Positions 1 through 50,530 of a DNA stretch of 50,530 nucleotides are shown piece after piece (the stretch's first letter is position 1; the number at the start of each line of letters is the position of its first letter). Location: NCBI GenBank assembly GCA_007128005.1, contig SKYF01000060.1, positions 1-50,530 on the forward strand, read 5' to 3'. The notes below the pieces were generated by a model. It saw nothing but the letters and a program-made list of their open reading frames with translations, was not told the DNA's origin and ran no database searches. Source of the stretch: Bdellovibrionales bacterium (lineage in GTDB: Bacteria; Bdellovibrionota; Bdellovibrionia; Bdellovibrionales; UBA1609). The translations under genes and the position numbers were made by a program.

Positions 1-450
1 GCCATTGAGCAAGGAAGCATCAATGTACTTCCCAGGCTGTATGCTTTGCGCAAGAGTGATGCCGATCAGAATTGAGATGGTGGTGGTCCCAACAAAAAAA
101 CCAAGTGCAGCCAGCCCCACGCGCTTGAGTCTTTCCATGCTCTCACTGGAGGCGATGCCGCTGATAATGGAGGCAAAAATCAAGGGCACCACAATCATTT
201 GAATGACGGAGAGAAAAATCTGACCCGGCAGAGCCAGCCAATCGCTAATGGTCTTGGCTGTAGCGGGCTCCACCCAGCCCACACTCGGACCAATGAGGAT
301 GCCGCTTACCACTCCCAGCAGGAGTCCGATCAGGACTTGAAGCCAGAGTCGGCCGCGGATCAGGGAATTGAGACTGTCACTTAAGTCTTCAAGCCCTTTG
401 ATGACCTTTGAATCTTTACGCGAGAGGATTCCTGGAAGTCGTGGTCGCAT
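1..450 (-). CDS. Dicarboxylate/amino acid:cation symporter (DAACS), N-terminal part
   Basis: The minus strand is open from an ATG at 450 to the window edge, giving the first 150 residues; the C-terminus is outside. After a charged stretch of about 35 residues there are hydrophobic segments near 38-55, 75-100 and 110-130. The segment with IQMIVVPLIFASIISGIAS is typical of the SDF/DAACS family (GltP/DctA-like), which imports dicarboxylates or acidic amino acids with Na+ or H+ across the inner membrane. The conserved SSS and NMDGT motifs would lie beyond the window, so family rests on the N-terminus only. No convincing Shine-Dalgarno sequence precedes the ATG. A second DAACS gene lies at 37945-39228. 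Confidence 0.8.
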   Translation of the reverse strand, partial: MRPRLPGILSRKDSKVIKGLEDLSDSLNSLIRGRLWLQVLIGLLLGVVSGILIGPSVGWVEPATAKTISDWLALPGQIFLSVIQMIVVPLIFASIISGIASSESMERLKRVGLAALGFFVGTTTISILIGITLAQSIQPGKYIDASLLNG

Positions 451-536
451 CCTGACTTTATAGCGAAGCTTTCAGCCAGGGGGAACCCTAAGGGAGCCAT
501 GCCGCAGAGCACCCTTCCCTCCTACCCATGGATTTT

Positions 537-851
537 CTAAGAAGCCATTTCTTGGATTTGGTCTAGAGGTATTCGATACTCCCGCCCAATCTTTTTTGAT
601 TGAATTTTACCAGAGTGAATCCACCGTAGAAGGGTTCGCTCATTTTTTCCTAATATTTTCGCGGCCGCCTCCACAGTGATCCAAACTTCGTCTGATTCTG
701 CAAGATCGAGGACCTGCAATTCGATCAGCTCCCCTTTTTTATTAAAACCAGCAAAGACATTTTCTGCCACCTGATGGTCTCGAGAGACTTTTCCGGAGCG
801 AAACACCAGCGTCACAGCATCCGCCGATTTATCAAAATCAATCTTCAGCAT
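537..851 (-). CDS. DUF2283-like domain fused to excisionase-type helix-turn-helix
   Basis: 104 aa. Residues 1-50 (DKSADAVTLVFR, then NVFAGFNKKGELIELQVLD) look like the small beta-rich DUF2283 fold: a substrate-free statement of the D-x-x-x-D-A-x-x-L and D-G/E-L-I-x-L-x-V-L-x pattern. Residues 55-104 (WITVEAAAKILGKNERTLLRWIHSGKIQSKKIGREYRIP) match the HTH_17/MerR-like winged helix of excisionases and many antitoxins. It is probably a small DNA-binding regulator. It is monocistronic here with no toxin-like ORF on either side. Molecular role is unknown; the domain calls are from pattern recognition. Confidence 0.75.
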   Translation of the reverse strand: MLKIDFDKSADAVTLVFRSGKVSRDHQVAENVFAGFNKKGELIELQVLDLAESDEVWITVEAAAKILGKNERTLLRWIHSGKIQSKKIGREYRIPLDQIQEMAS

Positions 852-985
852 AAGGACTCCAATTTACTAAAACAGTCACCACAACCAAATTGGGCTGTTC
901 CAAAGCCAAGGAGGCACATAAGGCATTGTCCCTCCTTGGCCAACAACATCAGGGATGAGGTAAGTCTATAATGGCCACAGCTCGA

Positions 986-1579
986 TTAGTCTTTGATAAA
1001 CACTGAGTACATACCGCGAAGGTCTCCCGTCTTGAAGCCATGGGCTTTGTCTTCAGGGTAGTTCTGTCGAACAAACTCAGGCCGGCTGTCCTGGGCTCCA
1101 TGGCAGTGAAGGCAGGAGCTGGCCACTCGGATGGGCACATAGAGATGAACTCCGGAGATCATCTCCTCATTGACCTTTATTTGACCAGGTCTGGCCTGCA
1201 TTTTGAGGTTAGGATTGGCCTTGAGCCAGGCCAATTCCCTGGCCTCTTCTTCTGAGGCTTTGTTGTTGGGGTTGCGGTAGCGAGTGGAGACTTGTTTGGC
1301 CTGATAGCCCTTTTCCTCGGCCCAGGCGCGGACCTGTTGGCCGATGGGAGCGCAGACTCTTCGAAAGTCCTCGATGGTCACTTCCTCTTGGCCCTCAAGG
1401 GTTGAAGCCAAGCCCTCGCGCAGGGTGGAAAAGGAGGTCAGCGTGCCGACAGCTTCAGTTACGGCCTGTTGTTGCTTAGGACTGAGTTTTGGCCGGGCCT
1501 GAAGGCTTGGTACTAATAAGACCAAGCCAAAGACCGGGATTAAACTCAAACTCACTTTTCTCAGGCTCATTCTCTTCAT
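986..1579 (-). CDS. Exported DUF3365 (Tll0287-like) c-type haem protein
   Basis: 197 aa. The N-terminus (KRMSLRKVSLSLIPVFGLVLLVPSLQA) is a signal peptide with cleavage expected after SLQA at about residue 28. The mature part has the DUF3365 pattern, and a single CxxCH haem-attachment motif (SSCLHCHG) about residue 155, so one covalently bound haem in the periplasm is expected. Such domains act as redox or gas/ligand sensors or electron carriers; the exact role here is unknown. It follows the two YeeE/YedE genes on the same strand after a 55-bp gap holding a dispersed repeat, so it may be read with the sulfur module. Start is the ATG at 1579. Confidence 0.8.
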   Translation of the reverse strand: MKRMSLRKVSLSLIPVFGLVLLVPSLQARPKLSPKQQQAVTEAVGTLTSFSTLREGLASTLEGQEEVTIEDFRRVCAPIGQQVRAWAEEKGYQAKQVSTRYRNPNNKASEEEARELAWLKANPNLKMQARPGQIKVNEEMISGVHLYVPIRVASSCLHCHGAQDSRPEFVRQNYPEDKAHGFKTGDLRGMYSVFIKD

Positions 1580-1604
1580 CGCAGACTCCTATTGACGGGC
1601 CGCA

Positions 1605-1628
1605 TATCCAAACACGGCCTGGCACCTT
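1605..1628 (-). repeat. 24-bp dispersed repeat, copy 1
   Basis: Read on the minus strand this is AAGGTGCCAGGCCGTGTTTG followed by GATA, identical over all 24 bases to 6654-6677 on the plus strand. It begins 6 bases past the stop codon of the upstream minus-strand YeeE/YedE gene, in the same orientation as that gene. Confidence 0.85.
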
Positions 1629-1634
1629 ACGTGC

Positions 1635-2072
1635 TTAACGGTTCAGCTGGAGCTTCTTATCCACCTGCCTAAACAGGAACATTCCCACTAGCATACTCAC
1701 CACAAAAATGACAGGCCTTGTTTCGAAACTTGCAAGAGAAGCCACAGCGGGGCCTGGGCAGTAGCCAGCCAGGCCCCAGCCGACTCCAAACAGCAGAGCC
1801 CCAATCATCAAAGCTGGTGTCAGGTCCTTTTTGGTGGGCACATGCCACTTTTCAGCCAGAAGCGGGGAGGGGCGATGTCGAGTGAACCAGTAAGTGACAG
1901 CGTGAACCCCAATGGCACCAATCATGACAAACATCAGTGAGGGGTCCCAGTTGCCAAACAGGTCTAAAAAGCCCACCACCTTTGCCGGCTGAGTCATGCC
2001 GGAAAGGCCCAAGCCCAGAGCAAAGATAAAACCGACAAGAAAAGAAACAAAAGAAGTTTTTACTTTTATCAT
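1635..2072 (-). CDS. YeeE/YedE-type membrane protein, second half (DUF6691/PmpB-like)
   Basis: 145 aa with about four membrane segments. The glycine-rich GVGWGLAGYCPGPAVA motif with its cysteine is the hallmark of the C-terminal half of YeeE/YedE sulfur-compound transporters; thiosulfate or sulfide/polysulfide transport is the known family role. The ATG at 2072 overlaps the stop of the preceding gene (ATGA at 2069-2072), so the two halves are translationally coupled and presumably form one transporter. A longer in-frame start upstream would overlap the previous gene by nearly 190 bases and is rejected. Confidence 0.88.
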   Translation of the reverse strand: MIKVKTSFVSFLVGFIFALGLGLSGMTQPAKVVGFLDLFGNWDPSLMFVMIGAIGVHAVTYWFTRHRPSPLLAEKWHVPTKKDLTPALMIGALLFGVGWGLAGYCPGPAVASLASFETRPVIFVVSMLVGMFLFRQVDKKLQLNR

Positions 2073-2494
2073 GACAAAACTCCCATCGTGCGAAAGAGGT
2101 AAACGGCGACAATACCAGCCACCATAAAGGTCACTGTGGCGAGTAGCGAGCGCGTGGAAAAGCGACTGATTCCACAAACTCCGTGGCCACTGGTGCAACC
2201 ACTGCCCATAATGGTGCCAAAGCCCACAAGTAAGCCTGCGACCACCACCGTCCAATCAGGGGAATTCAAAGCCCCGGCAAAAAAGCTCGGGTTGATCAGG
2301 CTGAGTGCAAACCCACCCAGAACCAGACCCCCAATAAAGGCCATTCGCCAGGAGCGGTCTCCTTCAACGTTAGCCAAGGCTCCGTTGATAATTCCGCTAA
2401 TTCCAGTGACTCGTCCATTCCAGATCAACATGATCGAAACAGAGACTCCAATTAAAACCCCGCCCACCAGGGCGTAAATCCAATCCATAGGCAT
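2069..2494 (-). CDS. YeeE/YedE-type membrane protein, first half (PmpA-like)
   Basis: 141 aa from the second of two consecutive ATG codons; the first is at 2497. The strong Shine-Dalgarno GGGAGG lies at 2501-2506, which is a better distance from 2494 than from 2497. Four hydrophobic segments are visible. The motif GSGCTSGHGVCGISR carries the two conserved cysteines of YeeE/YedE transporters, thought to relay sulfur through transient thiol contacts. With the overlapping downstream half it should form a full inner-membrane sulfur-compound transporter. It is next to a Crp-family regulator and a persulfide dioxygenase, as in sulfide-detoxification clusters of other proteobacteria. Confidence 0.9.
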   Translation of the reverse strand: MPMDWIYALVGGVLIGVSVSIMLIWNGRVTGISGIINGALANVEGDRSWRMAFIGGLVLGGFALSLINPSFFAGALNSPDWTVVVAGLLVGFGTIMGSGCTSGHGVCGISRFSTRSLLATVTFMVAGIVAVYLFRTMGVLS

Positions 2495-2524
2495 CATTCA
2501 CCTCCCATTTTTTTTTCATTAAAA

Positions 2525-2583
2525 CTACACAAATAGATTGCCACGCAAGGGAGCTACACTGAGATGTGCCAGAGCACAATTGG
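2525..2583 (-). promoter_or_regulatory. Promoter/operator of the YeeE/YedE operon
   Basis: In gene direction there is a 21-bp site (2583-2563, beginning CCAATTGTGC and ending TGGCACATC), then exactly 25 bp, then TCTATTTGTGTAG (2537-2525). The same layout occurs before the persulfide dioxygenase at 3424-3482: 18 of 21 and 11 of 13 bases agree. The site contains TGTGC-N4-GCACA, plausible for the adjacent Crp-family protein. Promoter function is inferred. Confidence 0.7.
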
Positions 2584-2610
2584 CAGTAAAAAAAATATTG
2601 AGTAAAAGTT

Positions 2611-3279
2611 TTAAGAGGCCTCAGTTTCCTGCAGAGCCAAAAGCCCCTGACGGTCGAGAACCTCTATATTTCTACCATCTTGACGCACCAAACCCCTGGC
2701 TTCAAGCTCAGCCAAGGCCTTGATCACTGTGGACACAGTGCTGGCGCAAAAGTTGGCAATCTCCTGCCGCGTCCACTTGTGAGCGGGGTGAAGTTCCTTT
2801 AGATAGATCACCGCTTGGGCGGTGCGGGCCAGAATTTGGTTCTCTAAAATCATCACTCGCTGGATCTCGGCCTGGCGTAGCTCCTTGGAGAGGGCCACCA
2901 CCACATCTTTATAGAGGTAGGGGTGACCTTTTAAAATATCAAAAATCACCGACTTAGGAATGAGCTTGAGGGATGTCGGTTCAAGGGCAATGGTGGAGCC
3001 ATGGTAGCCCTCGTTGGCAAACAGAGAGCGATGGCCAAAGAACTGGTCTTCGCGAAAAAAGCGCAGCAGGTGCTCCTTTCCTGAAGAGGCTCCAATCAGC
3101 ACAAGACCCACCAGGCCGGTCTTTACAAAGTAAAGGCCTTGAGGGGTGTCGCCCTCTCGGTAGATAAAGTCCCCGCGCTTAAACTCCAGGGAACGGGCTG
3201 AGGACTCCAATTGAATCTTTATCTCTGGAGCCAGATAACTCCAAAATTCACTAAAAAACACTTTATTATAGTCTCCCAT
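2611..3279 (-). CDS. Crp/Fnr-family transcriptional regulator
   Basis: 222 aa. An N-terminal cyclic-nucleotide-binding-type beta roll (about 10-125, with FKRGDFIYREGDTPQGLYFVKTG) is joined by a long dimerisation helix to a C-terminal winged HTH (about 165-200, WTRQEIANFCASTVSTVIKALAEL). There is no N-terminal cysteine cluster, so it is not an Fe-S Fnr. The only cysteine visible is in the HTH turn. It lies between the YeeE/YedE operon and the divergent persulfide dioxygenase and is the likely regulator of both, through the shared site at 2563-2583 and 3424-3444. The effector is not evident. Confidence 0.9.
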   Translation of the reverse strand: MGDYNKVFFSEFWSYLAPEIKIQLESSARSLEFKRGDFIYREGDTPQGLYFVKTGLVGLVLIGASSGKEHLLRFFREDQFFGHRSLFANEGYHGSTIALEPTSLKLIPKSVIFDILKGHPYLYKDVVVALSKELRQAEIQRVMILENQILARTAQAVIYLKELHPAHKWTRQEIANFCASTVSTVIKALAELEARGLVRQDGRNIEVLDRQGLLALQETEAS

Positions 3280-3423
3280 CTGCTCTGCCTGACTTTAGTG
3301 TTTCACTCTGAGACACTCAAGGCCTTAGGGCTGAAAATAACCCGAAATCCCTTCATTTTTCGTGGTTAATGCGGCGCACACTCAGGGAGGCAAGCCCATC
3401 CTTCGGGCCGTTGATTGTGGCCA

Positions 3424-3482
3424 CCAATTATGTGCTGGCACATCTGCATTGCTCCGGTGCTCCGGTTAGTCTATCAGTGTAG
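3424..3482 (+). promoter_or_regulatory. Promoter/operator of the persulfide dioxygenase gene
   Basis: A 21-bp site (3424-3444, CCAATTATGTGC then TGGCACATC) is followed by exactly 25 bp and TCTATCAGTGTAG (3470-3482). It holds the perfect inverted repeat ATGTGC-TG-GCACAT at 3430-3443. Its partner is at 2525-2583 in front of the YeeE/YedE operon. The site lies 77 bp before the ATG at 3522 and could also control the divergent regulator gene. Confidence 0.72.
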
Positions 3483-3521
3483 CTGAGACTCGTTTTAACC
3501 AACAACAGAAAGAGGTGACTT

Positions 3522-4382
3522 ATGAAACCCACAGTGAAGGAATTTTTTGACAAGGACACATGGACACTCACCTATGTGGTCTTTGATCCCTCCAGCAAAG
3601 ACGCTGTGGTTTTGGACCCTGTATGGGACTATGACCCGGCGGCCTCTAAGGTCAGCACAAAGTCTGCTGAAGAGGTCTTGGACTTTATCAAGGGCAATGA
3701 GTTAAAGGTCCACTATATTCTTGAGACCCATGCCCACGCTGACCATATCTCGGGAGCCCAAGTGCTCAAGGAAAAACTTCCTGATGTGAAGATCGGAATT
3801 GGGGCCAACATCACGAAGGTGCAAGAGGTCTTTAAGGGAGTTTTTAATTTGAACCCTGAGTTTCAAACGGATGGCAGTCAGTTTGACCTGCTGCTCAAAG
3901 AGGGAGAGCCCCTCAAGGCGGGAACTCTGACCATTGAGACCATGTACACTCCTGGCCACACACCGGCCTGTGCCAGCTATGTGATCGGGGATGCCGTGTT
4001 CACTGGAGACGCTCTGTTTATGCCCGACTATGGAACTGGGCGCTGTGATTTTCCTGCGGGCAATGCTGAAGATCTCTATGTCTCGGTTCACGACAAAATT
4101 TACTCCTTGCCGGACGAGACCAGAGTTTTCACCGGCCATGACTATATGCCCGGGGGGCGCCCGGTGGCCTTTGAGTCCACTATCAAGGAGCAAAAGGAAA
4201 ACAATATTCATATCAAGGCGACCACCACCCGCGAGGAGTTTGTGGAGTTTCGCACCAGCAGAGATCGCACTCTAGCGGCCCCAAGGCTTTTGTTGCCCAG
4301 TGTGCAGGTGAATATCGATGCAGGAAAGCTGCCTGCTCCTGAAAACAACGGAGTCAGTTACTTAAAGATGCCCATTCGCTAG
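3522..4382 (+). CDS. MBL-fold persulfide dioxygenase (ETHE1/Blh-like)
   Basis: 286 aa, cytoplasmic. The metallo-beta-lactamase signature HxHxDH is at His70, His72, Asp74 and His75, with His146 (YTPGHTPAC), Asp163 (FTGDALF) and His206 (FTGHDYMPGG) completing the mononuclear iron site expected of sulfur dioxygenases. Family members oxidise glutathione persulfide to sulfite and GSH. The C-terminal extension (FRTSRDRTLAAPRLLLPSVQ) is typical of the Blh/ETHE1-like group and separates it from glyoxalase II. Ribosome binding site AGAGGTG precedes the ATG. Divergent from the Crp-type gene and linked to it by a shared promoter motif. Confidence 0.9.
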   Translation: MKPTVKEFFDKDTWTLTYVVFDPSSKDAVVLDPVWDYDPAASKVSTKSAEEVLDFIKGNELKVHYILETHAHADHISGAQVLKEKLPDVKIGIGANITKVQEVFKGVFNLNPEFQTDGSQFDLLLKEGEPLKAGTLTIETMYTPGHTPACASYVIGDAVFTGDALFMPDYGTGRCDFPAGNAEDLYVSVHDKIYSLPDETRVFTGHDYMPGGRPVAFESTIKEQKENNIHIKATTTREEFVEFRTSRDRTLAAPRLLLPSVQVNIDAGKLPAPENNGVSYLKMPIR

Positions 4383-4383
4383 T

Positions 4384-4418
4384 TAGTGACTGGCGCAAAA
4401 CCGCCAAATACAGCGTTG
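4384..4418 (+). repeat. Truncated copy of palindromic repeat element
   Basis: Two bases after the dioxygenase stop codon, AGTGACTGGCGCAAAACCGC and the following CAAATACAGCGTTG repeat the reverse complement of one end of the element at 34213-34339, with a single mismatch. The rest of that element is absent here, so this is a solo end or remnant. Confidence 0.8.
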
Positions 4419-4437
4419 ATCTCCTCTCCATTGTATG

Positions 4438-4460
4438 CTCCCCTTAAGTTTTAAGGGGAG
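4438..4460. other. Perfect 10-bp inverted repeat before the TVP38-FAD gene
   Basis: CTCCCCTTAA (4438-4447), three-base loop GTT, TTAAGGGGAG (4451-4460). No run of T follows on either side. It could end the dioxygenase transcript or be an operator or leader hairpin for the next gene, whose likely start (TTG 4483) lies just downstream. Confidence 0.6.
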
Positions 4461-4482
4461 TTGTTGTGGGGGGGCTGTTGTG

Positions 4483-6645
4483 TTGAAAAGTGGCTGGCAG
4501 AAAAAAGTATTTGTCCTCGGGCTGATTGGTCTTATTTTCTACGGAGTTCATTTCTTTGGCCTGGGGCAGTACCTGTCCCTTGAGGCCCTCAAAGAACACC
4601 AGCAAAGTCTAGATGAGTTCTATCAGCAACAGCCGCTGTTGATGGTGGGGCTGTTTTGTCTGGTCTATATTGTCTCAACAGCTCTGTCCATTCCCGGAGC
4701 CCTCGTGCTGACCCTGGCGGGAGGGGCTCTCTTTGGCTTTGCAGTGGGCTTGGTGGCCGTCTCTCTTTCCAGTACCATTGGGGCCACCCTGGCCTTCTTG
4801 GTGTCGCGGTTTTTACTCCGCGACTGGGTGCAGTCAAAGTTTCGCGACAAGCTCTACCGGATCAACCGAGGGGTGGAGAAGGAGGGAGTGTTTTATCTTT
4901 TTACCTTAAGGCTTGTCCCCCTGTTTCCCTTTTTTTTGATCAACTTGGTGATGGGGCTGACCCCTATTCGCACTGGGGCCTATTTTATCGTAAGCCTTAT
5001 TGGGATGCTGCCCGGAACGGCCGTCTATGTGAATGCGGGCACTCAGTTGGCCCGTCTGGATTCGCTGGGGGGGCTGCTCTCACCCCAACTGATTCTCTCC
5101 TTTGCCCTGATTGGGGTTTTGCCTTTGGCCTCAAAGCGAATGTTAGATTTTTTAAAGGCACGCAAGAGTCTTAGACGCTTTCAGCGGCCCAAGCAATTTG
5201 ACTTCAATATGGTGGTCATTGGCGGCGGCAGTGCAGGACTGGTGTCGGCTTATATTGCCGCTGCTGTCAAAGCCAAGGTGGCCCTGATCGAAAAACACAA
5301 AATGGGTGGAGATTGTCTGAACACGGGCTGTGTTCCGAGCAAGGCCCTGATCCGCTCGGCCAAGATCCTCAACTACGCCAAGCGAGCTCGGGAGTTTGGC
5401 TTGCCCCAGATGGGATCGGGACAGGAAAAGGCCGACTTGTCTGAAGTGATGGACCGAGTGAAAAAGATCATTGCCCGCATTGAACCCCATGACTCCATGG
5501 AGCGCTATCGAGGTCTAGGGGTGGATTGCTTTGAAGGGCAGGCTAAAATCCTCAGCCCCTTTGAGGTCCAGGTGGGGGACAGAGTTCTGACCACCAAAAA
5601 CATCGTGATTGCCACGGGAGCGGGGCCCTTGATCCCTGATCTTCCCGGTTTGGATCAGGTGGGCTTTTTGACCAGCGACAATGTGTGGGAGCAAAAAGAG
5701 CTTCCCAAAAGGCTGCTGGTGCTGGGTGCTGGACCCATTGGCTGTGAACTCGCCCAGGCCTTCTCGCGCCTTGGCAGTCAGGTGAGCTTGGTGGAGATGG
5801 GCGATAGGATCTTGGGGCGAGAGGACGTGGAGGTCTCTGAGCTGGTTCTAAAGCGCTTTGTGGAGGAGGGCATTGAGGTGAAGACGGCTCACCGGGCTCT
5901 TCGCCTAGAGGCGGGCTCTCAAGCTCAGCCCCACACACTGATTTGCGAGCATCAGGGGCAGGAAGTGGCCCTTGAGTTTGATCAGATTTTACTGGCCTTG
6001 GGGCGCAAAGCCAACGTTACGGGCTTTGGCTTGGAAGAGCTGGGAGTTGAGATCTCTGAAAGTGGGACCCTGGTGGCCGATGAGTTTATGCGTGTGACGA
6101 ATTACCCCAATATCTACGTCTGTGGGGATGTCACCGGCCCTTTTCAGTTCACCCATGTGGCTAGCCACCAGGCTTGGTTTGTGGCCGTCAATGCCCTTTT
6201 TAGCCCCTTTAAGCGCTTTGTGGTCGACTACCGAGTTATTCCCTGGTGCACATTTGTCGATCCAGAGGTGGCCCGGGTTGGGGTCAATGAAGAGGAGGCC
6301 AAGGAAAGGGGGATCGACTATCAAGTCACCCGCTATAGCCTTGAAGGCTTGGACAGGGCCATTGCCGACGGCGAGGCCCATGGCTTTGTCAAGGTTCTCA
6401 CCCCGCCCGGCAGTGACCGAATTTTGGGCGCCACCATTGTGGGCCCCCACGCGGGTGACATCATGGCCGAGTACGTACTGGCCATGAAGTATGGCTTGGG
6501 CCTCAATAAAATTCTAGGCACCATTCACATCTACCCCACCCTTGCTGAGGCCAATAAATTTGCCGCTGGAGTCTGGAAAAAGGCCACAGCCCCACAGGGA
6601 GCCCTGCGCTGGCTAGAGCGCTTCCATTCCTGGCGAAGAAGTTAA
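4483..6645 (+). CDS. Fusion of TVP38/TMEM64 membrane domain and FAD-dependent disulfide oxidoreductase
   Basis: About 720 aa. Residues 1-235 form the VTT/SNARE-associated (DedA-superfamily) membrane domain with about six hydrophobic segments. A basic linker leads to a class I flavin disulfide reductase: the FAD GxGxxG site (VVIGGGSAG), the redox-active pair in GGDCLNTGCVPSKA, an NAD(P)H site (VLGAGPIGCELA), a second FAD motif (YVCGDVTG), and a C-terminal dimerisation domain with IHIYPTLAE. It resembles mercuric reductase and dihydrolipoamide dehydrogenase; electron acceptor unknown. I prefer TTG 4483 (GTG 4480 also possible) because G7 at 4468-4474 is well spaced; the ATG at 4435 would put a 10-bp hairpin inside the coding sequence. 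Likely part of the sulfur module. Confidence 0.88.
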   Translation: MKSGWQKKVFVLGLIGLIFYGVHFFGLGQYLSLEALKEHQQSLDEFYQQQPLLMVGLFCLVYIVSTALSIPGALVLTLAGGALFGFAVGLVAVSLSSTIGATLAFLVSRFLLRDWVQSKFRDKLYRINRGVEKEGVFYLFTLRLVPLFPFFLINLVMGLTPIRTGAYFIVSLIGMLPGTAVYVNAGTQLARLDSLGGLLSPQLILSFALIGVLPLASKRMLDFLKARKSLRRFQRPKQFDFNMVVIGGGSAGLVSAYIAAAVKAKVALIEKHKMGGDCLNTGCVPSKALIRSAKILNYAKRAREFGLPQMGSGQEKADLSEVMDRVKKIIARIEPHDSMERYRGLGVDCFEGQAKILSPFEVQVGDRVLTTKNIVIATGAGPLIPDLPGLDQVGFLTSDNVWEQKELPKRLLVLGAGPIGCELAQAFSRLGSQVSLVEMGDRILGREDVEVSELVLKRFVEEGIEVKTAHRALRLEAGSQAQPHTLICEHQGQEVALEFDQILLALGRKANVTGFGLEELGVEISESGTLVADEFMRVTNYPNIYVCGDVTGPFQFTHVASHQAWFVAVNALFSPFKRFVVDYRVIPWCTFVDPEVARVGVNEEEAKERGIDYQVTRYSLEGLDRAIADGEAHGFVKVLTPPGSDRILGATIVGPHAGDIMAEYVLAMKYGLGLNKILGTIHIYPTLAEANKFAAGVWKKATAPQGALRWLERFHSWRRS

Positions 6646-6653
6646 AAGGCTAA

Positions 6654-6677
6654 AAGGTGCCAGGCCGTGTTTGGATA
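6654..6677 (+). repeat. 24-bp dispersed repeat, copy 2
   Basis: Identical over 24 bases to the minus strand of 1605-1628. It begins 8 bases past the TAA of the oxidoreductase fusion, again in the orientation of the upstream gene, so both copies sit in the same place in a 3' untranslated region. Confidence 0.85.
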
Positions 6678-6710
6678 CATGGTGAGTCATCTTGTGTCTA
6701 GAGGCAGGGA

Positions 6711-6730
6711 GTTCGAGGCCGAGCTCGAAC
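6711..6730. terminator. Hairpin between convergent genes
   Basis: GTTCGAG (6711-6717), loop GCCGAG, CTCGAAC (6724-6730) lies between two convergent stop codons at 6645 and 6753. The position fits a shared terminator, but neither strand has a T tract after the stem. Confidence 0.45.
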
Positions 6731-6752
6731 CCCCGTTCATAGAAAAACTGAA

Positions 6753-7841
6753 TCAGAGTTCAGTTGCAAAGTCAGTCAGGGTGTAGTTAGGGGTGTAGTC
6801 GAGGATATCAGACTCCCCAGATCCACCAAAAATCGCAGTGAGCAAATTTGTGTTATTTGCAGTTTTGAGGGCGTTAACAGCTCCACTTGAAAAGTCACTG
6901 ACTGGTATGCTCACGCCACTGCAGAAACCTGCTTCAGCGCTGCCAGTGCTGGCATTCACACAAGCTCCTATTGCTCCAATAGGATTGCTTCCACCTTGCT
7001 CAAAGGCAACTGAAAATGTGGTAGAGGCCCCTCCTTGAGGAGCATCAATCAGCACCATGGGCTCATTTCCAGCGTTGACCATAAAATGGCCAATGCGAGA
7101 AGCACCCGTCTCAGTGATCACTAACTTTTGCAGTTCACCGCTGGCAGCAACGTCATCATTTTGGGAGATGTAGGAGTAGGTTAGGGCTCCGGAGGTCCTG
7201 TTCCAGTACAGGCGGCTGACCCCCGTAGACTCGTTGTCATCTTTTTCGGAGAACTCATAGGAAACGAGATTCGTGTGTCCATCGCGGTTTCTGAAGTAGG
7301 CCGTCCAATCCATAAAGTCGTTATCCACTCGCAGTTTGACGTCAAAGTGCTCAGAGTCTTCAACAGCAGTGACTGCAACCGGGAATTGAGCAGGGGGTTG
7401 ACTGTCATCCAGCACTACGCTGACCTCATGGTCTCCCACAGCCGGAGCTCCATTTACAAAGGGAACCTGGGAGCCAATAATATAGAGAACCATCATTTCT
7501 TCGGCAAAGCGGCCAAAGACTGTGGGGGAAAACTCACCGCACTCGTAGCCAGCGTCGAGAACATCGCGGACGTAGTTACGAATGCTTTGGTTCCCAGGCG
7601 CACTGCAGCCGGGAGCATAAAGATGGGTGTTGTCTGAAGCCCAGTCGGTTGCCATTGTCTCGATCAGGCTTGAGGCAGAAGTCACGGAGGGGGTTGCCGT
7701 GGCCATATAGTTGACGACATCACTGGCGAGGGTTTCAATGGGGTTTCCCGCCGAGCCGCCGTCAGTGGTGTTTTCACTTTTTGAGCAAGCCGCAGTGGCG
7801 AGTAGCACAGTCACTGCTGCGACTAAAGATGCTTTGAACAT
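6753..7841 (-). CDS. Putative lipoprotein of unknown function
   Basis: 362 aa. Start ATG 7841 is chosen because it is preceded by GAAGGA at a good distance and gives a short lipoprotein signal peptide (FKASLVAAVTVLLATAACSKSE) with lipobox TAAC; a longer reading frame to 7934 would bury it. The mature protein is acidic, rich in Ser, Thr, Gly and Asn, with several cysteines (CSAPG, YECGEF, GACVNAS, GFCSG) suggesting disulfides in the periplasm or on the surface. No known domain was recognised. It is divergent from the secreted hydrolase gene, with about 200 bp between them. Confidence 0.8.
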   Translation of the reverse strand: MFKASLVAAVTVLLATAACSKSENTTDGGSAGNPIETLASDVVNYMATATPSVTSASSLIETMATDWASDNTHLYAPGCSAPGNQSIRNYVRDVLDAGYECGEFSPTVFGRFAEEMMVLYIIGSQVPFVNGAPAVGDHEVSVVLDDSQPPAQFPVAVTAVEDSEHFDVKLRVDNDFMDWTAYFRNRDGHTNLVSYEFSEKDDNESTGVSRLYWNRTSGALTYSYISQNDDVAASGELQKLVITETGASRIGHFMVNAGNEPMVLIDAPQGGASTTFSVAFEQGGSNPIGAIGACVNASTGSAEAGFCSGVSIPVSDFSSGAVNALKTANNTNLLTAIFGGSGESDILDYTPNYTLTDFATEL

Positions 7842-8038
7842 TTTCTGTCCTTCTTGTTGGGTTTTAAACCTGGTTTTTTTAGGGTTCTTTTTTGGATCGA
7901 ATTCCATGTTAGGTGGAAGGACAGGGACGCTCAACTGGAGGAAAGTCCAGGAATTCTTTAGGATCTCTTATACACTCGCGTTGTCTAGCCGATAGATACC
8001 TCGAGAGGCCCTGAATGAGAGGGCTTCAAGGAGTGTTT

Positions 8039-9871
8039 ATGAGACCAGGCAGCTTTTTGCTATGGACCGGGTTCTTGATGGTTAGCCCTGTTTTGGGTCA
8101 GGAGTTGAGCTTTGAGATGATGGGCGAGTACAGTCAGCCAGAGTTTGATTTGGTGGACGAGGGAATGCCTAGAAGAGACTCGAGCCTGTTGCCGGGTTGG
8201 CTGCGCTTTACTCCAGATGGGGTGGGGAGAAAGGGCATTCCCCCTGAGTGTCATATGGATCAGATCCGCGAAGTCCTTCAGGCCGATGGAGGGGCCGAGC
8301 CCCACAGTTTTTATCGACAGACGGAAAGGCTGAAGGCCTTTTGGGAGGGCTGTGAGCCCTATGTTCGAGAGTACAGCGAAGGATCTTTGGTTCCCCTGCT
8401 GAGATATTCGCTGCTGGACTACAAGCTCAATTCCAATCCCCATGTGCGAGCAGTGACCATTCGCATGGAGTCCGAGGACCGGGTTTTGCGAGGGTTCTTA
8501 GCCTTAAAGCCCGATGATCGGCCTCGGCCCCTGGTGATCTCTCAGTGTGGGCTCTACTGCAATGCCGAAGAGAGCACCACTCATTTGAACGCCATTATGC
8601 ACCTCTTTGATGAAAGCCCCTTTCATGTGTTGACCTTGGCCAATCAGACGGGCTCCCAGTTTGTCAGGGACAATGAGGCCATAGCTATGGGGGGCTTCAG
8701 TGAAGGGCGTCAGTTGCTGCAGATTGCCCGCTACTTGCGCTCCAAGGACTTTCCCTTTCACCACCGGATCTCAAGCCTGCATGTGGTGGGCTTTAGCCTT
8801 GGTGGGCATGCGGCCCTCTATGCCTCGCTCTACAACTCCCTCAATCACCTTGAGCAGGAAAGGCCCATTCAGAGTGTGATGGCCTTTTGCCCGGTGGTGA
8901 ATTTGGAGAACTCGACGGAGCGACTCTTTGCCCGGGACCCCGTGGCTCGACTGACCACCCTGTGGACCTTGAGCCAGCTTTCTAGGGCCATGCGCTACCT
9001 GCCATCACTTTCTGACTTGATCCACTCGACCTGGTTTCGGGCCAGGCGCAGGGAGCTGTTCAAGGTGGTGGCCGAGCGTTCCCTGGCCCAACATCAGCAG
9101 TGGCTGAGTCAGCGACCCTGGGACCTGCGTCCCTTTGTGGGCATTCAGTTTAGAGATCTGGAGGACTTTTGGTGGGCCAATGACTTTGTCGAGTTCTCTC
9201 ACCTAGTGAATACTCCTACTCTGGTATTGGCGGCTGCCGACGATGTGATTGTGCGCACCAGGGAAAACGCCCGCCTGCTTCAGACAAAGCATGATTTCAA
9301 CCCCAGCTCTTCGGTCAATGTGCTTAATTTTTCCCAAGGGAACCACTGCGCCTTTTCAGTGGCCAATGGTTGGGCCAATATGAGTGCCATCACTCGGGAG
9401 TACATCCTCAGCCACAGTCCTGAATATGAGCACCGCTTGGACCTGGTGATTCAACCTATAAGTGATCGCATTCAGCGGCGCTGGCCGATGCGCCTGAGGA
9501 TGTGGCCTGGAGATGTTCACGTGCAACAGCGTTGGCGGGCCAAAAAGGGCTCAGGTCGGATGCGCTTGAGTTTTCAGATCTTTTCCCCCTCTCAGACCCT
9601 TGGCAGTGGAGACCCCTGTCATTGGTATTCGCCCGAATGGGCTCCATGGGGCTGCTACCGCTACCACCAGGCCAAGATTCCCTTAAATGAGCTCCGCTTT
9701 CCAGAGTGGCTGCCTCAAGGCAGTCCCCAAAGTGATTGGGAGGCAGATCGACTCAGCCGCTATGCCAATACCAACTTTATACTGTTGGGTGCTGATGGTC
9801 AGCTACTCAGCGGTGGGGACAGCTTTCCCACCTACTTTAGGGTAGAGCGCGAATCAGATTACTCCTTCTAA
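8039..9871 (+). CDS. Secreted alpha/beta-hydrolase
   Basis: 610 aa. The ATG at 8039 follows AAGGAG at 6-7 bases and opens a signal peptide (RPGSFLLWTGFLMVSPVLGQ). The nucleophile elbow GFSLGGHAALYAS is in the middle, an acidic residue follows in LAAADDVIVRTREN, and the histidine is in FSQGNHCAFS, so a Ser-Asp-His triad is visible in order. The last 150 residues have a separate beta-rich look with paired cysteines. Substrate unknown; esterase, lipase or peptidase are all possible. An upstream in-frame ATG at 8015 lacks a ribosome binding site. Confidence 0.82.
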   Translation: MRPGSFLLWTGFLMVSPVLGQELSFEMMGEYSQPEFDLVDEGMPRRDSSLLPGWLRFTPDGVGRKGIPPECHMDQIREVLQADGGAEPHSFYRQTERLKAFWEGCEPYVREYSEGSLVPLLRYSLLDYKLNSNPHVRAVTIRMESEDRVLRGFLALKPDDRPRPLVISQCGLYCNAEESTTHLNAIMHLFDESPFHVLTLANQTGSQFVRDNEAIAMGGFSEGRQLLQIARYLRSKDFPFHHRISSLHVVGFSLGGHAALYASLYNSLNHLEQERPIQSVMAFCPVVNLENSTERLFARDPVARLTTLWTLSQLSRAMRYLPSLSDLIHSTWFRARRRELFKVVAERSLAQHQQWLSQRPWDLRPFVGIQFRDLEDFWWANDFVEFSHLVNTPTLVLAAADDVIVRTRENARLLQTKHDFNPSSSVNVLNFSQGNHCAFSVANGWANMSAITREYILSHSPEYEHRLDLVIQPISDRIQRRWPMRLRMWPGDVHVQQRWRAKKGSGRMRLSFQIFSPSQTLGSGDPCHWYSPEWAPWGCYRYHQAKIPLNELRFPEWLPQGSPQSDWEADRLSRYANTNFILLGADGQLLSGGDSFPTYFRVERESDYSF

Positions 9872-9897
9872 ATCAGAAGACGTTAAAACACCGACCA

Positions 9898-9927
9898 ACA
9901 ATCCCTCGACAGTCCAGGGGGGATTGT
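9898..9927 (+). terminator. Inverted repeat after the hydrolase gene
   Basis: ACAATCCC (9898-9905) pairs with GGGATTGT (9920-9927) around a 14-base loop, between the hydrolase stop and the Na/Pi transporter start. There is no clear T run, so termination is only suggested by position. Confidence 0.35.
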
Positions 9928-9943
9928 CTATGCTAAAAGGACT

Positions 9944-11599
9944 ATGTTTGAAAATCACTCGGCAATCATTGTAACTTTGGGGGGGCTCGCGCTCTTTATG
10001 TACGGCCTGTCCTTGGCCAGCGATGCCCTACAAAAGCTTGCAGCCAACCGAACTCGCGATTTTATCACTCAGCTCTCCACCCGCCCTGTTCTGGGGGTTT
10101 TTCTGGGCATGGTTCTAACTCTCATGATTCAGAGTTCGGGAGCGGTCATCTCAATGCTGGTGGGTTTGGGGTCGGCCCGGGTGATCAGTCTGCGTCAGGT
10201 GATGACAGTAATTGTGGGGGCTGCAGTGGGGAGCACGTTTACAGTGCAGCTGATTAGCTTCAATATCTCCCACTACGGGCTGCCGATGTTCGCCCTGGCC
10301 TTTCCCGTTTACTTTTTGACCAATAAGAGGACCATTAAAAATGTTATGTCAGTCATTATGGGCTTTGGTCTCCTATTTTGGGGGCTTGAGATTATTGGTA
10401 TGGGTACATCCTATTTGAGAGAAGTAGAGCTGTTTAGGGTGGTGTTGCAGGAGCTGAGTTACAATCCTATATACACAATTTTACTTACAGCTTTTTTTAC
10501 AGCCATTGTCCATAGCAGTGCTGTGGTCATAGGCTTTGCCATGAGTCTGGCGGGCTCGGGCCTCTTGAGTCTGGAAGATGCCATTTACTGGGTCTATGGG
10601 GCCAATATTGGGACGACGGCCATTGCTCTCATTGCTTCGGCTGGGGGCAATTATATAGGCCGACAGGTGGCCTGGGCTCACTGTTTTTATAAGATAGGAA
10701 GTGTTTTGGTGTTTTTGCCCTTGGCTCCCTTAGTTGCCAGTTGGCTGGGTGGGCAGGAGTGGCTATTGAGTGCGACCATTGAGCGGGATGTGGCCAATGT
10801 ACACACCTTACTCAATGTGGTGGCAGCCCTGGTATTTTTTCCCTTTGTCCAATCTGGGGCGAGCTTGATTGAGAGGTTTTTTGCCCCATCAAAGTCTGAT
10901 CAAGAGTTTTCCGTAAAATACCTAAGGCGTGGGGACTACCAGTCCCCTTCCGTGGCTTTGGCCTACGCCGAGCGAGAGTTGTTTCGCATGGGCGATATTG
11001 TGGTCAGTATGATCAAAGACTCTTTGTCTCTTTTTAAGGATCAGGATCTAGACCTTGAAGAGAGTATTAGGGGCAGGGACGATCGAGTGGACCTATTGAC
11101 CCGGGAAATTAACCTCTATCTCACTCAGCAGATGGAGGGGGCAGAATCTATCAATCAAAGCCATATGATTCGTCTGATCTCCTTTGCCGCAGATTTGGAA
11201 AGTGCGGCCGATGTCATTGACAACAATCTTTTGGATATGGCGCGAAAGAAGCACAACTTAAAGCTGGAGTTCAGTGAGGAGGGGTGGGAGGAGCTGCGCA
11301 GCATTCATCGCTCTGTGTTAGAGTTGGCAGAGCTATCCTTAAGTTCCTTCCAACGGCAGGATCGAGATTTGGCGGCAAAGGTCATTTACCAGAAGCGTCA
11401 GATTCGTAAACAGGAGAATAAGCTGAGAGAGGCTCACTTTGAGCGGCTGGCACAAAAACGCCCTGAGTCGATAAATACCAGCTCCATTCATATTGACCTG
11501 CTGGGTGAATACCGCAGGCTCTCAGGCCTACTTTCCAACCATGTTTATGGATTGCTCAAGGAGAGTGACCGCTACAATCTTCTGCCTCGAAGTCAATAG
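9944..11599 (+). CDS. Na/Pi cotransporter family protein with PhoU-like C-terminus
   Basis: 551 aa. Residues 1-320 hold eight or more membrane segments with the duplicated NptA/PNaS signature: QSSGAVISMLVG in the first half and VHSSAVVIGFAMSL plus GANIGTTAIALIAS in the second. Residues 340-550 are a helical cytoplasmic PhoU-like domain. The family couples phosphate movement to sodium, inward or as an exporter (YjbB-type) in bacteria; direction cannot be told here. AAAGGA sits just before the ATG at 9944. No phosphate regulator genes are adjacent. Confidence 0.88.
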   Translation: MFENHSAIIVTLGGLALFMYGLSLASDALQKLAANRTRDFITQLSTRPVLGVFLGMVLTLMIQSSGAVISMLVGLGSARVISLRQVMTVIVGAAVGSTFTVQLISFNISHYGLPMFALAFPVYFLTNKRTIKNVMSVIMGFGLLFWGLEIIGMGTSYLREVELFRVVLQELSYNPIYTILLTAFFTAIVHSSAVVIGFAMSLAGSGLLSLEDAIYWVYGANIGTTAIALIASAGGNYIGRQVAWAHCFYKIGSVLVFLPLAPLVASWLGGQEWLLSATIERDVANVHTLLNVVAALVFFPFVQSGASLIERFFAPSKSDQEFSVKYLRRGDYQSPSVALAYAERELFRMGDIVVSMIKDSLSLFKDQDLDLEESIRGRDDRVDLLTREINLYLTQQMEGAESINQSHMIRLISFAADLESAADVIDNNLLDMARKKHNLKLEFSEEGWEELRSIHRSVLELAELSLSSFQRQDRDLAAKVIYQKRQIRKQENKLREAHFERLAQKRPESINTSSIHIDLLGEYRRLSGLLSNHVYGLLKESDRYNLLPRSQ

Positions 11600-11601
11600 A
11601 A

Positions 11602-11630
11602 TTGACCCAGGAGCGGATGTTTCCTATGAA
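11602..11630 (+). promoter_or_regulatory. Candidate sigma70 promoter for the zapA-rny-tyrS operon
   Basis: TTGACC (11602-11607), 17-bp spacer, TATGAA (11625-11630), located 36 bp before the zapA ATG. The -35 matches five of six consensus bases, the -10 four of six. Confidence 0.5.
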
Positions 11631-11665
11631 TATGACTGGAGAATACTCTTTGATACTGGAGATTT

Positions 11666-11995
11666 ATGGAGCTGGAGTCAGAGCGCGGGACTGAGAAAAG
11701 CCTCTTTGAAGTGGAAATTGCCGGTCTGCCTTTAAAGTTAAAATCCTCTCATGATGAACAGACAGTTCGTCAATTGATCGAGATGGTCAATAGTCGGGTG
11801 AATGAGGCTTTGGCCTTAAGCCCTTCTATTTCCTTTCAAAAGGCTCTGCTTTTGGCCTCCTTACATATTGCCGAAGATCTAGTTTTTACTCGCCGTATGG
11901 CCTTGGCCGAATTGGATCAGTTAGAGTCAAAAGCGAAGAATATCTTATCAGGACTTGAGTCTTCTCCTCTTTCCCGAATGGGAATTGAGAGTTAG
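11666..11995 (+). CDS. zapA: Cell division protein ZapA
   Basis: 109 aa. The N-terminal EVEIAGLPLKLKSSHDEQTVRQLIEMVNSRV is the characteristic ZapA beta-strand plus helix, and the C-terminal half is a coiled-coil helix ending in ELDQLESKAKNI. ZapA binds FtsZ filaments at mid-cell and cross-links them. GGAG precedes the ATG. It opens an operon with the folate ligase, RNase Y and TyrS. In many proteobacteria zapA and the folate ligase gene flank 6S RNA; here only 43 bases separate them, too few for it. Confidence 0.88.
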   Translation: MELESERGTEKSLFEVEIAGLPLKLKSSHDEQTVRQLIEMVNSRVNEALALSPSISFQKALLLASLHIAEDLVFTRRMALAELDQLESKAKNILSGLESSPLSRMGIES

Positions 11996-12038
11996 GGTAG
12001 CGAGCAGAAAACCGCCCCGACTCCATGCTTTTTAAGAA

Positions 12039-12686
12039 GTGGGGAGAAGACGGACCTTGGAAGCCAGAACAAGTATTTCTAAACAAGATTTGCGCGCTCA
12101 ATTGAAGGGGGCGCGTCGGCAGTGGTTGGCCTCTGCCTCTGCCCAGAAGGATCAGTGGGACTTTGAGATTTGCAAAAGACTGGCTCAGGTCTTAGAGCGT
12201 CTGCGCCCAGGTGACGCTGCTTCGGAGCCGGCCTTTGTAGCCCTGTATCGAGCTCAGGCCTGGGAAGTGAATCCTCAATCTGTGGTGTCCATGACAGAGG
12301 GCTGGAGCTGGGCTTACCCCAGGGTGGAGGGCCAAGAGCTTGGCTTTTACAGTCCCAACTCCGAAGCGGGTTTTGCCAAGGGAGCCTTTGGCATTGAGGA
12401 GCCTGTGGTGCCCCAGGCAAAGCCAGTGAGTTTGGATCGTTGTGCGGCACTGGTGGCGCCGGCGGTGGGCTTTGACTCTAGGGGCCAGCGTTTGGGCAGT
12501 GGTCAGGGTTTTTACGACCGAAGCCTTCAGGGTTATTCGGGACTTAAAATTGGTTTGGCTTATTCAGTGCAGATCTATGCGGGCGAGTTTCCCAGCGAGG
12601 AGCACGATGTCCCCATGGATGTGGTGATCACTGAAGAAGCTATTTTAAACAATGGATTTGATGGGCAGATAAAGACTGCCCAGTGA
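12039..12686 (+). CDS. 5-formyltetrahydrofolate cyclo-ligase
   Basis: About 215 aa from a GTG at 12039. It converts 5-formyl-THF to 5,10-methenyl-THF with ATP. Family marks visible are the N-terminal basic SKQDLRAQLKGARR, FVALYRAQAWEVN in the middle, and the C-terminal signature VAPAVGFDSRGQRLGSGQGFYDRSL that binds ATP and folate, followed by GLAYSVQ and EHDVPMDVVITE. The start is uncertain: TTG 12057 has GGAG ten bases upstream and gives a length closer to family average. Cytoplasmic; lies 16 bp before rny. Confidence 0.9.
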   Translation: MGRRRTLEARTSISKQDLRAQLKGARRQWLASASAQKDQWDFEICKRLAQVLERLRPGDAASEPAFVALYRAQAWEVNPQSVVSMTEGWSWAYPRVEGQELGFYSPNSEAGFAKGAFGIEEPVVPQAKPVSLDRCAALVAPAVGFDSRGQRLGSGQGFYDRSLQGYSGLKIGLAYSVQIYAGEFPSEEHDVPMDVVITEEAILNNGFDGQIKTAQ

Positions 12687-12702
12687 GGAAGGAAAAGGCG
12701 CA

Positions 12703-14286
12703 ATGGATGCAGTAGTTGGAATATCAATATTGGCCAGCCTGATTGTGGGCTTGGGCCTTGGTGCGGGAGGCTTTGTTTTTTATCGCAAGATTGTTGATGG
12801 AAAAAAGAAGTCTGCTGCGGAGCTGGAAGTGGAGAGAATCTTAAATCGGGCCAGGAGTCAGGCCTCAAAACTGGAGCGTGAGGCCAAGCAAAGGGCCAAA
12901 GACTTCGAGAATCGGGCGCGAAGAAATGCGGAGAACGAGATTCGCAAGGAAAAGCAGAAGATTCACGGCCTGGAAAGTCAGCTCAAGGAAAAAGACAATC
13001 GACTGAAAAAGGAATTCCAGCGCAAGGAAGAGCAGCTCAAGTCTAAAATGAATCAGCTTGACGAGCAGGCCGAGAGGACTCAACTGGCCGAGTCGCGAGT
13101 CAAAGAGATGGAGAATCAGGTTCAAGGTCAGATTTCTCAATTGGAGCATAAGTTGGAGTCGGTGGCTCAGATGACTGCATCTCAGGCCAAGAGTGAATTG
13201 ATGCTGGCTCTAGAAGATGAAGCGCGCAGAGAGGCCAGCGAGAGGATCAGTCAGATGGAGAAGGAGGCCCAGCGTGAGGCCGAGAAAAAGGCCAGGCGTG
13301 CCTTAAGTGTGGCCATCTCTCGCTATGCTTCAGAAGTGGCCACTGAAAAGACCGTCAGCTCCATTCCTCTCACCAGTGATGAGATGAAGGGGAAAATTAT
13401 TGGTCGAGAGGGGCGCAATATTCGCGCTCTGGAGGCCGCCTGTGGGGTGGATCTTATTATTGATGAAACTCCGGAGGCTGTGATCATCTCCAGTTTTGAT
13501 CCCGTACGCAGAGAGGTGGCAAGAAAGTCTCTACAAAAGCTGATGGAAGATGGAAGGGTTCACCCCGCTCGGATTGAAGAGGTGGTGGAGAAGGTCAAAA
13601 GTGAGCTGACCCAGGCCATGAAAGAGGATGGAGAAAAAGCCTGCATGGATCTAGGTGTGCACGGGGTTCATCCAGCCATTGTCAACGTCCTGGGCAGTTT
13701 GAAGTACCGGCATCATGATGCTCAGAACCTGTTGGCTCACAGTGAGGAGGTGGGCTTTCTGGCAGGCCTGATGGCCGCTGAAATTGGCTTTGATGTGAAG
13801 CTCGCCCGAAGAGCAGGGCTGTTGCACGATATTGGCCGAGCTCTGGATCATACCGTTGAGTCCAGCCACGCGGTGATTGGCGCAGAATTTGCCCGTAAAC
13901 ACGGGGAAAGAGAGGCCATCGTCCATGCCATCAGAGCTCATGAGGGTGAAGAAAAGAGTGACCAGCTCCTGGCTCACCTGGTGCAAGCGGCCAATAATCT
14001 GTCGAAGGCTCGGCCTGGAGCTCGGCGGGCGCAGATGGAGAGCTACATTCGCCGTCTTCAGGACTTGGAGTCCGTGGCCAACAGCTTTGATGGAGTGGTG
14101 AGGACTTTTGCTATTCAATCTGGAAAAGAGATTCGCGTGCTTGTCGACAGTGGCAAGGTGACTGATGAGCAGTCGCAGATGCTGGTCAGGGATATTGCAC
14201 GAAAAATTGAGCGTGAACTCAACTACCCGGGGCAGATTAAAGTCAACGTGGTGAGGGAAACTCGAATTGTGGAGCATGCGAGGTAA
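12703..14286 (+). CDS. rny: Ribonuclease Y
   Basis: 527 aa. An N-terminal membrane anchor (residues 4-28) is followed by a long charged coiled coil (35-205), a KH domain ([20 protein letters not shown]), an HD domain with [13 protein letters not shown] and [11 protein letters not shown] providing the metal-binding His/Asp residues, and the conserved C-terminal [20 protein letters not shown]. RNase Y is the membrane-bound endonuclease that starts mRNA decay in bacteria lacking or sparing RNase E. Its stop overlaps the tyrS ATG by one base (TAATG), so translation is coupled. Confidence 0.95.
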
Positions 14287-15515
14287 TGTCGTTTTTAAAT
14301 CCTGAAGAACAGCTCAAGGAGTTAAAAAAGGGAATTGTGGACTTGGTCTCCGAGACCGAGTTGTTGCAAAAACTCCAGCTGAGCTTTAAGGAGAAGCGAC
14401 CTCTGAGGGTCAAGGCAGGCTTTGATCCTTCGCGGCCGGATCTGCACCTTGGGCATGCCGTGCTGATCAACAAGCTCAGGCAATTTCAAAAGCTGGGTCA
14501 TCATGTGCTGTTTTTGATTGGAGACTTTACCGCAAGGATTGGTGACCCCACAGGGCGCAACGAGACCAGGCCTATTCTCTCGGCCGAAGAAGTGAAGGCA
14601 AACTCTGAGACCTATGCTCGCCAGGTGTTTCGCATCCTTGATAAGGAGAAGACGGAGGTTTGCTATAATGCATCTTGGTTGGACAAGATGACTCCTGTCG
14701 AATTTGTCGGTCTTGCCGGTCAGTACACTGTGGCCCGTATGCTCGAGCGAGATGATTTTAAAAAGCGCTTTCATCAGCACCAGCCCATTGGTGTGCATGA
14801 GCTCCTCTATCCTCTGATTCAGGGCTATGATTCGGTGGTATTAAGGGCAGATGTCGAGCTGGGTGGAACAGACCAGTACTTCAACTTGATTGTCGGCCGG
14901 GAGCTTCAGAAGAGCTATGGGCAGCCTCCCCAGTCCGTGATCACAGTGCCCATTTTAGAGGGGCTTGATGGTGTGCAAAAAATGTCCAAGAGCTTTAACA
15001 ACTACATTGCGCTTGAGGACTCCCCTAAGGAAATGTTTGGTAAGACCATGAAACTGTCTGATGAGCTGATGCTGCGCTACTATGAGCTCCTAGGCGACCA
15101 AAGAGTCGAGGAGTTTGAAAAACTCAAGGAGGACCTGCAAGCAGGTCGGCTCCACCCCCGAGACTGTAAGGTCAACCTGGCTAAGTTTTTAGTGGAGAGG
15201 TTTCATGGGGCTCAGGCGGCTCAAGCAGCCGAGGAGGAGTTTGAGAGAATCTTTGTGGCCAAAGGGCTGCCCGACGAGATGCCTGAGGTGGAGCTTACTC
15301 CGGTTGAGGGGCTGTGGATTTGTCACCTGCTGCAAAAAGCAGGACTTGTGGAGTCCACGAGCCAAGGGCGAAGGATGGTAGAAGGGGGAGCTGTAGAGCT
15401 TTCGGGACAGAAGGTCACTGACCCTAGTTTTAAGTTGGATTTGAAGTCAGGAGAGGAGTTTGTCCTCAAGGCCGGCAAAAAGAAATTTGCCAAAGTGAGG
15501 GTGGTGAAGGGATGA
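14286..15515 (+). CDS. tyrS: Tyrosyl-tRNA synthetase
   Basis: 409 aa. Class I aminoacyl-tRNA synthetase that charges tRNA-Tyr. The HIGH-type motif is HLGH at 54-57 and the KMSKS loop is present intact ([12 protein letters not shown]). The tyrosine-pocket sequence IQGYDSV...GGTDQYFNL is clear. The C-terminus is an S4-like RNA-binding domain (about 340-405, [27 protein letters not shown]). Length and sequence order fit the TyrZ-type clade. Its stop overlaps the next gene's ATG by four bases. Confidence 0.95.
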
Positions 15516-16018
15516 AGGTTAAGTTTTTGCCTCAAGATGTGGAGCTTGAGATCCAACCCAACCAGTCCGTGATGAATTTGGCCCATGAAAAGGGAATCTT
15601 TATCAAATCGGTGTGCAACGGAATGCCCTCCTGTGCTGAGTGCCGGGTGAGGGTGGTCGAAGGGGAACACAACGTGCTGCCTCCTTCTACGAAGGAGCTC
15701 AGTTTGATTGGCACGGGCTATTTTATTGATCAAAGACGACTGAGTTGTCAGCTGCTCTGCTTTGGCGACATCACTGTGGACTTGAGCGAGCAGGTTGAAA
15801 AAGAAAAGCAGGGGGTCGGGGCTCGCAAATATCTAACCCGGCAAAAGGATGTCGGTGGAGAATCCCATGCCGTCAGTGGAAACTTGCTGGAACAGGATCA
15901 GCAGCTTGTCGAGGAGGTGGCCTCTTCTTCTGAGAGAAAGAGTGAGTCTGAGGCAAATTCAGGAGGGGCCAAAAAAAGACGACGACGACGCTCGCGTCGG
16001 GGAGGGGGGAAGAGATGA
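15512..16018 (+). CDS. [2Fe-2S] ferredoxin with arginine-rich C-terminal tail
   Basis: 168 aa. Residues 1-95 are a plant-type ferredoxin fold with cluster ligands Cys35, Cys41, Cys44 and Cys79 (Cx5Cx2C...C). After a polar, glutamate-rich linker the protein ends in [18 protein letters not shown], a highly basic tail normally seen on nucleic-acid-binding or translation proteins rather than ferredoxins. The gene overlaps tyrS (ATGA type) and the M48 gene (ATGA at 16015-16018), so it is embedded in an RNA/translation operon. The electron partner is unknown. Confidence 0.85.
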
Positions 16019-17025
16019 GTCCGGCTGATCAGGCTCTTGTCGAGATGGAGAGAGAGTTAAAAACCCTGATGCAGACACCCATGGGGCGAAGGGCCTTTTT
16101 GTCTTCGGTGGGGCTTCTTATGGCGGCCTGTGCCAGCCCTGATAAGACCCGTTACAGAGAAGGGGACAATACAGGTCAGGCGGTGGATCTCACTCCAGAG
16201 CAGGAGCGCCAACTCACCAAAGAGGCCTTAAAGGAGATGAGTCAGGACTACCCTCAGCTGAAGGACCCCGCCCTGCAAAACTATGTGTCGGATTTGGGCA
16301 TGAAGCTGGTGAAGGCAAACAATTTAGAGGGCCAGCCCTATAGCTACAACTTCTCCGTGGTGGATGTACCGTATGTGAATGCCTTTGCCCTGCCAGCTGG
16401 TACAGTCTTTGTGACAGCTCCGCTGATTGCCATGGCCGAAACTGAGGCCGAATTTGTTGGAGTTTTGGGGCATGAAGTGGGGCATATTCAGGCCCGTCAT
16501 ACAGCCGAGAGAATGTATATGGCTCGACAGGCTCAGCGCAGAACCTGGCTCTACGCCCTAAGCGGAGGACTTTTGGGAGGAGCCGTGGGCTACGGCCTCG
16601 GGCGGCTGACCTGCTCCCCTCAGGACAGAGCCTGTTTACAGAGAGCGGCAGAGCTTGGGGCTATGGCGGGAGCAGGTGGGGGCCTTTTGGTGCAGAAATA
16701 CGCCTTTATGGCCAACTCAAGAGAGGACGAGATGGAGGCAGATCGCATTGGCTTTCGCACAGCGGTCAGAGCGGGTTACAACAAAGATTTAGTTGGCGGA
16801 TTTTATGAAAAGCTCCTGCAAATGGAAAGGCAGGCGAGACAAAATCAGGTCCCGCTCCTAGCCTCCTTGGCTGATGCCATGAGCACCCACCCCCCTAGTC
16901 AGGAGAGAGTCGATCAGATGAACAGAATGGCCCAAGCAGAGCCCTTCAGGCCCGGCTTCAGGAAGTCCTCGGTTGAGTTCGATAAAATGAGGCAGAGAGC
17001 AGCGCAGCTCTCAGGGCCGACCTAG
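16015..17025 (+). CDS. M48-family metallopeptidase, Tat-type lipoprotein
   Basis: 336 aa. The N-terminus has twin arginines followed by a short hydrophobic core and a lipobox (GRRAFLSSVGLLMAACAS, lipidated Cys39), so export as a lipoprotein, possibly by Tat, is likely. The zinc motif HExxH reads GHEVGHIQARH, and the third ligand is expected at EDEMEADRIG. The glycine-rich segment AGAGGGLLVQ is typical of the BepA/LoiP-like M48C group that does periplasmic quality control of outer-membrane proteins. Last gene of the zapA operon. Confidence 0.9.
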   Translation: MSPADQALVEMERELKTLMQTPMGRRAFLSSVGLLMAACASPDKTRYREGDNTGQAVDLTPEQERQLTKEALKEMSQDYPQLKDPALQNYVSDLGMKLVKANNLEGQPYSYNFSVVDVPYVNAFALPAGTVFVTAPLIAMAETEAEFVGVLGHEVGHIQARHTAERMYMARQAQRRTWLYALSGGLLGGAVGYGLGRLTCSPQDRACLQRAAELGAMAGAGGGLLVQKYAFMANSREDEMEADRIGFRTAVRAGYNKDLVGGFYEKLLQMERQARQNQVPLLASLADAMSTHPPSQERVDQMNRMAQAEPFRPGFRKSSVEFDKMRQRAAQLSGPT

Positions 17026-17034
17026 GGAGAGAGT

Positions 17035-17061
17035 AGAGAGGGCCAGCCAGAGGCCCTCTCT
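17035..17061. terminator. Strong hairpin between convergent genes
   Basis: AGAGAGGGCC (17035-17044), loop AGCCAGA, GGCCCTCTCT (17052-17061): a perfect 10-bp GC-rich stem filling the gap between the M48 stop (17025) and the XRE stop (17070). It can act on both strands, though no T tract follows. Confidence 0.6.
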
Positions 17062-17069
17062 GGAGTCAC

Positions 17070-17366
17070 TTAAGCGCGCTTGCGGCGCCCTTTTACGTTG
17101 AGGGCTTTTTGCAGAATGTTTTCCTGCTCCTCCATAATCAGATCCATCAATTCAGCGGCATCTATTTTATAGAGGCGAACCAAAATTTTTAAGTTTTTAA
17201 GGGGTGGAGAGCAAAGCCCTCTTTCAAAGTTTGAAATAAACTGAGGAGTCGAGTAGCCCAACTTTTTTGCCACTTCCGACTGAGTCAAACCACTTTCAAT
17301 GCGCTTTTCTTTGAGATAGTTTCCAAGAGACTGGTGAAGAGCACCTTTTCCAACAATTTTCATCAT
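17070..17366 (-). CDS. XRE-family helix-turn-helix regulator
   Basis: 98 aa. Residues 12-70 are a Cro/CI-type HTH (LGNYLKEKRIESGLTQSEVAKKLGYSTPQFISNFERG), and the tail is basic (GRRKRA). AAGGA precedes the paired ATG codons. There is a 297-bp AT-rich region upstream, which could hold its own operator. A single small regulator with no metabolic gene beside it; targets unknown. Confidence 0.88.
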   Translation of the reverse strand: MMKIVGKGALHQSLGNYLKEKRIESGLTQSEVAKKLGYSTPQFISNFERGLCSPPLKNLKILVRLYKIDAAELMDLIMEEQENILQKALNVKGRRKRA

Positions 17367-17565
17367 TCCATCCTTTGTAAAGATTTTCTAGTCGCCTACA
17401 GACTTTATGTTAACAAATAGTTATTGTTTTAAAAAATTACTTTGTGTTTATTTAAGGGCGTCAGGAATAGATGGTTTTGAAGTATTCGTCAACTTAAAAA
17501 CGCACTAAGAAATACAAGCTTAAACGCCCATATATTAATGCAGAGAAGTGAAGTTCTGTGGTTTA

Positions 17566-17581
17566 TTTGACAACAGTCAAA
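17566..17581. other. Inverted repeat in AT-rich intergenic region
   Basis: TTTGAC-AACA-GTCAAA is a perfect 6-bp inverted repeat about 85 bp before the beta-barrel-like gene. The surrounding 17367-17663 is AT-rich without a gene. It includes a TTGACA hexamer, but no good -10 at the right distance. Operator role is a guess. Confidence 0.35.
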
Positions 17582-17663
17582 AAAACTTGCGTTTTGGGCG
17601 CAGATGGGCACATATTTTGCGTCCTGACTTGTCTATTTTTTAATTGAAATGGGAGAGTGGTTT

Positions 17664-18221
17664 GTGAGTATGAATCTGAAAATGAAAGAATTAAATCTAA
17701 AACTACTGAGGTGGGCTCTTGTGTTGGCTTTCTCGTCCGGCTTGTGGAGTCAGCTGGCATTGGCTCAGCAGCGAGAGGGTGGGGCGCGGGGGTCTACAAT
17801 GCACTGGCCTCAATTTACCTACGATTTAGGGGTGTCGGCGGGCTCTGCGGGGGGAAGGTCCTACACAGAAGCCCATTTGGGTATAAATACCTTTTTTGAT
17901 CATTGGATGGCCTGGCGCAATGCGGGCTTTGCTCGGTTTATTTCTGATGCGGACAATATATTTGGTGTCGACAGCTCGCTGAGGGGTATCTACTCGGCTC
18001 AGGCTGGAAATATAGGCGGAGTCACATTTTTTGGTGGCCCGGGGTACCGCTTTGTGAATAGGGGAAAGAGCGTGCCCTTTGCTGAAGCGGGCTTGGTCCT
18101 GAGGTTGGCGAGCTTGGCCGTGGGTGGGGGAGTCAAGGTGTTTATGAACCGCCTTGTTGACAAAGATTTGGGCTCAGACACTCAGTACTTTTTAATTCTC
18201 TCAGGGGCGGGCTCCCTATGA
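17664..18221 (+). CDS. Exported protein, possible small outer-membrane beta-barrel
   Basis: 185 aa. The GTG at 17664 follows GGGAGAG at six bases, better than the ATG at 17649 that overlaps the site itself. A signal peptide (LKLLRWALVLAFSSGLWSQLALAQ) is clear. The mature part is rich in Gly and aromatic residues in alternating patterns (TYDLGVSAGSAGGRSYTEAHLGINTFF, VTFFGGPGYRFV, PFAEAGLVLRLASLAVGGGVKVF), suggesting beta-strands of a small barrel. No family recognised. It overlaps the next gene by four bases. Confidence 0.75.
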   Translation: MSMNLKMKELNLKLLRWALVLAFSSGLWSQLALAQQREGGARGSTMHWPQFTYDLGVSAGSAGGRSYTEAHLGINTFFDHWMAWRNAGFARFISDADNIFGVDSSLRGIYSAQAGNIGGVTFFGGPGYRFVNRGKSVPFAEAGLVLRLASLAVGGGVKVFMNRLVDKDLGSDTQYFLILSGAGSL

Positions 18222-18799
18222 TTCAAGTTATTTCTGGAACCAATAGGCCGGGCTCTCGCTCTCGAGTTTTGAGTGATTTGATTGCCAACCTCTACAGAAC
18301 CGAGGGAGAGGCCTGTGAGGTCTTGGACCTCTGTGAGCTCCCTTGGGCAGAGCTGAACGGCTCCTATTATGATCAGCCAAAGCCAGAGTCTTTGCGCAGT
18401 CAGATTGAAAAGGTGAATAGGGCCGATGGTTTGGTTCTTGTGGTGGCCGAGTACAACGGCTCTTTTCCGGGTGCCCTAAAGCACTTTATCGACCACTGGG
18501 AGTATCCCAAATCCTTTGAGTTTCGCCCGGTGAGCTTTGTGGGGCTTGGTGGACGCTTTGGGGGCTTGAGAGCGGTGGAGCATTTGCAGCAAGTTTTTGG
18601 CTATCGCAATGCATTTATCTATCCGGAGAGGTTGTTTATTCAAAACATCTGGAATGTTTTGAAAGAGGATGGCCTTGAAGATGCTCTGGTCAACGAACTC
18701 TTGTTGAAACAGGTGAAGGGATTCGCTAGCTTTATCAGAGCTCTTCGTGTCGAAAAGCTCGACTGCAACTCGAGACAAGCAAGCCCTGAGAAGGGTTAA
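18218..18799 (+). CDS. NADPH-dependent FMN reductase family protein
   Basis: 193 aa flavodoxin-like fold. The phosphate-binding loop is SGTNRPGSRSRVLS at residues 6-19, and the family motif around the flavin is VVAEYNGSFPGALKHFIDHW. Such proteins reduce FMN, quinones, azo compounds or metals using NAD(P)H. The ATG overlaps the stop of the beta-barrel-like gene (ATGA), an unusual pair in one transcript. The C-terminal 20 residues extend past the typical fold. Confidence 0.88.
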   Translation: MIQVISGTNRPGSRSRVLSDLIANLYRTEGEACEVLDLCELPWAELNGSYYDQPKPESLRSQIEKVNRADGLVLVVAEYNGSFPGALKHFIDHWEYPKSFEFRPVSFVGLGGRFGGLRAVEHLQQVFGYRNAFIYPERLFIQNIWNVLKEDGLEDALVNELLLKQVKGFASFIRALRVEKLDCNSRQASPEKG

Positions 18800-18837
18800 T
18801 AGAGGCATGTTGCCGCCTGCCAGCTTAAGGGGGATGA

Positions 18838-19533
18838 ATGTTGGTATTGGGTTTAGATCTTGAGACCTCGGGCTTAAATTCTGAGACTGATGAGATTATA
18901 GAAATTGGGGCTGTGGTTTGGGATGTGAACCGGGCCAAACCCCTTCAGTTCATGAGTCGGCTAATAAAGACAGGTCGCCCCATTGAGCCTCAGGTGGAGC
19001 AGATCACCGGATTGACTTCAGCTGATTTGGAGCGATTTGGAGTGGATCTGGCCGGAGGCCTGGCCGAACTCAAAGTACTCAGTGACAGCTGTGACTATGT
19101 GGTGGCGCACAACGGCCAGGGCTTTGATAAAAAGTTTCTAGAGAGGGCTTGGACCCAGTTTCCAGACTCCCTATTTGAACGGGCCTGGATTGACACCATG
19201 TATGATCTTCCCATCAGTGATCGGATTAGCACTCGAAAGCTGGACTATCTGGCAGCAGAACATGGTTTTATCAACCCCTTTTCCCACCGCGCCGTTTTTG
19301 ATGTGTTGACTATGCTTAAAATCATGGCTCAGTACTCCTTTGCAGATATTTTGCAATTGCACCAGTCGCCTTTGGTTAGGGTGGTGGCTCAAGTGAGCTA
19401 CGAGGAAAAAGACAAGGCCAAAGACCTGGGCTTTCGTTGGGATCCTAAACAAAGGGTTTGGTACAGTGAAATGAAGCAAATCGTACTGGAGCAAAAACAA
19501 GGGGAATTCCCCTTTTCCACTGTAGTGATGTAG
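18838..19533 (+). CDS. DnaQ-like 3'-5' exonuclease with DUF5710-like tail
   Basis: 231 aa. DEDDh exonuclease motifs: ExoI LGLDLETSGL (Asp7, Glu9), ExoII VVAHNGQGFDKKF, ExoIII HRAVFDV with the catalytic His and Asp. After residue 175 there is a short separate module, VSYEEKDKAKDLGFRWDPKQRVWYS, which resembles the DUF5710 fold found on plasmid and topoisomerase-like proteins. Not a polymerase III epsilon subunit by length and tail. AAGGGGG lies before the ATG. Likely DNA repair or RNA trimming; exact role unknown. Confidence 0.85.
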   Translation: MLVLGLDLETSGLNSETDEIIEIGAVVWDVNRAKPLQFMSRLIKTGRPIEPQVEQITGLTSADLERFGVDLAGGLAELKVLSDSCDYVVAHNGQGFDKKFLERAWTQFPDSLFERAWIDTMYDLPISDRISTRKLDYLAAEHGFINPFSHRAVFDVLTMLKIMAQYSFADILQLHQSPLVRVVAQVSYEEKDKAKDLGFRWDPKQRVWYSEMKQIVLEQKQGEFPFSTVVM

Positions 19534-19555
19534 TGAATGGGCCGATATAGGCCCT

Positions 19556-20095
19556 GTGAACAAAAATATCGGATTTGTTAGTAAATTTGCATCGATTTCT
19601 CTTCTCCTCTTAGTGGGAGTCTGGGGCTTTGGCTGTCGCAGCTCAGCTCCTTTAGACGAGGTCAGTTTGAAGGCCTCTGGCTCTTTGGAGCTGGGAAAAC
19701 CCACTCTCAGCTCTCAGCAAACTCACTGGCATTTTTACTCCTGGATGAAGGAAGCCGGTGAGATTCAACCCCAATGGACTGAGCAGTTTCATGCCCACTC
19801 CTCGGCTTGGGGGACCTGTGTTGAGATGTGGGTCCACAGTTTTGCAGATCGCGATGAGTTTCAGCTGAAGGGCCTTTGGCGCTCCAGAGGATCTGGAGGC
19901 TTGAGGTCTTTTGAGATCACTCATATGGAACCCTTCCATAAAAAGACAGCCCTTTGTCTGCGTCGAGTTTTGAGCAAGTTCCCCCTTCCCCCCAGTAACA
20001 AGGGAGAGTTGGGTTTAGGGACCTCGTCTAAAGGGTTCAGGCAGATGCCCTTTCAGGTGGATGCCGAAGGGGTTAAGACCAGGATTTTTCAATAG
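19556..20095 (+). CDS. Putative lipoprotein of unknown function
   Basis: 179 aa from a GTG. Signal peptide with lipobox GFGC at about residue 27 (SLLLLVGVWGFGCRSS). The mature region has no recognised domain; two cysteines (GTCVEMW and ALCLRRV) could form a disulfide. It sits 22 bp after the exonuclease gene and 14 bp before the next gene, so the three are probably co-transcribed. Confidence 0.72.
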   Translation: MNKNIGFVSKFASISLLLLVGVWGFGCRSSAPLDEVSLKASGSLELGKPTLSSQQTHWHFYSWMKEAGEIQPQWTEQFHAHSSAWGTCVEMWVHSFADRDEFQLKGLWRSRGSGGLRSFEITHMEPFHKKTALCLRRVLSKFPLPPSNKGELGLGTSSKGFRQMPFQVDAEGVKTRIFQ

Positions 20096-20109
20096 GAAGG
20101 ATTGGAAGG

Positions 20110-21531
20110 GTGTCCAAACTCAATGGGGAAGTTCAAAAATCTATCGAAGCTAGGCTCTCTCCGCTGCATGTGGATCTTTGGTTCGCATGGTCTATCGTTG
20201 CCCTGCTGGCCTCTTTTATGGTGGGCTATTTTTCTTCCCAACATCTGCCCTGGACGATTGTCAACCTCGTCTTCACAGTAGCCTCCGCCTTCGCCTTGAT
20301 TTTTTCGGCTCTGCTTATCAGTCATTTGATTTCTCTTAAAGGCAAGTTGAACGAGTCACGGGTCTTTGTCCTCAATGAAACGGGACTCCAGGATAAAATC
20401 TCGCTTTTAAAGCTAGGCTTTGTGCCTTTAAAAGATATGAGGAGGTTAGGACGGTCTCAGTTTTTTGGGATTGATTTTTTATACATTGAAATTGCATCTG
20501 GGTCCTGCGTTTTTCAGTCGGCAGGACCGCTTAAAAAACTGCTTTTTCAAGTCTATTTACTAGTGTTTCCCGTTAAGTTCTGGTTGCCTCTAAGTTGGAT
20601 TCATGGATCTGAGAACAAGCTATTGGAGTGCTGGGCGAGTCTGAGATATCTGAAGCCTTCAAAGAACTCAAAGAACTCAAAGAACTCGAAAGTGGGAGTT
20701 CTTCAAGATTCTGCGCCATTGGCAAGGCCTTCTTTGTTGTCAGTGGTGGATATGCCGTTGGAACAACTCTCCGCTGAGCCTCTTCGCCTCACTTCTCCGC
20801 CTCCTCCCCCTCCCCCTCCCCCTGTTCAAGAGGCAGTCAGAGAAGAATCTGTTTTGACTAAAATCTCCCATATGGTGGCCCTTGTGGGTAAAAAGGTCCG
20901 GGGAAAGATATCAGACCCTCCAAACACTTCGTATCCAAGTGAGCTCGCAAAAGGGGTTGACCCCTATCAGCCTTCAGAGCGAAGCCTGGTCTTTCAGAAA
21001 ATTGAGACCATTCGAAAATACGTCAGCGACTCGGGGCTCGATCGCTTTCTCTGCGAACTCTATTTAGAGCAACTGGTGTGGCTACCCAATCAAGCAGAAG
21101 GTGCAGATTCGCGCCTAGAGGCCACTTGGTTGAGTAAGGACTTAGACTACGAAGAACTGAGGTTTAAATGGAAGGATAGGGACTTTCACTTTGCCATTCG
21201 CAAAGACCTCAATGAGGGGGAGATGGGTAGGCTTCAGGTGGGCTACCAAGGGCAGGTGGTCTTTGCTCTTAAGGTAGGGGTGGAGATTGGCTGTCTTGAG
21301 CCCTTAGAGGTTGAAAAGTTTATCGAAGGGGCTTGGGAGGAGGAGCTCAGAGAGCTTGGAGCTCATTTCAGGGCCCTAAGTCTTCCCAGTTTAAACGCAG
21401 AGGCGCAGTCTGAGGCAAAGCCAGGTGTGGAGGGCGGTGAAGCTGGAGGGAGCGAGAACAGCGAGAAGAACTCAGAGTCAGACAGTGAGCAAACAAGTCT
21501 GACAGGCTTGAAGCGACGATTTGGACTTTAG
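20110..21531 (+). CDS. Membrane protein with proline-rich linker, function unknown
   Basis: 473 aa from a GTG. Two hydrophobic segments (about 22-45 and 50-75) anchor the N-terminus, a hydrophobic patch (FQVYLLVFPVKFWLPLSW) follows at about 155-170. Then comes a low-complexity part: three 9-bp repeats at 20661-20687 encode KNS units, and nine prolines in a row follow at about residue 235. Residues 285-440 look like one globular cytoplasmic domain (SLVFQKIETIRKYVSDSGLD to HFRAL), ending in a Ser/Glu-rich tail. No family recognised. Length and clear reading frame support a real gene. Confidence 0.75.
   Translation: MSKLNGEVQKSIEARLSPLHVDLWFAWSIVALLASFMVGYFSSQHLPWTIVNLVFTVASAFALIFSALLISHLISLKGKLNESRVFVLNETGLQDKISLLKLGFVPLKDMRRLGRSQFFGIDFLYIEIASGSCVFQSAGPLKKLLFQVYLLVFPVKFWLPLSWIHGSENKLLECWASLRYLKPSKNSKNSKNSKVGVLQDSAPLARPSLLSVVDMPLEQLSAEPLRLTSPPPPPPPPPVQEAVREESVLTKISHMVALVGKKVRGKISDPPNTSYPSELAKGVDPYQPSERSLVFQKIETIRKYVSDSGLDRFLCELYLEQLVWLPNQAEGADSRLEATWLSKDLDYEELRFKWKDRDFHFAIRKDLNEGEMGRLQVGYQGQVVFALKVGVEIGCLEPLEVEKFIEGAWEEELRELGAHFRALSLPSLNAEAQSEAKPGVEGGEAGGSENSEKNSESDSEQTSLTGLKRRFGL
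20661..20687 (+). repeat. Three tandem 9-bp units inside a coding region
   Basis: AAAGAACTC is repeated at 20661-20669, 20670-20678 and 20679-20687 without change. It is in frame, so copy number changes would lengthen or shorten the linker by three residues without a frameshift. Confidence 0.85.
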
Positions 21532-21578
21532 ATAACGTTACGCATTAATCGCTCAAGCTCCTTGATTTTTCCTCACTT

Positions 21579-21621
21579 TTGCCTCAAAAAGGGCTTTCGT
21601 TTTAACGCTGATTTGAGGCAA
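21579..21621 (+). promoter_or_regulatory. Leader hairpin covering the rpsN ribosome binding site
   Basis: TTGCCTCAAA (21579-21588) pairs perfectly with TTTGAGGCAA (21612-21621), with 23 bases between. The right arm contains the GAGG Shine-Dalgarno sequence of rpsN (ATG 21626), so the stem would block initiation. This suggests translational control, perhaps by S14 itself or another factor. Confidence 0.6.
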
Positions 21622-21625
21622 GTGA

Positions 21626-21931
21626 ATGGCAAAAAAGAGTTCTATTGAAAAAAATAACAGAAGAAAGGCCCAAGCGGCCAAATTTGGCCCCAAAAGAGCA
21701 GAGCTTAGGGCAATTTCTGTAAATCCCAATAAATCTGAAGAAGAGCGTAGAGAGGCTCAGTTGAAGCTGCAAAAGATGCCACGAGACGGAGCCCCCTCGC
21801 GAATTGTCAATCGCTGCTATCTGACGGGCCGTCCAAGAGGTTTTCTCAGGAAGTTTGGTCTTTCCCGTATTGCTGTAAGACAGCTGGCCCATGAAGGAAA
21901 ACTACCTGGTGTCACAAAGGCCAGCTGGTAA
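21626..21931 (+). CDS. rpsN: 30S ribosomal protein S14
   Basis: 101 aa, the long form without zinc-binding cysteine pairs; only one cysteine ([12 protein letters not shown]). The C-terminal block [34 protein letters not shown] is diagnostic. S14 binds 16S rRNA in the 30S head. It stands alone, far from the usual place between L5 and S8 in the spc operon, and may be the only copy or a zinc-independent paralogue; the window cannot tell which. A hairpin covers its ribosome binding site, and a terminator follows at 22004. Confidence 0.95.
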
Positions 21932-22003
21932 GCGGATCTTCTTCCACTCATAGAGACAGGCTCTGATTAAAATTATTAAAGGGACTTCTTAAATGAACGG
22001 TTT

Positions 22004-22034
22004 TAGCTGCGTGGAGGCAGCTAGAGGCTTTTTT
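22004..22034 (+). terminator. Rho-independent terminator of rpsN
   Basis: TAGCTGC (22004-22010), loop GTGGAG, GCAGCTA (22017-22023), then GAGGC and six T (22029-22034). It lies 72 bases after the rpsN stop. Confidence 0.75.
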
Positions 22035-22053
22035 CACCTCAGCATTTGAGGTG
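22035..22053. terminator. Hairpin after the IscA-like gene
   Basis: CACCTCA (22035-22041), loop GCATT, TGAGGTG (22047-22053), one base past the minus-strand stop at 22055. The stem directly adjoins the rpsN terminator. On the minus strand it is not followed by T, so any role there would not be classical. Confidence 0.4.
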
Positions 22054-22054
22054 C

Positions 22055-22381
22055 TTAAACTCCAAAGCTGGAGCCACAGCCACAGGTTTTGTTGGCGTTG
22101 GGATTGGAGAAGACAAAGCCCTTGCCGTTTAGGCCTCCTTCATAATCCAATGTTAGGCCCAATAGATAGAGAAGGCTCTGACTGTCAACCACGACCTTAG
22201 CCCCATAACTCTCAAAAACTTTGTCTTGATCGCTAGGCTGTTGGTCAAACTCCATTTTATAGCTGAATCCGGAACAGCCCCCCTTTTTGACTTTGACTCG
22301 CAAAAGGGCCTCGGTAGGAGCTCCATCCTCAGATTTGAGCTGTTGAATTTTACTGGCTGCAGATTGTGTAAGCTGAATCAT
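22055..22381 (-). CDS. IscA/ErpA-type iron-sulfur cluster carrier
   Basis: 108 aa A-type carrier that passes Fe-S clusters to apo-enzymes. The three conserved cysteines are in KKGGCSGFSY and in the C-terminal KTCGCGSSF. N-terminal IQLTQSAASKIQQL is typical. It follows the cysteine desulfurase on the same strand after 67 bases, so sulfur mobilisation and cluster delivery are encoded together. No scaffold protein gene (IscU) is next to them. Confidence 0.92.
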   Translation of the reverse strand: MIQLTQSAASKIQQLKSEDGAPTEALLRVKVKKGGCSGFSYKMEFDQQPSDQDKVFESYGAKVVVDSQSLLYLLGLTLDYEGGLNGKGFVFSNPNANKTCGCGSSFGV

Positions 22382-22448
22382 AATGACCTCAGTTTATAGC
22401 ATATTTTTTTCGAAGCAAAGAAAAACATTTTCCCAAAAATGCGTTGCC

Positions 22449-23624
22449 TCAAGGTATTGAAAGATCTTTGTTTTTTCTAACGAGTCCAAGGAGCTTTTGG
22501 GCTGCAAAATCCACATCCTCTTTTTGGGTGGGGCGACCCAAGCCGATTCTCAATGTGGAACGGGCCAAAACATCGCTGTGGCCAATGGCCTTAAGGACAT
22601 GGCTTGGAGTCGCATTCTCAGAGGTGCAGGCTGAGCTGGAGCTCAGGGCCAGACCCGAAAGCCCCATGCTAAAGATATCGCTACGAAGGTCGGGAAAGGA
22701 GAGGCTGATATTGCCGGCAAGCCGCTCGGTGGGGTGCCCATTGAGAATGACCTCAGGGGCTTCGCTGTGAATGGTCTGGATGAGACATTGAGCATAATCT
22801 CTGAGTCTCAATTCCTCGGATTCCATCAGCTCTGAGGCCAGCTCTAGGGCTTGTCCCAGGCCTACAATTCCGGGCACATTCAGTGTTCCTGGTCGAAGCC
22901 CCTTTTCTTGGCTTCCTCCAAAAAAAAGTGGATGCAGTTCAACTTTGGGGTTTTGGTTTCTGACATAGAGGACCCCGACCCCTTTGGGACCGTAGATTTT
23001 ATGTCCTGAAATTGAGAGCAGATCCACCCCAAGGGCGTCCACATCAATGGGGACTTTGCCCGCGGCCTGGGCCGCATCGGTGTGAAACCAAATGCCGAAC
23101 TCTTTGCAGATTTGGCCGATTTCTCGGATGGGGTTGATGGAGCCAATCTCATTGTTGGCAAACATCACTGAGATCAATTTTGTATTGGGTCTGATGTTTC
23201 GTCTGATCTCATCTGGCTCTACCTGGCCATAGCGGTTGACTGGCAAGATACTGAGCTCCGCTCCAAGGCTCTGAGCCTGTTCGCAGACCTCTAGCACCGC
23301 CTTGTGTTCCGAACTCGCGGTAAGGATATGGGGTGCCTGTTGGGTTGATTGTTTGAGGTGAGCCAGAGCACTTCCCAAAATGGCCAGGTTGTTGCTTTCA
23401 GTGGCTCCACTGGTCCAGTAGATTTCCTGTGGCTGTGCATTGAGGGTGTTGGCTACCTGTCTACGGGCCTTTTCAACCGCGGCACTTGCCTGCCATCCAA
23501 AGCTGTGGCTGGAGCTTGAGGGGTTGCCAAAGGCCTCACCCAAAAAAGGCAGCATAGTATCCAATACAGCGGGATCAAGAGGTGTGGTCGCGTTGTAATC
23601 CAAATAGATGGCTGTGTTTTTCAT
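22449..23624 (-). CDS. Cysteine desulfurase (NifS/IscS-like)
   Basis: 391 aa PLP enzyme of aminotransferase class V. The PLP lysine is Lys209 in SISGHKIYGPKG, with His107 (SSEHKAV) stacking on the cofactor and Asp183/Gln186 in HTDAAQAAG. The catalytic cysteine is Cys333 in SSSSACTSENATPSHVL, whose length fits the group I IscS/NifS loop. It takes sulfur from cysteine as a persulfide for Fe-S clusters and thiolated tRNA. Starts YLDYNATTPL as expected, with ATG at 23624. Confidence 0.93.
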   Translation of the reverse strand: MKNTAIYLDYNATTPLDPAVLDTMLPFLGEAFGNPSSSSHSFGWQASAAVEKARRQVANTLNAQPQEIYWTSGATESNNLAILGSALAHLKQSTQQAPHILTASSEHKAVLEVCEQAQSLGAELSILPVNRYGQVEPDEIRRNIRPNTKLISVMFANNEIGSINPIREIGQICKEFGIWFHTDAAQAAGKVPIDVDALGVDLLSISGHKIYGPKGVGVLYVRNQNPKVELHPLFFGGSQEKGLRPGTLNVPGIVGLGQALELASELMESEELRLRDYAQCLIQTIHSEAPEVILNGHPTERLAGNISLSFPDLRSDIFSMGLSGLALSSSSACTSENATPSHVLKAIGHSDVLARSTLRIGLGRPTQKEDVDFAAQKLLGLVRKNKDLSIP

Positions 23625-23695
23625 AGGGCTCCACAGTATGGGGACTCGCCTGTCAAAATCAAGAAAAACTGCTCGCAGGAAAGGCGCAGGCCAGC

Positions 23696-25180
23696 CTATC
23701 GATCCACAGCCACTTTGTCGACGACAAAGCCCCTTAAGGACACAGCAAACTCAAAGTCCATATCTAGGATCAGGGTGTCTCCCTCCACAACAGGAGAAAA
23801 CTTATTGCTGTAGGAGCCTGTCATAACAGCCACTTGTCGCCCTTGCCCATCGAGGACATTCACAGGAGCACTTCTCGCCATAGAAAAACTCGCGAAGTGA
23901 ACAGCTAGCCGCTGGGCTCCCTGGACATGAAATTCAAAGCGTTCCCTGTAGTTACGAGGGTAGGGGCTAAGGGTTCGTGCCTCCCAGGGAACAGATCTCC
24001 AGTTGAAGGGGTCATTGGGGTCTGGCTCGGGTAGGATGTTGTGGACTGCATGATAGGCGCTGACCATGCCCCCTGAAACCACCCGGTCCCGAAGCGAGGC
24101 CAGAGGTCGAGCGGTGTTCATGAGCCTTTCTTTTATGTCAGTGGCCTTGAGCTCGGGCTCCCTTGAAAGAATCAAGGCCGCCACTCCAGCAACATGGGGG
24201 GCGGCCATGGACGTACCTCTGTCGTAGACCAAATCCCCTTGAGAATTGTAGCTTAAAATTTCATCTCCAGGGGCTGCAATGTGCACGGAGTTGGGGCCAT
24301 AGTTGGAGCCAAAGCGAGAGTCCTGGTCCCGCCACAGCTCACCATGGCGATTGATAGCAGCCACTGAGATAATGTTATTAAAGGGTGAGCTTGCAGGATA
24401 AAAGGGATTGGTGTCGTTGTTGAGTCGGTCGTTGCCGGCCCCGGCCACAATCAGCACCCCTTTGCGTTCGGCACGGGCCAGAGCCTCATCGAGTTCCTTG
24501 GGGGAGGAGCTCTCTCCCCCCCAGAGGCTACCGGTTCCCCAGGAAGCATTGATAATTCGTGCGCCTTGGTCAATGGCATAGTGAATTCCCTCAGCAGCGT
24601 GTTTTAGGAGGCCGTAATTTTTTGAGTCCAAATACTTGATGGGAATAATCTCCACATTCTGGGCCACTCCAGCGATGCCCAGGCCATTGTTGCCTTGGGC
24701 TGCGATAATGCCAATCACATGACTGCCGTGACCACTGTCATCAATGGGAACTTGCTGAGGGCGGAGCATATTGACGCCATAAATATCGTCCACATAGCCA
24801 TTGAGGTCGTCGTCCACTTGGGCAAGGCCCCGTCGCTCCGTCCAGTTGATAAAGATGTTGTCTCCTAGGTCAGCTGTGGGAACAAAGCCGGTGTCTATCA
24901 CTGCGATTCGGATAGGAGTTTGAGTCTTTGGAACCTCCCACCACAGGGGAAAGATATTGATATCAATACCCGTGCTTGGGTTGTGCAGGGCCCACTGTTG
25001 ATGGAAGTGAGGGTTGTTAGGCTTTTGAAACTGCAGTGGAATAAAAGCGAGGGCCGGCAGACTCATAAGGACGAGTGCGGGCAAAGACAGGCTCAATACA
25101 AACTGGCGAAGCGCAATAAGACCCATGACCTTTGACTTTGTTAGCCACTCAAATCTTTCACTTAGATTAAAATACTTCAT
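23696..25180 (-). CDS. Secreted subtilisin-like serine protease (S8)
   Basis: 494 aa. The ATG at 25180 follows AAGGGGG; a longer frame to 25249 has no site. After a signal or anchor segment (about 20-45, LIALRQFVLSLSLPALVLMSLPALAF) the catalytic domain carries Asp (RIAVIDTGF), His (DSGHGSHVIGIIAAQGN), the oxyanion Asn (GAGNDRLNNDTNPF) and Ser (RGTSMAAPHVAGVAAL). Mature start looks immediate (FQKPNNPHFHQQWAL), without a long I9 pro-domain. The last 100 residues are a beta-rich C-terminal domain. Likely an extracellular or periplasmic degradative protease. Confidence 0.92.
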   Translation of the reverse strand: MKYFNLSERFEWLTKSKVMGLIALRQFVLSLSLPALVLMSLPALAFIPLQFQKPNNPHFHQQWALHNPSTGIDINIFPLWWEVPKTQTPIRIAVIDTGFVPTADLGDNIFINWTERRGLAQVDDDLNGYVDDIYGVNMLRPQQVPIDDSGHGSHVIGIIAAQGNNGLGIAGVAQNVEIIPIKYLDSKNYGLLKHAAEGIHYAIDQGARIINASWGTGSLWGGESSSPKELDEALARAERKGVLIVAGAGNDRLNNDTNPFYPASSPFNNIISVAAINRHGELWRDQDSRFGSNYGPNSVHIAAPGDEILSYNSQGDLVYDRGTSMAAPHVAGVAALILSREPELKATDIKERLMNTARPLASLRDRVVSGGMVSAYHAVHNILPEPDPNDPFNWRSVPWEARTLSPYPRNYRERFEFHVQGAQRLAVHFASFSMARSAPVNVLDGQGRQVAVMTGSYSNKFSPVVEGDTLILDMDFEFAVSLRGFVVDKVAVDR

Positions 25181-25327
25181 AGTTTCCCCCTTTTTTTGGA
25201 CCCCCATCCTGAAGGACTCACAAAACCCCTGTTGGACGGGGAATGTCAAGGATCAAGATGGGGAAAATCAGCTCTGTTGACTTGACTGCCTCAGGGGTGG
25301 CAGAAAATGGGAGATGATCGGTTTTAT

Positions 25328-25345
25328 TCTTAAGATTTCTTAAGA
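25328..25345. promoter_or_regulatory. Two TCTTAAGA palindromes one helical turn apart
   Basis: TCTTAAGA occurs at 25328-25335 and 25338-25345, ten base pairs apart, in the region before the acyl-CoA dehydrogenase gene (ATG 25426) and after the divergent protease start. Same-face spacing suggests an operator for a dimeric regulator; which one is not visible. Confidence 0.45.
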
Positions 25346-25425
25346 TAAAGCGAAGCAAATGATGAAAAATGAGGCAAAAAATGGAAAATGAGACAAATCA
25401 GGCTTCTAAAGGAGACTGGAGGCAA

Positions 25426-26604
25426 ATGGATCTCTTCAACCCCTCCGAGGAACACAGAATGCTTCGGGAAATGGTGGCTGAATTTGTTGCCGGTGAAGTG
25501 GAACCTCAAGCCCTTGAGCAGGACAGCAAGGAGTTGTTCAACTTGCCACTGTTTCGCAGGCTGGGGGAGTTGGGGCTGCTCGGGGTGACTGTGTCCGAGG
25601 AGTATGGAGGCTCAGCTATGGATGCACTCGCGGCAGTGATTGCCCATGAGGAGCTGTCTGCCTCCGATCCGGGATTTTGTCTTGCCTATTTGGCTCACGC
25701 CATGCTGTGTGTAAACAACATATATGTAAACGGCAGTGAGGAGCAAAAAAAGCGCCTGCTGCCGGGGCTTTGCGAGGGTCGCTTGGTGGGCTGTATGGCC
25801 ATGTCCGAGCCCCATGTGGGAACAGATGTCCTGGGTATGAAGACAGTGGCTGTCCGACAGGGAGATAAATACATTCTCAATGGCCGCAAAATGTGGATCA
25901 CCAATGGAACTCTGGACGAGAACAACACCCCGGCAGATTTGGTTTTGGTCTATGCCAAGAGTGGAGAGCAAAAGGGGCGACCTCAGATATCCACATTCCT
26001 TGTGGAAAAGGGCTTTAAGGGTTACTCCGTGGGCCAGAAGATCAAAGACAAAACCGGCATGAGGGCTTCAAATACGGCAGAACTGGTGTTTGAGGACTGC
26101 GAAGTGCCCCTGGCCAACTTGGTGGGCCAGGAGGGGGACTCTCTGGAGCATATGATGCGCAATCTGGAGATTGAAAGGCTGACCTTGGCGGCGATGAGCT
26201 TAGGGATTGCGCGAAGGTCCCTAGAGGTAATGAACCGCTATGCTCAGGAGCGTGAGGCCTTTGGGCAGCCGCTGAACCGCTTTGGGCAAATTCAAAAATA
26301 CATCGCCGACTCCTATGCCGAGTATATGGCGGCCCGCACTTATGTTTATGATACGGCTCGACGTATGGATATCTTTAAGGCAGGGCAGCGCTTGGACTCA
26401 GATGGGGTCAAGCTTGTGGCCTCAACCATGGGGAAAAATGTAGCCGACAGAGCGATGCAGGTTTTGGGCGGTTATGGCTATGTGGGTGAGTATGTGGTGG
26501 AGCGCCTGTGGCGAGACGCCAAGCTGCTGGAGATTGGTGGGGGAACCCTTGAGGCCCATCAGAAAAATATCACCCGAGATTTGGCCCGAGCTTTAAAGTC
26601 CTAG
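25426..26604 (+). CDS. Acyl-CoA dehydrogenase (isovaleryl/branched-chain-like)
   Basis: 392 aa from ATG 25426, which follows GGAGG closely; an in-frame ATG at 25369 would add 19 residues with no typical sequence. Flavoprotein that makes the alpha,beta double bond of acyl-CoA and passes electrons to ETF. Seen are MSEPHVGTDVLGMKT (FAD contact), WITNG, REAFGQPLNRFGQIQ, and the C-terminal EIGGGTLEAHQ. The usual catalytic Glu of MCAD-type YEGT is replaced by glycine; the Glu of LEIERLTLA is where isovaleryl-CoA dehydrogenase has its base, so that subgroup is favoured. Ends two bases before the convergent UbiB stop. Confidence 0.9.
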   Translation: MDLFNPSEEHRMLREMVAEFVAGEVEPQALEQDSKELFNLPLFRRLGELGLLGVTVSEEYGGSAMDALAAVIAHEELSASDPGFCLAYLAHAMLCVNNIYVNGSEEQKKRLLPGLCEGRLVGCMAMSEPHVGTDVLGMKTVAVRQGDKYILNGRKMWITNGTLDENNTPADLVLVYAKSGEQKGRPQISTFLVEKGFKGYSVGQKIKDKTGMRASNTAELVFEDCEVPLANLVGQEGDSLEHMMRNLEIERLTLAAMSLGIARRSLEVMNRYAQEREAFGQPLNRFGQIQKYIADSYAEYMAARTYVYDTARRMDIFKAGQRLDSDGVKLVASTMGKNVADRAMQVLGGYGYVGEYVVERLWRDAKLLEIGGGTLEAHQKNITRDLARALKS

Positions 26605-26606
26605 TC

Positions 26607-27935
26607 TCAGAGATAGGGGGCAAAGCAGCTGCGGAACTGGGCCTTGCAGCCTAGTTTTGAGAGAAAGACAAAAGTGCCCCCCAGTTTTCGGTCCAGAAAG
26701 AGGCTCTGGTGTGGGGGTGTTCTCAAGTGGAATGCGGCCACCATTTCGGTCCCCACTTTGGCAACCCTTTGGGGCAGGTCGCTGGCCCCCCAGTCATAGC
26801 TGTCTGGTCCATAGAATGGCTCGGTGATTAAAAAGCACAGGTCCAAATATTTTTGCACCAGTTCTGGGGGGTCAGAGTCCTTAAGCAGTCCTAGATCCCT
26901 TCCGGCGCGGGTGACCCCTTCGCCGTCTTGGTTCAGGGCCGAGAGCACAAGGTTTCGGTAGGGTTTTAGGAAGTCTGAATCCACTCTGCGTACGGCCCCA
27001 AAGTCCAAGAGAATCAGCTGGTCCTGCGCACCTGAGGGGTCGATATGAATGCGATAGTTGCCAAAGTGAGGATCCGTTTGTACTGCCGCAAATTCAAACA
27101 GCTCGCGAAGGTAGAGCTCCAAATAGGCCTGTCCCAACTGGTTTCTCTGCTCTTGAGAAAGGGCGAGAACCTCGGGGCTGTCTGAGGCCTTGCCTCCCAT
27201 ATACTCCGTGGTCATGACTCTCTGTGAGCAGTACTCGGGAAAGGCTATGGCCACTTTGTATCTTGGATCGTCTCGTAGGAGCTCGTAGAAGAGTTGGGTG
27301 AAGGCCAGCTCGTTGCGATAGTCCACCTCTTGCTCCAGCATGGTCTTGACCTCGTCAAAAATCTGGTCGAAGCGAGGGCCCTTGGGGATAAGTTTACTCG
27401 TGGAGAGAATCACCTTTAGAAAGCGCAGATCGCTAACAATGGCTTTGTCCACCTCGGGGTACTGGATCTTTACCGCTAGCTGTTGGCCATCGCTGAGTCT
27501 GGTGGCGCGGTGAACTTGGCCTAAGGAAGCCGCGGCATAGGGGGTGGGGTCAATTTCCAGCTCCTCAAGTCTCTTGGGGCCCAGCTCCGCCAGCAGAAGG
27601 GGCTGAAGCACAGAAAATCTGACTGGTGGAGATTGAAACTGCAAGGACTTGAGCAGCTCATTGGCTTCGGGGGGGAGAAAGTGTTCTCCATAAATGGACA
27701 GGAGTTGTCCGGCTTTCATGAGGCTGCCTTTGAGTTGACCCAGTTCAGTTGTCAGCAGTTGAATTTGTTCGGTGATATAGCTGTTGAAGCGCTCACCACG
27801 CTCGGTGCGATTCAAGACAAGTTGACTGAAACTGTGGGAGGCCGCCCGGCTTCCTGCCCGCAAGGTGATTTTTGCCAGGCTCAATCCGCGGCTGAGAAGT
27901 TTGGACTTAATGGAATCCAACTCTTTTTTTTTCAC
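26607..27935 (-). CDS. UbiB/ABC1 (ADCK-like) atypical kinase
   Basis: 442 aa from a GTG at 27935. Family marks in order: KGSLMKAGQLLS (KxGQ extension, here N-terminal), YAAASLGQVHRA (alanine-rich loop replacing the glycine loop), AVKIQYP (ATP lysine), QTDPHFGNYRI (catalytic loop) and LLDFGAVRRV (metal aspartate). UbiB proteins support isoprenoid-quinone synthesis or lipid transport, with weak ATPase rather than kinase activity. There is no C-terminal transmembrane pair of the E. coli type. No quinone gene is adjacent. About 100 bp separate it from the divergent CinA-type gene. Confidence 0.9.
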   Translation of the reverse strand: MKKKELDSIKSKLLSRGLSLAKITLRAGSRAASHSFSQLVLNRTERGERFNSYITEQIQLLTTELGQLKGSLMKAGQLLSIYGEHFLPPEANELLKSLQFQSPPVRFSVLQPLLLAELGPKRLEELEIDPTPYAAASLGQVHRATRLSDGQQLAVKIQYPEVDKAIVSDLRFLKVILSTSKLIPKGPRFDQIFDEVKTMLEQEVDYRNELAFTQLFYELLRDDPRYKVAIAFPEYCSQRVMTTEYMGGKASDSPEVLALSQEQRNQLGQAYLELYLRELFEFAAVQTDPHFGNYRIHIDPSGAQDQLILLDFGAVRRVDSDFLKPYRNLVLSALNQDGEGVTRAGRDLGLLKDSDPPELVQKYLDLCFLITEPFYGPDSYDWGASDLPQRVAKVGTEMVAAFHLRTPPHQSLFLDRKLGGTFVFLSKLGCKAQFRSCFAPYL

Positions 27936-28037
27936 TGCAACAGACTAGCACAGCTGCTCACCTGGGTCTTGTGAATCCACTCGTAGGCTCATTGCGCCAA
28001 AGCCCAGAGTTGCCGGCAGGGGCCAAAGAGGAGTATT

Positions 28038-28853
28038 GTGCAAAGCCTTATGAGAACAGAGAGTCAGCAAGATTTACAACAGGAAGGCCACTATCGGGCC
28101 TCCATCCTAGCGATTGGCACAGAAGTGACTTCGGGTGAGATACTCAATAAAAACGCGACTTGGCTGGCCCGTGAGCTTGAGGCCTTGGGGGTGGAGGTGA
28201 ATTTGCACCTGGCCATTCCCGATGATCCCCTGTTGATGAAAGAGGGCCTTGAGTTTGCGTCTTCGCACAGTCAGATCCTCTTTCTGGTCGGGGGGCTTGG
28301 GCCCACTCAAGATGACTTGACTCGGGAGGTGGTTGCTCGCTGGCTTTCTGTGCCCTTGGAGTTCTCAGAGCAGGTTTTTTTGGAGTTGAAGGCAAAGCTG
28401 GAAGCTCGGGCTGTGGCTCTGCGGACCAATCATCGACGGCAATGTGAGTTTCCCTTAGGGGCTGAGAGCTTGGTCAATTCAGTTGGGACTGCGCGGGGTT
28501 TTTTTGCGCGCAGTGGGAAGCTGGCCGGAGGGCTATTTGCCTTGCCCGGCCCTCCGCGAGAGCTTGAGCCCATGTGGGAGCAGCAAGTGGTGCCAAAGCT
28601 TCAGGCCTTAGATATCCAGCCCCCCTATCAATTGGATATCTGGTGCTGTGAGGGGGTGCCCGAGTCTGAGGTGGCAGAGCTGTGTGAAGAGCTCCTTAAA
28701 GAAGAACTCAATCACCCCCAACCCGCCAGGCTAGGCTACCGCGCCTCTCTACCCAAAGTCTACGTCAAGCTCTGGTGGCCGAGGCAGAGGCAAGGGGAAA
28801 TCAGCTCGGTGAAGACAAAGTTGAGTCAAGCTCTGGCTCCATGGCTGAAGTGA
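28038..28853 (+). CDS. CinA/MoaB-type molybdopterin-binding domain protein
   Basis: 271 aa from a GTG with AAGAGGAG just upstream. Residues 20-185 are the MoCF-biosynthesis-like domain of CinA: ILAIGTEVTSGEILNKNATWLA, LVGGLGPTQDDLTREV and LPGPPRELEPMWE are all clear. The C-terminal PncC amidohydrolase domain of full CinA is missing, so it is the short form, probably an ADP-ribose or nucleotide pyrophosphatase. Its last 53 bases overlap the convergent glycosyltransferase gene. Confidence 0.88.
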   Translation: MQSLMRTESQQDLQQEGHYRASILAIGTEVTSGEILNKNATWLARELEALGVEVNLHLAIPDDPLLMKEGLEFASSHSQILFLVGGLGPTQDDLTREVVARWLSVPLEFSEQVFLELKAKLEARAVALRTNHRRQCEFPLGAESLVNSVGTARGFFARSGKLAGGLFALPGPPRELEPMWEQQVVPKLQALDIQPPYQLDIWCCEGVPESEVAELCEELLKEELNHPQPARLGYRASLPKVYVKLWWPRQRQGEISSVKTKLSQALAPWLK

Positions 28854-29682
28854 GCAGAAGGGACACTTCTTCAAAATGGGTCATATTGTTGTGCTTCTGG
28901 TAGCCTTTGAGCAGAATGCGGCCTTTTTTCAGCAAAACCTGACGCAGAGCTTGGTGTTCCGATAAGGAGAGGTGAGGGCTGCTGAGGTGTTCAGCAAGGG
29001 CCTTGACGCGCCAGTAATCCATGGCCTTAAAGCGTCTGGAAAGCTGATCCTCATGGCCCCCATACTTGATAATTAAAGGTTCCTCAATATAGCCCACATC
29101 CCATTGGGCGCAGATTCTCAGCCACAGCTCGTAATCCTCACAGACGGGAAAGTCCTCGCGAAATCCCCCCAGCTCGAGGAACAAGTCCCTTTGAATAAGG
29201 CTTGTGGACGGAGAAATGCAGCACAGAGGCAGGCACTGTCTGAAGATTCTTCCGCCCTGTTTTTGGTGTTTGCGCATGGGATTGACCCTCACGCCTCGAC
29301 GCACCCAGAGTTCATTGCTATGGATCAGGGGCAGATGGGGCTCTTTTTTAGCAAGGTTCATCTGCTTTTCTAGTTTTTCTGCAAGCCACTCATCATCGGA
29401 GTCCAAAAAGGCCAACCAAGGGCTCTGGCACAGCTTTGCAGCTTGGTTTCGGGCACTGCTGACCCCCTTGTTCTCCTGCCAGAGGTAAAAAAACTGACCG
29501 CTTTCCATTTCACGGGCGTAAGTCTCTTGAAACCACTCTCCGCTTCCATCTTCAGATCCATCGTCAACCAGCCAAAGTTGCCAATCAGAAAAACTTTGGC
29601 TCTTTACGGACTCAATGGCCCGATTCAGTGTTGAGCGACGGTTGTGGCTTGGAATGATCACACTGACAGTGGATATTTTCAT
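28801..29682 (-). CDS. Glycosyltransferase family 2
   Basis: 293 aa from the ATG at 29682, behind AAAGG; the longer frame to 29895 runs into the decarboxylase gene on the other strand. GT-A fold: SVIIPSHNRRSTLNRAIESV, the nucleotide-binding LVDDGSEDGS, the DxD-type LAFLDSDDEW and the acceptor-site acid in VCEDYELWLRI. It transfers a sugar from a nucleotide donor, probably for surface polysaccharide. No membrane segment. Not next to other polysaccharide genes; the 3' end overlaps the CinA-type gene by 53 bp. Confidence 0.9.
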   Translation of the reverse strand: MKISTVSVIIPSHNRRSTLNRAIESVKSQSFSDWQLWLVDDGSEDGSGEWFQETYAREMESGQFFYLWQENKGVSSARNQAAKLCQSPWLAFLDSDDEWLAEKLEKQMNLAKKEPHLPLIHSNELWVRRGVRVNPMRKHQKQGGRIFRQCLPLCCISPSTSLIQRDLFLELGGFREDFPVCEDYELWLRICAQWDVGYIEEPLIIKYGGHEDQLSRRFKAMDYWRVKALAEHLSSPHLSLSEHQALRQVLLKKGRILLKGYQKHNNMTHFEEVSLLLTSAMEPELDSTLSSPS

Positions 29683-29773
29683 CAAGATCGCCTTTAGCAG
29701 CAAAAAGTCCTTGGTCAACTTGATTTTTTTCAGTCTTGCCAGTAGGTCTGACCCTTTTGGAGGTTTTAGGCCA

Positions 29774-30736
29774 TTGTTTTTTGAAGGTTCCGAAAAAAAA
29801 CTAGAAGTTGTTGTCACTTTGGGCAAGGGCTTAGAGTCGTTGCGCTCTTTGGGTGATGAGTATTGGTCGGAGATTGTTGCAGCATCCCAAGCCAAGATCC
29901 TTTCAAAGATGTCTTCGGCCTCATGTGATGCCTATTTGCTTTCAGAGTCCAGTCTCTTTGTTTGGGACGATCACTTTACGATGATCACTTGCGGTCAGAC
30001 GACTTTAGTGCCCGTGGTGAAGCTGTTTCTTCAATCCGTACCATTGGACAGGGTTGAGAGCCTCATTTTCGAACGAAAAAATGAATACTTTCCCCATCGT
30101 CAGACCACCGACTTTTACGAGGACATTGGACATCTACGGCAGCTTATGCCAGGTAAGGCCTATCGCTTTGGTCGGGCTGAGGACCATCACCTTTTTTTGT
30201 TCCATCTGGATCGTCCTTATTCTCCCCCTAAGGAGGACGTGACTCTCGAGATCCTTATGTATGATCTACAGGCAGAGTCTGCACGGGTGTTTAGTTCAGG
30301 TCAGCATGACTCCACAAAAATTTGTGAGTTGACTTCGGTGGATAAGATATTTTCAGGATTTCAAATTGACGACTACGTTTTTGAGCCCTGTGGTTACTCC
30401 CTGAATGCACTCAACAATGAGAAGTACTACACCATTCATGTCACTCCTCAGGAGGCGTCAAGTTACGTGAGCTTTGAAACGAACTATGATGTCTGCCAGG
30501 AGTTGCCTCAGACAATTCAAAGAGTGATTGAGGTTTTTCGTCCGGGTTCTTTTGACGTGGCTTTATTTCACCCGGAGCGCTCTTTGCCCATCCAGGTTCC
30601 TGGATTTGAGTTGAGAAGTCAGACATCCCAGGAACTCAAATGTGGCTATGGTGTGACCTTTACCCACTATGAAAGCCCCCATCGCCCTGTGGAAGGGGCC
30701 TATGAAATTAAGGAGTGGACCAGTGCCAGACTCTAA
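29774..30736 (+). CDS. S-adenosylmethionine decarboxylase, eukaryotic (AMD1) type
   Basis: 320 aa pyruvoyl enzyme making decarboxylated SAM for spermidine synthesis. It resembles the animal/plant enzyme, not bacterial SpeD: LFFEGSEKKLEV at the start, the self-cleavage site LLSESSLFV (Glu58-Ser59; Ser becomes pyruvoyl), TCGQTT with Cys73, the processing Ser and His in PCGYSLN and YYTIHVTPQ, and VSFETN. Ser-to-Cys spacing (14) equals that of the human enzyme (Ser68, Cys82). The TTG at 29774 has GGAGG ten bases upstream and aligns with the human N-terminus; other in-frame starts (TTG 29711, 29720; ATG 29654, 29615) exist. Overlaps speE by 14 bp. Confidence 0.92.
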   Translation: MFFEGSEKKLEVVVTLGKGLESLRSLGDEYWSEIVAASQAKILSKMSSASCDAYLLSESSLFVWDDHFTMITCGQTTLVPVVKLFLQSVPLDRVESLIFERKNEYFPHRQTTDFYEDIGHLRQLMPGKAYRFGRAEDHHLFLFHLDRPYSPPKEDVTLEILMYDLQAESARVFSSGQHDSTKICELTSVDKIFSGFQIDDYVFEPCGYSLNALNNEKYYTIHVTPQEASSYVSFETNYDVCQELPQTIQRVIEVFRPGSFDVALFHPERSLPIQVPGFELRSQTSQELKCGYGVTFTHYESPHRPVEGAYEIKEWTSARL

Positions 30737-31589
30737 ACAGTGGATCAGTGAAAACCATAGGGATCAGCAGATGTTGAGTTTCCCTATAAAAGAAAAACTT
30801 TTTTCTCAGCAGAGCCAATTCCAAAAAGTAGAGATATTTGAGACCACAAGTCATGGTCGTCTACTGGTCAACGATGGCTGCTTTATGCTCAGTGAAAGGG
30901 ATGAGGCCATTTATCATGAGATGATGGCCCATGTGCCGCTGTTTGTTCACCCCAAGCCTCAAAGAGTGTTGGTGATTGGGGGTGGTGATGGGGGAACAGC
31001 CCGAGAGGTCTTGCGCCACTCCAGGGTGGAGCAGGTGGTGATGGTGGAGATTGACCGGGTGGTGGTTGAGGCCTCTAGGGAGTATTTACCCCAGACAGCC
31101 TCCCGCCTTGAGGACCCTCGTTTAAAACTGGTGATCGACGATGGGGTGAAGTTTGCCCGTGAGGCCTCAGAAAAGAGTTTTGATGTGGTTCTAGTGGATT
31201 CCACAGATCCAGTGGGTCCAGCCCAGCCCCTCTTTGGCCCAGAATTTTATGGGGACATTTCAAGGCTGTTGAATGAGGGAGGGATTGTGGTAGCTCAAGG
31301 GGAGTCGCCCTTTTACGAGCTTGCCACTCAGCGTTCGATGCTTCAGGTGATGGGAGGTCATTTTCCAGTGGTGATGCCCTACAACTTTTGTAACTTGACC
31401 TATCCGGGGGGGCTGTGGAGTTTTATGTGGGCTTCGAAGGGCCCTCACCCCTTAAAGGACTTTGAACCGCAGCTCGTTGAAAAGTTGGAGTTGTCCCTAC
31501 ACTACTACAATGCCGAGATTCACAGGGGCTCTTTTGCTTTGCCACAGTTTCAGCGCCAGGCCCTAAGTGACTGTATCCGAGGGGCCTGA
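30723..31589 (+). CDS. speE: Spermidine synthase
   Basis: 288 aa from GTG 30723, which has AAGGAG seven bases upstream and gives the standard SpeE length; ATG 30669 would overlap the decarboxylase by 68 bases. It transfers the aminopropyl group of decarboxylated SAM to putrescine. Visible motifs: RLLVNDGCFMLSERDEAIYHEMMAHVP, the SAM loop VLVIGGGDGGTAREVL, the acidic VEID, and the catalytic LVDSTDPVGPAQPLF. It is translationally coupled to the SAM decarboxylase, giving both final steps of spermidine synthesis. Confidence 0.95.
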   Translation: MPDSKQWISENHRDQQMLSFPIKEKLFSQQSQFQKVEIFETTSHGRLLVNDGCFMLSERDEAIYHEMMAHVPLFVHPKPQRVLVIGGGDGGTAREVLRHSRVEQVVMVEIDRVVVEASREYLPQTASRLEDPRLKLVIDDGVKFAREASEKSFDVVLVDSTDPVGPAQPLFGPEFYGDISRLLNEGGIVVAQGESPFYELATQRSMLQVMGGHFPVVMPYNFCNLTYPGGLWSFMWASKGPHPLKDFEPQLVEKLELSLHYYNAEIHRGSFALPQFQRQALSDCIRGA

Positions 31590-31601
31590 GGAGGAGACCG
31601 A

Positions 31602-32360
31602 GTGTCTGAACAGCCCCCGGTCAGCGGAACTTTTTCAGCTTACACCAAGAGCCGAATTCAGTGGGAAGAGCCCTTTCTCGTTGGGGGGGAGATTTTGACC
31701 GCCTCAGAGGTTGTGAGCTTGGCCAAGCCTCTGCTCACTGAGGCCAGGCGTCAGCGCATAGAGGAGGTTCTGTGTTGGCGCAGCCTTCAGTTTGCTCCAG
31801 TTCTTGAGAATATTCACGATCAGGGCAACATCAGCGCCGTCATGCGTAGCAGTGAGGCCTTTGGCTTTATCAACTTTCATCTTTTAGAAACAGAACAGCA
31901 GCGCTTCAAAGCGGCCAACCGAGTGAGCAAAGGAGCTGACAAGTGGTTAGATGTTCAGATTCACTCGACGGCCGAGGACCTTGTGGAGTTTATGAGCCAA
32001 AAGGGCTTTAAGATCTACGCAACACACTTGAGTGCGGTCTCTCGGCCTGTGGCAGAGCTGGACTTCAGTCAGCCAACAGCGATTGTCTTGGGCAACGAAA
32101 AAAAGGGAGTCAGTGAGTCCTTAAGAGAGCTCTGTGATGGGGATGTGATAATTCCCATGTATGGTTTTTCACAGAGTTTTAATATCTCCGTGGCGGCAGC
32201 TCTTGTATTTCAGACCGCCTTTGAGAAGAGGCTTGCCTCTAGGAATGATGCGTTGAGTGGGAAGACAGAGTTGACCCTCGAACAAGAGGTCCAGTTGAGA
32301 GCCAACTACTATTTGCGTTCTCTTAAAAGGCCAGAAGCTATTTTAGGTCTGCGCTCTTAA
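31602..32360 (+). CDS. SpoU/TrmH-family RNA 2'-O-methyltransferase
   Basis: 252 aa from GTG with GGAGGAG nearby. SPOUT knot motifs: motif 1 DQGNISAVMRSSEAFGF, motif 2 TAIVLGNEKKGVSE, motif 3 IPMYGFSQSFNISVAAAL. The motif order and N-terminal helix fit TrmH, which makes Gm18 in tRNA. rRNA targets cannot be excluded. It ends four bases into the convergent exported-protein gene. Twelve bases behind speE, so likely same transcript. Confidence 0.9.
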   Translation: MSEQPPVSGTFSAYTKSRIQWEEPFLVGGEILTASEVVSLAKPLLTEARRQRIEEVLCWRSLQFAPVLENIHDQGNISAVMRSSEAFGFINFHLLETEQQRFKAANRVSKGADKWLDVQIHSTAEDLVEFMSQKGFKIYATHLSAVSRPVAELDFSQPTAIVLGNEKKGVSESLRELCDGDVIIPMYGFSQSFNISVAAALVFQTAFEKRLASRNDALSGKTELTLEQEVQLRANYYLRSLKRPEAILGLRS

Positions 32361-32800
32361 AAGCTCTGCACTTGAGGGCCGCGTCCATCCATAGGGCCTC
32401 TGTCATCAGAAATCCCCACGGGATGGGGCTGCACTGTGGTCTGGGACGGTCTCTTCAACCAGCTTTTCCAGCCCGTCAAAGCCTGCGGATCCCCAACTTC
32501 TTGGGGTTCGGCAGTTTCACAGTGGGCTTGGATGTCCTGGCTTGAGCCCGTTTGAGTCAACTGCTGCCATTGGCCCAAAGTCGGCTTGGAAGAGCCTGCA
32601 ACAAAGAGTTCGCCGTTGACTTCCTCCAGATAGAGCTCCAGCTGAAAGTTGTTCCCGGGGTCCTCGGAGTAGATGAAACAGTGCAGTTCGTTGGCAAAAG
32701 TAGCGGTGGATAAGCAAAAACCCAGAAGAGCTATAACGAAGCCAAGGCCTCGTCCGACTCTGGCAGGAACTCTATTCAATAACCTCTTGTTTGTGGCCAT
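32357..32800 (-). CDS. Small exported protein of unknown function
   Basis: 147 aa. Signal peptide with hydrophobic core (GRGLGFVIALLGFCLSTATFANE). The mature part has two cysteines (LHCFIY and AHCETA) and a Pro/Gly-rich C-terminus. The N-terminal half resembles a small lipid/beta-sandwich domain, but no family was recognised. AAAGGAGGT precedes the ATG at 32800. Its stop overlaps the methyltransferase stop by four bases. Confidence 0.75.
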   Translation of the reverse strand: MATNKRLLNRVPARVGRGLGFVIALLGFCLSTATFANELHCFIYSEDPGNNFQLELYLEEVNGELFVAGSSKPTLGQWQQLTQTGSSQDIQAHCETAEPQEVGDPQALTGWKSWLKRPSQTTVQPHPVGISDDRGPMDGRGPQVQSF

Positions 32801-32902
32801 AGGACCTCCTTTGTATCGGATTCACGTATATCACAGATGGGCGAAAATCGACAGAGAGCGGCAAGAGCCAGATAATTTTTTCAAAACTTAAATGATGTGA
32901 TC

Positions 32903-32979
32903 TGGCGCGGCGGGAAGGACTCGAACCCTCAACCCTCAGATCCGAAGTCTGATGCTCTATCCAATTGAGCTACCGCCGC
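32903..32979 (-). tRNA. tRNA-Arg (anticodon UCG)
   Basis: Minus strand, 77 bases including an encoded CCA. Acceptor GCGGCGG pairs with CCGCCGC; D-stem GCTC/GAGC; anticodon stem TCAGA/TCTGA with loop CTTCGGA, so anticodon TCG reading CGA/CGG arginine codons; T-arm with TTCGAGT. All stems close by eye. Confidence 0.95.
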
Positions 32980-33033
32980 AGATTTTAAAAAAGGTTAGAA
33001 CTAGATTCCCCTATCCTAGAAACCAGCAAGGGG

Positions 33034-33471
33034 TCAAGGGGAGTGTGTTTTTTCATGGCGGGCTTTGACCACGGTCTTGATGTTTCCACGGACATTGAAG
33101 TCCCCTGTGACCTCAATAAAGTGGGGGTCCAGAAGGGTCACCAGATCCTCAAGAATCCGATTGGTAACGTCTTCGTGAAATACCTTTTCTTGCCTGAAAC
33201 CATTGATATAGAGCTTGAGACTTTTGAGCTCCACGCACCACTGGTCTGGAATATAGCGGATAAAGATTGTCGCAAAGTCAGGAAAGCCGCTTCGGGGGCA
33301 GATGCAGGTGAATTCTGGACAGGTGAACTCGACCTCATAGCGCCTGACAGGGCTGCGATTCTCAAAGCGCTCCAGTTGGTTGTTCTCAATGGCCAGTTCT
33401 CCGTAAAGCTTTTCTGGAGTTTGAGGCTTGGTATCTTTTTCGGACAGAGATTTTTTATCTGCTGGATCCAT
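33034..33471 (-). CDS. queF: NADPH-dependent 7-cyano-7-deazaguanine reductase QueF
   Basis: 145 aa, short (YkvM-type, type I) QueF of the tunnelling fold. It reduces preQ0 to preQ1 in queuosine synthesis. The catalytic cysteine is in FTCICPRSGFPDFATIFI with the conserved Asp, and the substrate-binding VELKSLKLYINGFRQEKVFHEDVTNRIL motif follows. The first 30 residues are charged and probably partly disordered. About 110 bases separate it from the divergent lipoprotein gene. Confidence 0.95.
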   Translation of the reverse strand: MDPADKKSLSEKDTKPQTPEKLYGELAIENNQLERFENRSPVRRYEVEFTCPEFTCICPRSGFPDFATIFIRYIPDQWCVELKSLKLYINGFRQEKVFHEDVTNRILEDLVTLLDPHFIEVTGDFNVRGNIKTVVKARHEKTHSP

Positions 33472-33581
33472 TCGGGCTCTCCTGTCTGGGCTTGAAGGTG
33501 GGCGGAAAATATCTCAGCTGAGCTGGTTTGACAATCCTGGCTTGCTTTTTAAGGAGGTCAACCTTAAAGTGTGTCGTGAAA

Positions 33582-34181
33582 ATGGGGTCAATTTTAAGTA
33601 AAAATTTTTTCAAAGATTTTAAGGGCTCGGGGCGGCTGCGGGGCTCGCTACTGTTTGTGATCGTGGCTTTGGCCTCAACGTCGACCCTTTGGAGTTTGGG
33701 TTGTGCGAGTTTTTCGCCGCAGGCGGAGCGAGCCTGCGCATCCACGGACTGGTATGAGATAGGCCGGCAGGATGGGGCCAAGGGTCACGGGGAGGAATAT
33801 CTGGATGTTCGCCTGAAAGAGTGTGCCCCCGAAAAAAGGGACCTTGTCACCCGACTTTATTTTACGGGACGGAATGCTGGGCTAGTGGACTACTGCTCCC
33901 CGACCAATGGCTTTAATTTAGGTCGGAGTGGGCAGCCCTATGCAAGGGTGTGTCCCAGCCCCATGGAGAGGGATTTTTTGCGGGAGTATCGAAAGGGGCA
34001 AAGGGTCTTTGAGCTTGAGCAGGCCAACCGCCAGATTGATCACCGGATTGGCAGTTTGAGCCAGGAGCTGGAGAGGGCTATACCTTTAGAGGTAAGAAAC
34101 GGCTTGGTAGATCAGCTCAATGAGCTGCGTCAGACGAAGCGGGTCAACGATCTTGAGATCCAGGGGTTGAGAACCAACTAA
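33582..34181 (+). CDS. DUF2799-family lipoprotein
   Basis: About 199 aa. Signal peptide with lipobox SLGC (ALASTSTLWSLGCASF). The mature domain follows the DUF2799 pattern: DWYEIGRQDGAKG, YFTGRNAGLVDYCSPTNGFNLGRSGQPYARVCP with conserved cysteines, then a charged helix. Function unknown; E. coli YfhG is a distant parallel. The start is unsure: an AAGGAGG at 33551 has no in-frame start at proper spacing; ATG 33582 (or GTG 33576) is taken because it just precedes the signal peptide. A perfect TTGACA is at 33528. Confidence 0.82.
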   Translation: MGSILSKNFFKDFKGSGRLRGSLLFVIVALASTSTLWSLGCASFSPQAERACASTDWYEIGRQDGAKGHGEEYLDVRLKECAPEKRDLVTRLYFTGRNAGLVDYCSPTNGFNLGRSGQPYARVCPSPMERDFLREYRKGQRVFELEQANRQIDHRIGSLSQELERAIPLEVRNGLVDQLNELRQTKRVNDLEIQGLRTN

Positions 34182-34212
34182 CTAGAGATTCTATATTTCG
34201 CGACTGGCGGGA

Positions 34213-34339
34213 AGTGACTGGCGATAACCGCCAAAGACAAGGCGCCCGGCTCAAACCGAACGCAGGCGTACTTGAGCGGTACGTTGGAGTGAGATTTGAG
34301 ACGAGCAACGCTGTATTTGGCGGTTTCGCGCCAGTCACT
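34213..34339. repeat. 127-bp palindromic repeat element (MITE/REP-like)
   Basis: Perfect 11-bp terminal inverted repeats AGTGACTGGCG (34213-34223) and CGCCAGTCACT (34329-34339), each followed inward by AACCGCCAAA so that each end also folds into TGGCG/CGCCA. Inside, CGTAC and GTACG flank TTGAGCG, and GCTCAA pairs with TTGAGC. No ORF. A one-ended relative is at 4384-4418. Similar to small non-autonomous or REP-type elements; no transposase is in the window. Confidence 0.8.
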
Positions 34340-34466
34340 ATTTATCTGATTAAGAATCGATCACATATATTTTCCAGCCTGTAAATTCCCTTGGCAAATG
34401 GCAGAGAGCATGATGAGTATTGTGCATACAAGATAAGGTTTATTTTGATTAAAAAGGAGGTTGCCA

Positions 34467-34823
34467 ATGAGCAAAGAACCCCAGCTGTCCAAAGGTGTGT
34501 CCAACGGAGCTCCCCACAATATCACCGAAGCGATTCGGCTTTTTGAAAAGGCCACCAGTGCCAAAGCTTCAGAGCTAAAGTCCATTCTGGGCAAGGATTT
34601 TGAGGAGATCAAAAAAGCAGTGGATGATCTCAAGCCCTATGCTGAGAACATCAAAGACAGCGTCGTTCATACGGCTTCAAAAAAAGTAGATGAGAGTTGG
34701 GAGGCCACCCGGGATGTAGGGCATAAAGTGGATGAAATGGTGCACGAGAACCCCTGGATGAGCTTGGGGATAGTGGCCTTTTTAGCTCTTTTTATGGGCT
34801 ATCTGATGGGACGAAAAGACTAA
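34467..34823 (+). CDS. DUF883-family (ElaB/YqjD-like) membrane-anchored protein
   Basis: 118 aa. The ATG at 34467 follows AAGGAGG at seven bases. A long amphipathic helical part (residues 20-90, IKKAVDDLKPYAENIKDSV to DVGHKVDEMVHENPW) precedes a C-terminal membrane segment LGIVAFLALFMGYLMGRKD, the DUF883 layout. E. coli relatives bind ribosomes at the inner membrane in stationary phase. The next gene, four bases on, is a small membrane protein like YqjE-type partners. Confidence 0.85.
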   Translation: MSKEPQLSKGVSNGAPHNITEAIRLFEKATSAKASELKSILGKDFEEIKKAVDDLKPYAENIKDSVVHTASKKVDESWEATRDVGHKVDEMVHENPWMSLGIVAFLALFMGYLMGRKD

Positions 34824-34827
34824 GCCC

Positions 34828-35214
34828 ATGGCTCCTTGGTTGAAGAGATTTTTGCAAGCTGGGCTTTTATTTTTCTTTCAGCAGTGGCGAAGAGACCTGA
34901 TCAACAGGTCCAAGGCAAAAGGGATTGCCGTCTATTTGAAAGCTCTACAGGGAGCTCGGCGCAGCCTGATTTTTGTGGCCGCAGTTATTGTCACTCTGCA
35001 GCTGCTCTTAGTTGGGCTTTTCATGGCTTTAGGGGCAGCAGTTTACCTCCTGCCCTGGTCTTTAGAAGCCAAAGCCTATCTGGTTTTAGGAGTGGGTGCG
35101 GCCTTGTTTCTCCTGCCCCTGGGGTTCTTGTTCTACGCTCTGTCTGAGCGAGTTTGGTATAAGGCCTCTGGAGCTGAGGAGATGGTTGAAAAGTTTTTGG
35201 CTGAAAACAGGTAG
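34828..35214 (+). CDS. Small integral membrane protein, partner of the DUF883 gene
   Basis: 128 aa. Two hydrophobic segments (RRSLIFVAAVIVTLQLLLVGLFMALG and AYLVLGVGAALFLLPLGFLFYAL) around residues 45-110, with basic N-terminus. Order after a DUF883 gene resembles the yqjD-yqjE arrangement, and the size fits Phage_holin_3_6/YqjE proteins, but sequence identity is not asserted. Probably co-translated with the DUF883 protein. Confidence 0.72.
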   Translation: MAPWLKRFLQAGLLFFFQQWRRDLINRSKAKGIAVYLKALQGARRSLIFVAAVIVTLQLLLVGLFMALGAAVYLLPWSLEAKAYLVLGVGAALFLLPLGFLFYALSERVWYKASGAEEMVEKFLAENR

Positions 35215-35245
35215 AACCTAGAAATTAGAAAGAGAGAGAAGAGCA

Positions 35246-36115
35246 GTGAAACAAGCTGTGAGAATGTTATACAATCCGATCCAAGTGCAAAGCCTTGGCA
35301 GTTTTAGCTGGTGGGGGAGAGCCTTTTTTATCCTCCCCTTGCTCTTAGGTCTCAGTGCCTGTGTTTCTGCAACCAAACACAAGGAGCTGGGCGAAGAATT
35401 TGAAATCAGTCAGAAGCTTCTCGAAAAGACAGAAGAGAACCTCCAAGCCTCAGAAGAGAGGGTGGGTGAGTTGGAAGTTCTTGTAGCCCAGCTTCAGCAG
35501 CAGTTGGGCCGAGCTTCAGATGACCAGGAGAGCCTGAGAGCCTCAATCACTCAAATGAGAGAGGCCTTGGCAGAGATGAGCCAAAGAAAGCGAGAAGTGG
35601 AGAAGCGTGTGGCGGAGTTCAGGGACCTCTTGAACCGTTTTCGCGCTCTGACGGACACAGGTCAGTTGAGTGTGAGAATTGTGGAGGGCCGGATGGTTGT
35701 AGTTATGCCAGGAGATGTTCTTTTTGCCTCTGGGTCCGCACAGTTATCGACTGAGGGTGAAGAAAGGGTAAGGCAGGTCGGTCGGGTTCTTGCAGAGCTG
35801 CCTGACAAACGCTTCCAAGTAGAGGGGCATACAGACAATGTGCCCATTCGAACGGCTCAATTTCCCTCTAATTGGGAGCTGGCCTCAGCTAGGGCTCTGA
35901 CAGTTGTAAGAGCTATGCTCAGTGAGGGGCTTGCTGCCGAGCAGTTGAGTGCAGCCTCTTTTGCCGAGACTCAGCCAGTCCAGTCCAATGAGGATGAAGA
36001 GGGGCGGGCGGCGAACCGGAGAATCGAGATCGTGGTTGTGCCTGATCTCTCAACTCTTCCTGGTTACGAAGAGCTCCAGAGGCTGTCTGAGGAACAGGAG
36101 TTGAGTGGGCTTTAG
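35246..36115 (+). CDS. OmpA-family lipoprotein
   Basis: 289 aa from a GTG. Signal peptide with lipobox LSAC (FFILPLLLGLSACVSATKH) at about residue 39. Residues 45-130 are a periplasmic coiled coil (many Glu, Gln, Leu). The C-terminus (150-275) is an OmpA/Pal peptidoglycan-binding domain: VLFASGSAQLSTEGEERV, VEGHTDNVPI and SNWELASARALTVV, and NRRIEIVV. It tethers the outer membrane to the wall. Another start at ATG 35264 is possible. Confidence 0.9.
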   Translation: MKQAVRMLYNPIQVQSLGSFSWWGRAFFILPLLLGLSACVSATKHKELGEEFEISQKLLEKTEENLQASEERVGELEVLVAQLQQQLGRASDDQESLRASITQMREALAEMSQRKREVEKRVAEFRDLLNRFRALTDTGQLSVRIVEGRMVVVMPGDVLFASGSAQLSTEGEERVRQVGRVLAELPDKRFQVEGHTDNVPIRTAQFPSNWELASARALTVVRAMLSEGLAAEQLSAASFAETQPVQSNEDEEGRAANRRIEIVVVPDLSTLPGYEELQRLSEEQELSGL

Positions 36116-36734
36116 AGGAATTCAATTTCGGCTTCTCTTCTTAGCTAGTTGGCTCTTCACCCGGTTTTTTTTAGCACTTTGTTTTCTGCCACTTTCTTCG
36201 ACCTTTCTGCAGGCTGCAGTTGAGGGCAAGCCCTTAGACCTTGAGCCCATTGGGGCTTTGCGTGAGCTTGAGCGCGAGAGACTTGAGCGCTCTTTTAATG
36301 TCGAGAGGTTTATACCCGCCCATCAGCTTTCAGAGGGAGACAGTCTTCAAAAGCTCTCTGAAAGAATTTTAAGGCAGACGGCGAGAAGTCTTGTCGAAGA
36401 CTCACCTCTTTCTCGCAGACCAGTGACGCGTAGCGTGGAGAGGTTGGGTGACACCTTGGGTGGGGACTTGAGCGCTAAGATGCCACACCCATCGGACCCC
36501 TCAAGAGGGGGTGGCATTGAGCATCAGCTGAGCTTTCGAGTCAGGGCCGAGCAGGGCCGGGCTTTCTTGCGCTACCGTGGGCTGACTGATGCTGAGCTTA
36601 GCTATAACCTTTTTGGTCAGGCCATTCGTTTTGAGATCAACGAGCAGTTGACCTCAAAGCTACAGTTGCTCCTCATCCACGAAATCTCCCATGAAGAAGT
36701 CATCCACGAAGTCAATGTCCGCTGGATATGGTAG
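36105..36734 (+). CDS. Exported protein of unknown function
   Basis: 209 aa from a GTG that overlaps the OmpA stop by 11 bases. Signal peptide (LLFLASWLFTRFFLALCFLPLSSTFLQAA). The mature part is charged, with a helical first half (LEPIGALRELERERLERSF) and a beta-rich end (FRVRAEQGRAFLRYRGLTDAELSYNLFGQAIRFEINEQL). No family recognised. Its last 75 bases overlap the convergent phosphodiesterase gene, so one of the two C-termini may be overextended. Confidence 0.7.
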   Translation: MGFRGIQFRLLFLASWLFTRFFLALCFLPLSSTFLQAAVEGKPLDLEPIGALRELERERLERSFNVERFIPAHQLSEGDSLQKLSERILRQTARSLVEDSPLSRRPVTRSVERLGDTLGGDLSAKMPHPSDPSRGGGIEHQLSFRVRAEQGRAFLRYRGLTDAELSYNLFGQAIRFEINEQLTSKLQLLLIHEISHEEVIHEVNVRWIW

Positions 36735-37871
36735 TCCTCCAGGTTGATGCCAGAGGAAGTCGATAAGGGGGTCCTCCAAAGAGGGGTTTTGAAAGCGCTG
36801 CAAAAGGTCTTTGGCGGGAGCAACAAAGCGATGAACCCCACGAATTCGGCTAGATTGAAGGCGCTCAATCACAGTGTTGAGAATGTGGCTTTGTTGGGCA
36901 AAGTCTTCGGCCTGAGGAAAGCACTCTTGGTAGACAAGATAGGAGTCAGTGGCTGAGAGGTTGAGTTCAGCCTCCACCCCAAAATGATCGGACACAAAGG
37001 GGGCCTGATTAAAAACTACTCGAGCGTTGGCAGCATGGAGCTCAATTTGGTAGGCCGAGCGATAGAAGATGTAGTCAATGCGCCGACTGCGGAAGGGGTC
37101 CAAAGACAGAGGGTTGCCTCGACAGTAGGTGCAGGGGTTGGGGTTATCCGGGTTTTCGTAGGCCTCGGTAAAGCTATCCTTAAAGCCGAAGACAGAGGTC
37201 ATTAAGTACCACTCCAGGGATTTGGGAACAGCGTTGAAGTCTCCGCTGGCAAGCCAAGGCTGAACAAAGGATTGATCGGCGGTAAACTCCTGGGCCATTT
37301 GTAGGATTTGGGTCAGGCGGATGTCCTGAGAGGAGTGGTGCAGGTGGGTGTTGAGGTGCTGAACTTGACTGAGCAGAGGGCGGTCTGGGTAGTAGACACT
37401 GGCCCTGGCATAGGCTTTGACCACGCCAAGTCTCTTGCGGAACCAGTCCAGAAGCCCCTTGCGGTTGACAGTAAAGATATGGCTGCTTGCCAGTAAGACT
37501 GTGCCTGAGGGGAAAAGGCTCTTAAGACCAGATTGGCCGTTATCTGATCTTGTGACGTCGTAGAAAACACTGTTCATAAGGCCAAAACGATTGAGCATTT
37601 TTGTCTCAAGATGCTCTCGATGACTTTCTCTCCAGACCTCTTGCAGCTGGAAGGCCTCGCATAGGCCCAGTTGTTCCGTGTGATTGACAAGGTCTCGAGT
37701 TCTCTGCCTCAAGTTAAGGCCGTAAGCGGGACCAAAGGTGTTCAGGCTTTTGCTGCAAAACTCATCTTTCAAATTGAAGTCGAGACTCCATGCCGGAAAG
37801 TGCCCAAACAAAAAGGCCAAAAGACAAAGCTTGATAAGTGAAAATCTAACAACACCAGATGTTAAGAACAT
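36660..37871 (-). CDS. Secreted endonuclease/exonuclease/phosphatase-family enzyme (sphingomyelinase-like)
   Basis: 403 aa with signal peptide (LIKLCLLAFLFGHFPAWSL). EEP-fold metal and catalytic motifs in order: AFQLQEVWRES (Glu), LNTHLHHSS (His), LASGDFNAVP (Asp, Asn), SRRIDYIFY and the final VSDHFGVEAEL (Asp-His). The set and secretion fit neutral sphingomyelinase or phospholipase C-like phosphodiesterases; a DNase is the alternative. The last 100 residues are an extra domain of unknown nature. The 3' end overlaps the exported-protein gene by 75 bp. Confidence 0.85.
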   Translation of the reverse strand: MFLTSGVVRFSLIKLCLLAFLFGHFPAWSLDFNLKDEFCSKSLNTFGPAYGLNLRQRTRDLVNHTEQLGLCEAFQLQEVWRESHREHLETKMLNRFGLMNSVFYDVTRSDNGQSGLKSLFPSGTVLLASSHIFTVNRKGLLDWFRKRLGVVKAYARASVYYPDRPLLSQVQHLNTHLHHSSQDIRLTQILQMAQEFTADQSFVQPWLASGDFNAVPKSLEWYLMTSVFGFKDSFTEAYENPDNPNPCTYCRGNPLSLDPFRSRRIDYIFYRSAYQIELHAANARVVFNQAPFVSDHFGVEAELNLSATDSYLVYQECFPQAEDFAQQSHILNTVIERLQSSRIRGVHRFVAPAKDLLQRFQNPSLEDPLIDFLWHQPGGLPYPADIDFVDDFFMGDFVDEEQL

Positions 37872-37944
37872 AGCCCCCCCTTGTTTGGGGACTATCCTCT
37901 CAACTAGTGTAAATTTTTCAATATATTGCGCAAGGCAGTATTGG

Positions 37945-39228
37945 TTAGTTTTCCGTCAGGTCGATTTTCTCGACTCGAGCTAGATAGAGGGCTCCGACCA
38001 GGTCTCCCGTGACGTTTACCACAGTGCGTCCCATGTCTAAGAGGCGATCCACTCCGAGCACCAGGGCAATGCCCTCAGGGGGAATGCCTAGGGCTGCCAT
38101 GGCCGACATCAAAATGGGCACGGAACCTCCAGGCACTCCCGCAACCCCTACTGAGGTGAGCAAAATCAAAATGACGAGAGTCACTTGCCCCATCAGTCCA
38201 ATGTGAATGCCAAAGACCTGGGCAATAAACAGAGCTGCCACCACCTCAAAGAGAGCTGTTCCATCCATATTCACCGTGGCCCCCAGAGGCACACTGAAGG
38301 TGGTGATGGATTTGGGTAGACCAAAGTTTTTCTCCAGGGTCCGCATTGTGGTGGGCATAGTGGCGTTGCTGGAGCTGGTGCTAAAGGCTGTGGCGATCAC
38401 TGGCCAGGCTCGTCGATAAAAATCTTTCAAAGGCATCCTGAGCAGAAAACGAATCAGCAGCCCATAGGTGATAAAGAAATGGAAGAGATAGCCTAAAACC
38501 ACCACTCCTATGTACATGAGCACGCTACCCATAACTTCAAAGCCAAACTGACTGACGGCTGTGATCATCAGGGCGGCTACGGCAAAGGGGGCAAAGAGCA
38601 TAATCCAGCCGACAATTTTTATAGAGGCCTCGCTGATGGCCCCAAGGACATCTTGGGCCGCTCGGGCTCTGTGGGAGTCAATAGACAGTAGAGCCAGCCC
38701 AAAGACGACAGCCACAAAAATAATTGAGAGCATATTTGTTTCAGCAAACTCAAAGACAATATTACGAGGGATTATAGTCTCGACAATTCCAGGCCACAGA
38801 GAGTCTGAGACCATAGCGCTTCTCTCTTTGAGTCCGGCCACCTGGCTTTCAAATCTGTCCCGTGAACTTTCTATCAGCTCCTCTGAAATCCCAGCCCCAG
38901 GTTGAATAGTCAGTACAAGGCTCTGGCCAATAAAAATCGCTACGAGCACGGTGGCCATATAAAAGCCAATCAGCCTCCCGCCCAATCGGCCAATATTCTT
39001 GCCTGAGCCCAGATTGCAGACTCCAAGAGTGAGAGAACTCAGAACCAGGGGGACGACCACCATAAAAAGGGCTCTAAGGAAAGCTGTGCCCACAGGGGCA
39101 CAAATGTTATCGAGGATCCACTCTCGAGTGGGGTTTTCTCCCCATAGATTAAATAAAACTCCAATAAGGGCGCCAACCAATAGGCCTATAAAGATCCTTG
39201 CACTGACACGTTGGTCTTCATTCTTCAT
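37945..39228 (-). CDS. Dicarboxylate/amino acid:cation symporter
   Basis: 427 aa from ATG 39228; a TTG at 39264 is in frame but adds an atypical N-terminus. Eight membrane helices and two re-entrant loops. Diagnostic motifs: FSTSSSNATMPTTM (HP1), LGATVNMDGTAL (TM7), GVAGVPGGSV (HP2) and GVDRLLDMGRTVVNVTGD (TM8), whose Asp and Arg/Thr bind acidic amino acid or dicarboxylate. Na+-driven uptake at the inner membrane is the family role. Complete paralogue of the partial gene at 1-450. Confidence 0.93.
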   Translation of the reverse strand: MKNEDQRVSARIFIGLLVGALIGVLFNLWGENPTREWILDNICAPVGTAFLRALFMVVVPLVLSSLTLGVCNLGSGKNIGRLGGRLIGFYMATVLVAIFIGQSLVLTIQPGAGISEELIESSRDRFESQVAGLKERSAMVSDSLWPGIVETIIPRNIVFEFAETNMLSIIFVAVVFGLALLSIDSHRARAAQDVLGAISEASIKIVGWIMLFAPFAVAALMITAVSQFGFEVMGSVLMYIGVVVLGYLFHFFITYGLLIRFLLRMPLKDFYRRAWPVIATAFSTSSSNATMPTTMRTLEKNFGLPKSITTFSVPLGATVNMDGTALFEVVAALFIAQVFGIHIGLMGQVTLVILILLTSVGVAGVPGGSVPILMSAMAALGIPPEGIALVLGVDRLLDMGRTVVNVTGDLVGALYLARVEKIDLTEN

Positions 39229-39421
39229 GGGCGGTATAATTATGTCCGCCAAAGAGGGGGTCAACTAAACTTCCCAGAGAGTTACTGAAAAAGAGTGAAA
39301 CTTTTATAACGCAGCCTGTTTAATCTTCATGCCCCCCAGCCATTGATAAATTCGCTGATGTGCAGTATAAGAAATTCTAAGCTATCCGGATATTTATCTC
39401 AATGACCAAGGAGGTTAATCA

Positions 39422-39883
39422 GTGCTCAACCGAACAGAACTTGCCAACGGAGAACCACAACTGCGGAAGGTTGATGAGCCAAAGATTATGGCTCGAGTCA
39501 CTGAGGTTGTTGATGATGACCTGAGTTTTTTAGATCAAGTGGAAAATGTCTTGGATCTGGACGAGAAAACCTACCCTCAATTCACTTTGGCCAAAAATAA
39601 AGCCCGATTTTTGCGTATGTTGACCTGGTATAAGGGCAAAGAAGAGTGGTTGGACGTGGCTCCAGTCAGCGGGGTGAGTAAACTGTTCAAGCAACAGACA
39701 AAAGAGCTCGAGGGAATTCGCGCCAATAAAATGGACTACGAAATGGAGCTGGAGACAGGAACTCTCACGCCAAGCCAACGCTCTTATCGCAAAGATGAGC
39801 TCAAGATGTGTAAAGTGCATGAGCGAATGGCCGTACACCTGATTGCAAAAATGCAGGTTAAAATTAAGTCAGGGCGGCGTTAA
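39422..39883 (+). CDS. Conserved-looking cytoplasmic protein, function unknown
   Basis: 153 aa from GTG with AAGGAGG at a good distance (39409-39415). Charged, no signal peptide and no membrane segment. The first 30 residues are flexible, the rest mostly helical (LDQVENVLDLDEK, KARFLRMLTWYKGKEEWLDV, RKDELKMCKVHERMAVHLIAKM). No domain recognised. Single-gene transcript with about 190 bp on one side and 236 on the other. Confidence 0.72.
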   Translation: MLNRTELANGEPQLRKVDEPKIMARVTEVVDDDLSFLDQVENVLDLDEKTYPQFTLAKNKARFLRMLTWYKGKEEWLDVAPVSGVSKLFKQQTKELEGIRANKMDYEMELETGTLTPSQRSYRKDELKMCKVHERMAVHLIAKMQVKIKSGRR

Positions 39884-40119
39884 GCTCTGCTCTGAAGCAC
39901 TTTTATATTGTTGCCAAATTGTTGCTTAGCAGAGGCTGGGGTTCAATTTGACGCGTTAAATCACTGTTTTAGGCTCATTCTGGGGCGCTTCTGCTAGGCC
40001 TTCAGGCTGGTCCTGGAACATTTTTTCCTCATCTTCTCAATCTGGTCCACCGATAGTCCCTCTGTGAGTCAGTTTTGTTAACTCAACTTATCCCTTTCAA
40101 TAGGGGCGGAGGTAATTTT

Positions 40120-40569
40120 ATGGGCCGTTCAGTTTTTTATTTTATCAGTGAGGATGAGAATATGCTCCATCGGGTGAAGTCTTTTGCTCAGGTGCAAGGT
40201 GTGGAGCTGGAGTGCTACAGTCCCTCAGAGTGGTGTGAAAAACTCGAGGAGCCTGAGTTCAGAAGCCACATTAAGTCGACAGTTTATGAAGCGACAGAGA
40301 TGCTGAGTGGGAGAGCTCAAGAGGGGGCGACGATTTTGCGTTTTCCCAAAGGCGGCGCAAGCTCTCAAGAGGGAGCTAAAGTTTCGAGTTCACCTATCCG
40401 GACAATGGATGAAATGGAAAAGATGGCCATTGAAAAGGCCATTCAGCAGTTCAATGGCAACCTCACGGAGGCTGCCAAGGCTTTGGGAATTGGTCGGGCC
40501 ACCCTGTATAGAAAGGTGAAGCTCTATCAGCTAGATCCCAACCAAGCGCGGCGACCACGAGCGGCTTAG
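40120..40569 (+). CDS. Fis-type HTH regulator
   Basis: 149 aa from ATG 40120 behind GGAGGT. The C-terminus (100-140, MEKMAIEKAIQQFNGNLTEAAKALGIGRATLYRKVKLYQL) is the Fis/NtrC-type HTH. The N-terminus (VFYFISEDENMLHRVKSFAQVQGVELECYS) resembles the first strands of a receiver domain but lacks the phospho-acceptor Asp region, and there is no AAA+ domain. So it is an NtrC-like regulator reduced to its ends. It precedes the S41 peptidase gene by 19 bases. Confidence 0.85.
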   Translation: MGRSVFYFISEDENMLHRVKSFAQVQGVELECYSPSEWCEKLEEPEFRSHIKSTVYEATEMLSGRAQEGATILRFPKGGASSQEGAKVSSSPIRTMDEMEKMAIEKAIQQFNGNLTEAAKALGIGRATLYRKVKLYQLDPNQARRPRAA

Positions 40570-40588
40570 GACACATTGATTCTCTTTG

Positions 40589-41827
40589 ATGAGACTCTTT
40601 CTAGGCTTCTCTCTGGCAATTTCGGCTGTTATTGCACTCTCTTCACTGTTGAGTGCGGGCCTTGTTCAGAGGGAGGTCTTTGTTGAGATTTGTGAACTAG
40701 TTGCTGAGAGGTTTTATGAGGACTCGCAGCAGCTTCAGGACTGGGGTCAGTCCTGTATTCATGAACAGGCCCGGCGGATGCCCTTATGGACCTCGCGAAG
40801 AGACTTTTTGCGGCGAGCCCAGCAGAGCCTAGACAGCCTTGGAGTTTCCCATCTGAATATTTACAGCCCTCCAGAGCGCAGACGCCTATGGCAAGGGGAG
40901 GCCTCTGAGACGGGGATTCGTGCCCGCTTTGTGGAGGGGGAATTGGTGATTTATAAACTCCTCTCGGGCAGCCCTGCCGAGGCGGCGGGTCTTCAAGTTG
41001 GAGATCGTCTCCTGCAACTGAACTCTCGACCTGTCTACTCCTCCTGGCAGGCTGAGACTCATCCAGGTCTTTACCGAATTCAGCGCGGGAAAGACCTGCA
41101 TGACATTCAAGTGGAAGTGGCGGAACTGAAAGTCGATGACAGCCCCTATTTAGTCTCCCTTGACTCTCAGGCCGCAGTGCTGCGCATATCTAGTTTTCGC
41201 AGTGAGTACTTTAAGAGGCAAGACTGGTTGAACCTTGTTGAGCAGTTGGGTTCCTATTCAAAATTGGTGATCGATATCAGGGGCAATCTGGGGGGTAACT
41301 TTGTTGCCATGCTGAGAGCTCTTTCGCCTTTCTTTTGTGAAGGCACAGAGGTAGGGTCCATTCGACAACCGCGCTGGCCTGAAACACAACAGGCTTGGAG
41401 TCTTAAAGACAGCTTGGATGAGTTTGAGCAATTGGATCAGTTGTCTTTACACTCAGTGATCTTCCTAAAGACCTTTAGTGACTACGGCTGTTTTAAAGGG
41501 CCGGTGACTGTCTTGATGGATTCTGAGACCAAATCTGTGGCTGAGATCTTCGCCCAGAGCTTTTACCTCCGGAACCTTTCCAGAGTTTGGGGGGTGAGCA
41601 CAGCTGGGGATGTAATCCTATCGGTGTGGTACGGGCTTCACCGTTTAGGGCCAGGCTATAGCCTATCCATTCCTGAGGCTCTATTTGAAACTCCTGAGGC
41701 CCTTCGGCTTGAGGGGCGAGGGGTTTGGCCACAGAGAATGCTATTTTATGAACTGGCTGAGGCTCTTCAGGGGCAGGACAGCTGGGTTTTGCGGGCCCTT
41801 GAGCCTATGGAGTCCAAAGCGCCTTAG
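40589..41827 (+). CDS. S41-family peptidase (tail-specific protease-like)
   Basis: 412 aa. Signal peptide or anchor (RLFLGFSLAISAVIALSSLLSAG). A PDZ domain (about 115-180, ARFVEGELVIYKLLSGSPAEAAGLQVGDRLLQLN) leads into the S41 core: VIDIRGNLGGNF, then TVLMDSETKSVAEIFAQSF with the candidate nucleophile Ser, and GVSTAGDVILS. The lysine of the CtpA Ser-Lys dyad is not visible at the usual place, as in many S41 relatives, so activity is likely but unproven. Ends four bases into the TPR gene on the other strand. Confidence 0.85.
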   Translation: MRLFLGFSLAISAVIALSSLLSAGLVQREVFVEICELVAERFYEDSQQLQDWGQSCIHEQARRMPLWTSRRDFLRRAQQSLDSLGVSHLNIYSPPERRRLWQGEASETGIRARFVEGELVIYKLLSGSPAEAAGLQVGDRLLQLNSRPVYSSWQAETHPGLYRIQRGKDLHDIQVEVAELKVDDSPYLVSLDSQAAVLRISSFRSEYFKRQDWLNLVEQLGSYSKLVIDIRGNLGGNFVAMLRALSPFFCEGTEVGSIRQPRWPETQQAWSLKDSLDEFEQLDQLSLHSVIFLKTFSDYGCFKGPVTVLMDSETKSVAEIFAQSFYLRNLSRVWGVSTAGDVILSVWYGLHRLGPGYSLSIPEALFETPEALRLEGRGVWPQRMLFYELAEALQGQDSWVLRALEPMESKAP

Positions 41828-42846
41828 CGCCTTCTTTGGCTTCGGGGATTGGCGCGGCAGGAGCTCAAAAGAGCCGAATACCTCTGTGCCAAGCTGATAT
41901 CCCCTTGGGATCTCAGACGACGAGACACGGCTTGTATGTCAGAGACATGGGCCGCATTGAGCTGACAGGCCCTTTCAAAGTGTTCAAGGGCCTTTTCAGC
42001 CTGAGCGAGCTCAATCAGGGACTGGGCCAGACCATGATGGCTGCGGCCGGAGTCAGGGGAGGATTTCACAGCGGCCTGAAAGTAGCGAGCAGCCACAGGA
42101 TAGTTTTTTTGGTGATAGAAAAAGTCTCCTGCTCCCCACTGAGCGAGTTCAGACTGGGGAAATCTGTCGGCAGCAGAGCGCAAGATTCGCTCGGCCTCAT
42201 CGGTGTTGTCTCGATCATTGTGGGCTTGCGCTAAATACACATAGTTATCTGGGAACTGAGGTGATCTAGTGATGCCAATCTGGCAAAAATCGATGGCCTG
42301 GGTTAAAAATCCATCTATGGCATAAAGTCGGCACAGATCGTTGAGAATTTCTGGTCGTTGACCAAAATGTTTAAGTAGGTCATCGAGGATCAGTCTGGCT
42401 TCATGGCGATTGTCGTTGGCGACAAAAATATTCAACAAGGCATCATAAGCGGGCTTAAAGTTGGAGTTGAGTCGGATAGCCTGGCGAAAGCTCTGAATCG
42501 CCTCAGCTTCTTCTTTCTGAGCCAATAAAGCATCACCCAAGATAAAATGAGACAAATGGTTTTGTGGATCTCTGTTGACCACCATGCGTAGGATACGCAC
42601 TTGGTGTTCATAGTTCTTTTGCCTTCCATAGGCTCCTGCCAAAATAAGCTGAGACTCTAGAGATATCTGTTCACTGTAGGGATTCAGAAGCTCGATAACC
42701 TTGGCGTAGTTCTGGTTTTGCTCATATTTTTTTGCCTGGGCTTCACGCTGATGGAGGGGATGCTTAGGGACTGTTTGAGCTCTGCCTTCCTGGGGAAGGA
42801 GGACAAAAAGAGCGATAAATAATGTAGAGAGAAGTTTGAATTTCAT
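41824..42846 (-). CDS. Exported tetratricopeptide-repeat protein
   Basis: 340 aa. ATG 42846 is behind GAGGA and begins a signal peptide (KFKLLSTLFIALFVLLPQEGRAQ). At least seven TPR-like helical pairs follow (for example HFILGDALLAQKEEAEAIQSFRQAIRLNSNFKPAY and HHGLAQSLIELAQAEKALEHFERACQLN). Periplasmic scaffold or assembly role is likely; partners unknown. It follows the small exported protein gene with 58 bases between. Confidence 0.85.
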   Translation of the reverse strand: MKFKLLSTLFIALFVLLPQEGRAQTVPKHPLHQREAQAKKYEQNQNYAKVIELLNPYSEQISLESQLILAGAYGRQKNYEHQVRILRMVVNRDPQNHLSHFILGDALLAQKEEAEAIQSFRQAIRLNSNFKPAYDALLNIFVANDNRHEARLILDDLLKHFGQRPEILNDLCRLYAIDGFLTQAIDFCQIGITRSPQFPDNYVYLAQAHNDRDNTDEAERILRSAADRFPQSELAQWGAGDFFYHQKNYPVAARYFQAAVKSSPDSGRSHHGLAQSLIELAQAEKALEHFERACQLNAAHVSDIQAVSRRLRSQGDISLAQRYSALLSSCRANPRSQRRR

Positions 42847-42904
42847 ATTTTTTTCCTCAATCGCCAGGATAAAACTCCTATTGAGAGATGGCAAACCCCT
42901 TTTG

Positions 42905-43255
42905 TTAAGGTTTGCCACTGCTCTCTTCAGTGGGGGCTGAGCTCACGGAGGCAGGAGCGCGGTGGAAGTATTCGGCCCCTGAAAGGCTCACCACGCTGTG
43001 ATCTCTTTGGATGCGTCCGGGTTGATTTAGGTATTTTTGCATATAGGCTTGGTAGGCGGCCAAGTTGGGGTTTGCCGATCGAGTGGCCTCTAGACTTCTT
43101 TGAGCTGCGGGAGCTCTCTGTGGAGACTGACCATATGCAGAACTTGGACCTAGGACCATCAAGCTGCCTACTAAATACAGACTTAGGACCATTTGGCCAT
43201 GGCCTAAGTCTGAGGTGAGCGCTGAGATTCTTTTAATTAAGGTTTTCATCTTCAT
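42905..43255 (-). CDS. Small exported protein of unknown function
   Basis: 116 aa. Signal peptide-like segment (GQMVLSLYLVGSLMVLGPSSAYGQ). The mature 75 residues are low in hydrophobics and rich in Ala, Ser, Gln and Pro. Upstream of the TPR gene on the same strand, so probably one transcript. No domain recognised. Possible operators (TTGACA/TGTCAA) lie in the 256-bp region shared with the divergent gene. Confidence 0.68.
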   Translation of the reverse strand: MKMKTLIKRISALTSDLGHGQMVLSLYLVGSLMVLGPSSAYGQSPQRAPAAQRSLEATRSANPNLAAYQAYMQKYLNQPGRIQRDHSVVSLSGAEYFHRAPASVSSAPTEESSGKP

Positions 43256-43347
43256 TAAAGCCCCCCCGTGATCTTCCGATACCTAGCATAGAGTGCAAAC
43301 CACAGACCTTCTCTTTTGAGATCTACTTTCAACTGAGGGGTTGAGCT

Positions 43348-43361
43348 TTGACAGTTGTCAA
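43348..43361. promoter_or_regulatory. TTGACA-GT-TGTCAA operator-like palindrome
   Basis: Perfect 6-bp inverted repeat with two-base spacer between divergent genes starting at 43255 and 43512. A related half-perfect copy, TGACA-TT-TGTC, is at 43409-43419, about six helical turns away. The pair suggests looping or co-operative binding by one dimeric regulator. Confidence 0.5.
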
Positions 43362-43511
43362 CAGGCTAAGCGGTTTCTGGAAAAAGAGACTGTCTCATTT
43401 TGAGTCAATGACATTTGTCGCTGCCAGGTGACTATCGCTTGTTCAGTGAGAGTCGATTTTATGCGGTTCTGGGGCGGCACAAAGCTCGCAATAGAGTTCT
43501 GCAGGAGGCAG

Positions 43512-44333
43512 ATGCTTATGAGTCATGAAAAGAAAGTCCAAAAGACAGCCGATGAGGCTGGAGATACAAAACAGAGCAACGTGATCTCTTTGGCCGAGCG
43601 ACGCCGTCTCAAGGAACAGCAGGCTGTTGAAAATGAGGCATCAAGTAAAGCTCACAGCTTAGCCTCAGAGAGGCCTTTGGCCTCTGAGGCCAAGGCGCGC
43701 CAACAGATTTTTACAAAAGGGACGCTGACAAGTTTTTTTGCTTTAGCTGCAGGAGCAGCTCTCGTGACTCTGATCAATATGACCCTCATGGACTCAAACC
43801 CATCTCTGCAGACGGCTCAGTTTTCCAGTAGAGAGGGGGGAGTGGGGGGCAGTCGCAGTCCGGCAAGTCTTCCTGGTCAAAGAGCTGGCTTTGAGCCCTC
43901 GCTGGGACAGCGGGATATCAATCTAGAAAGAGAGTTGGCCAAACAGCTGTCCGAGCCGGGAAACCGCGGACCAGCCTCTCTTGGAAGGTCTCCTAGCCTT
44001 GAGCAAAGGCTCAGATATGAGTATTTGGAGAACAAGTACTCCTTGGGTTTTCAATCGGGAAAACTGCACTCCATTCGCTACGTGCCCTCGGTAGGCTTAG
44101 GGGTTCACCCAAAGTATATTGAGGATAAAGAGCAGTTTTTGATGGACTATCGCAGCCTTTTGCCTGTGGACTTCTACGAACCCATTCGCTTGGAACGGGA
44201 TATCGCATCCAGTGGGGAGGCCATCAGCGAGACTTTTGTCCTGATGGGGGATGACAGCGTTCCCACAGGGCGCGTTCTGTTCTCTATGGATAAATTTGGT
44301 CGTCTGATGGAGATGACGGTCGAAGTTCGCTAA
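43512..44333 (+). CDS. Single-pass membrane protein of unknown function
   Basis: 273 aa. The ATG at 43512 is close behind AGGAGG; ATG 43518 is better spaced and equally likely. Cytoplasmic N-terminus with NVISLAERRRLKEQQAVENEAS, one membrane helix (GTLTSFFALAAGAALVTLINMTLM, about 70-93), then a Ser/Gly-rich linker and a folded C-terminal domain (LHSIRYVPSVGLGVHPKYIEDKEQFL to FVLMGDDSVPTGRVLFSMDKFG). No family recognised. Upstream of the RDD gene by 32 bp. Confidence 0.72.
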   Translation: MLMSHEKKVQKTADEAGDTKQSNVISLAERRRLKEQQAVENEASSKAHSLASERPLASEAKARQQIFTKGTLTSFFALAAGAALVTLINMTLMDSNPSLQTAQFSSREGGVGGSRSPASLPGQRAGFEPSLGQRDINLERELAKQLSEPGNRGPASLGRSPSLEQRLRYEYLENKYSLGFQSGKLHSIRYVPSVGLGVHPKYIEDKEQFLMDYRSLLPVDFYEPIRLERDIASSGEAISETFVLMGDDSVPTGRVLFSMDKFGRLMEMTVEVR

Positions 44334-44365
44334 AGCCAAGGGCCTGGGTCTGCCGATAAGGCCAT

Positions 44366-46375
44366 ATGGTCATTGAAGATGGGTTTCGACCCAAAGCCTT
44401 AACCAATTCATCCCCTCAGTCGTCTCCTCCCCCCCTGGAGCCGCGGTTGATGGCTATGCCCATGGACCGTCTGGGGTCGGTGATTGTTGATCTTTTTATT
44501 GTTTTAACTCCAGCGGTAACCCTTTTTAGCGCTCCACTGCAGCGCCTTGTTCTGGAGAGTTTTCTATTGGGCTTCTCTGAGATGATTTGGCTGAGTCGAG
44601 CGGGCCAATGGCTGATGGGAGTCGCTATTCTGGTGGTCTATCAGACGATTTTCTGGAGAGTGTTTGGAGCCACTCTAGGACAAATGTTCTTTGGCCTAAG
44701 GGTGGTCGATCTTCATAGTGGGGCCAGGCTCTCGGGGCCTGCGGCTCTGCTGAGGAGTTTGATATGGAATGCTCAGTGGATCTTTTTTTTGGGCCTTACT
44801 TTTCTTACCGTTTTCTCACACCAGTTCCGGCGCAGCTGGCATGATAGGTTGGCCGACAGTCAAGTACTGACCTTGCGACAGAGAGCGGCCGCAAAGCCCA
44901 GTCAAAGAGATGCGCTCGTCATTCAAGGCTTTCTTGCAGGCCTCGCCTACCTGCTTGCTGTAATTGTGGTCTATCAACTTCTTGCAGCCGCCCACAGTTT
45001 TCGTCATGGGGTCTCTGGGGGGAACTCCGGGGTCTCTCGGAAGGACTGTGAGGCTGTGGATCGAGCCGTTGCTGATTGGCCTGAGTCTACACGCCGACTT
45101 GAGGTGGCCATGGCCCTTTTTGCAGCCGGTAGCATTGAGTCTGAGTGTCTGGAACCGGAGCTAGAGCTGGCTCGATTTGAGAGGAGATTTGAGGGTCTAG
45201 ACTATTTAGCCCTGGCCTTTTTGCATGCCGATAGTCAAAGACGCAGTGACGCCTACCTGAAAGCCGTCTGCAGCCAGGATCCAGACTCCTTTGCCTGCTC
45301 TCAGGCCCAGATTATTCGCAAGTTGGCAACGACTCAGCCGCTTTCTGAAGAGAGGCCCTACTCTAAAGATAGCAAGCCACCCAGTCTGCGCTCTGCAGAC
45401 TCATCAGCCCCCGCATACTACCGGCTGTGGGCCCTACGCCAGGCAATGAAAGAGGAGGATCCTAAGCGGGCCTTAGAGCTCATTGGCTCCCTTGAGTCCA
45501 AAGCCAGTCTGCGGACCTTTTTATCCGTTGAGCAGGTCAAAGCATGGTGGGCTCTCGGCCAAAGAGAAAGAGCCAGGGGGCGGGCAGAGATTTTAGCGCC
45601 CGTTATGAGCTCCGTCGATGGCTTAGATATGGCCAGCTTCATCTGTGGAGAGGACATCGAGTTCTCCTGCCAACGAAGGGACTCAAGTCTTTGTCAGTGG
45701 AGTTTTGACTGGGTATCAAGGCAGTCCACAGCTGCTCAACTGCCTTTTATCGACCGATTGGCCTTGCTCTGGGTGAGAGACAGTGACTGCAGGGCTCAGC
45801 TTGGGCAGGGTGAACCGGAGTGGATGAGTCTATCTCAGCAGGAGAGTCTTCTTCCAGAGGAAGCTAAAACACTGCTCCGCCTCTCTCGTTATCAAGCAGA
45901 GGGTAATGAGCTGAAAGCTCAAATCATCCTCCAGGAATTGGTTGAGGGTGAGGACTTCGGACTGGATTATCGCCTGAGAGCATTTAAAGGCAAGGTCCAA
46001 GGAAGTCGTTCGACTATGGATATGGCTCAAACCATCGAGTTTTGGAGAAAGCTCCAGCTGGGCCATCAGAGTCATTATTTGGGACAAGTCCTATTTGAGC
46101 AAGCCATTGAGCTTGGAGACTACAGTTTGGCCTCGGAGATCGGGGAGAGCCTTGAGCAGAGGCTTGTGGAGGAAAGGGACTTTCAGAGGTCTATGGTGGT
46201 TGTCAGCTGGCATCAAGGTCAAAAGAAGGTGGCTCGGCAATGGCTGGATCGCTGGCAGCATCAGGGTTCTTCAGAAGCTGTTGCTCCCTCTCGATTGCCG
46301 GCCTCGGATTCCCCTAAGAGCCAGAACTTTGAGAAAAGCTGGCGAGCAGTTCTTCGGCAGTTGGGGGCTCGATGA
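44366..46375 (+). CDS. RDD-domain membrane protein with C-terminal repeat region
   Basis: 669 aa. Residues 30-190 are an RDD domain: RLGSVIVDLFIVLTPAVTLF with the R-x-x-x-x-x-x-D pattern, GATLGQMFFGLRVVDLHSG and WHDRLADSQVL. After another membrane segment (about 200) the remaining 450 residues are soluble, helical, cysteine-containing and repeat-like (LEVAMALFAAGSIE, RALELIGSLESK, QSHYLGQVLFEQAIELGDYSLASEI), suggesting TPR/SEL1-type periplasmic repeats. A known RDD plus repeat architecture for assembly proteins; function unknown. Stop overlaps the rhomboid start (ATGA). Confidence 0.78.
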   Translation: MVIEDGFRPKALTNSSPQSSPPPLEPRLMAMPMDRLGSVIVDLFIVLTPAVTLFSAPLQRLVLESFLLGFSEMIWLSRAGQWLMGVAILVVYQTIFWRVFGATLGQMFFGLRVVDLHSGARLSGPAALLRSLIWNAQWIFFLGLTFLTVFSHQFRRSWHDRLADSQVLTLRQRAAAKPSQRDALVIQGFLAGLAYLLAVIVVYQLLAAAHSFRHGVSGGNSGVSRKDCEAVDRAVADWPESTRRLEVAMALFAAGSIESECLEPELELARFERRFEGLDYLALAFLHADSQRRSDAYLKAVCSQDPDSFACSQAQIIRKLATTQPLSEERPYSKDSKPPSLRSADSSAPAYYRLWALRQAMKEEDPKRALELIGSLESKASLRTFLSVEQVKAWWALGQRERARGRAEILAPVMSSVDGLDMASFICGEDIEFSCQRRDSSLCQWSFDWVSRQSTAAQLPFIDRLALLWVRDSDCRAQLGQGEPEWMSLSQQESLLPEEAKTLLRLSRYQAEGNELKAQIILQELVEGEDFGLDYRLRAFKGKVQGSRSTMDMAQTIEFWRKLQLGHQSHYLGQVLFEQAIELGDYSLASEIGESLEQRLVEERDFQRSMVVVSWHQGQKKVARQWLDRWQHQGSSEAVAPSRLPASDSPKSQNFEKSWRAVLRQLGAR

Positions 46376-47349
46376 TCTTTCCTTTTCTCAATGGAATTTT
46401 AGATTTTCGCCGGGCACCGGTGACCTGGCTTCTAGTGCTAATGAACTTGACTGTATTTGTCTTCTCTTCGGGGATCTCTGGGGGAACGGAGAAAAAATTC
46501 ACTGAAATGATCTATGAAGATGAGTTCCTAATCACCCAAGGCCGTCTTTATGCAGAGTTCTTGGCCAGTGATGATGGAAGAAACCTGTCAGGGCGATCGG
46601 AGTTGGTCCAACAGCTCGTTGCAGGAGCCCGGGAAGGTGACAATCGACGAGCCAAAAACCTTGGCTATATGGCCACTCGGGATCAGGACTTTTTTGTTTG
46701 GATGGAGATGGTTGAGCTCAAAGGAGATCAAGTGGCGGTTGAGATTTGGCGTGAGGGGTGGAAGGAGCTGCATCAGCTTAAGGAGAGGCATCCGAGCTTC
46801 TTGTTGGGGCTTGGCAGTGAGAGGATGCAGTTGCCTCAATGGATCTCCTATATGTTTGCTCATGGGAGCATGGTGCATTTTTTGGGTAACATGCTCTTTC
46901 TGCTCATTTTCGGCTGCATGCTTGAGCCCCTTTTGGGAGGTCTGGTGCTATTGCTTATCTATCTGGCTGCGGGGCTTGGTGGAGGACTGCTGTATGTGTT
47001 GGTGGATGGCCCAAGTCTTTCTCCCCTTGTAGGAGCAAGTGGGGCCATCAGTGGTCTTGTCGGATTATTCTGTGTGCTTTACTGGAGCCAGCCAGTGCGC
47101 TACATCTACTGGCTTTTTTTGCCTGTGAAAGGATATTTAGGTTTTGTTTACCTGCCAGCTTGGGTGGTGTTATTTATCTGGCTGGTTTCAGATCTTGCGG
47201 GTATCTGGAGCGGAGTGAAGGAGCTGGGAGGTGTTGCCTACACAGCCCACCTTGGAGGTCAGCTGGTCGGACTGGCCTTTGGTCTGGCCATTTTGTTGCT
47301 ACGCCGCTCCTTTCAGGTGGAGGGGGTTCAGAGTAAACTTGCGAGATGA
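46372..47349 (+). CDS. Rhomboid-family intramembrane serine protease
   Basis: 325 aa. Six membrane helices in the C-terminal part. Catalytic Ser is in the TM4 motif GASGAISGLVGLF and the His is in TM6 AYTAHLGGQLVGLAFG; the L1/TM2 motif FAHGSMVHFLGNMLFLLIFG with HxxxN is also present. An extra 130-residue insertion after TM1 is probably periplasmic. It cleaves membrane proteins; substrate unknown. It overlaps RDD gene and RND gene by four bases each. Confidence 0.92.
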   Translation: MIFPFLNGILDFRRAPVTWLLVLMNLTVFVFSSGISGGTEKKFTEMIYEDEFLITQGRLYAEFLASDDGRNLSGRSELVQQLVAGAREGDNRRAKNLGYMATRDQDFFVWMEMVELKGDQVAVEIWREGWKELHQLKERHPSFLLGLGSERMQLPQWISYMFAHGSMVHFLGNMLFLLIFGCMLEPLLGGLVLLLIYLAAGLGGGLLYVLVDGPSLSPLVGASGAISGLVGLFCVLYWSQPVRYIYWLFLPVKGYLGFVYLPAWVVLFIWLVSDLAGIWSGVKELGGVAYTAHLGGQLVGLAFGLAILLLRRSFQVEGVQSKLAR

Positions 47350-50300
47350 ATATCTCCGCTATCGCGATTCGCAACCCTGTTTTTACTTGGATGTTGATGT
47401 TTGGCCTCCTACTCTTTGGGGCCCTGGCTTTTCGTTCGCTGGGCATCAGTCTTGATCCCGATGTGGATGCACCTGTCGTCAATATCTCAGTTCGCTATGC
47501 AGGGGCGGCTCCAGAGGTCATGGAAAAAGATGTGGTCGACCCCATTGAAAGTACGGTGGTGGCCATTGAGGGCATCGAAAGTATCTTCTCCTCTGCAGCC
47601 CAGGGAAGAGCCAATATCTCGCTGGAGTTTGACCTGTCCAAGGACATTGATGTGGCCGTGCAGGAGGTCCAAACAGCCTTGGCTCAGGCGGCGCGTACTT
47701 TGCCCAGCGACATTGATCCTCCCATTGTCACCAAAAGCAATCCGGAAGACAGGCCCATCCTATGGCTGGCCATTCGCTCCAACGAGATGGGGCGAGTGGA
47801 GCTGATGCGCTTTGTTCGCAACAGGATTCGCGATCAGTTCACCACGGTCAGTGGGGTTTCAGAGGTGATCCTCGGGGGCTATGTGGAGCCCGCTCTTAAC
47901 GTAGAGCTATCCCTATCCCAACTCAAGCGCTATCAGCTGAGTGTAGATGACATTTTGGCCACCATCCAGAGAGAGCATGTGGAGCTTCCGGCAGGAAGAG
48001 TGGAGAATGATCAAGTTGAAAAGACTCTGCGGTTGATGGGTGAGGCCCTCAGTGCAGAGGAGTTTGCCATGCTCCAAATCAAGCGCAGGGGAGGGGCCCC
48101 CAACTATCAGCCCCTGAGCCTGGGACAGGTGGCTGAAGTTTCAGAGGGGTTGGAAGAAGTCCGAAGAATTTCACGAGTGATGGGCGAGTCCTCAGTGGGG
48201 CTGGGAATTCGCAAGCAGAGAGGGGCCAACACGGTAGAGGTTGCAAGTCTTGTCAGGCAGAGGGCTGAAGAGGTTCGAGCGTCCCTTCCGGAAGGGGTTC
48301 AGCTGTCGATCAATTTTGACTCCTCGCCATTTATTGAGGCTTCAGTCAATGAACTGTTGCGCACACTGCTCTTTGCGGCCCTTTTGACGGCCTTTGTTTG
48401 TTGGCTTTTTTTGGGCACACTTTCTGCGACCAGTAACATATTTTTTGCCATCCCTACCTCAGTGATTGGCACTTTTATTGTGATCTATGCCATGGGGTTT
48501 ACTCTCAACTCTTTTACTCTTCTGGGGCTGACACTGGCCATTGGGATTGTGGTGGACGATGCCATCATTGTGCTTGAGAACATTATGCGCCACCGAGATG
48601 AGGGAAAAAAGAAGGTGGAGGCAGCTCTTGTTGGCAGCAAAGAGATTCTCTTTGCAGTGATTGCCACAACAGCGGCCCTTGTGGCGATGTTTGTGCCAGT
48701 GGCCTTTATGGGAGGAGTTGTTGGGCAGTACTTTTTTCAGTTTGCCATGACCATTTCAGTGGCTGTTGTTTTATCCTCGGTGGAGGCACTGACCCTGACT
48801 CCCATGCGCTGCTCTCTGTTTCTTGGGCAAAAACAAAGGTCCACATGGTTTGGGCGTGGCATGGATCGGGCTATGGCTGCCTTAAGAGATAGCTACCATC
48901 GGGTTCTTCAGGTGCTTTTGGGTTTTCGCTGGATCACCTTAATTTTGGCAAGCCTGCTCTTTCTGGGCTCACTTTACTTTTTTCGCCAGCTCCCCCGGGA
49001 GTTTTCCCCTCAGGTGGATGAAGGGCGACTCTTTTTGCAGTTTGAAACTCCCATGGGGTCAAGTCTCACTTATACCGATAAAAAAATGCGCGAAATCGAG
49101 GGTCTGGTGATGGAGCAGGAATTTGTGGAGCGCTACTTTATCGCCGTGGGTGGAATGGGGGCTGGAGGCCAGGCCAATGTGGCCAATATGTTTGTCACGC
49201 TCAAAGATCGCTCCGAGAGAGATCTCACTCAGCAGGAGATTGCCTCCCGTCTGCGGCAAGTTCTGGGGCAAGTGGAGGGAGTGAGGGTCTTTGTGCGAGG
49301 AGGCATGAGGAGTCTGCCTGGAGGGGGAAGGGGCTTTGCTGTCGAGTTTTCCCTTAGAGGAGGAGACTGGGATGGATTGGTCTCCCTCTTTGACGGGGTC
49401 ACAGAGGCCATGGAAGAAAGTGGTCTGTTTACTGATATCAACAGGGGGAGCCTGAGGGGGGCGCCGGAAGTTTGGGTGATTCCTGAGAGGAAAAAAGCCC
49501 TAGCGGCTGGAGTGGACATTGCGGAGTTGTCTCAGGCCATTCGGGTGATGTTTGGTGGAGTGGTGGCCGGCCTCTACAGTCGAGAAGGGCAGCGCTATGA
49601 TGTGCGGGTTCAGTTGAGGGCCGAGGAAAGGCAGAGCCTGGATACACTCAAAGCCATTCAGGTGCGAAACAACAGAGGAGAGCTTGTTCCCATGGGGGGC
49701 TTGATTCAGATCGAAGAGCGAGTCAGTCCGCCCAATATCACTCGAGAACAGCGCGTTCGCAGCGTCACAGTGCGAGCCAATCTGGCCCCGGGAGTAGCCC
49801 AGGCTGACGGCATTGAGCAGGCCCTCGCCCTAGCTCGTGAAATCCTGCCGGACGGCTACTATGTGGCCCTGTCTGGGGCCTCGGCCTCCTTGGCGGACTC
49901 CTTTAGGAATTTGGGGTGGGTGATGTTGTTGGGAGTGCTGGTGGCCTATATGGTCTTGGCCTCTCAGTTCAATAGCTTTATTGATCCCTTAGTGGTGCTA
50001 GCGGCCCTGCCCTTTGCCCTTTCTGGAGCCTTTATGGCCCTCTACTTTTCAGGGCAAAGCTTGAACATCTATAGCCTCATAGGCCTGATCTTGCTTATGG
50101 GTATAGTCAAAAAGAACTCTATACTTTTAGTTGAGTTTACCAACCAGTCTCGCCGTCGCGGACTGGGGGTCAGGCCAGCTCTACTTGAGGCCTGCCCTAT
50201 GAGGCTAAGGCCCATCTTAATGACGTCCCTTGCGACCATTGCTGCTGCAATCCCCGCAGCCATCAACACAGGGGCCGGGGCAGAGACTCGTCTGCCGATG

Positions 50301-50420
50301 GCCCTTGTGATTATTGGCGGAATGTTCATGTCGACACTGATGACCTTGTTTGTGGTACCCTGTCTCTACAGCCTTATGGCAAGGGCTCGGCCTCCTGGAG
50401 GGGCAGGGAAAATTACTTGA
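47346..50420 (+). CDS. RND-family transporter permease (HAE1/AcrB-like)
   Basis: 1024 aa, near the usual length. TM1 is at 12-30; the porter domains follow (residues 40-330), then a six-helix bundle with GIVVDDAIIVLENIMRHRDEG carrying the proton-relay aspartates in TM4, and the second bundle late in the chain with LIGLILLMGIVKKNSILLVEFTNQ (TM10 Lys). Proton-driven export of hydrophobic compounds is the family function. No periplasmic adaptor or outer-membrane factor gene is next to it in the window. ATGA overlap with the rhomboid gene. Confidence 0.93.
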   Translation: MNISAIAIRNPVFTWMLMFGLLLFGALAFRSLGISLDPDVDAPVVNISVRYAGAAPEVMEKDVVDPIESTVVAIEGIESIFSSAAQGRANISLEFDLSKDIDVAVQEVQTALAQAARTLPSDIDPPIVTKSNPEDRPILWLAIRSNEMGRVELMRFVRNRIRDQFTTVSGVSEVILGGYVEPALNVELSLSQLKRYQLSVDDILATIQREHVELPAGRVENDQVEKTLRLMGEALSAEEFAMLQIKRRGGAPNYQPLSLGQVAEVSEGLEEVRRISRVMGESSVGLGIRKQRGANTVEVASLVRQRAEEVRASLPEGVQLSINFDSSPFIEASVNELLRTLLFAALLTAFVCWLFLGTLSATSNIFFAIPTSVIGTFIVIYAMGFTLNSFTLLGLTLAIGIVVDDAIIVLENIMRHRDEGKKKVEAALVGSKEILFAVIATTAALVAMFVPVAFMGGVVGQYFFQFAMTISVAVVLSSVEALTLTPMRCSLFLGQKQRSTWFGRGMDRAMAALRDSYHRVLQVLLGFRWITLILASLLFLGSLYFFRQLPREFSPQVDEGRLFLQFETPMGSSLTYTDKKMREIEGLVMEQEFVERYFIAVGGMGAGGQANVANMFVTLKDRSERDLTQQEIASRLRQVLGQVEGVRVFVRGGMRSLPGGGRGFAVEFSLRGGDWDGLVSLFDGVTEAMEESGLFTDINRGSLRGAPEVWVIPERKKALAAGVDIAELSQAIRVMFGGVVAGLYSREGQRYDVRVQLRAEERQSLDTLKAIQVRNNRGELVPMGGLIQIEERVSPPNITREQRVRSVTVRANLAPGVAQADGIEQALALAREILPDGYYVALSGASASLADSFRNLGWVMLLGVLVAYMVLASQFNSFIDPLVVLAALPFALSGAFMALYFSGQSLNIYSLIGLILLMGIVKKNSILLVEFTNQSRRRGLGVRPALLEACPMRLRPILMTSLATIAAAIPAAINTGAGAETRLPMALVIIGGMFMSTLMTLFVVPCLYSLMARARPPGGAGKIT

Positions 50421-50530
50421 GCCCAACGTCTTCTCGCTTAAGATCTAGCTTACCTAAAATATCATCCACCGATTTATCAATAAAGCGGCCCGTTTTTGCA
50501 GAGAACTCCAGCATTTCAAAAATGTGCAGC
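50413..50530 (-). CDS. C-terminal end of an unidentified gene
   Basis: The minus strand is open from the window edge to TAA at 50413-50415, encoding 38 residues (LHIFEMLEFSAKTG, then FIDKSVDDILGKLDLKREDVGLK). The stop lies within the RND stop region, so the genes converge with an 8-bp overlap. Too little is visible to assign a function. Confidence 0.5.
   Translation of the reverse strand, partial: LHIFEMLEFSAKTGRFIDKSVDDILGKLDLKREDVGLK

Follow-up and report, generated by a model that had tools for sequence, protein, structure and literature searches.

The window analysed here, 50,530 nucleotides of contig SKYF01000060.1 (assembly GCA_007128005.1) from a Bdellovibrionales bacterium, very probably encodes a working class 2 S-adenosylmethionine decarboxylase (AdoMetDC) that would serve spermidine synthesis. 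On sequence evidence, its gene, speD, and the adjacent speE would form an old operon inherited within the phylum, with possible exchange between families, rather than a recent import from a eukaryote. Decarboxylases of this class are otherwise known from animals, plants and trypanosomes. A first-pass annotation had proposed a eukaryotic-type AdoMetDC coupled to a bacterial SpeE, and sequence, residues, predicted fold and operon all bear this out.

Position and start of the class 2 speD gene

The decarboxylase gene, its predicted chains and its divergent neighbour are located as follows.

28801..29682, minus strand: family 2 glycosyltransferase (PF00535, 5.1e-30), divergent neighbour outside the system, probable ATG start at 29682
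29759..29763, plus strand: GGAGG, ribosome-binding site of class 2 speD, 10 nt 5' of the TTG, read from the sequence
29774..30736, plus strand: class 2 S-adenosylmethionine decarboxylase proenzyme, 320 aa, TTG start (PF01536, human 1msv, AlphaFold2, Foldseek)
29774..29947, plus strand: predicted beta chain, residues 1-58, last residue Glu58 (alignment to human, potato and T. brucei beta chains)
29948..30733, plus strand: predicted alpha chain, first residue Ser59 (29948-29950), the would-be pyruvoyl residue (Glu-Ser-Ser invariant in 75/75 core bacterial relatives and in the eukaryotes)

The TTG start proposed earlier was confirmed at 29774, with GGAGG at 29759-29763. A start codon at this position, TTG included, is usual among relatives, where a heuristic count at the equivalent place gave 38 ATG, 22 TTG and 12 GTG. 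A longer reading of speD from ATG 29615 was disfavoured: the glycosyltransferase probably starts at 29682, leaving a 91-bp divergent intergenic gap, which argues against the upstream start. The N-terminus had also been described as shorter than that of the human enzyme; it is shorter, but by only 4 residues.

The window protein has the profile, residues and predicted fold of class 2 enzymes

The Pfam profile PF01536 (SAM_decarbox) matched the window protein with an E-value of 6.2e-74 and 249.5 bits (cut-off 22.2), over profile positions 3-342 of 343, and PF02675 (AdoMet_dc, class 1) gave no match in this protein. A PDB search returned eukaryotic class 2 AdoMetDCs only, the best being human 1msv (E 3.3e-38). 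Both the PF01536 and the 1msv match lie far above chance level. The equivalog profile TIGR00535 (SAM_DCase) scored 188.9 bits, under its cut-off of 233; the protein is, by sequence, homologous to the TIGR00535 group yet outside that curated set.

We aligned the window protein with the human, potato and T. brucei PDB chains and with 75 core bacterial relatives. All the animal-type processing and active-site features quoted in the first-pass annotation (Glu-Ser, Cys73, GYS, IHVT, VSFETN) were present. The cleavage pair is Glu58-Ser59, and Cys73 lies 14 residues past Ser59, like human Ser68 and Cys82, so that the claimed identity of Ser-to-Cys spacing with the human enzyme holds. Ser209 of GYS corresponds to human Ser229, His222 of IHVT to His243 and Glu235 of VSFETN to Glu256. 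The processing and catalytic residues kept in the window protein are F3, E4, E7, E58, S59, C73, F203, S209 and H222; in human numbering, the residues kept comprise F7, E8, E11, E15, E67, S68, C82, F223, S229, H243, D174, T176, E178 and E256. Among the core bacterial relatives, E67, S68, S69, C82, R114, F223, S229 and H243 (human numbering) were invariant in 75/75.

Two positions depart from the human enzyme. Glu247, a ribose contact in the human enzyme, is Gln226 in the window protein, and the bacterial relatives have Q in 47/75 and E in 27/75. By these data Glu247 characterizes the human enzyme rather than the family at large. Since the site is variable in the bacterial branch, we do not take the change to exclude class 2 membership; it could alter kinetics. 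At the buried acidic putrescine site of the putrescine-stimulated animal subtype (human E15, K80, D174, T176, E178 and E256), E11, D155, T157, E159 and E235 are kept and K80 is replaced by I71, isoleucine being found in T. brucei as well.

An AlphaFold2 model computed from a 36-sequence alignment reached a mean pLDDT of 93.4. Foldseek against the PDB placed human proenzymes on top (1msv E 7e-29, TM 0.85; 1msv/1jl0 TM 0.85-0.88), followed by T. brucei and potato, and the class 1b enzyme of T. maritima matched the model only weakly (E 1.7e-3). The window protein is thus confidently predicted to adopt the two-domain, four-layer proenzyme fold.

Taken as a whole, the window protein resembles human AMD1 (1msv/1jl0), potato 1mhm and T. 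brucei 5tvf in its single-chain two-domain proenzyme fold, Glu-Ser site, catalytic Cys, Ser229 and His243 equivalents and adenine-stacking Phe pair. Its identity with the human enzyme is 36%, and that between human and potato is 37%. Unlike these three enzymes it is encoded in a bacterial operon with speE, and unlike the human one it has an N-terminus about 4 residues shorter and carries the Glu247 to Gln and Lys80 to Ile changes; its score falls under the TIGR00535 cut-off. Class 1b AdoMetDCs such as T. maritima SpeD (1tlu/1vr7) perform the same reaction but comprise a single cleavage unit, about 130 aa long; the sequence similarity of T. maritima SpeD, and of the class 1b SpeD-SpeE fusions of family f3 described below, to the window protein is barely detectable. 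Class 2 AdoMetDC is regarded as a fusion of two class 1b units.

speE overlaps speD and completes a predicted spermidine pathway

Downstream of speD, the following features were found.

30710..30715, plus strand: AAGGAG, likely speE ribosome-binding site within the 3' end of speD, read from the sequence
30723..31589, plus strand: speE, spermidine synthase, likely GTG start, the longest ATG open reading frame running from 30669 (NF002010, TIGR00417, PDB match)
31602..32360, plus strand: SpoU/TrmH-family RNA methyltransferase (PF00588, 7.6e-35), downstream neighbour

The window SpeE matched the equivalog profiles NF002010 (1.2e-106, 356 bits, cut-off 260) and TIGR00417 (3.3e-92, 309 bits, cut-off 250), and its best PDB match was T. 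maritima SpeE. The overlap of speD with a normal bacterial speE noted earlier is real, measuring 14 nt from GTG 30723 or 68 nt from ATG 30669. The GTG appears the likelier start, with AAGGAG preceding it at 30710-30715. The methyltransferase has no known functional link to speD-speE.

The draft genome (2.57 Mb, 99.4% complete, 212 contigs) carries class 2 speD in single copy. No class 1 speD (PF02675) was found in these 212 contigs, a draft in which a second speD could be missed. The same genome encodes a biosynthetic arginine decarboxylase equivalog, SpeA (861.7 bits), and an agmatinase equivalog (222.6, cut-off 174.3); a search of the genome for an OKR_DC_1-type decarboxylase found none. Since class 1 speD is absent and both arginine decarboxylase and agmatinase are present, an arginine-to-spermidine route is predicted. 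In this route, SpeA would convert arginine to agmatine and agmatinase would convert agmatine to putrescine. The proenzyme would cut itself between Glu58 and Ser59, and Ser59 would become the covalently bound pyruvoyl group that decarboxylates S-adenosylmethionine. The adjacent SpeE would then move the aminopropyl group onto putrescine, yielding spermidine, with class 2 SpeD taking the place of the class 1 enzyme that this organism lacks.

Class 2 speD is widespread in the phylum

A sister genome carries class 2 speD at 78% identity, and the gene is present in 40 of the 47 genomes of the family, in 50/141 of the order and in 90/369 of the phylum Bdellovibrionota, where the carriers belong to eight families (91 matches less the one in genome G198). 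The phylum was assigned from the nearest named relative, a Bdellovibrionales MAG 78% identical to the window protein. Weak PF01536 matches in G198 and in contig C2 of G179 were rejected as class 2 speD, being ABC transporter ATPases. Given the sister gene and the 40/47 family carriers, contamination or a recent eukaryotic insertion was rejected. A mobile element as carrier was also rejected, as plasmids, phages and viral contigs searched for class 2 AdoMetDC gave no match. The first-pass annotation had asked whether the family arose in bacteria or the gene moved in from a eukaryote; this was the right question, but a gene so lineage-wide (90/369 genomes, eight families) did not move recently into the window organism.

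In the phylum, speE almost always comes next after class 2 speD: it lies directly downstream on the same strand in 68 loci, where its first aligned codon falls a median of 16 nt past the stop of speD. Class 1 AdoMetDC was found in 159/369 genomes. Class 1 and class 2 genes are largely mutually exclusive, eight genomes having both against about 39 expected under independence (lists compared by eye, relatedness uncorrected). In three of these eight double carriers that were examined (loci L102-L104), the class 1b domain sits in a membrane/MFS-SpdSyn-type cluster. At these loci (L102, L103 and L104, from G217, G214 and G254) it is fused to a membrane segment and followed by a SpdSyn-like open reading frame of about 570 aa.

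Other arrangements were observed. Families f3 and f20 (L081-L090, L106, L107) have class 1b SpeD-SpeE fusions of about 430-465 aa in place of class 2 speD-speE. A divergent class 2 homologue (L059:4959-5879, plus strand; G135:C205), with E8 changed to N, D174 to R and E178 to Q, has no speE nearby and lies between HIT-like and large peptidase-like genes (neighbours read by eye). The sole PF02675 match of genome G015 (8e-4) may be its own class 2 gene (L066:3193-4131), whose product outscores all other class 2 proteins against the class 1b profile.

Trees of SpeD and SpeE

In unrooted SpeD trees, one branch splits the bacteria from the three eukaryotes (SH-aLRT 97; bootstrap/SH-aLRT 88/98 in a second tree). 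The window protein is sister to that of its congener, and family f12 forms one clade (99/95). Placement among the known bacterial decarboxylases, which the first-pass annotation had named as an outcome that would overturn its reading, did not occur with respect to class 1; the window protein groups with other bacterial class 2 enzymes. A single clade for the window's order was not rejected by the AU test (p 0.59), and vertical descent within the phylum is therefore allowed. A tree in which the bacteria branch beside the human enzyme was likewise not rejected (p 0.61), and the trees thus leave the position of the bacteria with respect to eukaryotes unfixed.

In the SpeE tree, a single clade (SH-aLRT 99) holds all 70 partners of class 2 SpeD and includes neither the SpeE of the f3 fusions nor eukaryotic spermidine synthases (SpdSyn). 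This indicates that speD and speE travelled together within the phylum but did not pass between bacteria and eukaryotes as a pair. The tree gave no support to an operon transfer involving eukaryotes, eukaryotic SpdSyn grouping with Leptospira SpeE instead. In this small sample, the sister position of the Leptospira SpeE (L112) to the eukaryotic enzymes has an SH-aLRT of 96. In Leptospira interrogans, a 288-aa protein annotated as AdoMet decarboxylase (L147:1002-1868, minus strand) lies between speD and speE; it combines a SET-like N-terminal half with a class-1-like AdoMet_dc C-terminal half.

Class 1b similarity in bacterial class 2 proteins

Against a class 1b profile made exclusively from sequences of other phyla, the bacterial class 2 proteins scored a median of 4.9 bits (n=75; 99th percentile of shuffled sequences 2.3), and the human, potato and T. 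brucei enzymes 0.1, 2.2 and 1.9 bits. The bacterial copies thus retain a little more similarity to class 1b than do the three eukaryotic ones. In profile-profile comparison, the class 1b match covers the class 2 C-terminal half (FEPCGYS...IHVTP against FsPhGvS...IHTWP), and a second, weak match falls in the N-terminal half.

One protein of the phylum joins both kinds of similarity.

L060:4449-5246 (G136:C43), minus strand: 266-aa class-2-like protein (PDB matches of its halves)

When its halves were compared with the whole PDB, the N-half matched human class 2 (E 0.004) and the C-half the class 1b structure 2iii (E 0.014). The N-half has a Glu-Ser site and a Cys; the class-1b-like C-half is without a cleavage Ser of its own. 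The gene lies directly downstream of one encoding an 861-aa MFS-spermidine-synthase-like fusion. From these matches the G136 protein is a possible class 1b/class 2 intermediate. Its AlphaFold2 model is poor (pLDDT 56). A match to this protein in G204 proved to be an acyl-CoA-synthetase-like protein.

Origin of the enzyme and alternative functions

We give roughly even chances to a single acquisition from an early eukaryote by an ancestor of part of the phylum, in which the gene was placed 5' of speE, to spread afterwards through the phylum by descent and by lateral transfer. A eukaryotic source of bacterial class 2 genes is the published phylogenetic inference, as quoted in PMC10407285. It fits the patchy occurrence of class 2 in a phylum with class 1 genes elsewhere, and the lack of class 2 matches in plasmids, phages and viral contigs; moreover, the SpeE partners lie away from the eukaryotic spermidine synthases, hence speD alone links to eukaryotes. 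Against it, class 2 is deep and broad in the phylum, with eight families and one speE clade, the window protein is as far from the human enzyme as human is from potato, and the bacteria lie outside every sampled eukaryotic lineage, although only three eukaryotes were sampled and the AU test allows nesting. The opposite course, in which two class 1b units fused in such bacteria to give class 2, later received by a eukaryotic ancestor, is plausible though on balance doubtful. The higher class 1b scores of the bacterial enzymes, the two-sided matches of the G136 protein and the presence in the phylum of class 1b, 1a-like and class 1b-SpeE fusion genes all speak for it. However, eukaryotic branches are longer, so that their loss of similarity, seen in three eukaryotes, may reflect rate only; the G136 protein, poorly modelled, may instead be a derived copy that has degenerated; and passage of the whole operon should group eukaryotic SpdSyn with these SpeE, a grouping that is absent. 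We suggest only tentatively that eukaryotic class 2 derives from a class 1b fusion in relatives of Bdellovibrionota, with intermediates (G136, the operon) surviving and the published direction reversed.

A role outside spermidine synthesis, as a shifted arginine or ornithine decarboxylase or with another aminopropyl acceptor, seems very improbable for the window protein. Homologues of class 1 SpeD have undergone shifts of this kind, as documented in PMC10407285, and a class 2-like gene does sit beside an MFS-SpdSyn fusion in the phylum (G136, L060). But a canonical speE adjoins the window gene in a genome with no other speD found, the adenine-stacking Phe and all catalytic residues are kept, and SpeA already fills the arginine decarboxylase role.

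Relation to earlier work and significance

Bacterial class 2 AdoMetDCs are said to have been found enzymatically functional by Li et al. in 2019 (Biochem J), and some of them reportedly act outside spermidine synthesis, paired with an MFS-SpdSyn fusion. The window enzyme is likewise a class 2 enzyme in a bacterial genome, but its partner is a plain speE rather than the fusion reported for some of those cases; in our set, G136 is the exception. According to PMC10407285, with reference to Li et al. 2019, class 2 AdoMetDC is encoded in some bacteria and phylogeny points to a eukaryotic source. The occurrence in bacteria is thus already published; what may be new is the breadth in the phylum, the speE clade specific to these operons and the G136 protein.

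The Bdellovibrionota operon, its matching speE clade and the class 1b traces provide the bacterial sampling needed to retest the direction of transfer. Furthermore, bacterial class 2 enzymes offer simple subjects for the study of self-processing and putrescine control.
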